A DNA stretch of 64,000 nt from positions 1 to 64,000 of the forward strand of contig NZ_FOES01000011.1 of NCBI RefSeq assembly GCF_900110685.1. The letters are read 5' to 3'. Origin of the DNA: Piscibacillus halophilus. Its GTDB lineage: Bacteria > Bacillota > Bacilli > Bacillales > Alkalibacillaceae. Made by a program: the position numbers and the translations under genes. The notes under the pieces were generated by a model, which saw only the letters and a program-made list of their open reading frames with translations, had not been told where the DNA came from and ran no database searches. Shown here in pieces: positions 1-64,000 of the stretch. Numbering within the stretch: the stretch's first letter is position 1; each line of letters opens with the position of its first letter.

Positions 1-233
1 GTCTGAAATGCGTTTTCTCGATCTCGTGGCACCTGAAGGTCTTGGATGCGACCGTATTTCGTATCCAATTGACGACCGTAACTGCCGTTCTTATAGTTTT
101 TTAGCTCAGGATTTTCTTCGAAAAATTGATTCATTTCTTCCTTCATAATTGTTTCTAGCTTCTCTTGGACGAAAGAGCGGACTAATTCGTCCAGTTGATT
201 TTCGAGGTTGTTTTGTCCTATACTTGTAAACAT
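1..233 (-). CDS. IS256-family (mutator-type) transposase, N-terminal 77 residues
   Basis: This is the start of a DDE transposase that moves its IS by cut-and-paste or copy-out. The ATG at 233 is preceded by AAAGGAGATG at good spacing. The visible protein starts MFTSIGQNNLENQLDELV, followed by a region rich in Lys and Glu and then the block KYGRIQDLQVPRDRE, which is typical of the N-terminal domain of IS256 transposases. The catalytic DDE residues would lie beyond the window. The reading frame is intact as far as it can be followed. Whether the element is whole cannot be seen. Confidence 0.85.
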   Translation of the reverse strand, partial: MFTSIGQNNLENQLDELVRSFVQEKLETIMKEEMNQFFEENPELKNYKNGSYGRQLDTKYGRIQDLQVPRDRENAFQ

Positions 234-335
234 GAGGTAGGGCATCTCCTTTCATGAGTTGATTTCGTTGTTTACTCTGAGGATACCCTGCCTCTTTTTT
301 TGTCTTCAAGAGTTTTACACAAACTATTGTACGTC
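1..335 (-). mobile_element. End of an IS256-family insertion sequence (cut by the window edge)
   Basis: The first 335 bases hold the 5' part of an IS256-family transposase gene read leftwards, with its leader and outer end. About 80 bases upstream of the transposase start, on the minus strand, is the motif TTTGTGTAAAAC (312-325), which resembles the inner part of IS256-family terminal repeats. The exact outer end, around 330-338, and the target duplication cannot be fixed because the other end lies outside the window. It sits just upstream of the catalase gene, transcribed away from it. Confidence 0.75.
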
Positions 336-420
336 ATCTAATCTAACCTATCTTGATATAAATGTTTTGACTTTCAAAGGTAACAATAAAATCTGAGTAG
401 TCGAAAGGAGGAATTTTCGG

Positions 421-1974
421 ATGAGAAAACATCCAAAAGATCAAGAAGAAAAACAAGAACTGACCAATCAACAGGGGCATCCCGTTACCGATAATCAAAA
501 CTCTAGATCAGTTGGGAATCGAGGACCTTTAGTATTAGAGAACTATGATTTTTTAGAAAAAATTAGTCACTTCGATCGTGAGAAAATCCCGGAGCGAATT
601 GTCCATGCTCGCGGGGCTGGAGCACACGGATATTTTGAGTCTTATGGAGAAGTCAATGGAGAGCCAATTTCTAAATACACTCGAGCAAAAGTATTTGAAA
701 AAGGAAAACGCACACCAGTCTTTGTACGTTTTTCGACTGTTAACCATGGGAAACACTCTCCTGAAACGTTACGTGACCCTCGAGGGTTTGCGGTGAAGTT
801 TTACACAGAGGATGGGAACTGGGATTTAGTGGGGAATAACCTCAAAATCTTCTTCATTCGTGATCCGTTAAAATTCCCTGACTTTGTGCATTCGTTTATG
901 CCTGACCCAGTCACGAATATTCAAGATCCTGAAAGACAGTTTGACTTTATCTGTCAATCACCAGAAGCAACCCATATGATTACATTCCTATTCTCCCCTT
1001 GGGGAATACCTGCAAACTATCGTCAAATGCAAGGTTCAGGTGTTCACGCTTATCGATGGGTAAATAAGGAAGGAAAAACGGTGTTAGTTAAATATCACTG
1101 GGAGCCTGTTCAAGGGATAAAAAATTTAACCCAAGAGGAGGCTAATAAAATTCAAGGAATGAACTTTAACCATGCCACTCAAGATTTATATGATGCCATT
1201 GAGGATGGAAACTATCCTGAATGGGAACTTTATGTCCAAATCATGGAAGATCATGAGCATCCTGAGTTAGATTTCGATCCATTAGATCCGACTAAGCTTT
1301 GGTATAAAGACCAGTTCCCGTGGTATAAAGTAGGGAAAATGGTACTTAATAAGAACCCACAAAACTTCCATGCCGAAGTCGAACAAGCAGCATTTGGGAC
1401 TGGAGTATTAGTCGATGGTCTCGATTTCTCAGATGATAAACTTTTACAAGGCCGTACGTATTCTTATTCTGATACACAGCGTTATCGGGTTGGACCAAAC
1501 TATTTACAGTTACCGATTAACAGTCCAATCAAGCGAGTAGCTACAAACCAAACCGGTGGCCAGATGGATTACCGAATGGACTACGCTGAAGAGAAAAATC
1601 CTCACATTAATTATGAGCCATCGTTAATCAATGGTCTTAAAGAAACGAAGAACCCAGGCGTTGAAAATACCCCCCATGTGGAAGGTAAGATCGTACGCGA
1701 ACCCATTGAACGTCAAAACAACTTTGGACAAGCAGGCGAGACTTACCGTCGCCTCAACGATTGGGAACGCGATGATTTAATCAATAACTTAGTCGGTGCG
1801 CTTTCACAATGCCGTAAACCAATACAAGATCAGATGATTGAACATTTTACAAAGGCCGATGAAGATTACGGTCGACGTGTTAAAGAAGGGCTTCAAAATA
1901 TGAAAACAAACGATGAAAAAGCCGAAGCTGTTCATGATGCCCAAGAAATGGGTCACCCGTCTGATCCTTACTAA
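421..1974 (+). CDS. katA: Monofunctional heme catalase (KatA type)
   Basis: It disproportionates hydrogen peroxide to water and oxygen in the cytoplasm. At 517 residues it has the length of small-subunit (clade 3) catalases. The distal active-site block [10 protein letters not shown] covers residues 61-70, with catalytic His62. The second distal residue is Asn139 in DLVGNN, and the heme-ligand block RTYSYSDTQ gives proximal Tyr349. The residues after Asn140 read LKIFF where most family members have TPVFF, a mild oddity. The start is supported by AAAGGAGG at 404-411. The gene stands alone and ends in a hairpin shared with the convergent gene. A TTGACT at about 370 could be a -35 element, but I see no clear PerR box. 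Confidence 0.95.
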
Positions 1975-2001
1975 AAAGAGGTGCGAAATCGCACCTCTTT
2001 T
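1974..2001. terminator. Bidirectional terminator between katA and the convergent small gene
   Basis: A perfect hairpin, GAGGTGCGA-AA-TCGCACCTC, is flanked by A and T runs. It overlaps both stop codons and so serves both convergent genes. Confidence 0.85.
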
Positions 2002-2261
2002 CAAAATAATCGTTTAATATCATCTAAATCTTGAAGCACTTGATTAACCTCTTCTGGTTTTAGCTTTACTAAGATTTGGTCGTTTAACGATAAAATTTGC
2101 CCACCATCTTCACCTGCATGTGCCAACAAATAATCATGCAGTAAACCGAGTTCTTCCTCTGAGATAGCGGATTCCGTTGTTAAATGTTTAACACTCGTGA
2201 TTAAAAATTCTTGACTACCGTGATCATAGTCCCCTGAAATAATTTGACCATCTATGTGCAT
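2001..2261 (-). CDS. Small conserved-looking protein of unknown function
   Basis: This is an 86-residue acidic, soluble protein (start MHIDGQIISG) that I do not recognise. There is no signal peptide or membrane segment. The middle is rich in Leu and Glu and probably helical. The start was set at the ATG at 2261 because GAGGTGA lies 5 bases upstream. An in-frame GTG at 2270 would overlap that ribosome binding site. The gene is convergent with katA and shares its terminator. The calling evidence is the ribosome binding site, the uninterrupted frame and the terminator overlap. Confidence 0.65.
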   Translation of the reverse strand: MHIDGQIISGDYDHGSQEFLITSVKHLTTESAISEEELGLLHDYLLAHAGEDGGQILSLNDQILVKLKPEEVNQVLQDLDDIKRLF

Positions 2262-2421
2262 AACTTTCACCTCTTCAATTTTAGTCTTTACTAAAAGCTG
2301 TTGATTAATGAAGAAAACCTGTTGATAAAGACTAAAAACATGAAGAGTAAATTCCTAAACCCTGTGGATATCCTTGAAAACTTAAAAATACACACCCTGT
2401 CATCCACAGAGTGTGTACAAA

Positions 2422-2874
2422 TTACCTAAAGAACGGGACATTCTTAACACCAATCATTCGAGCATACACAAATAATTGACCTTTGTGATGAATTTCGTGT
2501 TCATACATGCCTTGTAAATAACTGAACTTAGTCCCTTTCATTTGCGGTAATTCCGCTTCATTTGACTGTTGTAATTCTTCATCCGTCATATCTTCAATTT
2601 TCTTCTTCGTACTCTCTGTAAACTCTCTAACCTTTTGACGAACATCTTCCATCGTATCAAATTCAGGCATATCTGGCGCCACCATCTTCTCTGTTTTAAC
2701 CATGTCTGCAAACATATCGCCTGCAGTGGCAACATGAAGGGCCATAGTCCCTAACGTCATTGCGCCATCCCAAGGCTTGTAATGGACATGTTCATCATCT
2801 ATTTGTTCAAGTAACTGCTCAAGAACCTCTCTATGGTTTAACCAATCTTTTAAAAACTGATCGACATTTGACAT
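2422..2874 (-). CDS. DinB family protein
   Basis: It is a 150-residue four-helix-bundle protein of the DinB/YfiT-like superfamily. These are usually metal-binding and include thiol-dependent transferases and hydrolases; the substrate is unknown here. Candidate metal ligands are the His in the block ALHVATAGD (about residue 48) and the His cluster in YEHEIHHKGQ (about 125-131), spaced as in the family. The start has GAGGAGG about 9 bases upstream. It is co-oriented with the NAD(P)-binding gene upstream (17-base gap), so they probably share an operon. The family call is firm; the function is not. Confidence 0.85.
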   Translation of the reverse strand: MSNVDQFLKDWLNHREVLEQLLEQIDDEHVHYKPWDGAMTLGTMALHVATAGDMFADMVKTEKMVAPDMPEFDTMEDVRQKVREFTESTKKKIEDMTDEELQQSNEAELPQMKGTKFSYLQGMYEHEIHHKGQLFVYARMIGVKNVPFFR

Positions 2875-2891
2875 ACTATAACCTCCTCACA

Positions 2892-3539
2892 TTAAAGTGA
2901 CTTTAATGCTTCTTCGATAGAGTTTTCCCCAGAAAGTAAATCGAATCCACGATTAAATGTTTTTTCTTCATTAAGGGCGGCCACTAGTACGCGAGCCACG
3001 TCCTCACGAGGAATGGTTGCACGTTCTGGTAAGTCTTCCGCAACCCGCACGTTCCCTGCTCCTGGTTCATTCAAGAGTCCTCCAGGTCGAACAATTGTAT
3101 GATTTAAAGAACTTGCTTCTAAAGCTTTATCTGCGTAATGTTTCGCAACGTAGTAGTGACGAATTTTTTCATTCCAGTTTTCACGGTTATGAGCTTGTAG
3201 TGCGCTAACCATTAAAAATCGTTCGACTCCCGCTTTTTCAGCGGCTTCAACCATTTTAATGGCTCCGTCTAAATCAATCAGTAGTGTTTTATCAGCCCCT
3301 GTTTGACCACCTGAACCTGCAGCAAAAATCACTGCGTCACAACCATCCGCTGCTTGCGCTAATTGATCGACTGGCCCCTCCAGATCCGCTAGAACGGCTT
3401 CAATACCCTTTTCTTTAAATTCATTAAGCTGATTTTCTTTACGTACCATCGCTCTTACATGGTGTTCCTGATGATTTTGTAATAACTCTGTTGCTTGCTT
3501 TCCAATTTTCCCATTGGCTCCAACAACTAATACTTTCAT
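2892..3539 (-). CDS. NAD(P)-binding atypical SDR (YhfK/YwnB-like)
   Basis: It is a 215-residue Rossmann-fold protein of the atypical short-chain dehydrogenase group. The dinucleotide-binding loop VVGANGKIGKQ is at residues 5-15, an acidic residue follows in DLEG, and IFAAGSGGQTG matches the usual fourth strand. The central block HYYVAKHYADKALEAS carries the YxxxK pair. Relatives act as NAD(P)H-dependent reductases or redox sensors, and the substrate cannot be read from sequence. It is probably the first gene of a two-gene unit with the DinB gene downstream. Confidence 0.85.
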   Translation of the reverse strand: MKVLVVGANGKIGKQATELLQNHQEHHVRAMVRKENQLNEFKEKGIEAVLADLEGPVDQLAQAADGCDAVIFAAGSGGQTGADKTLLIDLDGAIKMVEAAEKAGVERFLMVSALQAHNRENWNEKIRHYYVAKHYADKALEASSLNHTIVRPGGLLNEPGAGNVRVAEDLPERATIPREDVARVLVAALNEEKTFNRGFDLLSGENSIEEALKSL

Positions 3540-3615
3540 TTAATCAGCTCCTTTTATTTAAATAGAACCTAGTTAAAAGTATTTCATAAAAAATTCCTCT
3601 TATCAAAGAAGTTGT

Positions 3616-4290
3616 TTATATTCGTTTATATAAGATCCGACCAAATATAAATAGGATGACACCGATAATGATTTTTATATAAGCAGGCAGTTGTAAGTTC
3701 GGACCTATATCAGGCATGAAATAGTAAATTAAGAAAAAGACGCCAAATGAAAGCATTCCTATCAACCATAATAATAGAAATTCGCCCACTCTATTAATGG
3801 ATTTAAACGTTGACCATCGGATATATTGTAGAGTTAAAATTAAATATAAGAATGCAAGTGGAATTGAAATAAGTAAAATAAGAATTTGGGAGACTAAATA
3901 GTGGTCTTCATAAAGTTCCCCAACATGGAATAAATAATAAGCTCCTGTACTAATGATTCCTGACATACCTACCCACGCTGCTAGTAAATAAAAAATTCCC
4001 ATAACAAAATATTGTAATTGCTTCTTAGTCACCATTCTCGGCAATTCACCTATGACCTCATCCGCATACTGTTTGGGGTTAGATCCAAAAATGTCTTTAG
4101 CTGTTCTTCCTTCTTCTTGAGCTAATAATACATGATCTAACATTTCGTTTAATACTTCTTCTGTCTCTTGATCCGATTTATCAAAAGATAGCCTAATATA
4201 AACTAACATGTCTTCGTAATACTCTTTATTTTCTTTTGTTAAGAACTCTCGCTTCCTATTGTTTTCACTAATTAATTGCTGAGTGTTCAT
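3616..4290 (-). CDS. HAAS/DUF1129-like membrane protein, partner of PadR
   Basis: This 224-residue protein has a helical cytoplasmic N-terminal domain (about residues 1-85, ending NPKQYADEVIGELP). Four to five hydrophobic segments then run to the C terminus. The N-terminal domain resembles the HAAS domain, which is usually encoded next to PadR regulators. Its ATG overlaps the PadR stop by four bases (ATGA), so the two are translationally coupled. It may sense membrane stress or modulate the regulator, but this is inference from the pairing. The subfamily (DUF1129 or DUF1700-like) is uncertain. Confidence 0.75.
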   Translation of the reverse strand: MNTQQLISENNRKREFLTKENKEYYEDMLVYIRLSFDKSDQETEEVLNEMLDHVLLAQEEGRTAKDIFGSNPKQYADEVIGELPRMVTKKQLQYFVMGIFYLLAAWVGMSGIISTGAYYLFHVGELYEDHYLVSQILILLISIPLAFLYLILTLQYIRWSTFKSINRVGEFLLLWLIGMLSFGVFFLIYYFMPDIGPNLQLPAYIKIIIGVILFIFGRILYKRI

Positions 4291-4616
4291 AAACTCTCTC
4301 CCTTTTCTAAGATTTGATCCACAGGCTTTTTAATCCAATCCCACTTTTGCCGAAATTCTTCTAGAGAATCTTTCCCTTCATCCGTTAAGTAATAATACTT
4401 ACGGTTTGGACCATTTGGTGATTTTTCCATCTGACCTTGAATTAATTTTTCCTTTTGAAGCCTTAATAAAATGGGATAAATGGAACCCTCACTAACATCT
4501 AAATCATATTCGTGCAGTTTAACGGATAATTCGTAACCATAAACTGGTTGTTTCTCTATAACAGCTAAAATACATCCTTCTAAAATGCCCTTTAATAATT
4601 GACTTCTAATGGCCAT
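4287..4616 (-). CDS. PadR family transcriptional regulator
   Basis: It is a 109-residue PadR-type winged-helix repressor. The sequence runs from the recognition-helix block (YGYELSVKLHEYDLDVSEG) through the wing (SIYPILLRLQKEKLI ... GPNRKYYYLT) to a short helical dimerisation tail. The start was set at the ATG at 4616, which has AGGTGG 4 bases upstream; the longer upstream frame lacks a ribosome binding site. The upstream region carries three copies of an operator-like word, suggesting autoregulation and perhaps control of the divergent MFS exporter gene. Confidence 0.9.
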   Translation of the reverse strand: MAIRSQLLKGILEGCILAVIEKQPVYGYELSVKLHEYDLDVSEGSIYPILLRLQKEKLIQGQMEKSPNGPNRKYYYLTDEGKDSLEEFRQKWDWIKKPVDQILEKGESL

Positions 4617-4628
4617 TCTTCCACCTAC

Positions 4629-4712
4629 CTTGTATAACCATATAGCCATGCTAAAAATTACTTTGTATAATCAAATAGCTGTTTCTTAATAGCTAACTTG
4701 CTATACAAAGTA
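4629..4712. promoter_or_regulatory. Triple operator-like repeat upstream of padR
   Basis: The word TTGTATAaCnAnnTAGC occurs three times: 4629-4647 (plus), 4662-4680 (plus) and about 4693-4710 (minus). The second and third copies face each other, so that ACTTTGTATA (4660-4669) is matched by TATACAAAGT (4702-4711). The array lies between the divergent padR and MFS genes, where a PadR operator is expected. That PadR binds it is inference. Confidence 0.6.
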
Positions 4713-4822
4713 GTTAATGTTTATTATATACCTTTTCTTTCCAAACATCAACCTTTCTTTTTCCATGACAGTTTCACTTTTCACGTTTACAATAATATTG
4801 GAACACAAAAAGGAGTTGCATT

Positions 4823-6043
4823 ATGAGTCAGACACAAATTGGAATCAAACAAAACATTATTCAATTTACTTTACTTGTTTTTATTAACCTATTTGTCGGG
4901 TTTATGGTGGGACTGGAAAGAACCGTCCTTCCGATTATTGGTGAAGAGCACTTCGGTCTAGCTTCAGCAAGTGCTGCACTGTCATTTATCGTGAGCTTTG
5001 GTTTTTCTAAAGCTGTCATGAATTTCTTTGCAGGTGGACTGGCAGATCGCTTTGGAAGACGTCAGGTTCTATTGATTGGCTGGGGAATTGGCTTATTAGT
5101 TCCGATCTTAATTATTTTCGCTCACGCATGGTGGGTCGTTGTATTTGCAAATATTTTATTAGGTATTAATCAAGGTTTAACTTGGTCTATGACGTTAAAC
5201 ATGAAAGTGGACCTCGCTCGCAGCAATCAACGGGGTATTGCCGTTGGTTTTAATGAGTTTGCGGGATACATAGGGGTTGGATTAATGGCCGCGATTTCCG
5301 GTTATGTTGCCTCACAAACTTCTATTCGACCTGAACCGTTTTATCTTGGAATCGCGATTGTCGTCATAGGTTTTATTTTATCTATTTTTGCACAAGATAC
5401 AGAAAAACATGTGCAAGTACAATCAGAGGATCATAACGGTGAAGATGAAAATTTTGATGCAAAAGAAGTTTTCAAAAAAACTACTTGGAAAGACCGTGAA
5501 TTATCGACGATTAGTTTTGCTGGACTTTCAACGAACTTAAAAGATGGAATGGCATGGGGGCTATTCCCTGTCTTTTTAACGACAAGTGGCTTAACAGTTG
5601 GACAAGTTGGAGCTGTTGTTGCGGCTTATCCAGCTGCATGGGGATTCTTTCAATTATTCACAGGAATCTTAAGTGATAAAATCGGGCGAAAAGGGTTAAT
5701 TGTTAGTGGTATGATCATTCAAGCCCTATCACTTTGGATGTTCTTATTAGTTGACACTTATGCTCTATGGTTAACAACTGCAATCTTATTAGGAATTGGA
5801 ACAGCCATGGTTTATCCGACTTTAATTGCTGCGATCGGGGATGCCTCCCACCCTAAATGGCGAGCTACATCGATGGGATATTATCGTTTTTGGCGTGATA
5901 GTGGATATGCATTTGGGGCTTTAATGGCAGGACTGTTCACAGACTTACTCAATGTTAATTGGGCGATTGGGCTTGTCGCGCTCTTACCTCTCATCGCAGG
6001 ATTGAGAGCTATCCGAATGAAAGAAACAATGGAATTGTTATAA
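4823..6043 (+). CDS. MFS transporter, probable drug or metabolite exporter
   Basis: A 406-residue protein with 12 predicted membrane segments belongs to the major facilitator superfamily. The loop between segments 2 and 3 has the signature GGLADRFGRRQVLLIG (about residues 74-89), and the second half repeats it as GILSDKIGRKGLIVSG. The central cytoplasmic loop (about 190-230) is acidic. The start has AAAGGAG 7 bases upstream. It is divergent from padR, which often represses a neighbouring transporter. The substrate is unknown. Confidence 0.85.
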   Translation: MSQTQIGIKQNIIQFTLLVFINLFVGFMVGLERTVLPIIGEEHFGLASASAALSFIVSFGFSKAVMNFFAGGLADRFGRRQVLLIGWGIGLLVPILIIFAHAWWVVVFANILLGINQGLTWSMTLNMKVDLARSNQRGIAVGFNEFAGYIGVGLMAAISGYVASQTSIRPEPFYLGIAIVVIGFILSIFAQDTEKHVQVQSEDHNGEDENFDAKEVFKKTTWKDRELSTISFAGLSTNLKDGMAWGLFPVFLTTSGLTVGQVGAVVAAYPAAWGFFQLFTGILSDKIGRKGLIVSGMIIQALSLWMFLLVDTYALWLTTAILLGIGTAMVYPTLIAAIGDASHPKWRATSMGYYRFWRDSGYAFGALMAGLFTDLLNVNWAIGLVALLPLIAGLRAIRMKETMELL

Positions 6044-6138
6044 AAAATCAGGTGCCCAATTATAAGTTCTTATTAAAATATGGATAATTGACATATGAGA
6101 GGGAAAAATACTTCTAAATACTATTAGGAGTGATTTGT

Positions 6139-7139
6139 GTGCCTGAACGTCCAAAAATTTCTTCAACGGAACTCGGTACATTATGGATGACTTATCAACA
6201 AAAGACCATGATTTTACGAATGTTAGAATATTTTATTGAAAAAGCCGATGACGAAGAAGCTAAAAATATTATGACATCTTTATATGAACAAATTGATCCA
6301 TATGTCAAAAAAATCATAGAGATTTTTGAAAGTGAAGGAGCAGTAGTACCAGTTGGTTTTACAGCTAAAGACGTCAACAAAGGAGCTCCTAAGTTTATGA
6401 TAATGGATTCGACATTATGTTTGTTAGATTAATAAAAGCCATTAGTATGGGGATGCATACGTTACACGCAAGTATGTCCTATCGTGAAGATATTGTGATG
6501 ATGTATAAAGAACTAACAGCCATTACTCAAGAGACATCTAATGACTGCACCCAATATTTGATTAATAAAGGACTTCTACCTCGCCCACCTTATGTAACGA
6601 TGCCAGACGCAGTTGAGTTTGTGCATGACAAAAGTTATATGAGTGGATTTAATCCTTTCGGTAATAAACGAGCGCTAAATACAGTAGAAGCTGCTCATAT
6701 CTATTATACAATCGAAACAAACGTCACAGGGATGCAAATGATAACTGGTTTTGCTCAGTGTGCTCATGAAAAGGAAGTGAAACAATACTTTTCACAAGGT
6801 GTCGAGCTGGCTAAAAGTATTATAAAAGAATTTAATGAAATGCTATTACAAAGTGGGGTTCAACCTCCATCTACATCCGGTGGGAATGCAACCAGTTCAA
6901 CTGTGGCACCTTTTTCCGATAAAATCATGATGTACTGTACCAGTCTATTTTGTGGTTTTTCTTTAAGTAAAAATGCACTAGGTACTGCCTTTAGTTTAAG
7001 GAATGATATACCTGCTAAAGCAACAGTCTTAACAAAGGATATTTTTGAATATGCTCATCAAGGCGCAAAACTGATGATTAAACATGGTTGGATGGGAGAA
7101 CCACCACAAATGGAAGAACGAAATCAGCTTTTAAATTAA
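6139..7139 (+). pseudogene. DUF3231 family protein, split by a -1 frameshift at about 6394
   Basis: Two reading frames, 6139-6432 and 6417-7139, together make one DUF3231 protein of about 333 residues. The first begins VPERPKISSTELGTLW with GTG 6139 as start, eight bases after AGGAG. The second covers from the FVRLIKAISMGMHTLH block to the end. Adding one T to the TTT at 6394-6396 joins the frames and gives the family-like block KFYDNGFDIMFVRL. DUF3231 proteins are Bacillales-specific, with two four-helix repeats and unknown function, and are sometimes near spore genes. This is either a recent mutation or a sequencing error. Confidence 0.85.
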
Positions 7140-7152
7140 TAAGTTGAGAATG

Positions 7153-7189
7153 GCACCCTAAAAGAATGTAACTTTTAGGGTGCTATTTT
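7153..7189. terminator. Terminator between the DUF3231 gene and the convergent small gene
   Basis: A 12-bp stem GCACCCTAAAAG / CTTTTAGGGTGC with a 7-base loop is followed by TATTTTTT. It sits between two convergent stop codons. Confidence 0.85.
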
Positions 7190-7193
7190 TTGG

Positions 7194-7493
7194 TTAAATA
7201 TAAAGAAATATAAAAGCTGATAAGGCTGTTAAAAGTGAACCGAAAAAATACGGACTAACAAAACCAACAAATTTATTCGGTTTTGTTCTTGGTTTATATT
7301 GCCCAAATGTTGTTGAAGCAGCTGTCCCTTCTCCTAAAACGGATACTCGCCCACCATAGGTAAAAAAACAACTGATGATGCCCACAATAAACACTATGTT
7401 GACTAATTCAAAGCTTGTAAAATAATGAACTGTCAAAATGATTATGTACAATACCGCCATAGCGATTAAAAGTTTAAGAATAAAATTCTTCAT
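7194..7493 (-). CDS. Small membrane protein of unknown function
   Basis: It is a 99-residue protein with three likely membrane segments (about residues 5-25, 30-48 and 78-98). A short loop carrying GRVSVLGEG and a basic stretch YKPRTKPNK separate the second and third. The layout resembles DUF3899-type proteins of Bacilli, but I cannot be sure of the family. It is transcribed alone and leftwards, convergent with the DUF3231 gene. Confidence 0.6.
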   Translation of the reverse strand: MKNFILKLLIAMAVLYIIILTVHYFTSFELVNIVFIVGIISCFFTYGGRVSVLGEGTAASTTFGQYKPRTKPNKFVGFVSPYFFGSLLTALSAFIFLYI

Positions 7494-7621
7494 TCCCTCA
7501 TCCCCTTTTTACCTTTACTACGGATAAAACTATGTTTCGTTTCATAAATTCCTTGTTAAGTTGTTGGAATTTTTTGTTATAATAAAATAGGACTAAATTC
7601 ATACTCAAAGGACGATTATAA

Positions 7622-8104
7622 ATGCGACAACCTCCAAAACAAAGAATTGCAAAAGATGCGATTAAGGCATGGAGATTAACTGCCTTGATATTATTAATCA
7701 TCCCCATTGCGTTAACAGGCGCCTCATGGTATCTAATGTACACTTTTAACTTTTTAGTATTTTGGATTCCTATTGTTCTATCCATCATCACGTTATTAGA
7801 TTTAATTATTACACCATTTTTCATCCCTAAATGGCGTTGGCGTCGTTGGAGATATGAAGTGGTGGATGAAGAGATTTATATCCAGCACGGAATTTTGATC
7901 GTAACACAGACGTTGATTCCTATGATACGAATTCAACATGTTGATACAAAGCAAGGGCCTATTTTATCAAAATATAAACTGGCTACTTTAACGATTACAA
8001 CAGCAGCTACGACTCATGAAATCCCTGCCCTACCTGAGAATGAAGCAACGGAGTTAAGGGATTTAATCTCGGAATTAGCAAGGGTGGAACAAGATGATGT
8101 CTAA
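7622..8104 (+). CDS. ydbS: PH domain membrane protein, YdbS-like
   Basis: This 160-residue protein has two membrane segments (about residues 21-60) followed by one bacterial PH (bPH2, DUF304) domain, starting at about residue 72 (RWRRWRYEVVDEEIYIQHG). YdbS and YdbT pair with each other in Bacilli, and B. subtilis links them to bacteriocin resistance. The start has AAAGGA upstream. The 3' end overlaps the next gene by 11 bases, so the two are coupled. The symbol is by resemblance and context. Confidence 0.8.
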   Translation: MRQPPKQRIAKDAIKAWRLTALILLIIPIALTGASWYLMYTFNFLVFWIPIVLSIITLLDLIITPFFIPKWRWRRWRYEVVDEEIYIQHGILIVTQTLIPMIRIQHVDTKQGPILSKYKLATLTITTAATTHEIPALPENEATELRDLISELARVEQDDV

Positions 8105-9512
8105 CCCAAAACATTTAAATCCACTTGCGGTTGTATTTAATGTTTTTAAATCGTTTAAAAACGCCTTTTACTTTATTGTGACATTTTCCGTCCTTGCGAT
8201 TAGTGATGGATTTTTTAAATATGTATTGTTAGGAATATTAGGATTAGCTGTTTTATTTATTATATTAGGGATTATTTCATGGAGACGTTTCACATATGAG
8301 GTAACACCTGATCAAATCCACATTAAACATGGAATATTTATTCGAAAAGATCGCTACATCTCCCGTAACCGAATTCAATCGATTGATCTCACTCAAGGGA
8401 TTATTCATAGACCTTTTGGTTTAACAAAAGTAGAAATTGAAACGGCTGGTAATGATCGTGACGTTGATGCTAACTTAAGTGCTGTTAGATATAACGAAGG
8501 TATCCGTATACAGGAAATGTTAAAAGAAAATCGCAATTTGGCCACGGAAGAAAAAGTAGCTCAAGAACCAGAATATCCTAAGCGAACCGTGAATAATCGG
8601 GACTTATTAATTGCCGGAGCGACATCTGGCAGTATTGGGGTAATCATCGGTTTATTTGGTTTAGTGTTTAGCCAAATTGAGAATCTCATTCCAGATCACG
8701 TTTATGATGTAACGACGAGGTGGTTACTGGCACAAGCCTTAGAGTCGCTTGTGATTTTTGCTCTGATGATTGCTATCATTTTATGGGGGTTAGGAATTTT
8801 AGGTTCACTTATTAAATATGGGAAGTTTCAAATTATAAGATATGAAAAAGAGCTTTTTATTACACGTGGTTTATTAGAGAAAAAACAAATGACAATCCCT
8901 TTAAAACGGATTCAAGCCGTTGGAATTGAGGAAAACTTCATCCGACAGCCATTTGGATTGGCAACTATATACGTCGTTATTGCAGGTGGTGAAATTGGTA
9001 CAACAGCTGATGCCCATACACTGTTGTTTCCCGTCATCAGAAAAAGGAAAGTAGAAGAGTTTTTGAATGATATTTTACCTGAATATAATCAAGTACCCCA
9101 CCACTACAAGCGAGTCCCAGTTCGGGCATTGCCTTATTACTTGGTTCGTTCATTATTGATACCTATTATTTTATTGATCTTGGCCTTCATTTTTACCCCA
9201 ACGATTTGGATATATCTGACGGTCCTGTTCTTATTATTCTTAACTCTTGGGTATGCTAGATATCGAACTGCTGGCTACCATGTTGATGATCAATTTTTAA
9301 CTGTACGCTTTCGAGTTTTTAATAAAGAAACCATATTAATTCCGAAAAAACGAATCCAAGCGATTGAAGTGATCCATCATTTTCTTCACAGAAAACAAGA
9401 GCTTGCGAGTTTTAAAGTTTCCATCTTAAGCAAACAGTCTGGACGTCAAATTTGGATAAAAGAACTTGAGCAACAGGACAATGATTATTTAATTAAATGG
9501 TTAGAACGCTAA
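8094..9512 (+). CDS. ydbT: PH domain membrane protein, YdbT-like
   Basis: It is a 472-residue membrane protein with three bPH2 (DUF304) domains. They begin near residues 66 (RRFTYEVTPDQIHIKHG), 247 (IRYEKELFITRGLLEKKQ) and 390 (AGYHVDDQFLTVRFRVF), each followed by a conserved RIQAI/RIQSI block. Membrane-segment pairs separate them at about 20-60, 170-235 and 350-385. The start could be ATG 8094 or 8097; AGGGTGG lies upstream of both. It probably acts with YdbS as a membrane complex. Confidence 0.85.
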   Translation: MMSNPKHLNPLAVVFNVFKSFKNAFYFIVTFSVLAISDGFFKYVLLGILGLAVLFIILGIISWRRFTYEVTPDQIHIKHGIFIRKDRYISRNRIQSIDLTQGIIHRPFGLTKVEIETAGNDRDVDANLSAVRYNEGIRIQEMLKENRNLATEEKVAQEPEYPKRTVNNRDLLIAGATSGSIGVIIGLFGLVFSQIENLIPDHVYDVTTRWLLAQALESLVIFALMIAIILWGLGILGSLIKYGKFQIIRYEKELFITRGLLEKKQMTIPLKRIQAVGIEENFIRQPFGLATIYVVIAGGEIGTTADAHTLLFPVIRKRKVEEFLNDILPEYNQVPHHYKRVPVRALPYYLVRSLLIPIILLILAFIFTPTIWIYLTVLFLLFLTLGYARYRTAGYHVDDQFLTVRFRVFNKETILIPKKRIQAIEVIHHFLHRKQELASFKVSILSKQSGRQIWIKELEQQDNDYLIKWLER

Positions 9513-9514
9513 AA

Positions 9515-9913
9515 AGAGGCTGAGACAAAAATAATGATTAAATAAAAGAAGGCGAACCTTAGACTGTATTAAACATCCAAAGTTCGCCTTCTTTCTTATA
9601 GCTTCGTCAAAATGCTTCGCTTTCCGCAGGCACAGCTTCAACTTCCCCAAACTCACTTCCGTTCGAAGATTTAAGGATGTTCGGCTAATGACGCAACATC
9701 CTGTGGCCCCTCAGCTCGTGCTGTTCTGCGACGATCTAGTGTCGGCGTTGGCCACAAATGCTACTTGTGATACCTCTTTGAAATAATTTACGCCGAGTCA
9801 TCGCAGGCGTAGGACGTGGCCGCTTTTAGCCGACCAGGAGTCTCGCATTTTGACTACGCTAACTCCATTTTCATTCGGATTTTATTGATCAATTTATCTT
9901 TTGTCCAGACTCT
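9515..9913. repeat. 399-bp intergenic repeat with imperfect terminal inverted repeats
   Basis: The left end AGAGGCTGAGACAAAA (9515-9530) and the reversed right end AGAGTCTGGACAAAAG (9898-9913) form imperfect terminal inverted repeats. Inside are a strong hairpin, AGAAGGCGAAC...GTTCGCCTTCT (9550-9596), that can terminate ydbT, and a GC-rich core unlike the surrounding AT-rich DNA, with stretches such as GGAGTCTCGCATTTTGACTA. I recall similar GC-rich modules between convergent genes in other Bacillaceae, so this is probably a dispersed non-autonomous element. No open frame of note lies in it. Confidence 0.7.
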
Positions 9914-9922
9914 ACTCTTATA

Positions 9923-10900
9923 TTAAGCTTCTTGAGCTTGAGTTTCGTAGTATTCTTCAATTTTTCTTAAACGCTCTTGAACTTCTTCTTCTGATAAATC
10001 GTGTTCTTCGATATACAGATTGCGTTCAGCTGTGCGACACTCATGTGTGCAGCCACGCATGAAGAAGTGTTCGTTCTCTTCAGAGCAAATAATTTGCTTG
10101 TTACACTCTGGATTTGCACAATTGACGTAACGTTCACAAGGTTCACCAGTGAAGTAGTCTTTACCTACTACCACATGTTCTTTTTGGTTAATTGGCACGC
10201 TGATGCGCTCATCAAACACATACATCTTACCGTCCCAAAGTTCACCTTGTACTTCTGGGTCTTTACCGTAATTAATGATACCACCGTGAAGTTGGTTAAC
10301 ATCTTCGAAACCTTCTTTTTTCAACCAACCAGAGAACTTCTCACAACGGATTCCACCTGTACAGTAAGTTAAGATCCGCTTACCTTCAAGCATCTCTTTA
10401 TTTTCTTTAACCCACTCTGGTAATTCTTTAAACGTTTTAATATCTGGACGAATGGCACCACGGAAATGACCTAAGTCGTACTCATAGTCATTACGTGCAT
10501 CTAATACGATTGTATTTTCATCTTTTAGTAATTGATAAAATTCTTTAGGCTCCAGATAGTTGCCAGTCAATTCATTCGGATCAATGTCATCTTCTAAACG
10601 AAGACTAACAATCTCTGGACGATGGCGAACGTGCATTTTCTTAAATGCATGTCCATCTGCTTCATCAATTTTAAACTCAATGTCTTCAAAGCGAGGATCT
10701 TGACGAAGCGTGTTCATATACTCCTCAGTTTGTTCCACAGTACCGGAAACAGTACCGTTGATTCCCTCTTCCGCGATTAGAATACGTCCTTTAAGACCTA
10801 AATCCTTACAGAATTTCAGATGTTCATTCGTCAACTCTTCTGGATTGTCAATGTGAACGTACTTATAATAAAGTAATACGCGATAAGTTTTATCTCCCAT
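9923..10900 (-). CDS. trhO: tRNA uridine(34) hydroxylase, rhodanese family
   Basis: It forms 5-hydroxyuridine at the wobble position of certain tRNAs, using molecular oxygen. The protein is 325 residues from the ATG at 10900, which has GAGGTGG upstream; a longer in-frame start has none. Order of parts: an acylphosphatase-like N-terminal domain with [14 protein letters not shown], a rhodanese domain with the loop CTGGIRC (first Cys at 180), and a Cys-rich tail ([17 protein letters not shown]) that probably binds zinc. This matches the YceA/TrhO family in length and order. Confidence 0.93.
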
Positions 10901-11265
10901 AAATAAAACCACCTCATAATTGAATTTTCTTACGCATAAGTACGTAGAATGATTTTTTCCAAACATAAATTTTACAATAAAATATAAGCATTTGCAATTG
11001 AAAAATCAGGAAACCGTTGCGTGATATACGTAACGGTTTCTTTTTTTACTATTAAAAGTTATTTTTCCCACTTTTTATGTATTGATAAATAAATAATTAT
11101 ACAAAAAACATCAAAATTATTTTTAATTATTGAATATATATACAATATTACGTATAATTTCTTATAAACTATAGTAAAATCATTCGAGAAAGTACATACA
11201 AAAGGAAGAGCTAACCAACCCAAAACTGCTCAGCGCTTTATACTAAATCAAAATGAGGTGAGACT
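10901..11265. other. 365-bp intergenic region between trhO and argF
   Basis: It is AT-rich and divergent. It holds the trhO ribosome binding site, a hairpin GAAACCGTT...AACGGTTTC (11011-11041) followed by a T run in the plus direction, and the argF promoter and operator (listed separately). I see no T-box or other known leader RNA. Confidence 0.6.
11090..11158 (+). promoter_or_regulatory. arg operon promoter with ArgR operator
   Basis: TTGAAT (11130-11135) and TATAAT (11153-11158) are separated by 17 bases, a good sigma-A promoter. TGAATATATATACA (11131-11144) matches the ARG box pattern TGnATwwwwATnCA at every fixed position and overlaps the -35. A second copy, TAAATAATTATACA (11090-11103), has one mismatch. 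ArgR with arginine would block this promoter; that is inferred from the known Bacillus/E. coli box. Confidence 0.75.
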
Positions 11266-12243
11266 TTGAGTTTGAAATCCATTAATCACAATGATTTAAG
11301 GATCGAGAAAGACATGTATGGAAAGAATTTTTTAACCTTAGCTGATTTTTCATCTAGTGAAATTGAGTATTTAATTTCATTAGCTTTGACATTAAAGAAA
11401 AAGCAAAAACTTGGCATCCCACATGAGTATTTAAAAGGGAAAACATTAGGAATGATTTTTGAAAAGTCCTCAACAAGAACTAGAGTCTCCTTTGAAGTGG
11501 GCATGTATCAACTTGGTGGGCATGCTAGCTTTTTAAGCTCTAGAGATCTTCAATTAGGTAGAGGAGAATCCATTAATGATACGGCAAAAGTGTTGTCAAG
11601 ATATTTAGATGGCGTTATGATTCGAACCTTTGATCATCAAACGATTGAAGAGTTTGCTTCAGCATCTAGTATACCCGTTATAAACGGATTAACGAATTCT
11701 CATCATCCAGCACAAGTCTTAGCTGATTTAATGACCATTAAGGAATACAAAGGTGACTTAAAAGGGTTAAAACTTTGTTTTATCGGTGATGGAAATAACA
11801 ATATGACGCACTCCTTAATAGAAGGAGCTGCTCTAACAGGAATGAATATATCTGTCGCTAGTCCTAAGAACTATGAACCTAATCAAAGTATTTTAAATCA
11901 AGCCATACAAATAGCTACGACTAACGACTGCCATATCACTTTAACGAATGATCCAGAGGAAGCGATTGACCAGGCAGATGTAGTCATTACAGATGTATGG
12001 GCAAGTATGGGGCAAGAAGACGAACAAACGGAACGAATGGAACAACTCGCACCTTATCAAATCAATCAAGCTTTATGTGAAAAAGCTAAACCTAACTATA
12101 TTTTTCTTCATTGTTTGCCAGCGCACCGTGGTGAAGAAGTAACAGCAGAAATTATTGACGGAAAACACTATGTAGTTTTTGATGAAGCTGAAAACCGTTT
12201 GCATGCCCAAAAAGCTTTATTAAAGGTTTTGTTATCTGATTAA
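11266..12243 (+). CDS. argF: Ornithine carbamoyltransferase
   Basis: It joins carbamoyl phosphate and ornithine to make citrulline in arginine synthesis. At 325 residues it has the family length. The carbamoyl-phosphate loop FEKSSTRTR is at residues 65-73, HPAQ follows at about 146, and the ornithine-side motif HCLPAHRGEEV starts at His282. Translation starts at TTG 11266, eight or so bases after GAGGTGAG. It is the first gene of an argFGH operon behind an ArgR-type operator. Catabolic (ArcB-type) use is less likely, given that argG and argH follow. Confidence 0.93.
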   Translation: MSLKSINHNDLRIEKDMYGKNFLTLADFSSSEIEYLISLALTLKKKQKLGIPHEYLKGKTLGMIFEKSSTRTRVSFEVGMYQLGGHASFLSSRDLQLGRGESINDTAKVLSRYLDGVMIRTFDHQTIEEFASASSIPVINGLTNSHHPAQVLADLMTIKEYKGDLKGLKLCFIGDGNNNMTHSLIEGAALTGMNISVASPKNYEPNQSILNQAIQIATTNDCHITLTNDPEEAIDQADVVITDVWASMGQEDEQTERMEQLAPYQINQALCEKAKPNYIFLHCLPAHRGEEVTAEIIDGKHYVVFDEAENRLHAQKALLKVLLSD

Positions 12244-12282
12244 ATTTCAATATAAAAAATAATCATTCGGAGGGGATCTCAA

Positions 12283-13521
12283 ATGAATCAAAAAGGTAAA
12301 GTCGTATTAGCCTATTCAGGAGGATTAGACACCTCTGTATCTATTAAATGGATACAAGAGAAGTATGGATACGATGTTATTGCAGTTGGTTTAGATGTTG
12401 GTGAGGGTAAAAACCTAGAAGAAATCAAAGACAAGGCCTTAAAGGTCGGGGCAGAAAAAGCCATTATGATTGATGCACGGGAACTATTAGCTAAAGAATA
12501 TATTTTACCTGCTTTAAAAGCTAATTGTTTATATGAGGGAAAATATCCATTATCGTCAGCTTTATCACGCCCACTTATTTCAAAATTACTCGTTGAAATT
12601 GCCAAGGAAGAGGGGGCCGTAGCTGCTGCTCATGGTTGTACTGGAAAAGGGAACGACCAAGTACGCTTCGAAGTCTCACTACAAGCACTTGACCCTGACT
12701 TAGAAGTGATTGCGCCCGTTCGAGAATGGCAAATGACTCGTGATGAAGAGATTGCCTATGCTGAGAAAAAAGGCATCCCGATCCCAGTCGACCTTGATAA
12801 CCCTTATTCAATTGATGCTAACATTTGGGGACGTGCATGCGAGGCTGGTATTTTAGAAGATACGTGGAATGAAGCACCAGAGGGGGCGTTTGAATGGACA
12901 GCGCCTATATCAGATGCTCCAGACGCCCCAGAATACATTGACATCGACTTTGAAAAAGGAGAACCCGTTGCCTTAAACGGAGAAGAGCTACCTTTAGTAG
13001 ATTTAATTGAACAACTTAATGAACTCGGTGGAAAACATGGGGTTGGTCGAATTGATCATGTTGAAAACCGTATGGTGGGAATCAAATCTCGTGAAGTGTA
13101 TGAAAATCCAGGTGCTCTCATTTTAATTAATGCCCATAAGGAGCTTGAGTTTTTAACTCTTCCAGGTGAAGTTACTAAGTTTAAACGACAAGTCGATGAA
13201 CAATTAACACAGCTTATTTATGATGGGCTATGGTATTCTCCATTAAAAGACGCACTCAACGCATTCGTTGAAGAAACACAACAAGTTGTTACAGGAAAAA
13301 TACGCGTCAAACTTCATAAAGGTAATCACCTTGTAGTCGCACGTCACTCTGACCATAGCCTCTATAATGAGGAGCTCGCAACCTATTCGAAAGGCGACTT
13401 ATTCGATCATAACGCAGCAGTTGGCTTTATAAAACTATGGGGATTACGTACAAAGGTCTATTCCGAAGTCAACCAAAATAAGAAAAATTCTTTAGAAACT
13501 ATAAAAACTGAATCTCACTAA
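12283..13521 (+). CDS. argG: Argininosuccinate synthase
   Basis: It condenses citrulline with aspartate using ATP. The 412-residue protein has the N-type ATP pyrophosphatase loop AYSGGLDTS at residues 10-18 and the block [14 protein letters not shown] (about 115-128), which binds citrulline and aspartate. The start follows GGAGGGG. It lies 39 bases after argF and 16 bases before argH. The C-terminal tail is slightly longer than usual and Asn/Lys rich. Confidence 0.96.
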
Positions 13522-13537
13522 AAAGGGGGAATCGACC

Positions 13538-14911
13538 TTGTCTAAGCTATGGGGTGGAAGGTTTACGAAAAATACGAATCAATTAGTAGAAGAGCTCACC
13601 GCTTCGATTTCTTTCGATCAAAAACTAGTGAACGAGGATATTCAAGGAAGCATCGCTCACGTCCAAATGCTTGCAGAAAATAATATTCTAACTAATGAAG
13701 AGATGCAAACGATCGTTCAAGGACTAAACCGAGTCAAAGAAAAAATTGAAAATGGTGAACTAACATTTTCAGTTGCCGATGAAGATATTCATATGAATAT
13801 AGAATCTTTTTTAATAGATGAAATTGGTCCATTAGGTGGTAAACTCCATACCGGTCGTAGCCGAAATGATCAAGTTGCAACGGATATGCACCTTTATTTA
13901 AAGAACCATACGAATGACATTATTAAACTTATTAACCAAGTGCAGTCTGCAATTGTAAAACAGTCTGAGGATCATATTTATACGACTATTCCAGGATATA
14001 CCCATTTACAAAGGGCTCAACCAATTTCATTTGCCCATCATTTAATGGCTTATTTTTGGATGCTCCAACGAGATAAAGAAAGATTAACCGACAGTCTTAA
14101 GCGTATAAATTGGTCACCACTTGGAGCTGGTGCTTTAGCTGGAACAACTTTTCCGATTGACCGTAAACGTTCTGCAGAATTACTTGGGTTCAATCAAATC
14201 TATCCAAATAGCATGGATGCAGTCAGTGATCGTGATTTTATTCTTGAGTTTCTTTCTGACTGCTCTATCTTGGTTATGCATATTTCACGACTTTCTGAAG
14301 AGCTTGTTATTTGGAGCAGTGAAGAATTTAATTTTATAGAATTGGATGATTCCTTTTGTACAGGGTCTAGTATTATGCCCCAGAAGAAAAACCCAGATGT
14401 ACCTGAACTGTTGAGAGCTAAAACGGGACGAGTATATGGGAACCTTTTCGGATTATTAACTGTCTTAAAAGGGCTTCCATTAGCCTATAATAAAGATATG
14501 CAAGAAGATAAAGAAGGTATGTTTGACACCATTGAAACTGTCGAAGGGGCGTTACAACTTTTAGCACCCATGATTGAAACTATGAAAATTAATCAAGATA
14601 CTATGCGTCAAGCTGTAAACCAAGATTTTTCAAATGCGACCGATATCGCAGATTATTTAGTAACTAAAGGGCTCCCTTTCCGAGAAGCACATGAGATTAT
14701 AGGAAAAATTGTGTTATATGCCATTCATCAAGATCAATACTTATTAGACTTAAGCCTTGAAGAATACCAGCAATTTAGTTCATTATTTGAAAATGACATT
14801 TATGAAATACTGTCACCTGAACACGTGGTAAGCGTTCGAAATAGCTATGGTGGAACGTCTCCTGAACAAGTTTCAAATCAAATCGAATTAGCCAAACAAA
14901 CGCTTAATTAG
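13538..14911 (+). CDS. argH: Argininosuccinate lyase
   Basis: It splits argininosuccinate into arginine and fumarate. At 457 residues it has the fumarase/aspartase superfamily signature [12 protein letters not shown] at about 276-287, and the blocks [13 protein letters not shown] (about 105) and [13 protein letters not shown] (about 150). The TTG start at 13538 is preceded by AAGGGGG. It is the last gene of the arg operon, followed by a terminator. Confidence 0.96.
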
Positions 14912-14942
14912 CATTTTAGTTGAAGAAGTACAGACAAAAAGA

Positions 14943-14990
14943 AACCCGAGCTATAAATGAACCTTGGGACAGTTATAGTTCGGGTTGTAT
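14943..14990. terminator. Terminator after argH
   Basis: An interrupted stem AACCCGAGCTATAA / TTATAGTTCGGGTT (14943-14956 and 14973-14986) encloses a 16-base loop. It is followed by a weak T-rich tract and lies between convergent argH and hom, so it may serve both. Confidence 0.7.
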
Positions 14991-15096
14991 ATATTCATTC
15001 GAATAAGTGATGCTTCTCCCACTGAAGTCTTCACATTTTGACGACATTTTTGTTCAAAATTTAATTATCTAATGACCTTCTATCTTAACTTCTTTA

Positions 15097-16098
15097 CTAC
15101 TTTTTAGTTACAAGTTTTATCGATTTGCTTACGGGGTTATAAATATCAACGAGGTCTTCAACCATAACACTTGCCGTTGGGTACTTACCTGCTCCTGGCC
15201 CTTGAAAAACTAATTCACCAATTAAATCTCCTGTCACTAAAACCGCATTATCCACCCCTTCAACAGAATATAATTTATGACTCTCACTAACAGTTAGGAG
15301 ACTCACCTCGGAGAAAACCTTTTCCCCACTAATTTCTATTACTCCAACATGTTTGATTCTCTCATGGCGCAAATTCGCCTGATTAATATCATCTGTCGAA
15401 ATCGTACTTATGCCAGCACAACGTACATAATTTTGGTTCACTTTTCGCCCAGTTAGTAATTCTGTTAAAATCATAATTTTATAAAGAGCATCGTAACCTT
15501 CAATATCGTTTGTTGGATTTGCTTCTGCATACCCTAATGCCTGTGCCTCAGTCAAAGCCTTCTCTAAAGAGATTTGCTCTTCTCTCATTTTTGTCAAAAT
15601 ATAATTCGACGTTCCGTTTAAGATGGCTTCGATCTTAAGAACCTGATTAACCTGTAAAAGCTTCGTTAGAGCTCCAATGATTGGCACTCCACCAGCTACC
15701 GTCGCCTCAAACTTTAACTCGACACCTTGATCCTTAGCTCTCTTTTGAAGCTCAAACCCCTTATGTGCAAAAAGTTCTTTATTTGCTGTCACGACATGTA
15801 AACCCTGGTCAATTGCATGCGACAAATAAGTATAGGCCGGTTCCACTCCTACAATTGCTTCAACGACAACATCCAAGTCTGGCAGAGCTAAAATTTCCTG
15901 AAAATCATCTGTAACAAATACATGTGAACCCATTTTGCGTTCTTTACTAATGTCATCCACTAACACTGCAACGACTTCAATTGGATGGCCAACTAAGTGT
16001 CTCAATTGATTTTGCCGACTCTCAATGACTTCATAAACTCCGCTTCCTACAGTTCCAAAACCTAGTAACGCAACTTTAATGGAACTCTCGTCACTCAT
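15097..16098 (-). CDS. hom: Homoserine dehydrogenase, short form without ACT domain
   Basis: It reduces aspartate semialdehyde to homoserine, the first committed step towards methionine and threonine. The NAD(P) loop GFGTVGSG is at residues 13-20 and the catalytic block NGTSNYILTKM at about 160. FQGPGAGKYPTASVMVEDL closes the catalytic domain. The protein ends at 333 residues, whereas most Bacillus Hom proteins have about 430 with a C-terminal ACT domain. Its ATG shares one base with the metY stop, and it lies downstream of a SAM riboswitch, so it is probably dedicated to methionine synthesis. Loss of threonine feedback is inferred. Confidence 0.92.
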   Translation of the reverse strand: MSDESSIKVALLGFGTVGSGVYEVIESRQNQLRHLVGHPIEVVAVLVDDISKERKMGSHVFVTDDFQEILALPDLDVVVEAIVGVEPAYTYLSHAIDQGLHVVTANKELFAHKGFELQKRAKDQGVELKFEATVAGGVPIIGALTKLLQVNQVLKIEAILNGTSNYILTKMREEQISLEKALTEAQALGYAEANPTNDIEGYDALYKIMILTELLTGRKVNQNYVRCAGISTISTDDINQANLRHERIKHVGVIEISGEKVFSEVSLLTVSESHKLYSVEGVDNAVLVTGDLIGELVFQGPGAGKYPTASVMVEDLVDIYNPVSKSIKLVTKK

Positions 16099-17417
16099 TA
16101 TGATCTCACAAATTCTTTCTTTGAAGATATACCATTAGCGGCATTAATCGCTTGCTCTAGGTCTTCTAATAGATCATCAATATGTTCAATTCCGACAGAT
16201 AATCGAATCAAATCTTCTGTTACACCAGTTGATCTAATTTCTTCTTCACTCAATTGTTGATGCGTCGTGCTTGCCGGGTGAATGATTAAGCTTTTCGCAT
16301 CACCAACATTTGCTAAATGTGACCATAACCTCACGTTATTAATCACTTCAGCTCCAGCTTCGCGACCGCCTTTTATTCCAAAGACAACTATTGAACCTGC
16401 ACCTTTTGGTAAATACTTTTTAGCTAATTCGTTTGAATCATGATTTTCTTGTTCGGGATATAACACCCACTCGACACCTGGATGAGCTTCTAAATATTCA
16501 ACTACTTTACGCGCATTCGCAACATGCTCTTTTAGACGAACATGCAATGTTTCGATACCAAGTGCAATTTGAAAAGCGTTATACGGACTTAAGGCAGCTC
16601 CTGTGTCACGAAGTAATTGAACGCGAGCCTTTGTAATATAAGCCGCTTCCGGTAAAACTTCGGCATAAACAAGACCGTGATAACTTGGATCTGGTTGCGT
16701 GAAACCAGGGAATTTTTCTGAATTCCAATCAAATTTACCGCCATCGACAATAATGCCACCTAATGTCGTCCCATTTCCTCCTAACCATTTGGTCGCAGAG
16801 TGAACGACAATATCAGCACCAAAATCAATCGGACGGCACAGATACGGAGTAGCAAATGTATTATCAATAATAAGTGGTATGCCTGCTTCATGAGCAATTT
16901 CAGCCACTTTTTCAATATCTAATACCGTTAACCCTGGGTTTCCAATCGTTTCAGCAAAAATGGCTTTCGTTTTTGGTGTTATCGCATCGCGGAAGTTTTC
17001 AGGATCTTTTGGATCAACAAAATGTGTCGTAATCCCATGCTTTGGTAGAGTCGTTGAAAATAAATTATATGTTCCTCCATAAAGCGTCGATGCTGATACA
17101 ATTTCATCTCCAACTTCGGCAATATTAAAAATAGCAGTTGAAATTGCCGCCATCCCACTAGATAGTGCTAAGGCACCCACTCCACCTTCTAATTGAGCGA
17201 CCCGCTCCTCTAAAGCTCCAACAGTTGGGTTGCCAATACGTGTATAAATAAAGCCTTCTTCTTTTAACCCAAATAAATTTGCTGCGTGGTCCGTGTTATT
17301 AAACTTATAAGAATTCGTTTGATAAATAGGTAATGCTCGTGCGCCTGTTGTTGGGTCCGCCTCTAATCCCCCATGAATATTCACCGTTTCTAATCGATAA
17401 TTTTTCTCTTCACTCAT
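16098..17417 (-). CDS. metY: O-acetylhomoserine sulfhydrylase
   Basis: This PLP enzyme makes homocysteine from O-acetylhomoserine and sulfide. It has 439 residues, the length of the MetY branch of the Cys/Met metabolism family. The PLP lysine is Lys210 in [11 protein letters not shown], preceded by [14 protein letters not shown]. The substrate-loop residues [13 protein letters not shown] are at 58-70. It lies between metX (23-base gap) and hom (one-base overlap), which fits direct sulfhydrylation. Confidence 0.93.
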
Positions 17418-17440
17418 TTAAATCGCTCCCTTTTTATTTT

Positions 17441-18496
17441 TTATACGGCTTTAGCCGTTAATGACGATAACTTTTCTTGAATAAATGGTCCCCACTTTTC
17501 AAATTCAACTAAAAATCCATCATGGCCAAAAATCGTATCTACTTCATAAAACTCTGCATAGCCGCCTGTTTCTTGAACATCAATAACAAAGCGTTTAAGC
17601 TCACTAGGCGGGTAAAGTAAATCTTTGTTAAAACTTAACGCAAAAATAGGTGCTCGATATTTCTGAATCGCCTGATGATAACCGCCACGATCTCGAGAAA
17701 TATCATGACCATTCATAACGTCTAGTAACCTTAAATAACTGTAGGGATTAAAACGTTTGGCTAGCTTTTCCCCTTGGTGATCCAAATAAGATTCCACATC
17801 AAATTCTCCATTGAGTTCCCCCCTCGAAAATCGTTTACTAAATAAATCATCTGATCGATATGTCACCATACCAACCATTCGCGCCAGACTTAACCCTTTT
17901 TCAGGTTGCCCCCCATTTTGTAAAGCTAAATCCTGATTAATGGCTTCTTTTGCTATATGATTAAATGCAATAGCATAATCACTAAAAATGGGCGTAACAG
18001 CTATCGGAAAAATCGCATCCATAAAATCGGGATACATAAGTCCCCACTCTAACACTTGCATGCCTCCAAGCGATCCACCTATAACCGCTTTAAGATGATC
18101 TATCCCTAACACATTTAAAGCAACAAATTGAATTTCAACGAGATCTCTCACCGTCAATGATGGAAATTGTTCCTGATACGCTTCACCAGTTGGACTCATA
18201 AACCCTGGGCCAGTTGATCCGTCACAACCACCTAAAACATTGAACGTTATGACTTCGTATGATCGAGTATCAATGTACCCACCGTCATGGATTAAGCCAC
18301 TCCACCAACCTGGTTGGTCATTCGTCCCAACAGCGTATTGATTGCCTGTTAAAGCGTGACAAACCAAAATCGTCGGTCCATTTGAATTTCCGCATCGTTC
18401 GTAAGCGAGCTGTACCTCATCAAACTTCTCCCCATTTTGTAGTTTGAAGTTAGGAATCGTAACAGTTCCTGTTTGATACGAGATGGTACTTCTCAT
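17441..18496 (-). CDS. metX: Homoserine O-acetyltransferase
   Basis: It acetylates homoserine with acetyl-CoA. The alpha/beta-hydrolase fold has the oxyanion block CHALTGNQYAVG near the start and the nucleophile Ser142 in GGSLGGMQ. Asp and His follow in FNKDLLYP and FGHDGFLVE. It is 351 residues from ATG 18496, which has AAGGATGG upstream; the GTG at 18514 would overlap that site. It is the first gene of the metX-metY-hom operon behind the SAM-I riboswitch. Relatives in Bacilli may be succinyl- or acetyl-specific, and acetyl is favoured here by the adjacent MetY. Confidence 0.92.
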   Translation of the reverse strand: MRSTISYQTGTVTIPNFKLQNGEKFDEVQLAYERCGNSNGPTILVCHALTGNQYAVGTNDQPGWWSGLIHDGGYIDTRSYEVITFNVLGGCDGSTGPGFMSPTGEAYQEQFPSLTVRDLVEIQFVALNVLGIDHLKAVIGGSLGGMQVLEWGLMYPDFMDAIFPIAVTPIFSDYAIAFNHIAKEAINQDLALQNGGQPEKGLSLARMVGMVTYRSDDLFSKRFSRGELNGEFDVESYLDHQGEKLAKRFNPYSYLRLLDVMNGHDISRDRGGYHQAIQKYRAPIFALSFNKDLLYPPSELKRFVIDVQETGGYAEFYEVDTIFGHDGFLVEFEKWGPFIQEKLSSLTAKAV

Positions 18497-18532
18497 AACC
18501 ATCCATCCTTCCACTTTCTTTATTAAAAACTA

Positions 18533-18703
18533 AAAAGGCCTCCCTGCTTTGAGCAGAGAGGCCAATATATACAAATGCCTAATAAATTGGTCCCTCTCAT
18601 CTTTCAAAGCACATTTGCTTTGCAGGAATTAGCACCTTTCAAACCGTTGTTTGAAGGTTGCCGGGCGTCATCGGGCCAGTCCCTCAGCCACTCTAGATAA
18701 GAG
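18533..18703 (-). ncRNA. SAM-I (S-box) riboswitch with expression-platform terminator
   Basis: The minus strand carries the S-box core in order: the P1 strand CTCTTATC (18703-18696), GAGTGGCTGAGGGACTGGCC, CCCGGCAACC, GGTGCTAATTCC and GAAAGATGAGAG, which closes P1 at 18601-18594. A strong terminator follows, GGCCTCTCTGC...GCAGGGAGGCC with a T run (18563-18532). When S-adenosylmethionine binds, transcription of metX-metY-hom should stop. The matches to the conserved S-box nucleotides are close to complete. Confidence 0.96.
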
Positions 18704-18828
18704 TTAAAAATTGTTATTTAATTTTGAATTAATTGATATATTAGCATGGTCCGTTCGTGATGTCAACAAAATTTATATACAAAAATATATGTCGTTATTT
18801 ATGTGATATGCATTAAATTATTAAATTT

Positions 18829-19680
18829 CTAATGGACATCTGGATCGACGTACTTTCCACGATTAGGAACTGCGATCTTTTCAAAATCACGTACAAGTAC
18901 TGCTAAGTTCTCGGTCAACTCTTCCCCTAACAATGGAACGCCATGTCCTGTAACGGCCACAGTTGGGTGTAATTGAGCTAGTTTTTTTACCGACTGTTTT
19001 GCAGCCTTCCAATCGGTTGTTAAATAACGCGGAGGACCACTGATTTCTTTTTGCTGCATCATTACATCAAATAAATTTTCCTGCTTAACGGTTACGAAAG
19101 CATCCCCTACAATCAATGCTCCGTCCTCATCTCTAAACAGCGACACGTGTCCTGGAGTATGACCTGGTGTGTGGACCCAACTAAACCCGTCCATATAAGG
19201 AATCGCACCGTCTTTAGGTAACTCTTGGACATGGTCCCCTATATCGATAGGTTCATTTGGAAAGAATGGAGACATTTTTGCCACCATTCCACCTTCAACC
19301 GTTGCATCAGGTTCAGGGTAACTGCTTTTTCCTGTTAAATAAGGTATTTCAAGGTGATGAGCATAAACTGGGACATTCCAATGTTCAATGAGTTCAATGA
19401 TGGCTCCGACATGATCAAAATGACCATGAGTTAAGATGATGGCATTAGGTCTGCTCCCTTCACCAAATCGCTCCTCAGTCACCGATATAATCTTATTCGC
19501 AGATTGAGGCATTCCAGCATCAACCAAAACAAAACCATCACGATTACCAACTAAAACAATATTAACAATTTGAATCGTATGGCAATACACATCAGGTAGA
19601 ATCTCTACGCCCTTTCCACTTTCAACAGAAGTCGCAGGGATGACCTTATAATCCTCACCGTAATTCATCTCTTGATCCAC
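18829..19680 (-). CDS. MBL-fold metallohydrolase
   Basis: It is a 283-residue metallo-beta-lactamase-fold hydrolase. The zinc motif THGHFDH gives ligands His85, His87, Asp89 and His90, followed by HTPGHTPGHVSLF (about 165), GDAF (Asp ligand, about 190) and GHGVPL (final His). The glyoxalase II or lactonase-like subgroup is likely, as in YflN; the substrate is unknown. Translation starts at GTG 19680 after AAGGAGG. It has no signal peptide and is monocistronic. Confidence 0.88.
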   Translation of the reverse strand: MDQEMNYGEDYKVIPATSVESGKGVEILPDVYCHTIQIVNIVLVGNRDGFVLVDAGMPQSANKIISVTEERFGEGSRPNAIILTHGHFDHVGAIIELIEHWNVPVYAHHLEIPYLTGKSSYPEPDATVEGGMVAKMSPFFPNEPIDIGDHVQELPKDGAIPYMDGFSWVHTPGHTPGHVSLFRDEDGALIVGDAFVTVKQENLFDVMMQQKEISGPPRYLTTDWKAAKQSVKKLAQLHPTVAVTGHGVPLLGEELTENLAVLVRDFEKIAVPNRGKYVDPDVH

Positions 19681-19793
19681 GCAATGACCTCCTTATAACT
19701 TTGTTTTAGTATTTACTAGTTTTGATGAAGTATGATAACAAGGAAAATTTAGTATCAAGTCGAATAAAAGTATATAAATAAGGAGGAATCAAA

Positions 19794-20165
19794 ATGATTA
19801 AGAGTCCCATTAAAAATAAAGTTAATGTTGTGTTTATCCCTGTCAATGATGTAGTTAAAGCGCAAGAATGGTATTCAGAAGTATTAGGGTTAGACGAAGG
19901 AGAGTTTCATCAAGGTCATTTGTTTGTCGCAAAAACAGAAGGCACTGGCGTCATATTAGACTCAATGCCAGCATGGCGAAATGAAGAGGGACATCTCCCT
20001 AGACTCAACGCACCCGTCATCCAATTTGGAACCGATGATATACATGCTTCCTATCAATTTATGAAAGAAAAAGGGATCGAGTTAGTTACCGATGTGCAGT
20101 TTGATCAATTTTTTGTCTTTAAAGATTTAGATGGGAACCTGTTAATGGTTTGCCGCGATGATTAA
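19794..20165 (+). CDS. VOC family (glyoxalase/dioxygenase-fold) protein
   Basis: A single 123-residue vicinal-oxygen-chelate module has the N-terminal block NDVVKAQEWYSEVLGL and the C-terminal block VFKDLDGNLLMVC, which ends in the usual acidic ligand position. Family members bind a metal and act on small molecules or as resistance proteins, and the substrate cannot be told. A good ribosome binding site (AAGGAGG) precedes it. It is divergent from the MBL-fold gene. Confidence 0.82.
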   Translation: MIKSPIKNKVNVVFIPVNDVVKAQEWYSEVLGLDEGEFHQGHLFVAKTEGTGVILDSMPAWRNEEGHLPRLNAPVIQFGTDDIHASYQFMKEKGIELVTDVQFDQFFVFKDLDGNLLMVCRDD

Positions 20166-20170
20166 TAGCT

Positions 20171-20218
20171 AAAAACACCTTCGAAATAGTACGTTAAGTA
20201 CTAAATCGGAGGTGTTTT
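20171..20218. terminator. Bidirectional terminator between the VOC gene and zinT
   Basis: An outer stem AAAACACCT / AGGTGTTTT encloses an inner hairpin AGTAC / GTACT. It lies between convergent genes. Confidence 0.75.
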
Positions 20219-20231
20219 AAATGGTGCCAAA

Positions 20232-20978
20232 TTAATGTGCTATCATCTCATGGGCGATATCATGCCCACTCATATCAGAAGGATAGTAAGTTGGCCAATT
20301 TTCGACCTCTTCCAGTAAGTCTTCTCGATCATCACCCCAATATAAGTGATAATGATCAGCTTCAGTAGGATAGATACTGTGGTCACTAAATTGAATATAC
20401 TGAGGAAGTCCCTCAGCTTCTTCATCTAGCTTAAATATGTATCTGACTCCTCTATTACCCGCTTCATATGTTAGAATCTCATATCCATCATAGATATACT
20501 CACCCGCATATTCTTCTCCATCTTCGAAAAAGGTCACTTGGTTTTCTTCAATCAAGATCCGATCCACATTTGTCTGATACCCTTTTTCATAATACTCCTT
20601 ATATTCTTCTTCTGTCTTATCACCTTCGTGTTCTGCTTTGTGAGAAAACACCTCATCTAGTGTCCCATCCAGCAAATAAGGATATACAGATTGCCAGTCA
20701 CCTTCCCAATCTGAAAGTGAACGATCTTCTACTTGGCTGTCTTCAAAATAGCCATCGTAAATTTGTTGAGATTCCTCATCATGTGCATGACTGTGATCAT
20801 GATCGTGGTCACCTTCATGTGTGTGATCTTCTTCAGAATTTTGCTCCTCTGTATTATTAGCGTCTTCTGTTGTTTCATTTGATTCTCTCTCAGATGAGTC
20901 TGACGTCTGGCACCCTACCAATAGTAATAATGAACTTAGAATCAAAATACTTAATCTCATTGCAATAGAAACCTTCAT
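20232..20978 (-). CDS. zinT: Zinc-binding lipoprotein of the ZinT family
   Basis: This secreted, membrane-anchored protein captures zinc under starvation. A signal peptide ends in the lipobox VGC, with lipid-modified Cys23, followed by a Ser/Glu/Asn linker and a His-rich loop (HTHEGDHDHDHSHAH, about 52-66). The ZinT domain follows (YDGYFEDSQVEDRSLSDWEG onwards, about 74-248). The domain's His ligands are visible in FSHKAEH, DHYHLYWG and GHDIAHEMIAH. It is a stand-alone version of the C-terminal part of AdcA. A Zur box lies about 30 bases upstream of the start, which strongly supports zinc control. Confidence 0.92.
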   Translation of the reverse strand: MKVSIAMRLSILILSSLLLLVGCQTSDSSERESNETTEDANNTEEQNSEEDHTHEGDHDHDHSHAHDEESQQIYDGYFEDSQVEDRSLSDWEGDWQSVYPYLLDGTLDEVFSHKAEHEGDKTEEEYKEYYEKGYQTNVDRILIEENQVTFFEDGEEYAGEYIYDGYEILTYEAGNRGVRYIFKLDEEAEGLPQYIQFSDHSIYPTEADHYHLYWGDDREDLLEEVENWPTYYPSDMSGHDIAHEMIAH

Positions 20979-21005
20979 TTCATTGCTCCTCTCCTGAAAA
21001 TATGT

Positions 21006-21026
21006 AAATCGTAATGATTACGATTT
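21006..21026. promoter_or_regulatory. Zur box upstream of zinT
   Basis: The perfect palindrome TCGTAATGATTACGA, extended to AAATCGTAAT-G-ATTACGATTT, matches the Bacillus Zur consensus TCGTAATnATTACGA. It lies just upstream of zinT, so zinT should be derepressed when zinc is scarce. Confidence 0.92.
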
Positions 21027-21083
21027 GAATTATACATATCTCTTACAAAAACGTCAATCTAAAAAATTCTATTTTTTAAAATT

Positions 21084-21131
21084 AAAAGCTGTTTCAATTA
21101 GTCATCCAGTATGACTATTGAAACAGCTTTT
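21084..21131. terminator. Long hairpin terminator
   Basis: AAAAGCTGTTTCAAT pairs with ATTGAAACAGCTTTT around an inner AGTCAT/ATGACT stem. It lies at the 3' end of the leftward small membrane gene and upstream of zinT. Confidence 0.8.
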
Positions 21132-21132
21132 A

Positions 21133-21333
21133 TCAGGTGTACCATTTAAACAAACTCATTAGCCCACGAATGAGTCCACGTATTAAAAACACAATTAGTT
21201 CAGGGAAAAACAATAAAACATCAGCGATCCACGAACGATCTTTACGGTCTTTTGGTTCTCTTCTTTTCTTACTCAAACGACCACGCTCCCAACTAAAAAT
21301 ACTATTGATTAAATTATATATTAAATTCGACAT
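21133..21333 (-). CDS. Small membrane-associated protein of unknown function
   Basis: A 66-residue protein starts MSNLIYNLINSIFSW, then has a strongly basic middle (RGRLSKKRREPKDRKDR) and a hydrophobic helix near the C terminus (about 36-60). The product is unknown. The ribosome binding site is weak, and an in-frame GTG at 21381 lies inside the terminator hairpin of the upstream RNA, so ATG 21333 is preferred. Transcription probably depends on read-through of the RNA just upstream. Confidence 0.5.
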   Translation of the reverse strand: MSNLIYNLINSIFSWERGRLSKKRREPKDRKDRSWIADVLLFFPELIVFLIRGLIRGLMSLFKWYT

Positions 21334-21364
21334 TATTAGTATTATTTTCCATAAATATGTAATG

Positions 21365-21647
21365 GAAAAGAGCCTCACCATGCGGCAAGGCTCCTTGTTA
21401 CAGCAGTTATTGTTAGCTCAGCCTTTGAAAGGACCTATATCTTTTTCTATAGTCCCCGACTAAATGCTAGTTGCGACCATTATGAGTCACGAAAATGAGA
21501 GGGATAATACTATAGGTATCCTGAAGGAACAGGACCAATAGTATTACGGAAACAAAAGCTCACTTGTATTCACCCATTGGCCTCACCCCTTTCCGGGTCA
21601 TTAAAAGACGTTTGGTGAGGTAAACTGAAACCAACAATATTTTACTG
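21365..21647 (-). ncRNA. Probable structured RNA or 5' leader, family not recognised
   Basis: A promoter-like TTGAAA (21681-21676) and TGATAA (21659-21654), 16 bases apart, would start a leftward RNA near 21647. The RNA contains an 8-bp closing stem CCTCACCA/TGGTGAGG (21620-21613 with 21380-21373). It also has a long hairpin TAATACTAT...ATAGTATTA (21546-21505) and a hairpin GGACTATA...TATAGGTCC. A terminator, GAGCCT...AGGCTC with TTTT (21393-21366), ends it. The closing stem and the terminator share bases and exclude each other. I could not match it to 6S, SRP, tmRNA or a known riboswitch. Confidence 0.55.
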
Positions 21648-21796
21648 CTTGTTTTATCATATTAAAATTAATAGATTTCAACCGTGCACCTGTCAGGTAG
21701 TTAACAAAAATGGACGTATTACTAAGGTTCAATCTTTTGACATACCCCTCTTATAGTGATTATCGTATAATTGAAGGTGAAAAAGGAGGAACTAGT

Positions 21797-22036
21797 ATGG
21801 CGTTTGTCATTACAAGTCCTTGCCAAACAGAAAAAGCAGCCGAATGTGTTGAAGTGTGCCCCGTTGACTGTATTGAAGAAGGTAAGGATCAATTTTATAT
21901 AGACCCTGATGTATGTATTAATTGCGGCGCTTGTGTATCAGTCTGCCCCGTTGCCGCTATTGTAGAAGATTTTGAACTCATGCCAGGGGAAGAAAAATAC
22001 TTAGAAGAGGCTGAGAAGTTTTTCGGAAATAAATAG
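21797..22036 (+). CDS. fer: Bacterial 7Fe-type ferredoxin
   Basis: It is a 79-residue cytoplasmic electron carrier. The cysteine pattern is C9-x7-C17-x3-C21-P for the first cluster, with C25, and CINCGACVSVCP for the second. This fits ferredoxins with one [4Fe-4S] and one [3Fe-4S] cluster, as in Bacillus. The start MAFVITSPCQ follows AAAAGGAGG, and a longer frame upstream (from 21710) lacks a site. It is divergent from the putative structured RNA and followed by its own terminator. Confidence 0.93.
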   Translation: MAFVITSPCQTEKAAECVEVCPVDCIEEGKDQFYIDPDVCINCGACVSVCPVAAIVEDFELMPGEEKYLEEAEKFFGNK

Positions 22037-22049
22037 ATTGACTAGATGA

Positions 22050-22076
22050 GGGCTTGAAATTTTCAAGTCCTTTTTT
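22050..22076 (+). terminator. Terminator after the ferredoxin gene
   Basis: The stem GGGCTTGAAA / TTTTCAAGTCC is followed by TTTTTT. Confidence 0.8.
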
Positions 22077-22264
22077 ACTTATTAGATGAAACTATCCTCA
22101 ACACGCTCCTCATTGACTTCTGCAAATACTGGTCCTGGGATCCCCTTTTGATTGACTAAACGGATGCTTCCCGCTCTCAACATATGCTTACTAGACACAA
22201 AGGAGGATGATAATATCTTCAGATAAAATTGATTGCGTATGTACAAAACCAAAATCGTTACCCT

Positions 22265-23080
22265 TTATCGTTCTCCGATTAATATATCTAAATCGATTGT
22301 TACTTCTGAGATGTCTAGATCGTCTTGTTTTTTTGCGTTCCACGTTAATGGTGTCATTTTTATCAGTGAAGGTAGTAAATCAGCTGTCATTGGGAATTTA
22401 TAAGTGATGCGTTCTTGTTGAACCTTTTCCATGTTCTCTTGGAATCGCTGCTTTGTGTCATGATTATCATATTCATCTTGTTCATAAAAAGCTTCACGTA
22501 ATTCCTTTAAATAACCGCTGTTCGGTACCACTTTTATCACGATTCCTTGATCCGTTAATAAGCGTTTAAACTCTGTATAGTTGGCTGGAGATAAAATATT
22601 CAAAACGACATCAAAACTCGAATCTTTAAAAGGGACTTGGGCTAAGTCACCAACACACCAAATGGTATCTAAATGATGTTTGGCTGCTGTCATAACCCCT
22701 TCCTTTGCAATATCAAGGCCAACACCGATTATTTCACCATCCGCTTTTTCTCTAATATGGGCTAAATGAGAGCCTTCACCACATCCTAAATCCACAACCG
22801 TAGAGTTCGCATTTATTAATTCGGTGATTTTTTCATGTAATGGCTTGTACATGCCACTTTCAATAATGCAATGACGTGCTTCAAAAAGCTCTTTATCGTA
22901 TTTCGTATGAACTGGCTGTGTCATCATATTAACGTAGCCCTTTTTCGCTAGATCAAACGAATGATTTTCTGCACAAACGACATGGTTATCCCTTACCGTC
23001 ATTGAGTTCTGACAGATTGGGCAACTCCATAATTGTTCGTGCTGTTTCATGTATTTTTTAAAGAGATCGATTTTTTTCAT
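22265..23080 (-). CDS. rlmA: 23S rRNA (guanine-N1) methyltransferase, RlmA-like
   Basis: This SAM-dependent methyltransferase probably modifies a guanine in helix 35 of 23S rRNA. The 271-residue protein begins with a zinc finger (C20, C23, C36, H40), typical of RlmA. The SAM loop VDLGCGEGSH follows at about 104, and NILSPANYTEF (about 166) corresponds to the family's motif IV region. The start was set at ATG 23080, 17 bases after the stop of the upstream MFS gene. An in-frame extension overlaps that gene and has no ribosome binding site. Whether it acts on G745 or G748 (RlmA-I or II) is not decided. Confidence 0.88.
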   Translation of the reverse strand: MKKIDLFKKYMKQHEQLWSCPICQNSMTVRDNHVVCAENHSFDLAKKGYVNMMTQPVHTKYDKELFEARHCIIESGMYKPLHEKITELINANSTVVDLGCGEGSHLAHIREKADGEIIGVGLDIAKEGVMTAAKHHLDTIWCVGDLAQVPFKDSSFDVVLNILSPANYTEFKRLLTDQGIVIKVVPNSGYLKELREAFYEQDEYDNHDTKQRFQENMEKVQQERITYKFPMTADLLPSLIKMTPLTWNAKKQDDLDISEVTIDLDILIGER

Positions 23081-23097
23081 TCTAAAACACTCCGTTT

Positions 23098-24288
23098 TTA
23101 ATCTTCTGCAGTGACATATTGATCTCGCCCAGCACCAAGTCCAGCTGCAAACATGGCGATTGCAACTATTATAAATAAGACAAGTGAAGGCGTCCAAGAA
23201 CTGAACAGATCAAATATAATCCCTACTGTGAAAGGTCCAATAGCTGCAAGTAAGTAACCAATTGACTGTGCCATACCTGATAAATTCGCTGCTTGCTTCG
23301 CATCCCGTGCGCGAAGACTTAGTAGTGCTAAGGATAAGGCAATACTTGCTCCCTGTGACGCACCGGCTAATAAAATACTTATGGATAGAATGACCATATT
23401 GCTTCCGAATAAAAGTAACGTCAAACCGATGATATAGGATGTGCTAAGGACAATAATAATTCCCCTTTGGTTCGGGTAACGATCGGCTAAATATGGAGCT
23501 AAAAATGCGGTCGGGAGGCCTGCAATTTGCATGATGGAAACCATCCAACCAGCAGTAGAGATATCAATTCCTCGGCTCACTAAGATCTCAGGCAGCCATG
23601 CGATTAAACAGTAAAATAAAAATGACTGTAGCCCCATAAAAAAGGTCACTTGCCAAGCGATTTTTGATTTCAATAAAGAACTTTTAGCCGGGTTAGGCTT
23701 CACTATATCTTCTGTCTGTTCTTTTTTTCGAAGCTGTGGGATCCAAGCCAATAAAGCGATAACGGTAAAGATTCCCCAAAACAACAAACCGTTTTTCCAA
23801 CCTAGTTCAAGGCCATGGGCTAACGGAACACTAATACCTGAGCCTAAACTCGCCATAAAGTTCATCGATAATGTATAAGCCCCGGTAATCATCCCGACTT
23901 TGAGGAAACGATTTTTCACAATACCCGGAAGAAGCACATTGCAGATCGCAATCCCTGCCCCAACCAGTAATGTTCCAAAAAACAATAAATAAACCAAATC
24001 TGTTGGTCTAATGGCAATTCCAATCCCTAATAATAGTAAACCACCAAAGACCGTCCACTCATTACCGGAACGTTGTGCGATTTTGGGCGCTAATGGCGAC
24101 AATAAGGCAAAAGCTAATAATGGAACAGTTGTCAGTAGGCCAGCAGCTCCATTCGACATTCCTGTATCTAAGCGAATATCACTAATCACAGGACCCACGG
24201 CCGTAATCGACGGACGTAAATTAAATGCCACCAACACAATTCCTGCAATTAATATTGCATTTTTCATTTTCTCATTATGTAATCCCAT
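23098..24288 (-). CDS. MFS transporter of the CynX/NimT type
   Basis: It is a 396-residue, 12-segment major facilitator. The N-terminal block FNLRPSITAVGPVI (about 20-33) is characteristic of the CynX/NimT (cyanate/2-nitroimidazole transporter) group. AQSIGYLLAAIGPFTVGI is the typical eighth or tenth segment. The start was set at ATG 24288, which has GAGGGG upstream. It is followed at 17 bases by rlmA, with which it is probably co-transcribed. The substrate is unknown. Confidence 0.85.
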   Translation of the reverse strand: MGLHNEKMKNAILIAGIVLVAFNLRPSITAVGPVISDIRLDTGMSNGAAGLLTTVPLLAFALLSPLAPKIAQRSGNEWTVFGGLLLLGIGIAIRPTDLVYLLFFGTLLVGAGIAICNVLLPGIVKNRFLKVGMITGAYTLSMNFMASLGSGISVPLAHGLELGWKNGLLFWGIFTVIALLAWIPQLRKKEQTEDIVKPNPAKSSLLKSKIAWQVTFFMGLQSFLFYCLIAWLPEILVSRGIDISTAGWMVSIMQIAGLPTAFLAPYLADRYPNQRGIIIVLSTSYIIGLTLLLFGSNMVILSISILLAGASQGASIALSLALLSLRARDAKQAANLSGMAQSIGYLLAAIGPFTVGIIFDLFSSWTPSLVLFIIVAIAMFAAGLGAGRDQYVTAED

Positions 24289-24509
24289 AGGCTTCCCCTC
24301 ATTCTCATCTATCTGTCCTAATTTTATCATAATGTCTTTAATTTTGATTTTATTGGAACTGCTTGTCATTTATTAATGAATTTTTATCAAAAATGGCATG
24401 TTCAACCTCTTTAAAACACGTTTTTTCCATCAAAGAGAACAAACAAATCCTATCAAAAAGTTGAGTTCTAATTAAAAATGCTGTTACATTATAATTAGGA
24501 GTTGAGATT

Positions 24510-24950
24510 ATGGAAAAAACCTTAGACCATATCGGTGTCGCGGTCCGACAATTAGACCACAGCATCCAGTTCTATGAAAATGTGCTTGGGGCAAAGCTGG
24601 TTGATCGATATAGAAGTGAAAAGCCGGGGGTCGAAAGTGAAATTGCTGTGATGGAGGTCAATGGAACGGTAACAGAACTCTTGGCACCCACGAATAACAC
24701 CACTTCACCCATTGCACGCTTCATTAAGCAAAAAGGAAAAGGCGTCCATCATATTGCTTATCGCGTAGCGGATTTAGATGAAGCGATTCATGAGCTAAAG
24801 GAAAAAGGTATTCGAGTAATGACGGAAACACGAAGAATTAACAAACACGGCCGACGTCTTATTTATTTAAACCCCGCCGATACAGATGGAACGATTATTG
24901 AGTACTGCGATTATCCTGACGAGGTGATTCTTAATGCTGAAAAAAATTAA
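24510..24950 (+). CDS. Methylmalonyl-CoA epimerase-like VOC protein
   Basis: Two VOC half-modules in 146 residues have the metal ligands expected in LDHIGVAV (His near 7), [10 protein letters not shown] (His near 89) and GTIIEYCDY (Glu near 135). The overall pattern follows methylmalonyl-CoA epimerase. It overlaps the next gene by 17 bases. No mutase genes are in the window, so the epimerase role is by resemblance only. Confidence 0.8.
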
Positions 24951-25329
24951 TCTACGTACTGACAAACATGATCAAATGATTGATGTCACACGTGAGGTAC
25001 AGCACTTCATTGATAAACAAGGTGTTCAAGATGGTGCCGTAGTCGTCTATTGTGCACATACGACAGCGGGCATTACGATTAATGAAAACGCTGACCCAGA
25101 CGTCAAAACCGATATGCTAAGACGATTCAATGAGGTTTATCCGTGGGACCACAAGCTTGACCGGCATATGGAGGGGAATACAGCAGCTCATATGAAGGCC
25201 AGCACAGTAGGAGCGTCCCAACATGTCATCATCGAAAAAGGTCGTTTAATTCTCGGAACATGGCAAGGGATTTACTTCTGCGAATTCGATGGACCACGCA
25301 ACAGACATTTTTATGTAAAAATATTATAA
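24934..25329 (+). CDS. UPF0047 (YjbQ/YugU) family protein
   Basis: This 131-residue protein is of the family annotated as secondary thiamine-phosphate synthase. Conserved blocks are [21 protein letters not shown] (about 31-51), [19 protein letters not shown] (about 69-87) and [16 protein letters not shown] (about 109-124). The physiological function is unsettled. It is translationally coupled to the epimerase-like gene. Confidence 0.9.
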
Positions 25330-25330
25330 A

Positions 25331-25360
25331 AACGCTTGGGGTCAACCCCAAGCGTTTCAT
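25331..25360. terminator. Terminator between convergent genes
   Basis: The near-perfect stem AACGCTTGGGGT / ACCCCAAGCGTT has a 2-base loop and lies directly after the UPF0047 stop. Confidence 0.85.
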
Positions 25361-25365
25361 TTCTC

Positions 25366-26187
25366 TTATATCTCGTCACCCGTTAAATCTCTAGCTAAAT
25401 CTAAAGCTTCGTCTTGGTCTCTAGCAGGTGCAGCCACAATCGAGCCATTTTCATCATGGATGACAACCTGTTCAAAGTCATTATGCACAAAAATATTTCC
25501 CGCTAAGTGCGTATCTTCATCAGAAAAATATAACAGCATTCCTTCTTCATTATCCCGATAATCAATATTAACTTTCATATCATCTTGAGGGATCGTCGTT
25601 TCTGAACCTTGGATGGTCAACTCTCCTTCGAAAAAACCTCCACCTTTTATCGTACGTTCTAACTCACCCTCTATTTCTATCATGACCATCTCTTCGGTGT
25701 CAGGATCTTCTAGTTGAAAGTGGATACCTTCTAATGACTTGTCAATCTGTGTAGGTGTTGTGTACCAAATGGTATACACTAGAAAACCGAACAAACCAAT
25801 GGAACCCACAATTAATAAGCTCCTGACTATCTTTTGGTCCTCTTGCCACTCGATTTCCTTCCCTTTCTCACTCATACGACTTTCAATCGACAAATTGAAA
25901 AAATAATTGAGAATAACAGCTGATATAGTTAAGACAAGAAATTGTTTCCACAACATATTAAAGGCATAAAGATCAAAATTACTTAATATGAGAAAGACGA
26001 CGTTGGTCATTACGAGTAACGCTAACACCAACCAGTCGAATCGTTTTAATCCACTTTTATATTTAATGACGTTAACAATGATGACGACGACCACAGCGAT
26101 TAAAAACCACGCTGATAGATCCGCAAATGTTAAAAACAAAAAATCACCCACTTCTTTAATCTGCTCATCCCAATGATAGCATAACAT
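25366..26187 (-). CDS. Membrane protein of unknown function
   Basis: It is a protein of up to 273 residues with four membrane segments in the first half (about 18-150). An acidic, probably extracytoplasmic C-terminal domain (about 155-273) is rich in Asp and Glu and ends in DLTGDEI. I do not recognise the family. The start is uncertain: ATG 26187 has no ribosome binding site, and GTG or TTG codons 10-17 residues further in are possible. It is divergent from the DUF2164 gene. Confidence 0.6.
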   Translation of the reverse strand: MLCYHWDEQIKEVGDFLFLTFADLSAWFLIAVVVVIIVNVIKYKSGLKRFDWLVLALLVMTNVVFLILSNFDLYAFNMLWKQFLVLTISAVILNYFFNLSIESRMSEKGKEIEWQEDQKIVRSLLIVGSIGLFGFLVYTIWYTTPTQIDKSLEGIHFQLEDPDTEEMVMIEIEGELERTIKGGGFFEGELTIQGSETTIPQDDMKVNIDYRDNEEGMLLYFSDEDTHLAGNIFVHNDFEQVVIHDENGSIVAAPARDQDEALDLARDLTGDEI

Positions 26188-26225
26188 GGTATACTGCTCA
26201 TTAGAGAATGATGTAGGAGGATTAT

Positions 26226-26465
26226 ATGTTTAACATTAAACCAGAACAAAAACGTCAAATGCTAGAGCAAGTTAAAATTTTCTTCTATGAAGAGCGAGCA
26301 GAAGAAATTGGAGAGATTGCGGCAGAGCGCTTTTTAGAATTTATGATGGAGGAATTAGGTCCTCATTTTTACAATCTTGGATTAGAAGAGGCTAAAAACA
26401 TCGTAGAAGAGAAAATAACGAACCTTGATGAGGATATACTTGCACTTGAACGCCCTACGAAATAA
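26226..26465 (+). CDS. DUF2164 family protein
   Basis: A 79-residue acidic protein has the typical block QVKIFFYEERAEEIGEIAAE and FYNLGLEEAKNIVEE, matching DUF2164 of Bacilli. It has no signal or membrane segment. AGGAGG lies 5 bases upstream of the start. The function is unknown. Confidence 0.85.
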   Translation: MFNIKPEQKRQMLEQVKIFFYEERAEEIGEIAAERFLEFMMEELGPHFYNLGLEEAKNIVEEKITNLDEDILALERPTK

Positions 26466-26492
26466 AAGCCAACTTTTACGTTGGCTTTTTTC
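26465..26492. terminator. Terminator between convergent genes
   Basis: AAAGCCAAC / GTTGGCTTT with a T run overlaps the DUF2164 stop and faces the convergent secreted-protein gene. Confidence 0.85.
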
Positions 26493-26494
26493 CA

Positions 26495-26866
26495 TTAGTA
26501 TTCGTTTTCGTCCATGTTGTCGTCTTCTTCATCGTTTTCATCGTCTACATCTTTGTCTCCATGGCTCCTTTTATGCTTTTTGTCCCACTTTGGTATAAAC
26601 CCGTTTTCTTCAAGCTTTTCATAATGCTTGTCTAGATGACCGATGATTTTTTCCCCTTTTTCTTGAGAAAAAACACCGTACTCAACGTACTTTTGAATAA
26701 TTTCCTTTTCCTTCTCTAGAACTTCTTTTTGCATAGCGGCCATTTCACTTTTCTGTTCCTCAGTTAACTCCACATCTTCATTTACAGCTGGCTCAGCTGA
26801 TACCGATCCAAACACACCCATACTTAAGACAGCTACTGTTAAAATACTTAACCATAATTTTTTCAT
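26495..26866 (-). CDS. Secreted DUF2680-like (YckD-type) protein
   Basis: It is a 123-residue exported protein. A signal peptide (about 1-25, ending SVSAEPA) precedes a helical region with KYVEYGVFSQEKGEKIIGHLD, the DUF2680 hallmark, and a very acidic, low-complexity tail (from about 98, DVDDENDEEDDN). The location is cell wall or outside, and the function is unknown. It is a single gene between terminators. Confidence 0.8.
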   Translation of the reverse strand: MKKLWLSILTVAVLSMGVFGSVSAEPAVNEDVELTEEQKSEMAAMQKEVLEKEKEIIQKYVEYGVFSQEKGEKIIGHLDKHYEKLEENGFIPKWDKKHKRSHGDKDVDDENDEEDDNMDENEY

Positions 26867-26942
26867 TAGTCATTCTCCTTTCACTAAAATTCATTTGTTA
26901 ACTTGTGCCAAAATGTCCATTTTATCCATTACAATTTAATGA

Positions 26943-26976
26943 CAAAAAAGGAGCAGGGGGTCGTCTCCCTGCTCCT
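26943..26976 (-). terminator. Terminator after the Gln-rich protein gene
   Basis: AGGAGCAGGG / CCCTGCTCCT with a T run on the minus strand lies just downstream of the 26984-27265 gene. Confidence 0.85.
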
Positions 26977-26983
26977 ACATTTA

Positions 26984-27265
26984 TTAATGAATTTGTGGTT
27001 GTTGGTTTTGCTGTTGCTTTTGTTGTTGACCTTGCTGTGCTTGTTGGGCTAACGCTCCTATTGGGTTCTGCTGCTGACCTTGCTTCTGTTGTGCCTGCTG
27101 ACCAGCCGTGCCTTGTTGGTTTTGTTGACCCATCATATTCGTGATCATTGGTAAAAAGCTCTGAAGCTGTCCACCACGACCAGTCATCATACTATATGCT
27201 GCAACACCGATCCCAATCGATGCAATCATCGGAAGCCATTCAACATTTCTCATTCCCATACGCAT
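26984..27265 (-). CDS. Small Gln-rich membrane-anchored protein
   Basis: It is a 93-residue protein. A short hydrophobic segment (about 12-27, MIASIGIGVAAYSMM) is followed by SFLPMITNMMGQQ and then a tail with runs of Gln (over a third of the last 45 residues). The tail looks disordered. I do not know a function, though small proteins with an N-terminal anchor and a low-complexity tail are common in spore formers. The start ATG has GGGGTG upstream, and a clear terminator follows. Confidence 0.65.
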   Translation of the reverse strand: MRMGMRNVEWLPMIASIGIGVAAYSMMTGRGGQLQSFLPMITNMMGQQNQQGTAGQQAQQKQGQQQNPIGALAQQAQQGQQQKQQQNQQPQIH

Positions 27266-27346
27266 TTACTCACACCCCTTTTCATATCTGTAATCTTTCT
27301 TAGTTTGGTTCTTATAGGGGCGAGTATGTTTAACAATTGCTGGCAC

Positions 27347-27748
27347 TTAGAGCAAATTCCTCATGTTATCGTAAAAGATTTTTAACTCAGGTAAATATGT
27401 GTGGTCAATATCGTTTACTAACTCGTTCGCTAATTCATCGTTATGAATATACAACGTCAAATTTTTACGATTTTGTGCTTTAAACCAGACTCGTTCGTTT
27501 TTAATTAAACCTAATTTAGCCATTTCTTTAATCGACTGACGAGGAGTCTCCGTTACAATTTCTTTTGCTTCTAAATAAGAATAAATCACTTTATTAGCGT
27601 GCTCCATCGCCATTTCAAAAAAATGTATGTAACCAGCTTTCTCAAGTTCATTTTCTAACATCGCATCACTATGTTCTTGAAGTTGATCTAAAACTTGTTC
27701 ATAGTTCTCGAAAAATTGTTTCCAACGTATTTCTTTACTATTTTCCAC
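27347..27748 (-). CDS. HI0074-type nucleotidyltransferase substrate-binding (HEPN/HepT-like) protein
   Basis: A 133-residue all-helical protein aligns with the HI0074 family along its length: FFEMAMEHANKVIYSYLE, TPRQSIKEMAKLGLI, VWFKAQNRKNLTLYIHNDELA and YLPELKIFYDNM. In HepT toxins the RNase motif is Rx4HxY. Here the aligned residues read Lys, Tyr and His (KNLTLYIH), so that motif is not conserved. The usual MNT nucleotidyltransferase partner is not adjacent. Translation starts at GTG 27748 after AAAGGAG. Confidence 0.8.
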   Translation of the reverse strand: MENSKEIRWKQFFENYEQVLDQLQEHSDAMLENELEKAGYIHFFEMAMEHANKVIYSYLEAKEIVTETPRQSIKEMAKLGLIKNERVWFKAQNRKNLTLYIHNDELANELVNDIDHTYLPELKIFYDNMRNLL

Positions 27749-27865
27749 AGGAATAACTCCTTTATTCGCTACTTTAATCCAAGGGTAAACTTTTTTGAGT
27801 TTTTAAGCAACGATTAATATAAGGGCTGTTATAATGGTTTTAACAACTTTTGGGAGGTCCTTGAT

Positions 27866-29002
27866 ATGTCCATTTCCTTTCATCATCATGACTTTACCAT
27901 TACATATGCTGGCGAAACAAGGCAATTCCTCCGAAAGGAATTTGCCCTACTTCAATACTTATATCAACACGCTAATCAAGCTTTCACACGTGATCAATTA
28001 TTAGAAGCTGTTTGGCCTTTAGAATTCCCATCAGACCGTACAGTTGATGATCATGTTTATCGTTTAAGAAAAAAATTAAAAGGATGGGAACATGTACTGA
28101 CCGTTGAAACAGTAAAAGGTTATGGCTATAAGCTTGTAATCCACATAAATGAGCCTAAGTCGCTCTTATCACATGACCCCGAATTTAAACAATTAACCAT
28201 GAATTTATTTAGTAAATACCACTTATATGGTCACGGGAATGCGTTGAATACTTTAACCACTCAAAACGAACTTGGTGTGGAATTTGAAGATATGAAAATA
28301 TATTTATCCTATATGCGTGGTGACATTTGGGAATGTGTTCATTCAAATGAATTGGCCTTTTCAGATAAGGCATTATATTTATTTTTCATCTATACCTTTA
28401 TCACCACTAAAAAGGATAAAGTGATCGATTATTTGGAAAAAGCTTTAGATCAAAAAGTTTTTTCTGAGCTTACTGTTGAAGAAGCCACGATCTTATTACC
28501 AACCATGATATACATCCTAACCGATCATCTAGACAGAGCCCATAGACAATTAACATTTGCTGAAAATCAAATAACAGATGAGAATCATGGGTTTTACCCG
28601 TTTCATCAACTAATTCGCATGATGTATAGCTTATCGACAGGTAATGATGAGTGTTTTATTGAGAAAAAGAAGCACATGGATGAATTTTTTAAACATAAAC
28701 CACTTCAACGTGAATTGGGGATTTTTTACTTAATAAAAGGATTATTTTTAATCAAAAAACAACAATATGAAATGGGTCAAGAAGACATTTATAAAGGGTT
28801 ACAAATCACCCAACAAACGCAATTCAAATCACATATTATGCTTTTTCATCGTGTATGTTTATTTTATTTAGAACATTATATTGAGGATTCTAAGTTAGAA
28901 ACTGAATTCCGTAAAAATTGGAATCAAATGGCCATGGAATACGATTTTAGAAAACTGGAACAAGAAATCGAAAAACAAATTAAACAAAACTTATACATCT
29001 GA
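27866..29002 (+). CDS. Winged-helix (OmpR/PhoB-type) regulator with helical repeat domain
   Basis: It is a 378-residue cytoplasmic regulator without a receiver domain. Residues 1-100 form an OmpR/PhoB effector domain (FTRDQLLEAVWP, DRTVDDHVYRLRKKL, VETVKGYGYKL). Residues about 110-378 are helical, TPR-like, and probably bind a ligand or partner. It lies 61 bases upstream of an MFS exporter gene on the same strand and is likely its regulator; that is inference. The start has GGGAGG upstream. Confidence 0.82.
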   Translation: MSISFHHHDFTITYAGETRQFLRKEFALLQYLYQHANQAFTRDQLLEAVWPLEFPSDRTVDDHVYRLRKKLKGWEHVLTVETVKGYGYKLVIHINEPKSLLSHDPEFKQLTMNLFSKYHLYGHGNALNTLTTQNELGVEFEDMKIYLSYMRGDIWECVHSNELAFSDKALYLFFIYTFITTKKDKVIDYLEKALDQKVFSELTVEEATILLPTMIYILTDHLDRAHRQLTFAENQITDENHGFYPFHQLIRMMYSLSTGNDECFIEKKKHMDEFFKHKPLQRELGIFYLIKGLFLIKKQQYEMGQEDIYKGLQITQQTQFKSHIMLFHRVCLFYLEHYIEDSKLETEFRKNWNQMAMEYDFRKLEQEIEKQIKQNLYI

Positions 29003-29063
29003 TATTCCTCTGACATCTCTTTTTTAAAATGACAATAAATAAAGTTTAAAAGAGGGATGTCTT

Positions 29064-30320
29064 ATGTCAGAGCTTTCGATTTGGAAAAATGATATTTTTT
29101 TACGTTTGTTTAGTTCATACTTCATTTCAGTTTTAGGCCGCTGGTTCGATATGGTGGCCATTATGATTTTATTTAGCTATGTATGGAAGGCTGACCCGCT
29201 TATCATTGCGCTTATTCCTGTTGCATATGCGTTTCCGCATGCTTTTCTTAGCCAATTTGCAGGCATATTAGCCGACCGTTTTAACAAAGTTAAATTGATG
29301 CTAATTGCGGATATTTCTACTGCTATTTTGACGTTTATCTTGGTTTTAGCTCCAGGTCCATGGACAGCGATAAGTATTGTATTAGTTAGAGCCACTTTAA
29401 CAGTCATTCATTATCCAGCTGAGCAATCTCTCATAAAACATGTTGTACCTAAAGAGCTGATTGTAAAAGCAATTACGTTAAATGGTGCTGCTGATCAATT
29501 CACTAAAATTATTGGACCATTTGTAGGGGCTGCCATAGCTGCGGCTTTATCAGCTAAGCTTTGTATATTATTCAATGGCATTGCTTATATCGTCTCAGCC
29601 ATTATATTAATGACCATTTTAAATAAAAGTCCCGAAACCTCAAAAGGTGAAGAAAGTACATCGCAGGAGCCTTTTTGGAAATTATGGCGAGGAGGCTGGT
29701 CTTATGTACTTAACAGTCGGATATTAGTGGTGAGCTTTTTGTTTTCACTATTGGGTTTTATGGCGATTCAAATGGTCGACATTCAGTTCTCTGTGTTATT
29801 AAGAGAAATTGCTCCTAATCAACCTAGCTTGGTAGGGGCAGTCATTAGTGCGGCAGGTGCTGGAGCATTAACTATGATATTTATTCTAAACAGGTTTAAA
29901 GAGTTTAAATCATATGGATTAATATTGGGAAGCAGTCTCTTTTTTATTGGAGTCGGTTTTGGAGGAGCAGGTTTTTGGTTAAATGGACTACCGAATATGT
30001 TAATCACACTTTTAGGATTCACTGCAGGGATCGGAGCTGGGTTGTTCACCGTAGGACAAAATTATATATTACAACGTGAAACTGATCACACCACTATTGG
30101 TCGGGTATCTGGGATCTTTAGTTCGCTCACCAGTTTAATGGTTCTGATGGCCCCTATTATCGGAGGAAGCTTAGTAACGATATTTGGCGTTAAGTTAGTT
30201 TTTCAAATGATTGGAATCACCCTAACAATTATAGGTGTTTTAGGGATATTATTTAAAAATTTTTTATGGCGAAAGCCTTGTCAAGAACCCTCTCCAACCC
30301 ATTTAAAAGAGACCATTTAA
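29064..30320 (+). CDS. MFS transporter (DHA3-like exporter)
   Basis: It is a 418-residue, 12-segment major facilitator with SYFISVLGRWFDMVAI at the start, GILADRFNKVKLMLIAD (about 75-91) as loop 2-3, and EQSLIKHVVPKELIVKA, typical of the DHA3/macrolide-efflux branch. The start follows AAGAGGGATG. It is paired with the winged-helix regulator upstream. The substrate is probably a toxic compound or a self-made metabolite. Confidence 0.85.
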   Translation: MSELSIWKNDIFLRLFSSYFISVLGRWFDMVAIMILFSYVWKADPLIIALIPVAYAFPHAFLSQFAGILADRFNKVKLMLIADISTAILTFILVLAPGPWTAISIVLVRATLTVIHYPAEQSLIKHVVPKELIVKAITLNGAADQFTKIIGPFVGAAIAAALSAKLCILFNGIAYIVSAIILMTILNKSPETSKGEESTSQEPFWKLWRGGWSYVLNSRILVVSFLFSLLGFMAIQMVDIQFSVLLREIAPNQPSLVGAVISAAGAGALTMIFILNRFKEFKSYGLILGSSLFFIGVGFGGAGFWLNGLPNMLITLLGFTAGIGAGLFTVGQNYILQRETDHTTIGRVSGIFSSLTSLMVLMAPIIGGSLVTIFGVKLVFQMIGITLTIIGVLGILFKNFLWRKPCQEPSPTHLKETI

Positions 30321-30332
30321 TTTGAATCACAA

Positions 30333-30462
30333 ACCTCCTTGGATTAGGAGGTGTTATTTTTGTTTTGAAATTTTCTGTCTTTTTTGTAAAAGCCATCCTT
30401 TCTTTAATGAACAATCAAAGAAAAGACTCGATCATTCTTTTTGTGATGGCTTTTATTTACAT
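30333..30462 (+). terminator. Two successive terminator-like hairpins after the MFS gene
   Basis: The first is ACCTCCT-tggatt-AGGAGGT with TTATTTTTG (30333-30362). The second is AAAAGCCATC...GATGGCTTTT with ATTT (30387-30460). A 63-residue frame across them looks incidental. Confidence 0.7.
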
Positions 30463-30579
30463 AATTGCAACAACTTATATTTTTTTACTGAACATTTAAG
30501 AACAAAAAATTAAGTTTAGTTTATAAAGGATATCGAACCTCCTTGTCGAAACATTTAAGTGGAATAGGAGGTTATTTTT

Positions 30580-31041
30580 ATGAAAAAACGACATGAAGTT
30601 TTATTTAATCAACTTGAAACATATCGTGAGGGGCTATTATTTGATGTCAACGATATAAGTGCAGTTGAGGCAGAAATCGTACCAGAAGGGTTTAACAACA
30701 ATATTCGCTGGAACTTAGGCCATGTTTATCTAGACCAATATATGTGGATTAAGGTGTTAACTAAAGATGACTTGTATCCTGAATCGTTTAACCAGTGGTT
30801 TGGTTTTGGTACGAACCCTTCTGACTTTGATGAGAACACACCTTCATTTGAAGAACTAAAGCAATTATTAAAAGAACAGACAAACAAAATTAAAGACATG
30901 TATGGTGATCGTCTAGAAGAAGAGTTCCCTCCAACCGAAATGGGAATGTTTGCAATCGAACAAGTATTAAGTCGGACTATTTTTCATGAAGGCATGCACA
31001 CTCAAGCCATTAACGACTTAAAAAAGTTTATTCGTAAATAA
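30580..31041 (+). CDS. DinB family protein
   Basis: It is a 153-residue four-helix DinB-superfamily protein. Candidate metal ligands are His48 in RWNLGHVYLDQY, and the two His in RTIFHEGMHTQAI near the C terminus (about 137 and 141). This is the second DinB gene of the window, and its sequence differs greatly from the one at 2.4 kb. The start follows AGGAGG. It lies between two MFS exporter genes. Confidence 0.82.
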   Translation: MKKRHEVLFNQLETYREGLLFDVNDISAVEAEIVPEGFNNNIRWNLGHVYLDQYMWIKVLTKDDLYPESFNQWFGFGTNPSDFDENTPSFEELKQLLKEQTNKIKDMYGDRLEEEFPPTEMGMFAIEQVLSRTIFHEGMHTQAINDLKKFIRK

Positions 31042-31108
31042 CCTTGGTAGGACAAATAAAAATGAAATTTTTAGAGGTCCAGATCTTTGTTTTAAAAAAG
31101 CTTGGGAT

Positions 31109-32338
31109 GTGTCCATATTGAATTCTTTATTGAAAAATCGTTCCTTTATCTCGGTCTGGCTAGGTAATGGCGTACCAGAACTGGGCGGAGCATTTGGAAC
31201 GTTTTGCATGTCTATTTTAGTCTATCGACTAACTGGATCCCCATTTGCTCTTGGAAGCATGTGGATCCTATATTATGCAACATCCTTAATTCTTCAACTG
31301 ATCATTGGGCCGTATATCGATCGTTGGAGCCGAAAATGGATTATGGTATTGACTCAATGGACGAGAGGGATCATTTTTCTATTGCCCTTATTAGCTTTAG
31401 CAATGGGTCAACTTGAAGTTTGGCAGCTGTATGGTGTTCAAATTTTAATAGGGATAATTACACCTCTTTACGTACCAGCTAACCAGGCTATAACGCCGAC
31501 GATAGTCAATAAAGAACAGTTGGCGACTGCGAATGGGTATCTTGAAAGTACCGTACGTGTTATGACGGTTGTAGCTCCCATTGGCGCTGGTGTTGTCGTC
31601 CAATACTTAAGTGTTGAGCTGACGTTAGCAATGGTTAGCACATTACTTTTATTGAGCGGCTTTTTAATCTTACAAGTTCAGGAAAAACGAGGTCCAAGAG
31701 ACATTCGTAAACCTTGGATTCAAGAATTTGTGGAAGGAACATCATTCTTTTTTACTCAAAAAATGATTGTTTGGCTTGGAATTTTTGTAGGTTTTGTTCA
31801 ACTTGGAGTCGGTGTCACGATTGTCATTAGGATCCCTTATATTATTGATGTACTCTCTGGAACTGAATTCCACTATGGTCTATTCCTTGCAGGGTTTCCA
31901 ATTGGTTATGTCATTGGAACATTACTAATCGGATATATTAAAATCAACAGTCGTCGCCTTCTCATGCTTGGCGCTTTATTTATAGGTGGTATGACGTTTA
32001 TCGCTCTCGGTTTAAACCATAGTATTTACTTGGCCATTTTTACTGAAAGTATTGGCGGAGTTATGATGGCAATTTTTAGTATTCACAATATTACGCTTGT
32101 TCAACAGGTTGTCCCAAACCGATTAATGGGAAAAGTCGTCTCCGTCAGAATGTTAATTGTGCGTGGCGCTATGCTACTCGGTTTGATGATGGGAAGTGTA
32201 TTTAGTGAACTGTACGGCATCCGACCTATGTATTTCATGATCGGTGGCATTATTTGTTTAACTTCTTTATTGGGTATTCTGCTTCCATACTTTAAATTTA
32301 TAGACGAAAAACCTCATGACGAAAAACTCGCCTCGTGA
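31109..32338 (+). CDS. MFS transporter (DHA3-like exporter)
   Basis: It is a 409-residue major facilitator with FISVWLGNGVPELGGAFGT, IGPYIDRWSRKWIMVLTQW (loop 2-3) and PANQAITPTIVNKEQLATAN, the last being usual in the DHA3 branch. Translation probably starts at GTG 31109, where only a weak GGGA site is visible. It lies 67 bases after the DinB gene, perhaps co-transcribed. The substrate is unknown. Confidence 0.82.
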   Translation: MSILNSLLKNRSFISVWLGNGVPELGGAFGTFCMSILVYRLTGSPFALGSMWILYYATSLILQLIIGPYIDRWSRKWIMVLTQWTRGIIFLLPLLALAMGQLEVWQLYGVQILIGIITPLYVPANQAITPTIVNKEQLATANGYLESTVRVMTVVAPIGAGVVVQYLSVELTLAMVSTLLLLSGFLILQVQEKRGPRDIRKPWIQEFVEGTSFFFTQKMIVWLGIFVGFVQLGVGVTIVIRIPYIIDVLSGTEFHYGLFLAGFPIGYVIGTLLIGYIKINSRRLLMLGALFIGGMTFIALGLNHSIYLAIFTESIGGVMMAIFSIHNITLVQQVVPNRLMGKVVSVRMLIVRGAMLLGLMMGSVFSELYGIRPMYFMIGGIICLTSLLGILLPYFKFIDEKPHDEKLAS

Positions 32339-32397
32339 TGTTTAGATTAATTTGGGGGTGGCAATATATCTATATAACCTATTAAGGAGGTATGGAT

Positions 32398-32733
32398 GTG
32401 AGCCACGAAAAATACGCCCAAGTCATACAAGCTTTACACGAATGTATGGAAGCATGTAATCATTGTTACTCAGCATGCCTTCAAGAATCGGACTTAGAGC
32501 AAATGATTGAATGTGTAAGATTAGACCGTGAATGCGCAGACATTTGTTCAAATTTTGAACAAGCTCTAACCCTTGATACTCAGTTCGTAAATGAATACGC
32601 CCAACTTTGCGCTTCTGTTTGCCGTGCTTGTGGTGATGAATGTGCCAAACACGACCATGATCACTGCCAACAATGCGCTGAAGCTTGCCGTAAATGCGCT
32701 AATGAATGTGAAAAATTGATTGAATACGCATAG
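32398..32733 (+). CDS. Four-helix-bundle copper-binding (Csp/DUF326) protein
   Basis: It is a 111-residue Cys-rich protein of the copper-storage type. Cysteines are arranged along helices as CMEACNHCYSAC, CVRLDRECADIC, CASVCRACGDEC and CQQCAEACRKCANEC, about 18 in all, and should line the inside of a four-helix bundle holding many Cu(I) ions. It lacks a Tat signal, so it is the cytosolic form. The start was set at GTG 32398, seven bases after AAGGAGG; the ATG at 32392 is too close to it. A convergent terminator follows. Confidence 0.9.
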   Translation: MSHEKYAQVIQALHECMEACNHCYSACLQESDLEQMIECVRLDRECADICSNFEQALTLDTQFVNEYAQLCASVCRACGDECAKHDHDHCQQCAEACRKCANECEKLIEYA

Positions 32734-32767
32734 AAAGAGCTCCAGTTCTGCACTGGAGCTCTTTCTT
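32732..32767. terminator. Bidirectional terminator
   Basis: AGAAAGAGCTCCAGT / ACTGGAGCTCTTTCT overlaps both convergent stop codons. Confidence 0.88.
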
Positions 32768-32939
32768 AATCTTCCTTCCCTTTAGCACGATCAATCGTAC
32801 CCTCGTGATAACCATCTGAAACCTGCTCATGTGTTTCAGCAAGACCTTCCTCTAATTGAGTGTGTCCCTCATAATCCGAAGGCTCATAATTCTTCTCGGC
32901 TACTTTGTTTTCTTCTTGTTGCTTTTTCTTCTTACTCAT
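32766..32939 (-). CDS. DUF4025 (YozQ-like) small protein
   Basis: This 57-residue protein has a Lys/Gln/Glu-rich start (MSKKKKQQEENKVAEK) followed by NYEPSDYEGHTQLEEGLAET, HEQVSDGYHEGTIDRA, which matches the DUF4025 family of Bacilli. It is hydrophilic with no signal. GGAGG lies 6 bases upstream of the ATG. The function is unknown, and the small size is normal for the family. Confidence 0.82.
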   Translation of the reverse strand: MSKKKKQQEENKVAEKNYEPSDYEGHTQLEEGLAETHEQVSDGYHEGTIDRAKGKED

Positions 32940-32990
32940 ACTCAACCTCCATTCATATTCTTATTATGAACAGATATTGAGTTCATACAC

Positions 32991-33128
32991 CTAGGCTGAG
33001 TTATTAACATTATATTCGATATGCGTTTCCCAATAATAAACCTGCGGTAATCTATAATAAATCCAGTACTCCTTCAACATCGAAGCACCAACAAAAGAGA
33101 CCATTTGCCAGTCAATATGTCTAAGCAT
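32991..33128 (-). CDS. Small aromatic-rich peptide, unknown
   Basis: A 45-residue frame (MLRHIDWQMVSFVGASMLK, then EYWIYYRLPQVYYWETHIEY) is preceded by AAAGGAGAGG. ATG 33128 is preferred over 33134, which abuts the ribosome binding site. It is rich in Tyr and Trp (11 of 45). I do not recognise it. The ribosome binding site and residue make-up support translation; conservation is unknown. Confidence 0.45.
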   Translation of the reverse strand: MLRHIDWQMVSFVGASMLKEYWIYYRLPQVYYWETHIEYNVNNSA

Positions 33129-33176
33129 TCCCATCCTCTCCTTTATAAAGAAATATGTTAGAGAGAGGTTGTCTTA

Positions 33177-33302
33177 TTCAGTATAATCAGCATTTTGTTT
33201 AGTATGAATGGAATTTTATTTAGTATGAAGCTTAAAAAGTTTAGTATGAACTTAAAAAAGTTTAGTATAAGAATTATAAACTTGAGTATAAATCCGAACA
33301 TA
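33177..33302. repeat. Array A: six 21-bp units with core TTTAGTATGAA
   Basis: Six units start at 33177, 33198, 33219, 33240, 33261 and 33282, each exactly 21 bp. The conserved core is TTTAGTATGAA (variants TTCAGTATAAT, TTTAGTATAAG, TTGAGTATAAA), and the remaining 10 bases vary. It lies between a leftward small gene and the LLM oxidoreductase gene. Confidence 0.9.
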
Positions 33303-33381
33303 ACTGATTCTCGTTTCCAAGTCGTTGAAATTAACTTGAATAACAGATTGAGTTATCATAAATTATGGTACCAATTCTAAA

Positions 33382-33549
33382 TTAGAGAATAAATGTAAAT
33401 CAAAAGATAATAAACATTAGAAATTAGATAATAAAATTTTAATTTTGGATAATAAATTTCATGAATTAGATTATAAAGCTCTAATTTTAAATAATAAAAT
33501 CCAAAAAACAGATAATAAATTCTCCAATTTAGATAATAAAACAAAGAAG
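33382..33549. repeat. Array B: eight 21-bp units with core TTAGATAATAAA
   Basis: Eight units start at 33382, 33403, 33424, 33445, 33466, 33487, 33508 and 33529, all exactly 21 bp apart. The core is TTAGATAATAAA with one to three changes per unit, and the other 9 bases vary. The array ends 15 bases before the start codon of the LLM oxidoreductase gene. In one frame it reads as heptads of the type LDNKxxx, but the second unit has an in-frame stop, so coding is doubtful. Confidence 0.9.
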
Positions 33550-33564
33550 GTTGGGATTCTTCAT

Positions 33565-34620
33565 ATGGAACAATATCGTATAGATCCGAACAATGGCCTT
33601 GAATTTGGCTTATATACTTTAGGGGATCACCTACCAGATCCTAATTCAGGTGAACGAATTTCTGCGGAGCAGCGAATTCATGAGATTATTGAATTAGCAA
33701 AACTTGCTGAACAAGCGGGGATTGATTTTTTCAGTGTCGGTGAAAGCCATCAGGATTTCTTTACGACACAGGCTCATACGGTCGTGTTAGCAGCGATTGC
33801 ACAAGCGACGGAAAAGATTAAAATCTCAAGCTCATCTACGATTATTAGCACGCTGGATCCTGTCCGGGCGTATGAAGATTTTGCAACGCTTGATCTGATT
33901 TCAAAAGGCCGTGCTGAAATTGTGGCTGGTCGTGCATCACGTGTTGGAAACTTTGACCTATTAGGCTACAGCTTAAAAGATTACGAAGATCTGTTTGAAG
34001 AAAAATTTGATTTACTCCTTCAAATTAATGAAAACGAAATCGTTAATTGGGAAGGCAAATATCGAGCACCGCTTCGTAATGCCAAAGTTCTACCACGTCC
34101 GAAAAATGGCTCTATGCCGATATGGCGTGCAGTTGGGGGAACACCCGCAAGTGCACGTAAAGCAGGCTATGCTGGTGTTCCGATGTACTTAGCTCATCTA
34201 GGTGGTCCTGCTACCATTTTCAAACGTTCTATTGACGCTTACCGTGATGCCTTAGAAAGCAGAGGGTTTGATCCAGCTGATTTTCCCGTTTCAACTGCAG
34301 GCTTTTTCTATACTGCGGAAACGACCCAACAAGCCCAGCGTGAGACTTATCCTCATATCAATGAAGGAATGAAGCGCACTAACGGCCAAGGCTTTCCAAA
34401 GCAACACTTCGCCCAAGGAGCTGACCCGCGCGATGTGATGAACATCGGTAGCCCGCAAGAGGTCATTGAAAAAATCTTATATCAACATGAACTTTTTGGT
34501 CACCAACGTTATATCGCTCAGATGGATTTTGGTGGAGTGACCTTTGATCGGTTAAAACGAAACATCGATACCATTGGTTCAGAAGTGCTGCCAGCAATTC
34601 GAAAGTATACGAAGAAGTAG
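33565..34620 (+). CDS. LLM class flavin-dependent oxidoreductase
   Basis: It is a luciferase-like (bacterial luciferase-fold) monooxygenase of about 351 residues that probably uses FMNH2 to oxidise a small substrate. Typical blocks are AEQAGIDFFSVGESH, ISSSSTIISTLDPVRAYEDF, GRAEIVAGRASR and PIWRAVGGTPASARKAGYAG. The start MEQYRIDPNN at 33565 matches family N termini. The open frame continues upstream into array B, and the ribosome binding site is poor (AGAAGG, 14 bases away). The FMN reductase gene follows at 11 bases. Confidence 0.87.
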   Translation: MEQYRIDPNNGLEFGLYTLGDHLPDPNSGERISAEQRIHEIIELAKLAEQAGIDFFSVGESHQDFFTTQAHTVVLAAIAQATEKIKISSSSTIISTLDPVRAYEDFATLDLISKGRAEIVAGRASRVGNFDLLGYSLKDYEDLFEEKFDLLLQINENEIVNWEGKYRAPLRNAKVLPRPKNGSMPIWRAVGGTPASARKAGYAGVPMYLAHLGGPATIFKRSIDAYRDALESRGFDPADFPVSTAGFFYTAETTQQAQRETYPHINEGMKRTNGQGFPKQHFAQGADPRDVMNIGSPQEVIEKILYQHELFGHQRYIAQMDFGGVTFDRLKRNIDTIGSEVLPAIRKYTKK

Positions 34621-34631
34621 GAGGATGACAG

Positions 34632-35198
34632 ATGAAAATTGTAGCATTATCAGGCTCACGTGTTGGTTCAAAAACACGAACCGCCATAGACTATACCGTT
34701 CAGGTTCTACAAGACAAGTACCCAGACCACGACGTCACTTTATTGGATTTAGCCGATTATGACATTCAATTTAGTGATGGTCGTAATTACCTTGAATATG
34801 AAGGCGATACCGGCTATGTGACCAAAACGCTTATGGAAGCAGATGCGATTATCATTGGAACGCCTATTTTTCAAGCATCTATTCCGGCAACGTTAAAAAA
34901 CATTTTTGACTTACTTCCGGTAAATGCTTTTCGTGATAAAGTAGTGAGTATGTTAGCAACAGCTGGTTCTCCCAAACATTATTTAATATTAGAAAACCAG
35001 TTAAAACCGATCCTAAGCTATATGAAAGCGCAAATCGTTCAGTCTTATGTCTTTATTGAAGAAGAGGATTTTCAACGAAAAGAAATAATTAACCATGATG
35101 TTCTTTTCCGTTTAGAACGATTAGTAGAAGATACCGTTGTCCTAACTGAAACATACCAACGCATTCGTGATGAAGAGGATGCGAAGTATGATTTTTAA
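34632..35198 (+). CDS. NADPH-dependent FMN reductase
   Basis: It is a 188-residue flavodoxin-fold reductase (SsuE/MsuE-like) that supplies reduced flavin. It has the phosphate loop ALSGSRVGSKTRT at residues 5-17 and IIGTPIFQASIPATLKNIFDLLP at about 75-97. TAGGAGGATGACAG precedes the start, 11 bases after the LLM gene. Together they look like a two-component flavin monooxygenase, perhaps for sulfur compounds. Confidence 0.9.
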   Translation: MKIVALSGSRVGSKTRTAIDYTVQVLQDKYPDHDVTLLDLADYDIQFSDGRNYLEYEGDTGYVTKTLMEADAIIIGTPIFQASIPATLKNIFDLLPVNAFRDKVVSMLATAGSPKHYLILENQLKPILSYMKAQIVQSYVFIEEEDFQRKEIINHDVLFRLERLVEDTVVLTETYQRIRDEEDAKYDF

Positions 35199-35268
35199 TC
35201 ACCGCCATTTGTCCACATTCTTGATGTTATAATGGATAAAACGAATAAGAGAAAAGGCGGAAATTGAA

Positions 35269-36072
35269 ATGAGGCATTTAAGAGCGGGTTATGGTCTAGA
35301 TCGTAATGGGTTTATTGTAAGCGATGTTAGGATCGACAAAATTGATCCTATCTATGAGCCATGTATTCAAGAATCTGTCGAGAGTCTTAGAAATTGGTTT
35401 CATCAACAATTGCATAGTGTTTATCTGTACGGTAGCGTAGCCAGAGGTGATGCCGTTGCCGTTAAGTCAGATTTAGATCTTATCGCTCTGTTTGCTGGCG
35501 AGCTTAGTTCCAACAAGTTGACTGAATTAAAAACGCTTTCGGATGAACTGTCTAAGAAGTATCGTTCCCTAGTTCGGGATGTTGGGATTGCTGTTGCATA
35601 TTACGACTATACAGTTGACCCGGAAAATTATTACGAAAATGCATTTCTTAAGGAATTGTGTGTTTGTGTTTATGGAGAGGATTTAGGGGAACGGTTTGGT
35701 CCTTATAAACTAACATCAGAGATTGCTGATCGCTTCAATGGTGATATTTGTGAGTCCCTTACTAGGGCGCTAAACAGGTTAGAATCAGCTTCCAATCAAG
35801 ACTTCAAGACATATACACAAAACTTCGCACGCAAACTCATTCGAACTTACTATTCCATGGTGATGGTACGTTCTCAAGTTTGGACGACACGACTTCACGA
35901 ACAAGCGGAAGTCTTTATCCGCCACTTCCCAGAAAAAGAAGCTATCATTCGCATCCTATTTAATTGGATAGATGAACCGCCGACTGACTATGAATCTGTA
36001 TATGAGTTATTCAAGAGAGAAGGAGAATGGGCTTGTAAGAACTTCGCTCATGAGGCCAATATTTCTCCTTGA
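35269..36072 (+). CDS. Nucleotidyltransferase-domain protein
   Basis: A 267-residue protein has the polymerase-beta-type motif YLYGSVARGDAVAVKSDLDL (about 50-69), with GS and the DxD metal pair Asp65/Asp67. A helical C-terminal domain (about 140-267) resembles aminoglycoside or lincosamide adenylyltransferases. It could modify a small molecule or protein, and resistance is possible but unproven. The gene stands alone, ending in a strong terminator. Confidence 0.78.
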   Translation: MRHLRAGYGLDRNGFIVSDVRIDKIDPIYEPCIQESVESLRNWFHQQLHSVYLYGSVARGDAVAVKSDLDLIALFAGELSSNKLTELKTLSDELSKKYRSLVRDVGIAVAYYDYTVDPENYYENAFLKELCVCVYGEDLGERFGPYKLTSEIADRFNGDICESLTRALNRLESASNQDFKTYTQNFARKLIRTYYSMVMVRSQVWTTRLHEQAEVFIRHFPEKEAIIRILFNWIDEPPTDYESVYELFKREGEWACKNFAHEANISP

Positions 36073-36103
36073 ACTAACAAGAGCTTTCGTCAAACAACAC
36101 AGC

Positions 36104-36140
36104 AAAACGCTTGGATATATCATTAATCCAAGCGTTTTTT
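36104..36140. terminator. Terminator between convergent genes
   Basis: AAAACGCTTGGAT / ATCCAAGCGTTTTTT with a T run. Confidence 0.88.
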
Positions 36141-36170
36141 CGTGTATCAAGCTATTTCCCTTCATTTAAA

Positions 36171-37518
36171 TTAACCTATAATCACTTTTTCTTGTGGATA
36201 TTGATAATTGTCTTTGATTGGATTTCCTCTTATTAAAAATAAAAATGAAAAGATCCCAATCCTTCCAATGAACATTAAACAAATAATGACTACTTTACCA
36301 GCTGTGCTTAATTCTGGAGTAATCCCCATTGATAATCCAGTCGTCCCAAAAGCAGAAGATACTTCAAATATGATCGGCATTAATTGAAACTCTTCTATCT
36401 GAGCAAGAATAATCACAGCAGACAAACATAACATACCAGCGGTCGACATGACAATAAAAGAACGAATAATATCTTCAGTCGCTATTTCCCTACCGAAAAC
36501 TTTAATATTTTGCCGACCTCTAGCAAAATTATATATCGCCAAAAGTATAATGGCGAAGGTGGTGGTTCGAATTCCTCCCCCCACACTACTTGGTGATGCT
36601 CCAATAAACATGAGCGCGCACATCATGAGTAATGTAGGGTTGGAAAACAAACTTACGTCCATTGTAGCTAATCCACCGTTTCGAGTCGTAACACTCTGAA
36701 AGAGGCTATAAAACATTTTTTCATGCCAGGTTTTATCAGCAAAAAACATTCCATTTCTTTCTAACAATAAAATCAAAATCCATCCGATTAATATTAACGC
36801 AAAAAACGTAATGGTCGTCAATTTAGTAAATAATGAAAAGGTATATTTAGGGTTGATTTCTCGTTTTCCCTTGGACTAAAACCGGAAAACCAATTGCACC
36901 TAAAATCAATAACAACATATTAACAAATTGAACAAAGTAGTCATTTGCAAATGGCTCCAGTGATGAACCTGTAATATCAAAACCCGCGTTCGTTGTCGCA
37001 CTAACTGCTCCAAAGAAACCTTGGAGTAAAGCTTCTGGCCAGGTATCAAAATACTGTAAAAAATATATACTTAAAATGACTGTCCCGATTAATTCAATTA
37101 ATAAAACAATTTTAAAAACCGTAATTAATAATCCAACTAATCCACCTAAAGTGGCACGATTTTGATCAATTTGAATCAGTGCTCTACCTCTTATTCCAAT
37201 TTTCTTCCCAAGTAGCACCCAAATCAAAGTACCAAGAGTCATTATTCCAATTCCACCAAACTGTAAAACAACCGCTAACGCAATACTCCCGGCAGAATTA
37301 AATGTCTCGGCTGTTGGAACGACCGTTAATCCAGTTACACTAACGGCACTAACCGCTGTAAATAACAAATCTATAAATGATAACTCTACACCTTCACGAT
37401 GGAAAAATGGAATACTTAATAGTGCCATAGAGAAGATAACTGCAAAAACATAAAATAATACGATTAATCTAATCGTTGATAATTGAGTAACTTTAAAGAT
37501 CTTAGAGAAAAACTTCAT
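36171..37518 (-). pseudogene. ktrB: KtrB-type potassium uptake channel, split by a +1 frameshift at about 36865
   Basis: Two leftward frames, 37518-36847 (N-terminal 223 residues) and 36821-36171 (216 residues), together make one Trk/Ktr potassium translocator of about 449 residues. Selectivity-filter blocks are VSVTGLTV, SATTNAGFDI, TTRNGGLATM and SAFGTTGLSM, one per membrane-pore-membrane repeat. Removing one T from the run 36864-36867 (plus strand) joins the frames through KREINPKYTFSLFTKL. Either it is inactivated, or this is an assembly error in a homopolymer. The KtrA partner is not adjacent. Confidence 0.9.
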
Positions 37519-37613
37519 TTAACATTCCCCCACATAAAGTGGAAAAACACTTTAATATTTTTATTTTAATAGTAAAACATTAATAGATTTAAAATACAAT
37601 ACTTATAATAGAT

Positions 37614-38165
37614 TTAAGGTATCTGTTTCTTCACTGATCCAAACTCAAACAGCTTACCTTCATATATTAATTCAAGCCTCTCACTTTTTCTAAAATCTTC
37701 GGGTGTGACCATAGCTGGAAGTTTATCCCACAATCTAATCCCAGATCGCTTTAAAACTTCTGCTACAAATTGAGAGCAAAAATAAGAATTACTAAATTCA
37801 ATCGGTTCCTTAATCGATACACCTACCACACCTAAAAAATTATATAAAAACTTATCGTTATTCCGGATAAAGACATTTAAAATCCGCTTCATCTTCTCCT
37901 TCTCTCGAGCTGTCACTTTCATTTTATAGATAACACATGTCGTCTCAGGATAATAGCTATACGTTCCAGTGAGTACATTTTCTTTTACAAACCCACCACG
38001 TAAAGGGTTTCTAGGTTTTTTTCGACCAAAGCTATACATTTCCTTCAACTCGGAGTCAAACGAAATAGACGCGTGATTATAAGGTGCTCTCGTGTACGTT
38101 TTAATTAAACTGGTAAATAACGTCCCTGTATCTGAAAGCACGATATATACATGTTGTTCACTCAT
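37614..38165 (-). CDS. YiiX-like permuted papain-fold cysteine peptidase
   Basis: It is a 183-residue NlpC/P60-superfamily protein of the YiiX/YebB type with permuted catalytic residues: His in APYNHASISF (about 31) and Cys in YFCSQFVAEVL (about 128). It is cytosolic, with no signal peptide. Members are suspected amidases or acyltransferases. AGAGGGG precedes the start. Confidence 0.8.
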   Translation of the reverse strand: MSEQHVYIVLSDTGTLFTSLIKTYTRAPYNHASISFDSELKEMYSFGRKKPRNPLRGGFVKENVLTGTYSYYPETTCVIYKMKVTAREKEKMKRILNVFIRNNDKFLYNFLGVVGVSIKEPIEFSNSYFCSQFVAEVLKRSGIRLWDKLPAMVTPEDFRKSERLELIYEGKLFEFGSVKKQIP

Positions 38166-38263
38166 CGTATCCCCTCTTTAACCCATGCAAAAAATTCTTA
38201 CTTTTCATTATATACTATTTCCTGTAAAATGAATGCAGTTTTTAGAAATGAGGGGGAGACTTT

Positions 38264-39178
38264 ATGACCGAAACGATTTGGACGTTATCCATCTTACTAT
38301 TCGTATTAACTGTTGCCACAACAGCTTTTTATATAATTAAAAAGAAACAACCTCATAAAGACTTCACCACTATTCAATCTCGGGTCGTGACTTGGTGGGG
38401 AATGCTCGTCGTCTTTAGTTTTGCAACATTATTTAATCCACTTGTATCTTTAATCTCGATTATGGTCCTTTGCTTAGTTGCATTAAGAGAGTATTTTTCC
38501 ATGATGCAAACAAGAAAATCCGATCGTCGATTATTTCTTTGGGCTTATCTGACCATCCCATTTCAATTTTATTGGATTTACATTGGTTGGTACGGAATGT
38601 TTATTATCTTTATCCCGGTTTATGTCTTCTTATTTTTACCACTGCCTCGAATCTTCGGAAAAGGGACGTTAGGTTTTTTAAGGTCGGTGAGCTTCACACA
38701 ATGGGGCTTGATGCTAATGGTATTTGGTCTTAGTCACCTATCGTATTATTCAGTTGCTTCACCGGAGTACGGTCCTAACTTAGTATTATTTCTCATTGTT
38801 CTAACTCAATTTAATGATGTCGTTCAATATATCGTATCCATTTACATAGGTAAAAACAAGGTCGTCCCAACGGCTAATCCTTATATTACGTGGGAAGGAT
38901 TTTTTGTCGCGTTACTCACCACCACTGCTGTATCTTATTACTTATATCCATATCTCACCGTATTTGATTTAACGTTTGGAATCTTATCTGGTGTCCTTAT
39001 TAGCGTGACAGGATTTTTAGGATGTGTCACGATCTCCTTCTTGAAACGCGATTTATTAATAAACGATCATAAAAAACAGGAGACTCTGAAAGGCCGATAT
39101 TTGAGTCGTGTTGATAGTCTCGCTTATACATCGCCTGTTTTCTTTCACGTCATCCGTTACTTTTTTGATTTTATGTAA
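38264..39178 (+). CDS. CDP-diglyceride synthetase-like membrane protein
   Basis: It is a 304-residue, about eight-segment integral membrane protein of the phosphatidate cytidylyltransferase superfamily. FNDVVQYIVSIYIGKNK (about 185-201) and the C-terminal signature SFLKRDLLIND...LSRVDSLAYTSPVFF (about 256-294) fit the CdsA family's Lys/Asp-containing signature. Because a housekeeping cdsA normally sits with dxr and uppS, this is probably a second, divergent member. Confidence 0.82.
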   Translation: MTETIWTLSILLFVLTVATTAFYIIKKKQPHKDFTTIQSRVVTWWGMLVVFSFATLFNPLVSLISIMVLCLVALREYFSMMQTRKSDRRLFLWAYLTIPFQFYWIYIGWYGMFIIFIPVYVFLFLPLPRIFGKGTLGFLRSVSFTQWGLMLMVFGLSHLSYYSVASPEYGPNLVLFLIVLTQFNDVVQYIVSIYIGKNKVVPTANPYITWEGFFVALLTTTAVSYYLYPYLTVFDLTFGILSGVLISVTGFLGCVTISFLKRDLLINDHKKQETLKGRYLSRVDSLAYTSPVFFHVIRYFFDFM

Positions 39179-39182
39179 AAAC

Positions 39183-39219
39183 AAAAAGAGTCAGGCATCC
39201 GAATGCCTGACTCTTTTTT
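39183..39219. terminator. Bidirectional terminator
   Basis: AAAGAGTCAGGCAT / ATGCCTGACTCTTT with flanking A and T runs, between convergent genes. Confidence 0.9.
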
Positions 39220-39433
39220 ACTTGTTATACTTTTGCTCAGACTGAGACGTACTTTGACTATTCGTCTTCTTTTTAGTATTTTTCTCTTCAATCTCTAAAT
39301 CTTTTAACGGAATATCATCGACTAATTGTTCATCTTTATATTTATGCAATTCATTTCGGCGTTCTTCGTTTACACTTTTTCGCTTGTTATCAACCGTATC
39401 TTTATTCTTAAGATGTTTTTTGTTCTGATCCAT
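39218..39433 (-). CDS. Small hydrophilic protein, unknown
   Basis: A 71-residue, highly charged protein starts MDQNKKHLKNKDTVDNKRKS and has a Ser/Thr/Gln-rich end. It has no hydrophobic segment and is probably disordered. The start was chosen at ATG 39433 with AGGTGG about ten bases upstream; the GTG at 39448 overlaps that site. The family is not recognised. Confidence 0.55.
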   Translation of the reverse strand: MDQNKKHLKNKDTVDNKRKSVNEERRNELHKYKDEQLVDDIPLKDLEIEEKNTKKKTNSQSTSQSEQKYNK

Positions 39434-39589
39434 TATCAGAATCACCACCTAAATTAGGATTTGTTATATGTTTTCCTGTTTAAGATATTTATTAAACATC
39501 TGATTTTTAAAAATTAATTTTAATACGTTGCAGGAATCTATGAATCAATCTAGAATTAACCGTTATTAACTCAAAATGGAGGTGAGATA

Positions 39590-39694
39590 ATGGAAAGTAC
39601 TAATTTATTTTGTCGATTCCATTTTTGGCGATACTGGGTCCTAGAACTCATTCGAGGAACACCTTCACAACTGCTTTATAACATTCAATATTAG
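39590..39694 (+). CDS. Possible 34-residue aromatic/basic peptide
   Basis: A short frame MESTNLFCRFHFWRYWVLEL, then IRGTPSQLLYNIQY, follows a good ribosome binding site (GGAGGTGAG). It is aromatic-rich, like the small frame at 33.0 kb. A weak hairpin (GTAAGA/TCTTAC, 39696-39749) follows. I do not recognise it, and the rest of the 39434-39947 interval shows nothing else clear. Confidence 0.4.
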   Translation: MESTNLFCRFHFWRYWVLELIRGTPSQLLYNIQY

Positions 39695-39947
39695 AGTAAG
39701 ACCAAGCGTTGAAAAAAATTCCTCTATTAGATCATGCTCTTACTTTTACATTTTAATAAATCTTTAGAAGAGCCCTACCAACTAATCGTTTCTACACTAT
39801 CCTCATAACTTCAACTATAGGATGATTGAACTAAAACCTATCTATGATACCTATCTCATTTTCACCAAAATACTATAATGGTCCACTTCAAAATTAAGAG
39901 ATTTCATATAATATTATGTATTAAATCTCTATTTAGGAGGGAATGGA

Positions 39948-41297
39948 ATGAAACTTTATTTAGACCCGGGACATGGTGGAACTGATTCTGGCGCAACTGG
40001 GCATGGATTAACTGAGAAAAGTGTCAACCTCGATATCGCTCTCCGAATTCGCAATCTATTAACTCAAAACTATGAAAACGTAGAAGTCCTTATGAGTCGA
40101 ACAAGTGATATAACCAAAACACTTAATCAGCGTACTGATGAAGCCAATTCATGGGGAGCTGACTTTTATTTATCCATTCACTGTAATGCCTTCAATGGTA
40201 GTGCGAGAGGTTATGAGGATTATATTCATAGTAGCCTTTCAGATTCATCACAAACTGCACAATATCGCGACACAATTCATGAAGAAATTATTAAACTTAA
40301 TAGACTATCCAATCGAGGGAAAAAGAAAGCTAATTTTCATGTTTTAAGGGAAACAACAATGTCTGCGATGCTCACTGAAAATGGATTTATCGACAACGCT
40401 CAAGATGCTGCGTTAATAGGGGATCCAAATTGGCGCCAAGATGTAGCTCAAGGACATGTTAACGGACTTGTAAAAGCATTTAACTTAACTCCAAAAGAAG
40501 ATGATGGAGATGCTATTTATAAAGTCATTGCTGGTTCTTTTCAAACACGCGACAATGCAGATCGTCGTGTAGAATATCTTGATAATCGTGGAATTGAGTC
40601 CTTTGTCACAACCACAACGATTTCCGGAACAGTCTGGTATCGTGTTCAAGCCGGTGCATTCTCCAATCGTGAAAATGCTGAAAAGCGCCTAGAAGAGGTA
40701 AAATCAGTTGGAATACAAGATGCTTATATTTTAACCGAATCAACTTCTCAAGAGGAAAAAAAAAGTGAAGTAACTGGCCACACCATTCAAGGAGCCACCT
40801 ATTTATCACCAGAACTAATGCAACGCTTCGTCAAAAATGTTAATCCAGACGCCCCCGATATTGCGAATTATTATCTTGAATTAGGAAAAAAGTATAGTGT
40901 TCGTGGTGATGTTGCATTTGCTCAAGCAATCCTTGAGACAGACTATTTCCGCTTCACAGGTCTCGTTCAACCTGACCAAAACAATTATGCTGGAATTGGT
41001 GCAACAGGTCCTGAAAATAGCGGCGCAAGCTTTGAAACACCTGAAGAGGGTGTTCGAGCGCACATTCAACATTTATATGCATATGCATCCAATCGATCGC
41101 TGCCAGAAGAAGAAGAACTTGTAGATCCTAGATTTGATTTAGTCACAAGAGCAAGTGCTCCAACTTGGTTTGGGTTAAATGGTAAGTGGGCAGTTCCAGG
41201 TGATTCTTACGGTCAATCCATTATTCGTTTATATAAAACCATGATTGTTTACGCGGTTAAAGAATTAAATCGTGTCAATCAAAATATCGATCTGTAA
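39948..41297 (+). CDS. N-acetylmuramoyl-L-alanine amidase-SPOR-glucosaminidase fusion
   Basis: It is a 449-residue peptidoglycan hydrolase with three parts. An Amidase_3 domain (1-180) has Zn ligands His9, Glu23 and His78 and catalytic Glu144 in LTENGF. A SPOR-type domain (about 188-262) has two repeats (VIAGSFQTRDNADRR, VQAGAFSNRENAEKR). A GH73 glucosaminidase domain (about 285-449) has Glu330 in AQAILETDYF. No signal peptide is present, as in CwlC-type mother-cell lytic enzymes. It cuts both glycan and stem-peptide links, and a role in mother-cell lysis at sporulation is inferred. Confidence 0.9.
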   Translation: MKLYLDPGHGGTDSGATGHGLTEKSVNLDIALRIRNLLTQNYENVEVLMSRTSDITKTLNQRTDEANSWGADFYLSIHCNAFNGSARGYEDYIHSSLSDSSQTAQYRDTIHEEIIKLNRLSNRGKKKANFHVLRETTMSAMLTENGFIDNAQDAALIGDPNWRQDVAQGHVNGLVKAFNLTPKEDDGDAIYKVIAGSFQTRDNADRRVEYLDNRGIESFVTTTTISGTVWYRVQAGAFSNRENAEKRLEEVKSVGIQDAYILTESTSQEEKKSEVTGHTIQGATYLSPELMQRFVKNVNPDAPDIANYYLELGKKYSVRGDVAFAQAILETDYFRFTGLVQPDQNNYAGIGATGPENSGASFETPEEGVRAHIQHLYAYASNRSLPEEEELVDPRFDLVTRASAPTWFGLNGKWAVPGDSYGQSIIRLYKTMIVYAVKELNRVNQNIDL

Positions 41298-41307
41298 CCT
41301 TTTTAAA

Positions 41308-41343
41308 AGAACTGAGGACCTCAAGTTGTTCTCAGTTCTATTT
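41308..41343. terminator. Bidirectional terminator
   Basis: AGAACTGAG / CTCAGTTCT with T-rich flank between the convergent amidase and LysM genes. Confidence 0.78.
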
Positions 41344-42766
41344 ATGGCAAAGGTGACCAGCTCATGGACGTTATAACTCCATTCACATTAAATAACTGAA
41401 TGGGTGCAGGATGATTAAGATTTAAATACCACATCGAATTAGCAAACGTCTCTTCTGTACAACCAGATAAATAAATAAGACTTTGACCATCAGGTGACCA
41501 ACTTAAAGGCGTGGAAAAACAATTGGATAACGCGTTGATTTGATCATTTTCTCCTCTGCTCCCTACCGTTTTAACCTGCGAATAATACCCTCTTAAATCA
41601 GAAAAATCATTCGAACTATAAGCTATTTGAGAGGAATTAGGTGACCAAGTTGGATTATAATCCCTACCTAATGGCCCACCTTCTAAACTGTACATATTGC
41701 CTGTATCCAGTTCGAGTGTATGAATAATCGATATACTCACTCCTGGAGATGTAAACAAAGCCATTTCCCCATCTGGTGATAATCTCAAGAAATTAACTGG
41801 CACCTGTTGATTAGTCAACTGTTGTTCATCGCCACCATTTATATTGGCTCTATACATTTGTCTATTACCATTGGAGTCTAATGCTGAATACAACAGTTGA
41901 TCACCATTTGGAAACCATTGAGCATCTCTTGGTAATTGCTTGGTAATTGTTTGAAACTCATGCTTTATAACATCATATATCACAATTTGGTTATTCTTTG
42001 TATAAACTATCTTTTGATCATCAGGTGACCAATCTAATGTCAAAATGTCATCAGGTGTCAATTGGTCTAATTGGGCTATTTGACCATTGTTTACATCCAA
42101 CACATAAACTATATAATGTTGACCAACAAACGCTAATAGACGACGATCATGTGACCAATAAGGTACTGTAAATGAATCGGTTAGATTTTGGGTGAGCATT
42201 TGATGTGAACCATTGTTGGTATTATAAAGCCATAAATCATAAGTTCCTGAATGATTCGAGTTGTACGTAATCAAACCTTGGCCTCCAGGCGGAGCGTAAG
42301 GAATGACTAACTGCATACCTGGGAAAATATTAGAATTTGGCAACTGATTAACTTCTTGAATTAATTGAGTATTAATAGAACGATTCGTTATAACATTATA
42401 CTTTCTAGCAATTTGAAAAAGTGTATCTCCTTGCTGAACCGTGTAATAAGGTAACCCTGGTGGGATCAATAAGAGTTGATTAGGGTAGATAAAGTACGGA
42501 GCTTGTAATTGGTTGAAAGCTATGATGGACTCTGGGTAAACACCAAACATTCGAGCAATGCGAAATACCGTATCTCCAAGTCTTACACGATAATGAATGA
42601 AAGTTTGAGGAACGGAAATCTGTTGACCTACCAATAGTTGGTTAGGAGATGAAATGTTGTTAGCTGCTAATAAATTTTCAACAGTCACCCCAAACCTTCG
42701 TGATAGTTGATAGATCGTATCACCTGGTTGAACCGTATAAAAATGTTGGACAGGGGCTTCGATCAT
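41342..42766 (-). CDS. Triple-LysM protein with TolB-like beta-propeller
   Basis: It is a 474-residue protein. Three LysM repeats (about 8-52, 58-102 and 108-156; YTVQPGDTIYQLSRRFGV, YRVRLGDTVFRIARMFGV, YTVQQGDTLFQIARKYNV) are followed by six or so WD40/TolB-like blades with SWSPDDQKIVYT-type motifs (about 165-474). It lacks a signal peptide, so it is probably made in the mother cell and binds cortex or coat, or awaits lysis. The start ATG 42766 has GGGAGGAG at 8 bases; the GTG at 42775 is too close. It faces the amidase gene. Confidence 0.85.
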   Translation of the reverse strand: MIEAPVQHFYTVQPGDTIYQLSRRFGVTVENLLAANNISSPNQLLVGQQISVPQTFIHYRVRLGDTVFRIARMFGVYPESIIAFNQLQAPYFIYPNQLLLIPPGLPYYTVQQGDTLFQIARKYNVITNRSINTQLIQEVNQLPNSNIFPGMQLVIPYAPPGGQGLITYNSNHSGTYDLWLYNTNNGSHQMLTQNLTDSFTVPYWSHDRRLLAFVGQHYIVYVLDVNNGQIAQLDQLTPDDILTLDWSPDDQKIVYTKNNQIVIYDVIKHEFQTITKQLPRDAQWFPNGDQLLYSALDSNGNRQMYRANINGGDEQQLTNQQVPVNFLRLSPDGEMALFTSPGVSISIIHTLELDTGNMYSLEGGPLGRDYNPTWSPNSSQIAYSSNDFSDLRGYYSQVKTVGSRGENDQINALSNCFSTPLSWSPDGQSLIYLSGCTEETFANSMWYLNLNHPAPIQLFNVNGVITSMSWSPLP

Positions 42767-42827
42767 CACACTCACTCCTCCCTGCCTAATCCATATTCCT
42801 GAAACAAATTAGATATTCATTAAAAAT

Positions 42828-42850
42828 AGAGGCCCAATGAATGAGCCTCT
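42828..42850 (-). terminator. Terminator after the flavodoxin-family gene
   Basis: AGAGGC / GCCTCT with a T run on the minus strand, just before the stop at 42853. Confidence 0.7.
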
Positions 42851-42852
42851 TC

Positions 42853-43479
42853 CTAATCTAATAAATTCCCTTTAGCAGGTATCGGGTTCTCTTTAAACAT
42901 TCTGGCGAGATGGAGTGTATTGTATGCCAACATTTCAACATGTTTCTTAGTAAATGAATTATTTTGACCTTCTCCTTCAATATAAGATGGTCCAGGTCCT
43001 GCCTCTCCTACCCAATAAGCATCAGCGTGTGGCGGGATGACAAAACCCAAATGTGAAAGTCCGAAAATAATTGAGGTTGCGGCATGCTTCGCTCCATCTT
43101 CGTTCCCGGTAACAACGACACCTGCAACCTTATTATAAAAAACGGACTGGCCATATTGATTGGTTTCATCACTACTTCCATTTAATCGTTCCATAGCTAA
43201 TGTCGCCAAACTACTTTTTTCACCTAACCATATTGGCGTTCCCATTAATAGAATATCCGCTTCCTTAATCTTTTCAAATATTTGCGGCCACTCATCTCCA
43301 TCTCCCATATCTTTACTAATACCTAAAGAAATATTATAGTCTGCCAGCCTAATCACTTCGGTTTCAACATTTTCTTTTGAAAGAATGTCTAGAACTTCGT
43401 TAGTTAGCACCTCTGTATTGGACAATTGATCAGAGGATTTTAGCGACGCATTTAACACTAAAGCCTTAAGAGACGTCAT
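42853..43479 (-). CDS. Flavodoxin-fold NAD(P)H-dependent oxidoreductase
   Basis: It is a 208-residue protein starting at ATG 43479, which has AAGGAGGG upstream. The FMN loop VLNASLKSSDQLSNTE, MGTPIWLGEKSSLATLAMERL and VVTGNEDGAKHAATSI match multimeric flavodoxin-like reductases. The substrate is unknown. It lies between the LysM gene and the cystine transporter but has its own terminator. Confidence 0.85.
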   Translation of the reverse strand: MTSLKALVLNASLKSSDQLSNTEVLTNEVLDILSKENVETEVIRLADYNISLGISKDMGDGDEWPQIFEKIKEADILLMGTPIWLGEKSSLATLAMERLNGSSDETNQYGQSVFYNKVAGVVVTGNEDGAKHAATSIIFGLSHLGFVIPPHADAYWVGEAGPGPSYIEGEGQNNSFTKKHVEMLAYNTLHLARMFKENPIPAKGNLLD

Positions 43480-43580
43480 GATATCCCTCCTTACAAGTCC
43501 ATTAACCTTTATTGAATGTATAAAACATGATTTCGGATAACCTGTTAGAAGAAATAGGATAAAAAGACTCAATTAATAAG

Positions 43581-43617
43581 AAAATCCACAGTCAATAAAA
43601 TTGATTGTGGATTTTTT
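43581..43617 (-). terminator. Terminator after tcyC
   Basis: AAAATCCACA...TGTGGATTTT overlapping the tcyC stop. Confidence 0.82.
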
Positions 43618-44362
43618 ATGGGTTCAATATTCTTTGTAAAAACTGTTGTGTTCTATTTTCACTCGGATTTTGAAGTACTTTTTCAGGTGGGCCTTGCTCT
43701 ACAATATACCCACCATCCATAAAAATAACTTGGTCCGAAACTTGTTGAGCGAATTGGACTTCGTGTGTCACGATTACAATGGTCCACCCTTCGTTTGCCA
43801 AATCCTTAATCACACTTAAGACATCACCCACTAACTCAGGATCAAGGGCAGATGTTGGCTCATCAAACAATAGAAGATCAGGCTCAATAGCTAATGCTCT
43901 AGCGATTCCAACACGCTGTTGTTGACCTCCCGATAATTGGTGTGGATAAAGGTCCTTTTTATCTTCTAACCCAACTTTTTTCAGTAGATTATTCGCTTGT
44001 TCGTATACCTCTTCTTTCGACCTTCTTTGGACAATGATGGGTCCTTCAGTTACATTTTCTATAGCCGTCTTGTGAGGAAATAAATTATAAGATTGGAATA
44101 CCATCCCTGATTTACGACGTAGAGTCAGTAAGTCGTTCTTATTGATTTTATGTTGAAAATCTAGTGTAAAGCCATCATCAAATGAGAAAACACCATTAGT
44201 AGGCTCCTCCAACGCATTCAAACAACGTAATAGAGTGGTTTTTCCCGATCCTGAAGGTCCCATAATCGTTACAACTGTACCTTTTTCTATATCCATATTA
44301 ATATCTTTTAGTACTTCAAGGTCATCAAATGATTTTGCTAGCCTTTTAATGGATAACAACAT
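43616..44362 (-). CDS. tcyC: L-cystine ABC transporter, ATP-binding subunit
   Basis: It is a 248-residue ATPase of the polar amino acid uptake family. Walker A is GPSGSGKTTLLRC (about 34-46), the ABC signature LSGGQQQRVGIARAL (about 144-158), Walker B LLLFDEPTSALDPE, with the switch His in IVTHE. It lies 12 bases downstream of the permease gene. Cystine specificity rests on the binding protein's resemblance to TcyA. Confidence 0.9.
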   Translation of the reverse strand: MLLSIKRLAKSFDDLEVLKDINMDIEKGTVVTIMGPSGSGKTTLLRCLNALEEPTNGVFSFDDGFTLDFQHKINKNDLLTLRRKSGMVFQSYNLFPHKTAIENVTEGPIIVQRRSKEEVYEQANNLLKKVGLEDKKDLYPHQLSGGQQQRVGIARALAIEPDLLLFDEPTSALDPELVGDVLSVIKDLANEGWTIVIVTHEVQFAQQVSDQVIFMDGGYIVEQGPPEKVLQNPSENRTQQFLQRILNP

Positions 44363-44374
44363 ATTGGACCCTCC

Positions 44375-45079
44375 TTATTTTGCAATATAACGATCAAGCC
44401 TACGTTCAAGTGCTTCTTGACCAATAGATAGAAGAAAACAAACGACCCAATATAAAACCGCCGCTTCTACATAAATAATCATAAATTCATACGTCCGCGC
44501 AGCAATTTCCTGTGCCCGTCTAAATAGTTCTGCTACAAGAATTAACGATGCCAAAGAAGTATCTTTCACAAGGCTTATAAATGAGTTGGAAAGTGGCGGA
44601 ATAGACACCCTTGATGCTTGAGGAAGAATAATTCTTCTAAGTGTCGTTCTATAAGTCATACCAACCGAATAGCCTGCTTCCCATTGTCCTTTTGGAATAG
44701 ATGAAATAGAAGCACGAATGATTTCAGAGGCATAAGCACCCACATTTAAAGAAAAAGCAATAACAGCACTTGGAAAAGGATCAATCGTTAATCCGATACT
44801 TGGCATTCCATAGAAAACGATAAAAAGCTGAACAAGTAAAGGCGTACCACGAATGGCTGATACGTAAATAATCGCAGGAGCTCTTAAAATTTTCGAATTA
44901 GAAAGCCGCATAACCGCAGTAATTAAAGCTATGATTAATCCTAATGTAAACGATATTAACGTAAGGGGGATCGTAAACTTAATCGCCCCTTCAACCATCG
45001 GCCAAAAAGATTTCTCTATCAGTTCCCATCCCGTTGCACCCTCTGCTACAGTTAATAAAACATTATTTTGAAGAGACAT
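44375..45079 (-). CDS. tcyB: L-cystine ABC transporter, permease subunit
   Basis: A 234-residue HisM-type permease has five membrane segments and the coupling-helix motif [22 protein letters not shown] (about 148-169). The start was set at ATG 45079, overlapping the tcyA stop by 17 bases with GGTGAAG upstream; GTG 45085 is an alternative. It is the middle gene of tcyABC. Confidence 0.88.
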
Positions 45080-45839
45080 CTTCACCAAACCATTTCTCTG
45101 CAATTTCTGCTAGTGTACCGTCTTCTTTCATTTCTTCTAACTGTTCATTAACCGCTTCAACCAATTCTTCGTTTCCTTTATTAAACATAAATGCTGATTC
45201 TGAAACATTCTCTTCTTCTGCAGCAATTTTGATAGTCGAATCTTGCTTTTGATTCATATAGTCTAGAACAGCCAATTTATCATTAACTGTTACATCAACC
45301 CGACCTTGGTTAATTAATTCAATTGACTGTGCGAGTCCTTCTACAGATTCGATCTCAGCACCATGTCCTTCCGCAATTTCACCAAAATTACTTGTTAGCG
45401 ATTGGGCAGATTTTTTACCTTTTATGTCTTCAAACGACGTAATATCGTTATTATCTTCTGGTACAACAACAACTGCGCCTGAGTAAGTATATGGAATAGA
45501 GAAGTCATATTTGGCTTGACGTTCTTCATCAATACCGACTTGGTTTGCGATGACATCAAATCGTTCCGCATTTAATCCAGCAAACATGGAATCCCATTGA
45601 GTTTCTTTGAAATCAACTTCAAGATCAAGACGATTTGCTACTTCTGTTATCACTTCGATATCATAACCTGTTAATTCATCCTCTTCATTGTGGAAAGTAA
45701 ATGGTGGGTATGTACCTTCCGTTCCAACGGTGATGACCCCCTCTTCTTTGATTTGTTCATATAAATTTCCACTAGAACCACAAGCAGAAAACATAACGAA
45801 TAGTCCTATAGTTAAGAATAAAAACATCGATTTCTTCAT
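45063..45839 (-). CDS. tcyA: L-cystine-binding lipoprotein
   Basis: It is a 258-residue extracellular solute-binding lipoprotein. The signal peptide ends in FSAC, with lipid-bound Cys20. [24 protein letters not shown] is the usual start of the binding domain. [38 protein letters not shown] are blocks I associate with TcyA/YckK. The start is ATG 45839 with a GGGGG site. In Bacilli such operons are under CymR; I saw no certain box. Confidence 0.87.
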
Positions 45840-46141
45840 GTAAATAACCCCCAAATTTTATCAGAATTAAAGGCAACAAACGTGATATATATTCTGGGAA
45901 GACTTGGTGTTTGATATACTACTTTAATTGGCATTATACGTTTGTTTAGTTTTGATTAACCTTAGTATCTGCAATATTTGGGGCTTATTCATATTAGTTT
46001 TGTTACTTCTTTTAATAGTGATCTGACCCTTATTATTTAGCAGTATTTTATTCACAAAAAAACTCAGTCCAATATGAACTGAGCTATATCCTAATATCGT
46101 TTTTATTTCTATTTTATTTTTAACAAGTTGACATGAACTAA
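45840..46141. other. Intergenic region upstream of tcyA with a terminator for the next gene
   Basis: TATAAT (about 45934-45939, minus strand) may be the tcyA promoter. A minus-strand terminator, ACTCAGT...ACTGAG with T run, is at 46055-46083, for the DUF4386 gene. No riboswitch is seen. Confidence 0.5.
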
Positions 46142-46828
46142 CTAAGACGGAAACCCATTCCTACCTCTAATAAAAAGCCAGATAATTAATAACAGCTCAC
46201 CAATGAAAGTGTACACGGAAAGCTCAAAGCTATAAGATCCGAAGAGAATCAAGGCAAGTGAATCAATGAGGTATCCTAATCCAGCAATGATGATTAAGCC
46301 CCCTAAAAATTTCGGAAAATAAAGCGACTTAAAAACCAAGTATCCAAGAATTAATAAATGGATGCCAAAGATAATAAGACTAATATTCCATCCATTGTTA
46401 AACGCATTTATATATAACATAGCTTGATTATAGCGTTCCGTTAGTTCCCATCCCACTAAATATTCTGCATCCGACAAGATTTTTAACGCGTTATAATTCT
46501 GGAAAACCGCCACACCAAACATAGCAGCGTACACAATTCGAAAGCTTGCTGCTAGCAACGAAAGATTACGATGAAATGGTTCAAATACTATATAAAGCGA
46601 CCAGGCTACAATAACATCAAGAATCACGACTATGACAAGACTTACAATCGCTGCACGAAACAGTCCCTGAGAATCCATGATGTTTAGTGCCGTTTCTGCA
46701 GCATTGTCATAAACAACCAAACTCTGGAACACAAATAAATAAGCAAAGGGACCTAAAATTGCCATAATCAGCAAACTAATTCCTGCAACCTTGGCCGCCT
46801 TCTGCTGTGAGGCTTGTTCAAGTAGCAT
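46142..46828 (-). CDS. DUF4386 family membrane protein
   Basis: A 228-residue protein with six membrane segments has KAAKVAGISLLIMAILGPFAY at the start, RIVYAAMFGVAVFQNYNAL in the middle and FPKFLGGLIIIAGLGYLIDS near the end, all typical of DUF4386. The function is unknown. The ribosome binding site AGGAAGTG is good. The upstream gap (46829-47044) holds an inverted pair CTGTTCTT/AAGAACAG (46916-46961) of unknown role. Confidence 0.82.
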   Translation of the reverse strand: MLLEQASQQKAAKVAGISLLIMAILGPFAYLFVFQSLVVYDNAAETALNIMDSQGLFRAAIVSLVIVVILDVIVAWSLYIVFEPFHRNLSLLAASFRIVYAAMFGVAVFQNYNALKILSDAEYLVGWELTERYNQAMLYINAFNNGWNISLIIFGIHLLILGYLVFKSLYFPKFLGGLIIIAGLGYLIDSLALILFGSYSFELSVYTFIGELLLIIWLFIRGRNGFPS

Positions 46829-47044
46829 TTTTTCACTTCCTCATAATCTTTATTCCACTTATCCCGCAAAAGTCATTTTAATGTTTTAAAAAAGTAAAGT
46901 GTAAATTCCAAAAAAACTGTTCTTATAAGCTTATGATAAGGATTATTTAAAAAGAACAGCTAAACAATGAATCATTAATTTATTTACTCGTACTATCTTT
47001 AATTCATAAAATTAATTACTTCAGAATTGGTGACTATGACCTTC

Positions 47045-47440
47045 TTATGGAAGGTTAATCTGCCACGAAATACCGAATCGGTCATTAACCCATCCAAACT
47101 TTTGACTAAACCCGTAGTTATCTAATGGCATTAATACTTCTCCACCTTCACTTAGCTTTTCGAATAACTCATCTAGCTCTTCTTCTGTATCGCATGTTAA
47201 AAAGACTGAGAACGATGGTGTGAAAGAGAAATTATGTTTAATAAAACTGTCAAAACACATAAATTCCTGACCCTTTAGAGAAAAAGTTGCTTGAAATACC
47301 TTCCCTTCTTCCCCAGGACCTTCAGAGCCAAACCGAGAAATACTTGTTATTTCCGAATCCTCAATAAGTGACGTATAAAAATTCATCGCTTCTTCCGCAT
47401 TTCCATCTTGGAACATCAAAAAAGGTGTTACTTGTTTCAT
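47045..47440 (-). CDS. PhnB-like VOC protein
   Basis: It is a 131-residue VOC-fold protein starting MKQVTPFLMFQDGNAEEAMN at ATG 47440 (GGAGGG site). FGWVNDRFGISWQINLP at the end matches the PhnB/3-demethylubiquinone-methyltransferase-like group. The function is unknown. A longer frame upstream lacks a ribosome binding site. Confidence 0.83.
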   Translation of the reverse strand: MKQVTPFLMFQDGNAEEAMNFYTSLIEDSEITSISRFGSEGPGEEGKVFQATFSLKGQEFMCFDSFIKHNFSFTPSFSVFLTCDTEEELDELFEKLSEGGEVLMPLDNYGFSQKFGWVNDRFGISWQINLP

Positions 47441-47610
47441 CTTTGAATCACCCTCCGTATTTATACTTAAATTCATCATACCATTCAAATGACTTAATAT
47501 TCCATTTAATATGTCCATAGTTTCACTTCAAAAATCATTATGTAAAAGTTATGTAAATAGTTTACTAAGGTTATAGAGTCTATTGAAACTCTATTATACA
47601 ATCAAAATTA

Positions 47611-47660
47611 AAGGGAGGTTCTTTTAAAAATTGTGCACAATTTTTGTTAATAATGAAACT
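47611..47660 (+). promoter_or_regulatory. 20-bp palindrome and possible leader peptide upstream of the phosphatase gene
   Basis: AAAAATTGTGCACAATTTTT (47626-47645) is a perfect palindrome. It follows a ribosome-binding-like AAAGGGAGG (47611-47619), from which a very short frame could start at TTG or GTG inside the palindrome. The phosphatase's own site and TTG start follow 80 bases on. It could be an operator or a leader; no Pho box was recognised with confidence. Confidence 0.45.
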
Positions 47661-47708
47661 TCCTAATTGGCCAATGTTACATGATCAATCTCTAAGGGAG
47701 GAAATAGT

Positions 47709-49088
47709 TTGTTTAAAAGAACGTTTCTCAAAAAAATATTCACGGTAGTCGTAATAGGAGCCTTGGTAGGAACGATTTATTCTAGCTTCTCTTTAACAAA
47801 TGATAATGTAACAGCGGATCGTGGCGAAAACCGACAATCTAAGATTAAAAATATCATCTTTTTAATTGGTGATGGCATGGGGCCTGCTTATAATACAGCT
47901 TATCGTTATTTAAAAGATGACCCATCCACACCTTACATGGAAAATACAGCATTCGATGATTACTTTGTTGGAATGCAAAAAACTTATTCATGGGACAAAG
48001 AAGAAAGCATCACTGATTCAGCCGCTGCAGCGACATCATTATCTTCTGGTATTAAAACATATAATGGTGCTATTGCAGTGGATATGGAGACTCATGAAGT
48101 TCCAACAGCTCTTGAAATAGCCAAAGAACAAGGAAAATCTACTGGGCTTGTGTCCACATCACAAATCAACCATGCAACACCAGCTTCTTTTGGAGCTCAT
48201 GATGAATCCCGACACAACTATAATGAGATCGCAGACGATTATTTTGATGAAATGATCAATGGTGAACACAAAATCGATGTCTTATTAGGTGGCGGTACAG
48301 ATTATTTCGAACGAGATGACCGAAACTTAGCAGGAGAATTTAAACAAGATGGCTATAGTTATGTCACCACTAAAGAAGAACTTTTAAGCGATCAAAATAA
48401 CCAAGTACTCGGATTATTCGCTCCTGTTGGATTAGACTATGCCATTGATCGTCCTGAAAATCAACCTTCCTTAGAAGAAATGACCAATGCAGCTCTTGAG
48501 CGGCTAAGTCAGAATAAAGACGGATTCTTCCTCATGGTTGAAGGCAGTCAGATTGATTGGGCAGGACATGATAATGATATCGTCGCAGCGATGAGCGAGA
48601 TGAGAGACTTTGAAAAAGCTTTTGAAGTAGCTATTGAATATGCCAAAGAAGATCCACATACTCTTGTAGTCACAACCGCCGATCACTCCACGGGTGGATT
48701 AACTTTAGGAATTGATGGCGAATATCAATTCGACCCTACTCCTATCTCAGCAGCTAAACGCACCCCTGACTTCATGGCTGAAAAAATAGTTGAAGGACAA
48801 GACGTAGATCAAGTATTAAACGAATATATTGATTTTGACTTAAACTCAGATGAAGTCCAATCCGTACAAGAAGCAGCTGAAACAGAGGATGAAACTGAAA
48901 TCGATAACGCGATTGAAGAAATATTCAATAAAAGATCAGGCACTGGCTGGACAACCGGTGGCCATGATGGCGTCGATGTAAATATTTACGCTTATGGCCC
49001 ACAATCTGAACTATTCCACGGTCTCCATGATAATCACATGGTAGGTCAAATGATTATGGAGCTTATGAATCACAAGAAAATAAATTAA
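47709..49088 (+). CDS. Alkaline phosphatase (PhoA family)
   Basis: It is a 459-residue secreted phosphomonoesterase. An N-terminal signal/anchor (about 8-30) precedes LIGDGMGPA (metal ligand Asp55) and ITDSAAAATSLSSG with nucleophile Ser104. GSQIDWAGHDND and TTADHSTGGLTLG carry further ligands, and the final GGHDGVDVNIYAYG carries the last His. It belongs to the PhoA/PhoB branch of Bacillus. Translation starts at TTG 47709 with AAGGGAGG upstream. Confidence 0.92.
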   Translation: MFKRTFLKKIFTVVVIGALVGTIYSSFSLTNDNVTADRGENRQSKIKNIIFLIGDGMGPAYNTAYRYLKDDPSTPYMENTAFDDYFVGMQKTYSWDKEESITDSAAAATSLSSGIKTYNGAIAVDMETHEVPTALEIAKEQGKSTGLVSTSQINHATPASFGAHDESRHNYNEIADDYFDEMINGEHKIDVLLGGGTDYFERDDRNLAGEFKQDGYSYVTTKEELLSDQNNQVLGLFAPVGLDYAIDRPENQPSLEEMTNAALERLSQNKDGFFLMVEGSQIDWAGHDNDIVAAMSEMRDFEKAFEVAIEYAKEDPHTLVVTTADHSTGGLTLGIDGEYQFDPTPISAAKRTPDFMAEKIVEGQDVDQVLNEYIDFDLNSDEVQSVQEAAETEDETEIDNAIEEIFNKRSGTGWTTGGHDGVDVNIYAYGPQSELFHGLHDNHMVGQMIMELMNHKKIN

Positions 49089-49102
49089 TTCGTCATGAAC
49101 AC

Positions 49103-49147
49103 AAAACCACATCATGAATCGAAAGTGATTCTTGAGGTGGTTATTTA
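49103..49147 (+). terminator. Terminator after the phosphatase gene
   Basis: AACCACATCATGAATC pairs with GATTCTTGAGGTGGTT (two mismatches), then TATTTATT. Confidence 0.8.
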
Positions 49148-49224
49148 TTATGGTATTCTAGCCATCACAGCATGCCACGTACAATTTGCAACAGCTGTAG
49201 CAGAAATAATGTGGAACATCTGGA

Positions 49225-49524
49225 TTATTTCGATGAGGATGTCCCCTGATTTAGGGCTTCATTTCTCAACTCATCGATAAGTTGTTTTCCTTCTATTAAC
49301 GATAATCCAAATGTCTTTCGTGCTAATTTCACCGCTTTAGCCTCTTTACCCTCTCGAATTTTAACACGAATATCCTCATAAACAGGATGTTCAGGTAAAT
49401 CGACTTGTTGTTCAATACGCTTCTGTTGATTTGCGAGTGCTGTCACTTTACTTTCTAAGTGCATGACTCTTAAAAACATGGTAAAAAACATGCTTAATAG
49501 AAATAGAATAATACCCCATTCCAT
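49225..49524 (-). CDS. Membrane-anchored protein with ribosomal L7/L12 C-terminal-like domain
   Basis: It is a 99-residue protein. One N-terminal membrane helix (about 4-20) and a short coiled stretch (about 22-42) precede KIREGKEAKAVKLARKTFGL, SLIEGKQLIDELRNEA (about 54-90). This last part has the helix-turn pattern of the L7/L12 C-terminal domain (K..AIK..R..TGL.LKEAK..V). The function is unknown; similar stand-alone modules occur in Bacilli. It may be co-transcribed with the broken gene upstream (22-base gap). Confidence 0.7.
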   Translation of the reverse strand: MEWGIILFLLSMFFTMFLRVMHLESKVTALANQQKRIEQQVDLPEHPVYEDIRVKIREGKEAKAVKLARKTFGLSLIEGKQLIDELRNEALNQGTSSSK

Positions 49525-49546
49525 GTGAATCCTCCATCCCTGTTAT

Positions 49547-50802
49547 TTAATCAAAGTATTGTATTTTTCCATTAGTTGCATTAATGCCAATGTCACAGTC
49601 TAACTTTCCACAGAGTACATACTTCTTCAAGTTCGATTGATAAACGTAACGTGGCGTGAGGGTTATATAAGGTTTTAACAGGTTATAAGCTTCTTCTTGA
49701 CTGAGTTTCACATTTCCTATACGCTCGTACGAAGCAAACACATCTTGAAAAAACTTATTATCTATATAATTTATCACCTTTTGTTGTTCTGCGTTAATAA
49801 ATATGACCAACTTCCTAGGTATACCTAGTTGAAATGGATCGTTAACAAGATTTAAAGTCGCTAAGATAAAACCATTTTCACGGTGCAATGTTTTCAAAGA
49901 CCATCGACCTGAATCTTCATTATATAAATTACTTAAAAATTGACGTGTTAGTTTTATAGCCTCTAGCTTCTCTTCTTCTGTGATTGGTTTTGTATCTGGA
50001 CTCGGTTCTTTACTCCAAGCTTCTTCAACTGTAATGTCCTGTTTTACAAGTAACTCCTCTTCTCGATACGAAAATGGACTTAACGTATCCCAAGTTACGA
50101 TATAGTCTATTACCACACTAGCTGGATGAGCCTGTATGATTGATACAGTTTCCTTACCTTTATTCGTAATATAGACCTCTTCAAAACCGTAAATAGGTGT
50201 AATAGTCTCATGATTCATATCTGGGTAATCGAGCAACAGACATTGTTTATAAATTGTCTCCTCTAATTGGTCTATTTCCAACATAAAAGTATCTCTTTCG
50301 ATTAATTCCTTTAAAGGAAAAGGCTCAATGATGGAAAAAACAACAAACAGTTATCAGAGTTAAGCTTAACCTTTATTGAACCGACTGGAGATGTTATAAT
50401 CCCTTGCCAACACGAATAAAATAAATAATTACCAGGCTCTTCTTTTTCCAAACAAAATTGTTCACCATATGTAAGGCCCGTTTCATCTTCTATCCAAGAT
50501 ACAATCGTATCCAACCTTTGATCTGGAAACTGCACACCATCAGCATAAGTTGTTTCTTGAACAAAAACGGCTGAACACACTCGTTTCGTATGAATATTTA
50601 CTTCAATGACAGCCGTACCAGTTGGATTAGAACCATCTTCTGGTTCTTCTACACCAAACGGAAACCATTCTGTTGTTAATGTGTAATAAGTATTTTGAAA
50701 ACAATCCACTTGTCGATCTAAATGATGACGCTTCAATACGTATGATGTTAATCCAAATTTCTCATAAATTTCATCCACGATTCGTTGCAATCTATCATCC
50801 AT
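49547..50802 (-). pseudogene. YcdB/YcdC-like (PepSY-related) protein, split by a frameshift at about 50350
   Basis: The leftward frame 50802-50311 encodes VDEIYEKFGLTSYVLKRHHL and onward to GSIKVKLNSDN, then goes out of frame. The second frame, 50342-49547 (through FSIIEPFPLKELIERD and MLEIDQLEETIYKQC), continues it. Together they make about 418 residues. The alternation of YITN..GKETVS and ISAE/INTK-like modules recalls the YcdB/YcdC repeat domains found in spore formers. One base is missing near 50348-50352 (plus strand). It has no signal peptide. The family assignment is tentative; the split is clear. Confidence 0.7.
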
Positions 50803-51016
50803 TTTTATAACCTGCCTAACTATTAGTAAATTATATTATTCTTACGTTATAACTACCATTTAAGTTTCATAAGGTTTTAAGCATGATGCTCTTCTTATTT
50901 ACTAATCGTAACTATGTTAATATAAGAGAAAAGTTATTCAATCTACTTTCTATTTCGCTAGGGTATACTCTAAGTATAGATTCTCAACTTATAATGGACA
51001 TTTAGGAGGCTAGACC

Positions 51017-51481
51017 GTGAATCCCGAACGTGTAGAAGAATTAATCAAAAATATAGAAGAGATGAAGCATGACGTAGACGAAAAAACAGTCACTAAACTT
51101 GAATTGGACAAATACATACGAATCATCAAAAGGTTAGACTCATTTTCTACCAATTGTGAAGAATGCCAGAAGTATTTGGTTGAGTTGGAGAATCATTTTG
51201 AAAATATTTCATCTCAAGTTCATCAATTCACCAAAGAAGATTATAAAAATCACAATACAAAAACAAACCAGGTGACCTCGCATTTACAAAAAACACACCA
51301 TTTAACCTCTGAAAATTATTATATGACAATCTTTATGTCTGTTGGGATAAGTTTGGGAATCCCAATAGGTTTGCTCCTTTTTGACAATGTTGCACTCGGG
51401 ATGCCTATTGGAATGAGCATCGGTATAGCGATAGGAACAGGATTGGATGCAGATGCAAAGAAAAGAGGGAAAATCATCTAA
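51017..51481 (+). CDS. Coiled-coil/membrane protein of unknown function
   Basis: It is a 154-residue protein. The N-terminal two thirds is charged and helical (about 1-95, with a CEECQ pair at about 47-50). The C-terminal third has two short Gly-rich membrane helices (ISLGIPIGLLLFDNVALG, MPIGMSIGIAIGTGL). Translation starts at GTG 51017 with AGGAGG at 10 bases. The family is not recognised. Confidence 0.6.
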   Translation: MNPERVEELIKNIEEMKHDVDEKTVTKLELDKYIRIIKRLDSFSTNCEECQKYLVELENHFENISSQVHQFTKEDYKNHNTKTNQVTSHLQKTHHLTSENYYMTIFMSVGISLGIPIGLLLFDNVALGMPIGMSIGIAIGTGLDADAKKRGKII

Positions 51482-51728
51482 ATTCTAGAAGTATATTGAC
51501 GTTAATATTTTTTCAATTTACAATTAAATAAGACATTCGAAAGATTATTAATATTAACCTTTTCACATTAAGGACTTTAGTGTCCAGTTATTTTATAAGG
51601 TAACTTGATAAAAAAGTCCCTTTAGATGTTTTAGGTTAAGATTATGATTTGTCGGGTATACTTTATCTATCCTATTTTGATAAAGGGTAAAGTATATCTT
51701 TGTTTTGTTTAGGAGGAGAATAATACTT

Positions 51729-52103
51729 ATGGACCTTTCCAAAAAAACAAAAGGGTCATTAGAGGCCGAAATAAGCCAGAAGTTAACACAATGGGAAAAA
51801 GACTTCCTCGGGCGCGGACCAGTCTCCGTCAAAACTGATATTCTAAGAGATATGATTATTGTTACATTACAAGGTATTTTAACCCCCGCTGAATATAGAG
51901 TCTGTAAAACAACTGATGGGGCTATCTCTATCAAAAATACCCGTTCCAGTTTAGTTGAATCAGGTCGACAAGATCTCAGTCAATTAATAAAGGAACTAAC
52001 GGGTGAAGAAGTGACAACATTTCACACAGATATTAGTACAAAAAACGGCGAACGTCTAATTGTATTTAAATTATCAAGTGATTTACAAAAAAAATTAACC
52101 TAA
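51729..52103 (+). CDS. DUF2294 family protein (YbcI-like)
   Basis: It is a 124-residue soluble protein with the DUF2294 pattern (WEKDFLGRGPVSVKTDILRD, TFHTDISTKNGERLIVFKL). In Bacilli and other bacteria DUF2294 genes lie beside dabB/dabA, as here, so a role in the inorganic-carbon system is likely but undefined. The start ATG 51729 has AGGAGGAG 10 bases upstream; an earlier in-frame start overlaps that site. Confidence 0.86.
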   Translation: MDLSKKTKGSLEAEISQKLTQWEKDFLGRGPVSVKTDILRDMIIVTLQGILTPAEYRVCKTTDGAISIKNTRSSLVESGRQDLSQLIKELTGEEVTTFHTDISTKNGERLIVFKLSSDLQKKLT

Positions 52104-52408
52104 AAAAGTTTAAATGGTAAAATTGACATAAACTTATTTTTCTTTGACTTACATAAAAAAATCAAATAAAATTGATTTGACCTATATAAAGGGAGCTCTT
52201 CAAAAAACTTACTGAAAGTTAGTTGAAGTGAAACCGACAATTTCCAAAGTTCAATGATTTTAAATCATCATTGAAGTTTTGAAGTTGTCGGTTTTTTATT
52301 GTAAAAATATTCCAATTCACTTAAGCATGTAATGGACAAATAATATGTATGACTTTTTATAAAGATATTTAATGAAATATTTATATTACTTTGAGGGGAG
52401 AATACTTG
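52104..52408 (+). promoter_or_regulatory. Intergenic region upstream of dabB with long hairpin
   Basis: An inverted word, TCAAATAAAATTGATTTGA (about 52160-52178), precedes the GACCTATATAAAGGG stretch. A long terminator-like stem, AAACCGACAA...TTGTCGGTTT with inner TTCAATGA/TCATTGAA pairing and T run (52231-52298), follows. An AT-rich promoter-like stretch runs up to the GAGGGGAG site of dabB. The hairpin either ends the DUF2294 transcript or attenuates dabBA. A LysR-type operator is possible. Confidence 0.55.
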
Positions 52409-53950
52409 ATGTTAGTTTCACTCAGTTCGTTATCATTGTTAACATTATTTTTTATTATGCTTATAGCTTCTGGGCTAAGTGGACTATTGTATTTACACCC
52501 ACGAGTACCCTTGAGTTTTGTTCGCCTTCATATTGGGATCGTGACTTTACCGCCGTTGGTTTCCCTATTAGCTTTTGCTAATACGACTATTAATGGTATT
52601 AATGATCATATTGGACCTTGGCACTTGGATTCTTTAGCTTGGTTAATGGCTTTCTTTGTTCTTTCAATTGGATTAATCATTCAACGATTTTCTGTACGCT
52701 TTCTAATGGGAGATCGCTCTTATCGAAAGTATTTTTTGTTTTTTACATTCACGACATGTGTTGCTTCAGTGGCATGGTTAAGTAGTGATCTTCGCTTGAT
52801 AGTGACATTCTGGGGAGCAACTCTCATTGGTTTAACTTTCCTTATAAAAATAAACAATCAGTGGAAAGTCGCTAGTGAAGCAGCCAAGGTGACTGGTCGT
52901 TTACTCGCAGTAAGTTGGCTATCCTTATTAATTGCAGTAATTTGGCTTTTTCAAGTTACAGGCCAATGGCAATTATCATTAGCATTAACAAATGAAAATT
53001 TAGCCCAAATCCAAGGTTGGGAAAGTACAGGAATTAATTTATTAATTGTATTAGCCGTAATCATTCCTGCAGCCCAATTTCCTTTCCAAAGGTGGTTAAT
53101 TGAGTCTGTTGTTGCTCCGACTCCGGTTTCTGCTATTATGCACGCTGGGTTAGTCAATGTAGGCGGGATCATGCTTACTCGATTTTCGCCTCTCTTTAAT
53201 GGAGATATTGCATCGATTGCATTGCTTATTCTTTCCAGTATTTCTGTATTGATTGGATCAGGAATTAGTTTAGTCCAGGTTGACTATAAACGTCAGTTAG
53301 TCGGATCCACGATTGGACAGATGGGATTTATGCTCATTCAGTGTGCATTAGGTGCGTATATAGCCGCCATTATTCATCTTATTTTACACGGTTTATTCAA
53401 AGCTACCCTGTTTTTACAAGCTGGTTCAGCAGTCCGTCGTTTTGAAGCATCGAATCGTGTTAATGAAAATCTATCCTACTTATGGATCCTGGCAGGCCGG
53501 GCTTTAGGTTTAATAGTAGGGGTTGCTTTTTGGCTCATGGCTCCTGGAGAGGGGTATCAGTTGATTAGTGCGATCATCTTAGGTTGGTCGTTGTCCCTCT
53601 CTTGGACACAGCTTATTGCTTTTGGAGAAGGTAAAATTGGTAGAATTGCTGGTTTATTCATATTAGGAAGTGTTGCAGGCGTTTATTTCATCATTAGTCA
53701 CCTTTTTTATAACTGGTTAGACACCATCTTTTATGAAAGTGCTCAGCCTCCAATGTCAATTGTATTGATTGTCGTCAGTCTTTTAGTATTTGGTAGTGCT
53801 ATAGGTCCTTGGGTTGCTCGTAATCGTTCTTCAATTTCCTTCACTGTTCTTTATCTTTGGTTATTAAAGTTAGGTGAAGCAAAACCAAGGGCAGTAGACC
53901 CCCATCCTAACTACTTTATACAAAATTTGGAACAAGGAGGTAATAAGTGA
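52409..53950 (+). CDS. dabB: DabB, membrane subunit of the DAB inorganic carbon accumulation system
   Basis: It is a 513-residue protein of the NuoL/MrpA (proton-pumping antiporter) superfamily with about 14 membrane segments. Key blocks are VVAPTPVSAIMHAGLVNVGG (with the proton-path His) and GQMGFMLIQCALGAYIAAIIHLILHGLFKATLF. DabB couples cation gradient to CO2 hydration by DabA, so bicarbonate accumulates. The start is ATG 52409 with GAGGGGAG at 8 bases. The last base of its stop is the first of dabA's ATG. Confidence 0.92.
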   Translation: MLVSLSSLSLLTLFFIMLIASGLSGLLYLHPRVPLSFVRLHIGIVTLPPLVSLLAFANTTINGINDHIGPWHLDSLAWLMAFFVLSIGLIIQRFSVRFLMGDRSYRKYFLFFTFTTCVASVAWLSSDLRLIVTFWGATLIGLTFLIKINNQWKVASEAAKVTGRLLAVSWLSLLIAVIWLFQVTGQWQLSLALTNENLAQIQGWESTGINLLIVLAVIIPAAQFPFQRWLIESVVAPTPVSAIMHAGLVNVGGIMLTRFSPLFNGDIASIALLILSSISVLIGSGISLVQVDYKRQLVGSTIGQMGFMLIQCALGAYIAAIIHLILHGLFKATLFLQAGSAVRRFEASNRVNENLSYLWILAGRALGLIVGVAFWLMAPGEGYQLISAIILGWSLSLSWTQLIAFGEGKIGRIAGLFILGSVAGVYFIISHLFYNWLDTIFYESAQPPMSIVLIVVSLLVFGSAIGPWVARNRSSISFTVLYLWLLKLGEAKPRAVDPHPNYFIQNLEQGGNK

Positions 53951-56574
53951 TGAGCGTAACATCCGTATTAAAAAATGAAAACGCAACAAAGGAGGATACA
54001 AATATTGGCTTTCAAAATAGTGATTTTGACGTAATCATTGAATCAGCTAGACAAGTGATTGCACCTCTTTGGCCAATTTCTACATTCGCAGCACGTAATC
54101 CGTGGATGGGACTTGAAAAGCAATCTTTTGACCAAGTTGCGGGTTGGTTAAAACATACTCGTGATGTTGATATATACCCAAGTGTTTCTATGATCCTTTC
54201 GGCAAAGCGTAAAGGTGAAATAGATGAATCCTTTGTGAAAGAAAGCCTACAGCGTTGGCTTGACTCACAATCCTTTAATATCTCTCAGGATAAAGTAGAA
54301 CATTTTTGCCATTCTGCATTAAAATTAGATTCCTTACCTTCTAACCTGTTATCATCACATGAGTTAGAGAAATTGGCAGAGGAATTTAGTGAACTAAATA
54401 CAAATAATATCGATCATGGCTCTATGCAGCCGATAAGTTCGCATATAAAAGGTCAAGATAGTGAAAGATTACTCGATATTCTCGATTACCATGTCATCAA
54501 GTGGTGTAAATTATATCTTGATGATTCCCAAGCAGGTTGGAAAATGCCAAACCGTGAGGACGGCTTCTATCGTGCATGGAAACGTCTCACTCAGTATGAT
54601 CCAGCACTGAGTAAAAAACAACGTGACAGTTTAAAAGATTTTCCACAAGACGCTAAATCTGCATTAAAAAAAGCGCTATATGCATTAGAAATACCTGAAT
54701 CACAACTACAAAGTTATCTAGAAGGCCATTTACTTTCCTTACCTGGATGGGCAGGAATGATGCTTTGGCGCTCACAACAATCGAACCATGAACAGAAACT
54801 TTTAACTGAGTATTTAGCAGTACGAGTTTCTATGGAATATGCTCTTATGAAACCTTACTTACCGATTTCTAAACCAATTCCTGAAAATAAAGTGTCGATT
54901 GGCCACCTTTTAGCATCTTGGGTCCATTGGGGAGGTCTTTCAATTGAGGAATGGTCCAATATGTCCGTTTCTGAACAAAACGAATATTTAACTTTAGCCT
55001 ATCAATTTGACGATATAGTTCGCCGAAAAATTTGGCTTGAAGCTTGGGAACTCACTTATACCAATCGATTGATCCAAAAGATCAACTTTAAACAGTCTCA
55101 GACCAACGATAAAAAATCGACATTAGCTCAATTAGCATTCTGTATTGATGTACGTTCAGAACCTTTTCGTCGTCAACTTGAAAAAGAAGGTCCATTTGAA
55201 ACAATAGGAATCGCCGGTTTCTTTGGCTTACCTATAGCAACTTGTGAACTCGGGAATAAACACAGTCATTCTTCCTTACCTGTTATACTCAAGCCTCAAA
55301 ACAAAATTAAAGAGTTGGCAGAGGAAAATGCATTTAATTCCTATCAACAACGTAAGAAAATCGTTAACTCTTTAAGTAATACATTTAAAAATATGAAGCA
55401 GAATGTACTTTCGAGTCTACTTTTACCTGAACTCAGTGGACCGTGGCTTACTCTACAAATGGTAGCACGTAGCTTTACACCAAGAAGTGCAGACCCTTTC
55501 ATTCATAAGCTTCGTGAGTCATGGTTACGTAAACCTAATACAAAACTATCACTTGATCATGTTCATAACACTGAAGAAGAATTACCGGTTGGTTTTTCTA
55601 AAGAAGAAAAAGTGAAATATGTGAACCAAGCATTAAAGTTGATGGGGCTAACAGCTAATTTTGCACCACTAGTCGTAATTTGCGGCCATGGCAGTCAGAG
55701 CACAAACAACCCTTATGCTTCTGCTCTCGAATGTGGTGCCTGTGGTGGAGCGGCTGGTGGATTTAACGCTAAGGTGTTAGCTACTTTATGTAACCTTCCA
55801 GAGGTAAGAGAAGAGCTTTCATCTGAAGGAATTGAAATCCCTGAAGACACTGTTTTCGTAGCAGCTGAGCATAAAACAACAGTAGACGAATTAGAATGGA
55901 TTTATATTCCCGAACTTTCCGAAGCAGCAAAAGAGGCATTTGATCGTATCCAAGCTATTATGCCGAAAGTGAGCGAACATGCAAATGCCGAGCGTCTGTC
56001 CCAATTACCTAATTTTAAACGGAAACTTAATAAACCGACTGCTGAGGCACACCGATTTGCGACAGATTGGAGTGAAGTACGTCCCGAATGGGGGTTAGCT
56101 CGTAATGCTGCTTTTATTATCGGACAACGTGAGCTAACTAAGGAATGTGACTTGGAAGGTAGAGCCTTCCTTCATAATTATGATTGGAAACAGGATGAAA
56201 ACGGAGATCTCTTAGCTAACATCATGGCAGGCCCAGGCACCGTATCCCAATGGATTAACCTGCAATATTATGCTTCCACGGTAGCACCTCATTATTATGG
56301 AAGTGGAAATAAAGCTACTCAAACCGTTACTTCGGGTATCGGTGTGATGCAGGGGAATGGGAGTGACTTATTAGCTGGATTACCTTGGCAATCCGTCATG
56401 AAATCAGATGACGAAGCCTATCATTCTCCTCTTCGATTGCTGATTGTCATCCAAGCCCCTAACGAATATGTAGAACGATTACTAAAAGAGGATTCTGTAT
56501 TTCGAGAAAAAGTTCAAAATGGATGGGTTCGACTTGCTAATGTTGATCCAGAAGGACGTTGGAAAAATTGGTAG
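53950..56574 (+). CDS. dabA: DabA, carbonic-anhydrase-like subunit of the DAB system (UPF0753/DUF2309)
   Basis: It is an 874-residue peripheral membrane protein that hydrates CO2 to bicarbonate vectorially. Zinc-site residues follow the DabA pattern: Cys398 and Asp400 in CIDVRSEPFR, His580 in CGHGSQSTNNPYAS, and Cys595 in ECGACGG. The start WPISTFAARNPWMGLE (about 35-50) is typical. It overlaps dabB by one base with GGAGG upstream, so subunit synthesis is coupled. The length matches the family. Confidence 0.95.
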   Translation: MSVTSVLKNENATKEDTNIGFQNSDFDVIIESARQVIAPLWPISTFAARNPWMGLEKQSFDQVAGWLKHTRDVDIYPSVSMILSAKRKGEIDESFVKESLQRWLDSQSFNISQDKVEHFCHSALKLDSLPSNLLSSHELEKLAEEFSELNTNNIDHGSMQPISSHIKGQDSERLLDILDYHVIKWCKLYLDDSQAGWKMPNREDGFYRAWKRLTQYDPALSKKQRDSLKDFPQDAKSALKKALYALEIPESQLQSYLEGHLLSLPGWAGMMLWRSQQSNHEQKLLTEYLAVRVSMEYALMKPYLPISKPIPENKVSIGHLLASWVHWGGLSIEEWSNMSVSEQNEYLTLAYQFDDIVRRKIWLEAWELTYTNRLIQKINFKQSQTNDKKSTLAQLAFCIDVRSEPFRRQLEKEGPFETIGIAGFFGLPIATCELGNKHSHSSLPVILKPQNKIKELAEENAFNSYQQRKKIVNSLSNTFKNMKQNVLSSLLLPELSGPWLTLQMVARSFTPRSADPFIHKLRESWLRKPNTKLSLDHVHNTEEELPVGFSKEEKVKYVNQALKLMGLTANFAPLVVICGHGSQSTNNPYASALECGACGGAAGGFNAKVLATLCNLPEVREELSSEGIEIPEDTVFVAAEHKTTVDELEWIYIPELSEAAKEAFDRIQAIMPKVSEHANAERLSQLPNFKRKLNKPTAEAHRFATDWSEVRPEWGLARNAAFIIGQRELTKECDLEGRAFLHNYDWKQDENGDLLANIMAGPGTVSQWINLQYYASTVAPHYYGSGNKATQTVTSGIGVMQGNGSDLLAGLPWQSVMKSDDEAYHSPLRLLIVIQAPNEYVERLLKEDSVFREKVQNGWVRLANVDPEGRWKNW

Positions 56575-56742
56575 CTATTTTAAATGACTTGTTATATTTG
56601 AGATTTCTAGCTCAACAAGAGGTTTAGAATGTTAAAGGGACTTAGAATTTTTCTAAGTCCTAAATTATATGTGAATACTTCTTTATTTTTAGTGCAATTT
56701 CACATTTATGCTTATTTAATTGCAGTTCAAGAACAAATAAAC

Positions 56743-57018
56743 TTAATCTTCAATAGTAAACCTCATAAATGGCAGCATACGACCCTCAAAAACAGTAGAC
56801 GGGTTTTCACTAATTTTTTTCGCGCCCATTTTTTCATAAAAGCCTTTCGCATTAGGGTCACTATCAATAGTGAAGCTCTTTATTCCTAATTCCCGCGCTG
56901 TTTGAATGACGTAATTCCACAATTTCTTTCCAAAGCCTTTTCCTATGAAATTTGGATTTATGTATAGAAAATCAAGGCTATCTGTTTCTCCCCTAGTTTT
57001 ACAAAATAGAGATAAGGG
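56743..57018 (-). pseudogene. C-terminal fragment of a GNAT acetyltransferase
   Basis: The leftward frame ETDSLDFLYINPNFIGKGFG, KKLWNYVIQTARELGIKSFT, GFYEKMGAKKI, ending at the stop 56743, is the acetyl-CoA-binding half of a GNAT protein (QxxGxG-type loop and NxxxxxFYEKMGF). Upstream the frame hits a stop at about 57020 with no start or N-terminal half. It is probably a remnant. A run of repeat words follows upstream. Confidence 0.75.
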
Positions 57019-57133
57019 TTAAGAAGAAAGGATAGGAATTTTTCATGCTTTTACTCATGCCTTTCTCCCCCCTTTTGCACCGCCAAACATCCTTCCTCCT
57101 TAAATCTGTAACGAAAGACCGAAGGTCTTAAAT

Positions 57134-57217
57134 GCCAGAGAGAAGAGCCAGAATAAGATAAAGAATAAGCCAGTTCAAATGCCCGATAAAAAGCCCGAAA
57201 ATCAATTATTGGCCTCT
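57134..57217. repeat. Phased GCC(A/C)GA words
   Basis: GCCAGA/GCCCGA-type words start at 57134, 57147, 57169, 57181 and 57193, with a GCC at 57212. The steps are 13, 22, 12, 12 and 19 bases. The tract is purine-rich between them. It overlaps the 3' end of the leftward gene that stops at 57202. Confidence 0.55.
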
Positions 57218-57777
57218 GTTTTACCTCTTGATTTAATTCCATAAATACTCATTAAATAACTAATACTCCTAGAGTTAACATTGTATTCTTTTGCTATTTC
57301 TGCTTGGCTCTTTTGCTCTATTATATAAAGATAATAAAGGTCATCCTTTGAAATTTTTTCTTGAAGTGGTCTCTTTCTATTTTGATGTTTCTGCTTTCTT
57401 GGGATACCGTACTTTCTTAATAGATAATTAATATGTTGCCTGGTTACTTCCTTTCCTAATGATTCGGCAATTTTTGCACTACTCATATTTTTTACCACAT
57501 ACAACTTATATAGCTTTTCCTTCGGCATGATCTTATTGAAATTGTGATGTTTTCTACCAGTACATATATCACATAACTTTTCCCCTTTTTCTATTCTCCT
57601 AGAGAAAGTTCTTGTACTAATTTCTTGTGGAGGGTGTATTTCGTTTGGACAGTTAATTATAAAATGAGTAGCCTTCTTACCCCTAATAATTTCCATAAGT
57701 TTGTACCCATCGCCATCGCCCATTTTGCTTTCAACCAATGTCCGTGTCCATTTAATAGTCATATATCCTTTATTCAT
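57202..57777 (-). CDS. Protein with two homeodomain-like HTH motifs, mobile-element flavour
   Basis: It is a protein of about 186-191 residues. Its N-terminal part contains CPNEIHPPQEISTRTFSRR and CDICTGRKHHN, possibly a zinc-binding unit. Two HTH-like repeats follow (about 90-125: KLYKLYVVKNMSSAKIAESL; about 140-185: DDLYYLYIIEQKSQAEIAKEY). Such layout resembles DNA-binding parts of HNH endonuclease-like or phage proteins, but no nuclease motif is visible. The start is either ATG 57777 or 57762. The family is not recognised. Confidence 0.6.
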   Translation of the reverse strand: MNKGYMTIKWTRTLVESKMGDGDGYKLMEIIRGKKATHFIINCPNEIHPPQEISTRTFSRRIEKGEKLCDICTGRKHHNFNKIMPKEKLYKLYVVKNMSSAKIAESLGKEVTRQHINYLLRKYGIPRKQKHQNRKRPLQEKISKDDLYYLYIIEQKSQAEIAKEYNVNSRSISYLMSIYGIKSRGKTEANN

Positions 57778-58251
57778 ACTCCTTTTACAAGTATTTGTAA
57801 TACAGAGTATTGCCAGGATAAATACTTTTATACAAACTTAATTATTATGCCCAAAGACCTCTTCCTATATACCTTTTCCTATAGTCAAAGGATAAGGAAT
57901 TTTCGATATTTTTTTATCTAGATAGTAGTCAATAGGTAGCTGGTCGAGCGTTTCGAGGTGTTTTCTCTTTCGATAACTACTTTTTCCCCTTAAAAACATA
58001 GGATAAAAATGAAGTATTGTAGCATAACTTTAAATGCTTTTACAGTTAGGAAACTACTGAATAGGGAATAGCGATACGTTGGATATGTACTATATGAATC
58101 TGAATCCTATGGGTCGAAATTTCTAAGGAAATAGAGGGATATTGGTATAAAAAAGAACTGGACTCGCCATGGAATCCAGCCTGAATTGGTGTTTAATACG
58201 CTTGGAAGATGCTAATGCAAATCCTTTTAAGTGCATAAATGATTTATTTAT
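57778..58251. other. 474-bp region without a recognisable gene
   Basis: It is AT-rich and has short frames only. A sequence around 58153-58201 resembles one at 59676-59727. Nothing else can be named. Confidence 0.5.
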
Positions 58252-58936
58252 CTATTCTTTTACATATACAGTCACCCAATGTCCATCCCCAAAGTTAAAT
58301 CCTATCTTTTCTGATATAAATCCATTACTTTCTAAGACTTTCTTAATGTACTCCACTAAGTCCATTTCCATCACTTTTGCATTAACCTCTTGGACCTCCA
58401 TAGTAATTTCATTTTCTCCATATTTATCATACTGTTTTATAAAATCACCTAACGAATCAATTACTATCGCTGCTACACTTTTGTTTCTTCTTTGAATCTT
58501 CTTTTGTAACCTTTGGAAATAGTACAAAACTTGCTTTTCTTGTTGGAAAACGCAACTTTTTCGTATCAATAAATCTCCTTATCTTATCATGATCAGCTCC
58601 TATATCTGTAACAGGTAAAGCAGCCACGATTCTCTCAATATCATCAACCGTTTCAATATTACCAGCACCTATAATCTCAAAGTACTCACTGACCACAGGT
58701 TTATACATCTCTTCATATACCGCATGAAATGTCGATTTATTTATGTTTTGGTCATAATAATCCATATTCAATGGATCATAGTAAACCACTTTAAAGCCTG
58801 TTCCAACCTGATTCATTTTGACGAAGATTAGACTCCAATTAGCCACCCTACATATAAATGCATGTCCTGCTTCTATTACTTTAATTGCACTTCCATAACC
58901 ATTATCTAATTTGTTTACTTCCATCTGTGTACTCAT
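58252..58936 (-). pseudogene. Unknown protein, probably split by a frameshift within 58457-58569
   Basis: The frame 58936-58457 (159 residues, starting MSTQMEVNKLDNGYGSAIKV with AGGAGGAA upstream) overlaps the next frame, 58569-58252, by 113 bases. In the overlap the second frame becomes protein-like (KSVAAIVIDSLGDFIKQYDK) just where the first turns into KCSSDSN and stops. One intact protein of about 227 residues is the simplest reading. The C-terminal part ends FGDGHWVTVYVKE. It is not recognised. It is divergent from the gene at 59039. Confidence 0.6.
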
Positions 58937-59038
58937 TTCGATTCCTCCTATTTCTTTTGTTTATGATTCTATTATATATAGGCAATTGAATTAAAAGGTG
59001 ACGTTCCAAGTCACATTTAGAATTTTGGGAGGAATTTC

Positions 59039-59569
59039 ATGAACAAAACATTAGACCAACAGACTATAGCTGAATTAAAATTATACATTAGAGACAATGG
59101 TCTAAATAAAGCAGCTACAGCCCTAAAAAGACAGTTCCTTGCTAATGACTCAACTACGGTATATAGTCCATCATCACCGCCTGTGGATACTTATTATGGT
59201 AAAGGTATCTTTGGAGCTTTAAAACAAAGGATCAAAAGGGTGAAAAACACTTATACACTCGGAGAGTATGTGGAGTCGCTTTTAAATGAACGGAATAAGA
59301 GCTTTTCTGTTGACCTTGAAAAGTTTGGTATTGACCGATTTTATAAAAATAAAGTTATAAAAAACAAAATAAACCCATCAAAACAAAAACTTCTTTGCCT
59401 TGCAATTGCATTACGATTAAATATTGAAGAAACTAATGAATTGCTTAGAAGAGCCGGACTTACATTAGCAGAAGAAAATTCTGTCTTTGACAATATTTTA
59501 GGGTACTTCATAGAAAGAGGGATTTACGATCCTATTCAAATTGATACTTATTTGGTTGAATTTGGGTGA
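59039..59569 (+). CDS. HTH (XRE-like) domain protein of an accessory type
   Basis: It is a 176-residue protein. The C-terminal half (about 75-176) has the pattern GIDRFYKNKVIKNKINPSKQ, KLLCLAIALRLNIEETNELL, RRAGLTL...YFIERGIYDPIQID. I know this as a phage-repressor-like HTH module often found in Firmicute accessory loci, sometimes near TerD/vWA genes. The N-terminal half is unknown (helical, basic). GGGAGG lies 6 bases upstream. It is divergent from the split gene at 58.3-58.9 kb, which it may regulate. Confidence 0.65.
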   Translation: MNKTLDQQTIAELKLYIRDNGLNKAATALKRQFLANDSTTVYSPSSPPVDTYYGKGIFGALKQRIKRVKNTYTLGEYVESLLNERNKSFSVDLEKFGIDRFYKNKVIKNKINPSKQKLLCLAIALRLNIEETNELLRRAGLTLAEENSVFDNILGYFIERGIYDPIQIDTYLVEFG

Positions 59570-59622
59570 ATCACCAATGTTCTCTATTGAATAAAATTTC
59601 GGGATAGATCTGAATTAGAACA

Positions 59623-59650
59623 GGAGGAGGGAGATGCTCCTCCCTTTTTG
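59623..59650 (+). terminator. Terminator after the XRE-like gene
   Basis: GGAGGAG-ggagatg-CTCCTCC, then CTTTTTG. Confidence 0.82.
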
Positions 59651-59786
59651 TCGCCTCAACAATAAGACGAACAAGAAAAGACTGAATCATATAGATCCAG
59701 CCTTAATTTGTATAAATTTAATGCAGTTAGTTAATCTTATTTCATCTTTCATTAACGCACCCTTTAGTTGAAGATGAAATAATTTA

Positions 59787-60242
59787 TTATTTATTTATTT
59801 CTTCCCACTCACTTAAATACATACGATCTGTTATGTTTTTGGGATTATCTATTTTACAAATAAATTCTAAACTATTACCATCAGGATCATTAAAATGAAT
59901 TTTAGCGTGTGCATAATCTTCGTGAGGCATAACAAAAGGTTCCACTGGCTTAAATCCAAAAGCCTCTCTAGGTTTATATCCTTTGTTCTTTAACCAAGTT
60001 ACCGATTCCTTTAGTCCTTGTAATGAAACTTGAAAAGCTATATGTCTTATAGATGGATGGTATTCAAGTTCTACTCTATCGCTTTTCCATAAACCCAACC
60101 AACTCTTATCTTTTTCAATCCATAAAAATGCCAACCTATTCTCAACGGTATGATCAAGTTCAAGTCCTAGGTCAGTATAAAACTCTATTGAACGATTTAA
60201 ATCACTTACTGGTAAATGTGCTTCATATAATCCTTTTATCAA
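59787..60242 (-). CDS. VOC family glyoxalase-like protein
   Basis: It is a 151-residue protein with two VOC halves: LYEAHLPVSDLNRSIEFYTDLGLE at the start, HIAFQVSLQGLKESVTWLKN in the middle, and HFNDPDGNSLEFICKI with the Glu ligand near the end. The pattern recalls FosB or fosmidomycin/bleomycin-resistance proteins, but also many unknowns. Translation starts at TTG 60242 after GGGGG. Confidence 0.83.
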   Translation of the reverse strand: MIKGLYEAHLPVSDLNRSIEFYTDLGLELDHTVENRLAFLWIEKDKSWLGLWKSDRVELEYHPSIRHIAFQVSLQGLKESVTWLKNKGYKPREAFGFKPVEPFVMPHEDYAHAKIHFNDPDGNSLEFICKIDNPKNITDRMYLSEWEEINK

Positions 60243-60400
60243 TGATTTTCCCCCACAATTCTATAACTTTCAATTTTATTATAACCTTCACGAGATTCTT
60301 GTTAAACTAATTCTACCCCTTTAGTTAAATAACTTCAACAAAGAAGGTACTTCTCCTTCTTTAAGAAAAGCACCCGTTAACTCAATAAGAAAATCAAATT

Positions 60401-60850
60401 TTATTTTATATAATCAAATATCTTAATATCTACTTCATCTATGTAACCAATCTGTTGCTTTAAGTCCCATAGGTTTATTGCCGACGTTTCATTATTTTTC
60501 TGAAATGGTTGCAGTTTTTCAAGAGTAGTAAAATAAACAGGATTATACTTAATTTCATTCTTGGTTACGTTTTTTACTTTTAACAGACCCTTAAATTCTA
60601 AATCCGAAACGTTCTGACCAGTTTCTTCGTAAAGTTCTCTTATAGCACAAGCCTTTGGTGTTTCATTCTCCTCCCTTTGTCCTGCTGGCAATTCCCATTG
60701 CTTTCTCAATGTGTTATAACATATAAGATATTTATTATTACATTTTATTACTGAATAAGAACCTGCCAGTCGGTGATAATCATATACTTCAGTTTCTTTC
60801 ACTACAAGAAAATCGAGAAATTTGAAACCGTTATTCTTAGTAATTGTCAA
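60401..60850 (-). CDS. Nudix hydrolase
   Basis: A protein of about 149 residues has a complete Nudix box, GQREENETPKACAIRELYEE followed by TG. It hydrolyses a nucleoside diphosphate linked to another moiety. TTG 60850 is the likely start, with GGGGGG at 6 bases; an earlier TTG (60886) lacks one. Function beyond the family is unknown. Confidence 0.85.
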   Translation of the reverse strand: MTITKNNGFKFLDFLVVKETEVYDYHRLAGSYSVIKCNNKYLICYNTLRKQWELPAGQREENETPKACAIRELYEETGQNVSDLEFKGLLKVKNVTKNEIKYNPVYFTTLEKLQPFQKNNETSAINLWDLKQQIGYIDEVDIKIFDYIK

Positions 60851-61857
60851 TAATATCCCCCCAGTAAATTGAACTTCCTTCTTCAACTCTTTGCCCCGTT
60901 AGTTTAAGTACATTTATTCACAAACTCCATTTTCCTATTCTCCTATCATTAGTATACAAGAACAAAGTTAAAAGAACACCTGGAGATTAACTTAGAGCTA
61001 TACCAAGAGATTAAATTAACAATCGAAGAATAATGAAGGGACTAGAAAGTTTAGAGAACTCCTCTCTCATAAGATCCTTTTGTATAGTTACGTTAATTTA
61101 ATATAAATTTTTAATAAGTACACCCCCTGTTTACCCGTTCATTCGATTATAGGAGTAGGAGGGGATTTATATGAGTAGAATTATTAAAGGTCACCTAATT
61201 AATATGTGGATTTATTATTGAATTGGATATTGGATAAACCCAGTAATGACAAGGATTTAGGAACATAACTGTATTGAAAAGCTATTGGAATAGACATAAA
61301 AAACTCGGGCTCCTGATGAGGAAAACCCGAGAAATTATTGGATCTATATTGAAATAAGCAAATGTTTATTACTACGGAATTGGTGTTGGGAGTAGCAAGA
61401 GTTTATTATGGTTGCTAAGAGTTTATTATTGATCTACAATTCTCTCTCCAACCAAGTTACCGCTTAGATGTGATTCGTTTGAAGAAACATATCAACTGAC
61501 TGGACTTCCTTCATTTCATAGCTACTACTTCTAAAAAATATATTACAATTTCAATTAGGCTCTATGCCAAATCTCATTTGCAGTAATTCGACCTTAGCAA
61601 TTCTGCCTTCATCTTGATTCATTTCTTTTCTTCCCTCTACTATATGTATCTGTAACTTAGTTGGTATCCGCCTAAATCCCCTTCAATCCCTTCCCCCCCA
61701 ACAGTTATCCCCTCTTTTCTCCCTTATGGCAATGGAACTTAGTTCTTCCCCAAAACACCCGATTTCTCCCTCTTTTTTCTGTTCTGGCTTGTATAGAATA
61801 TTCCGCCATTATAACTAAGTTCTTCCCGGAATAGAAGGAAGAATTAAGAGAAAAGAC

Positions 61858-62121
61858 TGGAAAAAGTGATAAAACTTATTGGAAAAGCTATTGAAAAAGA
61901 CACGAAAAGTGAATGGAAATCCTTCGGATTGATACAGTTAGGATAACAACTGGAAAGGGATTGGACACTGCCAGAAACCACGATTGGCAGGGATTGGAGG
62001 ACTTTCTCCCGTATTGGGAAAAAGAAAAAGGGACGAAATCCTACTGGACCCGCCCCGAATTCTGATTGATATTTGATTGAAAAACCGATTGATATTTGAT
62101 TGAAAAAGCATTGGAACATTG
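61858..62121. repeat. Helix-phased [A/C]TG[G/A] word array
   Basis: ATTGG, ATTGA, ACTGG or ATGG words occur with their TG at 61858, 61880, 61892, 61914, 61930, 61951, 61962, 61985, 61995, 62015, 62045, 62067, 62078, 62090, 62101 and 62112. The steps are 22, 12, 22, 16, 21, 11, 23, 10, 20, 30, 22, 11, 12, 11 and 11. All but one (16) are near multiples of the helical turn. Two consecutive 23-bp copies of GATTGATATTTGATTGAAAA close the array. Confidence 0.7.
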
Positions 62122-62171
62122 TGTGCTTCCGTTCTTCTCTCCACCCTCTTTTTTCTACTCCGATACCAACT

Positions 62172-62226
62172 AAGTTCCATCAGGGAAGAACAAAGTTACG
62201 TGGGGAAGGAGTGAGTTACAGGGAGA
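62172..62226. repeat. AAGTT(C/A) words in 21/20-bp steps near the glmS stop
   Basis: AGTTCC, AGTTAC and AGTTAC start at 62173, 62194 and 62214, separated by 21 and 20 bases, with G/A-rich spacers. They lie just downstream of glmS. Confidence 0.45.
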
Positions 62227-62253
62227 TAACATCAGCTATTTTAAGTTTTTAAA

Positions 62254-64000
62254 TTACTCCACCGTCACCGACTTAGCCAAATTCCTCGGTTTGTCGACGT
62301 CACAGTCACGATGTAGGGCTGCGTAGTATGAGATTAGCTGTAACGGTAATACCGACACTAACGGTGTTAGAAGTGAGTGAACGTTCGGGATGACAAATGC
62401 ATCGCCTTCACGATCGAGTCCTTCTAAACTAATGATACAGTCATTAGCTCCGCGTGTCACAACCTCTTGTACATTGCTTCGAATTGAGCTATTCACGTGC
62501 TCTTGTGTTGCAAGAGCAATCACTGGTGTACCGTCTTCGATTAATGCAATCGTACCGTGCTTAAGCTCTCCTCCAGCAAATCCTTCAGCTTGAATATAAG
62601 AGATCTCTTTAAGTTTTAACGCACCTTCTAATCCAACGTAGTAGTCTAAGCCACGTCCGATGAAGAAACAATTGCGAGTGGTTGACAGATAGTCGCGAGC
62701 GATTTGCTCGAATACGTCTTTTTGATCGCATAAAGCTTCCATTGCGCTTGAGACGATCCCTAGTTCTTTCATTGGATCGAAGCCTAAAGTTAAGCCTTTG
62801 GCACGTGCTGTATCAACTGCAAGAATCGCTAATACGGCCATTTGTGCGGTATAGGCTTTCGTTGATGCAACGGCAATTTCTGGCCCTGCATGTAAGTGTA
62901 ACGTATAGTCTGCTTCACGAGAAAGGGTTGATCCCGGCACGTTTGTAATTGTTAGTGCTGGGTGTCCTAATTTATTGGTTTCCACTAATACTGAACGTAG
63001 GTCTGCTGTTTCACCACTTTGTGAAATGAACACGAATAGTGGTTTTTCAGATAATAGTGGGAAGTTATATGAGAATTCACTTGCTACGTGTACTTCTGTT
63101 GGTACTTCCGCAATCTTCTCTAAAAATTCTTTTCCGATTAATCCAGCGTGATAGCTTGTGCCAGCTGCAATAATATATACACGGTCACATTCTCTCATCG
63201 CTTGGCGAATATCTTCATCGAGTTTAATATCATCATTGTCATCCTGGTATTTTTGGATGATTTTACGCATAACAAAAGGCTGTTCGTCAATTTCTTTTAA
63301 CATGAAATGAGGATAAGTGCCTTTTTCGATGTCGCTCGCATCGATTTCAGCTGTAAATGGCTCACGTTCAACAGGTGTCCCATCTAACTTTTGAAGTTCC
63401 ACACTGTTTTGTTTAACAATGACCACTTCTTCATCCATTAATTCCACGAACTGATCTGTGACTTGTAGCATCGCCATAGAATCACTTGCTACAACGTTAA
63501 AGTTATCGCCTAAGCCAACTAGTAACGGGCTTTTATTTTTAGCCACATATACTTCCTCAGGCTTTTCTGAGTCTAATACAGCTAACGCATAAGAACCGTG
63601 TAATAAGCTAACCGTCTTGCGGAATGCTTCAAGCGTGTTACCTAATTCTTGGGCAAACTTTTCAATTAACTGTACGATGACCTCAGTGTCTGTTTCACTT
63701 ACAAAGTTCACACCTTCAAGATATTCACTTTTAAGTTCTTGGTAGTTTTCAATAACCCCATTGTGAACTAAAGTGAATCTTTCAGTAGAACTTTGGTGAG
63801 GGTGAGCATTCGTCTCGCTTGGCTCACCATGAGTCGCCCAACGTGTATGACCGATTCCTGTTGTAGCTTGAACGTTCTCATCAACCGCTTCACGCAATGT
63901 GGCAATACGTCCTTTTACTTTAAATACGTTTAGATCGTTTTCTGAACGTACCGCAATCCCCGCTGAATCATATCCACGGTACTCTAACTTTTCTAGTCCT
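62254..64000 (-). CDS. glmS: Glutamine-fructose-6-phosphate aminotransferase (start outside window)
   Basis: It makes glucosamine-6-phosphate from fructose-6-phosphate and glutamine, the first step of cell-wall amino sugar synthesis. About 581 of some 600 residues are visible; the catalytic N-terminal Cys2 is beyond the edge. [17 protein letters not shown] begins the visible part, [19 protein letters not shown] belongs to the glutaminase, and [11 protein letters not shown] and two SIS domains (about 285-420 and 450-590 of the whole) follow. The end [12 protein letters not shown] is canonical. The glmS ribozyme expected upstream is not in view. Confidence 0.97.

Follow-up and report, generated by a model that had tools for sequence, protein, structure and literature searches.

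Two 21-bp direct-repeat arrays in Piscibacillus halophilus are solo copies of dispersed families linked to NERD genes

Layout of the locus

The window (the whole stretch of 64,000 nucleotides from Piscibacillus halophilus that was analysed) lies on contig C24 of the 2.99-Mb host genome (G000). Two tandem arrays, A and B, sit between a short reverse-strand open reading frame and a luciferase-like monooxygenase gene, which is followed by an FMN-reductase-like gene. The features are:

33177-33302, forward strand: array A, six units of exactly 21 bp, core TTTAGTATGAA with variants
33303-33380, forward strand: gene remnant, 3' tail of a 593-aa gene present in full in the relative G007
33382-33549, forward strand: array B, eight units of exactly 21 bp, core TTAGATAATAAA with variants
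33565-34620, forward strand: luciferase-like monooxygenase gene (best match TIGR03858, 328.8 bits, below the cut-off of 462.25), not part of the system
34632-35198, forward strand: NADPH-dependent FMN reductase-like gene (best match TIGR03566, 98 bits, below cut-off), not part of the system

A first-pass annotation, made from the letters of the window, had described two arrays in which every unit is exactly 21 bp long, and this description is real and exact (six units in A, eight in B); Tandem Repeats Finder likewise reported a period of 21 covering parts of both arrays. The 79-bp stretch noted between them is present, but it is not a plain spacer, as it holds the tail of the gene found whole in G007. 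The remnant is 61% identical to the G007 gene over 36 aa, the match beginning inside the end of array A, and the remainder of the 593-aa gene, which is presumably SgrR-like, is absent from the window locus. A B-type array (L078) likewise lies in G007 between the 593-aa gene and the orthologous monooxygenase gene. In the window, array B ends 15 bp before a start codon and its last unit overlaps the putative ribosome-binding site of the monooxygenase gene.

Two side observations concern the same region. The end of array A meets the start of the gene remnant (33177-33380) as if the end point of a deletion lay at the array, and the open reading frame at 32392-32733 (forward strand) resembles a Csp1-type copper storage protein (TIGR04401, E-value 3.5e-14, 53.3 bits, cut-off 100).

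Unit structure and coding capacity

The 21-bp units of both arrays consist of a core of 11-12 bp and a remainder of 9-10 bp. Base conservation was counted by column in 56 B units taken from seven host arrays; the eighth array (L019) was omitted because one of its spacings is off by one base. Columns 4, 5 and 7-12 carried a single base in 91-100% of the units and column 6 in 86%, columns 13-18 were variable (top base at most 56%) and columns 19-21 were A/T-rich. Of core and spacer, it is the core that carries the conservation, and the conserved columns cover third codon positions too.

The heptads that array B spells in one frame had suggested a remnant of a peptide-repeat gene, and this reading is not supported. 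The heptad frame and the other forward frames are stopped in all seven B arrays (with 1, 7 and 16 stops per forward frame in the window array), and third codon positions are conserved. On the reverse strand, five of the seven have one open frame, but in the other two, L020 and L021, all frames of both strands are interrupted. One forward frame is open in window array A.

An RNA element appears less likely, with no Rfam match at threshold in positions 32700-33700 (one sub-threshold match, RF02596, 23.9 bits against a gathering score of 35.7). Three of the eight copies of array A (L084, L085 and L086) begin at the T-run of a forward terminator-like hairpin, four of the 18 B-type arrays described below (L019, L020, L075 and L082) are antisense to both flanking genes, and the W and S columns preceding the core accept A/T and G/C freely in some species. 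Taken together, these observations suit double-stranded DNA better than RNA. CRISPR arrays have repeats of about 23 bp or more and longer unrelated spacers; a CRISPR array was rejected here, the whole unit (core of 11-12 bp and remainder of 9-10 bp) being 21 bp.

Dispersed copies in the host and near relatives

In searches for the two cores at 21-bp spacing, the B family was found at eight host loci, of which seven hold 7-9 units and L019 holds six clear ones. The A family was found at eight places on seven host contigs with 4-7 units each, and B-type arrays were found in relatives as well. In the host genome a two-unit A pattern with at most three mismatches gave 22 matches, against 0 for the reversed control; the B pattern gave 59 against 15 with at most three mismatches and 53 against 2 with at most two. 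The A copies L084, L085 and L086 have their spacers in common as well as their cores (read by eye) and therefore look like copies of one another. Since both families are dispersed, local slippage alone is rejected as the origin of the window arrays, and B-type arrays also stand at the same gene end in another genus, both at a NERD gene (L021 and L074) and before the monooxygenase gene (window and L078).

The genomic setting was recorded for 18 B-type arrays, eight from the host, four from G003, five from G007 and one from G001; L081 was left out, as no four-unit array was found there. A gene 3' end lies within 177 bp of every one of the 18, with 14 arrays running in that gene's direction. Twelve face a convergent gene and none lies between divergent genes. 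Terminator-like hairpins were found within 45 bp of 10 of 16 host arrays, compared with a fraction of 0.148 for random 150-bp places in the window, coding sequence included.

The copies are unevenly distributed between close relatives. The B pattern matched twice in G001, a genome of the host's genus, against 53 times in the host, and G001 keeps one B-type array (L083). At the jag-mnmE site a B array is present in the host and was not seen in the 17 relatives among the 18 genomes compared; it is probably a lineage-specific gain. The same site in G003 carries another 21-bp motif (read by eye).

NERD genes at the borders of the arrays

Each of the two families has a NERD gene in the same chromosome with the same array at its border:

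L021:5160-6182, reverse strand: NERD-B gene on contig C43, with a B array directly at its stop codon
L085:2771-3772, forward strand: NERD-A gene on contig C51, with A arrays on both sides

The window arrays, in a window within which no NERD gene was found, are solo dispersed copies of two NERD-linked 21-bp direct-repeat families. This link to NERD genes is the main result and lay beyond the reach of the first-pass annotation. It also accounts for the two cores being unrelated, which the annotation had rightly stated, as A and B are two distinct families, each with a NERD gene of its own. A B array stands at the NERD stop codon in G003 too (L074), and in two genera the NERD-B gene has iron-transport and TPR genes on either side. 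Six NERD genes are present in the host, and the NERD family is multi-copy: within the bacterial family, 19 of 21 genomes gave matches, with up to eight in each.

The flanks of NERD genes were matched against themselves at 24 lags, using 79 distinct loci of 82 after the duplicates L225, L260 and L262 had been dropped. The best lag was 21 bp at 53 loci, 20 bp at 18 and some other value at eight. A score of at least 38/63 was reached at lag 21 by 45 loci and at lag 20 by 13, with some loci reaching both, and at each other lag by 0-2 of the 82. As controls, none of 60 overlapping 2-kb chunks of the window, arrays left out, reached this score, and one of 18 jag loci from the same bacterial family did, that one being a B array. 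Any binomial value for this test overstates the case because paralogs are not independent.

The NERD protein

All five partner proteins matched the Pfam model PF08378 (NERD) with 62.3-72.7 bits against a gathering score of 22.1, and no other Pfam family scored above its cut-off in these five. Six residues (E58, D90, E103, K105, Q137 and Q141) are invariant in 14 aligned paralogs, and we assume that these E, D, ExK and Q residues belong to a PD-(D/E)XK nuclease motif; the four Cys of a zinc ribbon are conserved in the same 14 proteins. An AlphaFold2 model of the Filobacillus NERD protein, built from a three-sequence input, was of moderate quality (pLDDT 63.7). Its residues 47-189 aligned with PD-(D/E)XK enzymes, best with Cdn1 and Can2, and residues of about 230-330 with winged-helix proteins (Z at most 7.7). 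The best fold match had a Z-score of up to 7.7 over 111 residues with an rmsd of 2.9, all matches lying below Z 8, and the best Foldseek hit had an E-value of 4e-3, with nothing at 0.001 or better. These results support, but do not prove, a protein composed of a candidate PD-(D/E)XK nuclease domain, a zinc ribbon and a winged-helix-like C-terminus.

Arrays in other genomes

A three-unit B pattern matched 35 stretches in named genomes, most of them such arrays in Bacillaceae and some of them coding repeats or stretches from distant organisms. Array carriers include Filobacillus milosensis, [Bacillus] enclensis, Rossellomorea aquimaris, R. marisflavi, Neobacillus notoginsengisoli, Ectobacillus panaciterrae and Alkalihalobacterium chitinilyticum. 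With looser patterns, matches were obtained in 59 of the 397 genomes that represent the order and in 53 of the 398 that represent the class, some of these matches being background or coding. Core variants specific to single species occur on the same period (GACAATAAA, GCTAATAAA, CGTGGAATAAA, TTCGAGAATAAA and CCGGTAATAAA), and whole-block duplication expands the arrays of G323, G049 and G709.

Several candidates were set aside. The pattern matches in Fictibacillus, Peribacillus and Omnitrophota were judged by eye to be coding, and the 21-bp repeats of G189, G077, G550, G450 and G412 are coding as well, lying inside open frames of 464-475 aa. The latter (L129-L131, L138 and L191) form a protein family with the heptad NSxNKxx, the DNA of which mimics non-coding arrays at the same 21-bp period.

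Some further observations are recorded here in their own right. The Verrucomicrobia bin-4024, from another phylum, has long 21-bp arrays with GATAATAAAA-like cores (L121 and L124), and a NERD match was absent from the two 8-kb loci examined in it. Two array types are adjacent in two distantly related genomes, at L060 and L068 of G047 and at 33177-33549 of the window. The genome G725, which is without a NERD match, has 21-bp units of ATAGAGCGAATAAA at L192; this array is crossed by two open frames of 89 and 157 codons and may be coding.

Association of cores with NERD genes

NERD genes were found in 25 of 26 array genomes compared with 10 of 26 chosen controls (Fisher's exact test, 1.3e-5). In the class sample they were found in 11 of 13 genomes with AATAAA-type arrays compared with 55 of 385 others (7e-8), where an array genome was defined by at least three matches and more than twice the number in the reversed control, a threshold that drops G104, G128, G189, G077, G670, G686 and others. 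The NERD search of this sample scored at most five candidates per genome and left 312 genomes without a match, and the NERD and array samples (398 genomes each) were judged to be the same from the listed genome handles. The two exceptions among the 13 are G550, the repeats of which are coding and which was still counted, and G725. Genomes with NERD genes and without AATAAA-type arrays need not be exceptions, because that pattern does not catch other cores.

The dispersed core of a genome adjoins one of its NERD genes in G458, G323, G047, G049, G384, G168, G089 and G709, and in G133 two NERD flanks (L270 and L269) carry cores like the dispersed ones. Each NERD paralog has its own core. Cores were compared for 64 of the 79 NERD loci, from 41 genomes, after 15 loci without a peak of at least 36 had been dropped; the comparison used automatic consensus strings and is rough. 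The 17 NERD pairs with at least 55% identity had a mean core score of 4.59 against 1.09 overall, a value reached in 0 of 5000 shuffles, and the ten such pairs between genomes scored 3.3 (37 of 5000 shuffles). The three pairs above 70% identity scored only 1.33, and in the orthologous trio L021, L195 and L196 the G001 orthologue of NERD-B has another core. That the core follows the protein at all distances is not supported (Mantel r 0.06 over 64 protein-array pairs, 528 of 5000 shuffles being as high). As close pairs are alike in core while distant pairs and the three closest are not, specificity appears to turn over quickly. A period of 20 versus 21 bp is not supported as a clade trait, with 14 changes on the NERD tree against 14.4 in shuffles.

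Comparison with known systems

RAYT genes are flanked by their own repeats, and these repeats lie mostly at gene 3' ends. REP/REPIN sequences are described as short extragenic repeats of which a genome holds several families, each close to a gene of its own (PMC3116915). The arrays share with REP/RAYT a gene next to its own repeat family together with dispersed copies (families A and B in the host, and eight further genomes). They differ in being direct 20-21 bp repeats with cores that are not self-complementary, whereas REPs are palindromic or inverted pairs, and in having as partner a NERD protein of the PD-(D/E)XK type instead of a tyrosine (HUH) transposase. Two defining features of REP/RAYT, the palindrome and the HUH transposase, thus failed, and the arrays were therefore not filed under that system.

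Plasmid iterons and the ParR/TubR centromere arrays consist of direct repeats, about 20-22 bp long, that adjoin the gene for the protein binding them. Unlike these, the NERD arrays are chromosomal, with many dispersed copies and several families per genome, and the partner is nuclease-like and not a replication initiator or partition protein. Plasmid iterons were rejected on the grounds that the adjoining gene is a NERD gene in the cases examined and that the A and B families occur on several chromosome contigs. Tn7-like ends carry arrays of binding sites of about 22 bp and involve the PD-(D/E)XK enzyme TnsA; where arrays flank a NERD gene on both sides, in contrast, they have the same orientation and are not inverted. 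The NERD domain itself is common to the proteins of PF08378, including SmdA, BREX PglW and the MADS6 kinases, and the array-linked subgroup differs by its added zinc ribbon and winged-helix-like C-terminus and by its tie to repeat arrays.

Proposed model and alternatives

Of the readings offered by the first-pass annotation, the helix-phased binding platform is the one that would fit, judging from the sequences: the cores are conserved and the spacers variable, the period of 20-21 bp is kept while the core changes, and the partner gene looks like that of a DNA-binding nuclease. We propose that each NERD protein recognises its own core through its C-terminal part, with one protein per 21 bp (two helical turns), which would align the proteins on one face of the DNA. 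The A/T and G/C freedom before the core would point to minor-groove contact beside major-groove reading of the core. More speculatively, the nuclease may act at or near the arrays and promote their copying to new places, copies might survive where they are harmless, at gene 3' ends and beside terminators, and the solo arrays of the window might be non-autonomous offspring of NERD-linked arrays. A REP/RAYT-like spread would be the likeliest dynamic. We give this model as a whole, that is solo arrays of NERD-keyed families with cognate recognition and nuclease-promoted spread, a probability of about 0.62.

An unlikely alternative is that the system serves the architecture of the host chromosome, the NERD proteins being structural or repair factors and the arrays selected anchors spread by ordinary duplication, with roles in nucleoid organisation or as roadblocks to forks or transcription at gene ends. 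It would agree with cores that are conserved while spacers drift, with the retention of an array at the corresponding end of the NERD gene in two genera (L021 and L074), with the position of all 18 B-type arrays at gene 3' ends, 14 in the gene's direction, and with the hairpins near 10 of 16 host arrays. Orientation was counted relative to dnaA, the pole opposite dnaA standing for the terminus, and isolated matches regarded as background were removed by eye. All 15 loci of G458 (L159-L173) and, in G323 (L175-L181), all nine loci of one core point from dnaA to the opposite pole, which again would favour anchors; one G323 locus of another core is oriented opposite. Elsewhere, however, orientation is mixed. 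Three cores of G133 follow this direction at 3 of 4, 4 of 5 and 1 of 5 loci, G090 does so at 3 of 5, and neither of the two host arrays near dnaA runs in the origin-to-far-pole direction; this polarity is not claimed as a general rule. Arrays that are few per genome and as uneven between close relatives as in G001 and the host also speak against chromosomal anchors, and several private families per chromosome together with an intact-looking nuclease site would be odd for them.

We regard as improbable an immune or self-marking role, in which DNA would be attacked by the NERD nucleases and the arrays would serve as self marks, as decoys or as stop sites for the enzyme. NERD domains do occur in defence proteins, and the NERD proteins studied here have weak matches below cut-off to BREX PglW, MADS6 and MkoA; a NERD nuclease is placed in a rare defence system (PMC12458937), and fast change of specificity would suit a conflict. 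On the other hand, the chromosomal setting of the NERD-B gene, flanked by iron-transport and TPR genes, is conserved in two genera and is not visibly a defence island, and with one NERD protein as query no close plasmid match was found (none at 1e-15).

That the NERD proteins are transcription factors and the arrays their operators is very doubtful: the best array lies upstream of the NERD gene in 31 of 64 cases, compatible with autoregulation, and the window B array stops just short of a start codon, yet the best array is downstream in the other 33, and the dispersed B-type arrays, 12 of 18 of which face a convergent gene, are never found between divergent genes. An indirect link, with NERD genes merely sitting where tandem repeats gather, has as little to recommend it, for although several repeat blocks are frequently present in NERD flanks and such blocks grow by duplication, lags 20 and 21 were the only ones of the 24 to be raised, not the other 22, and the same cores are found again at distant places of the genome.

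Implications

NERD genes are paired with arrays of changing core in numerous relatives of Bacillus, a pairing that points to a protein-DNA system not recognised before. In the parts available to us of the open-access literature, including PMC4057527, PMC12802215, PMC9040797 and PMC12458937 and a search with GATAATAAA as query, no link of NERD to arrays and no described NERD protein with a DNA partner was found, and a 2022 paper states that, to its authors' knowledge, the role of NERD in bacteria had never been studied (PMC9040797). Sequence or palindrome searches would miss this repeat class, since it has no constants other than the period of 20-21 bp and the gene next to it.

We would give even odds to a widespread class in the Bacilli in which a chromosome carries several NERD nucleases and each of them is matched to a 20-21 bp direct-repeat array of its own under a fast-changing code. 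If this is true, a REP/RAYT-like system would have been invented independently with a PD-(D/E)XK nuclease, and nature would hold a collection of evolved DNA-binding specificities. The multi-copy NERD subgroup is now paired with a concrete candidate for its DNA partner, and from the paired protein and DNA sequences the recognition code could be learned.
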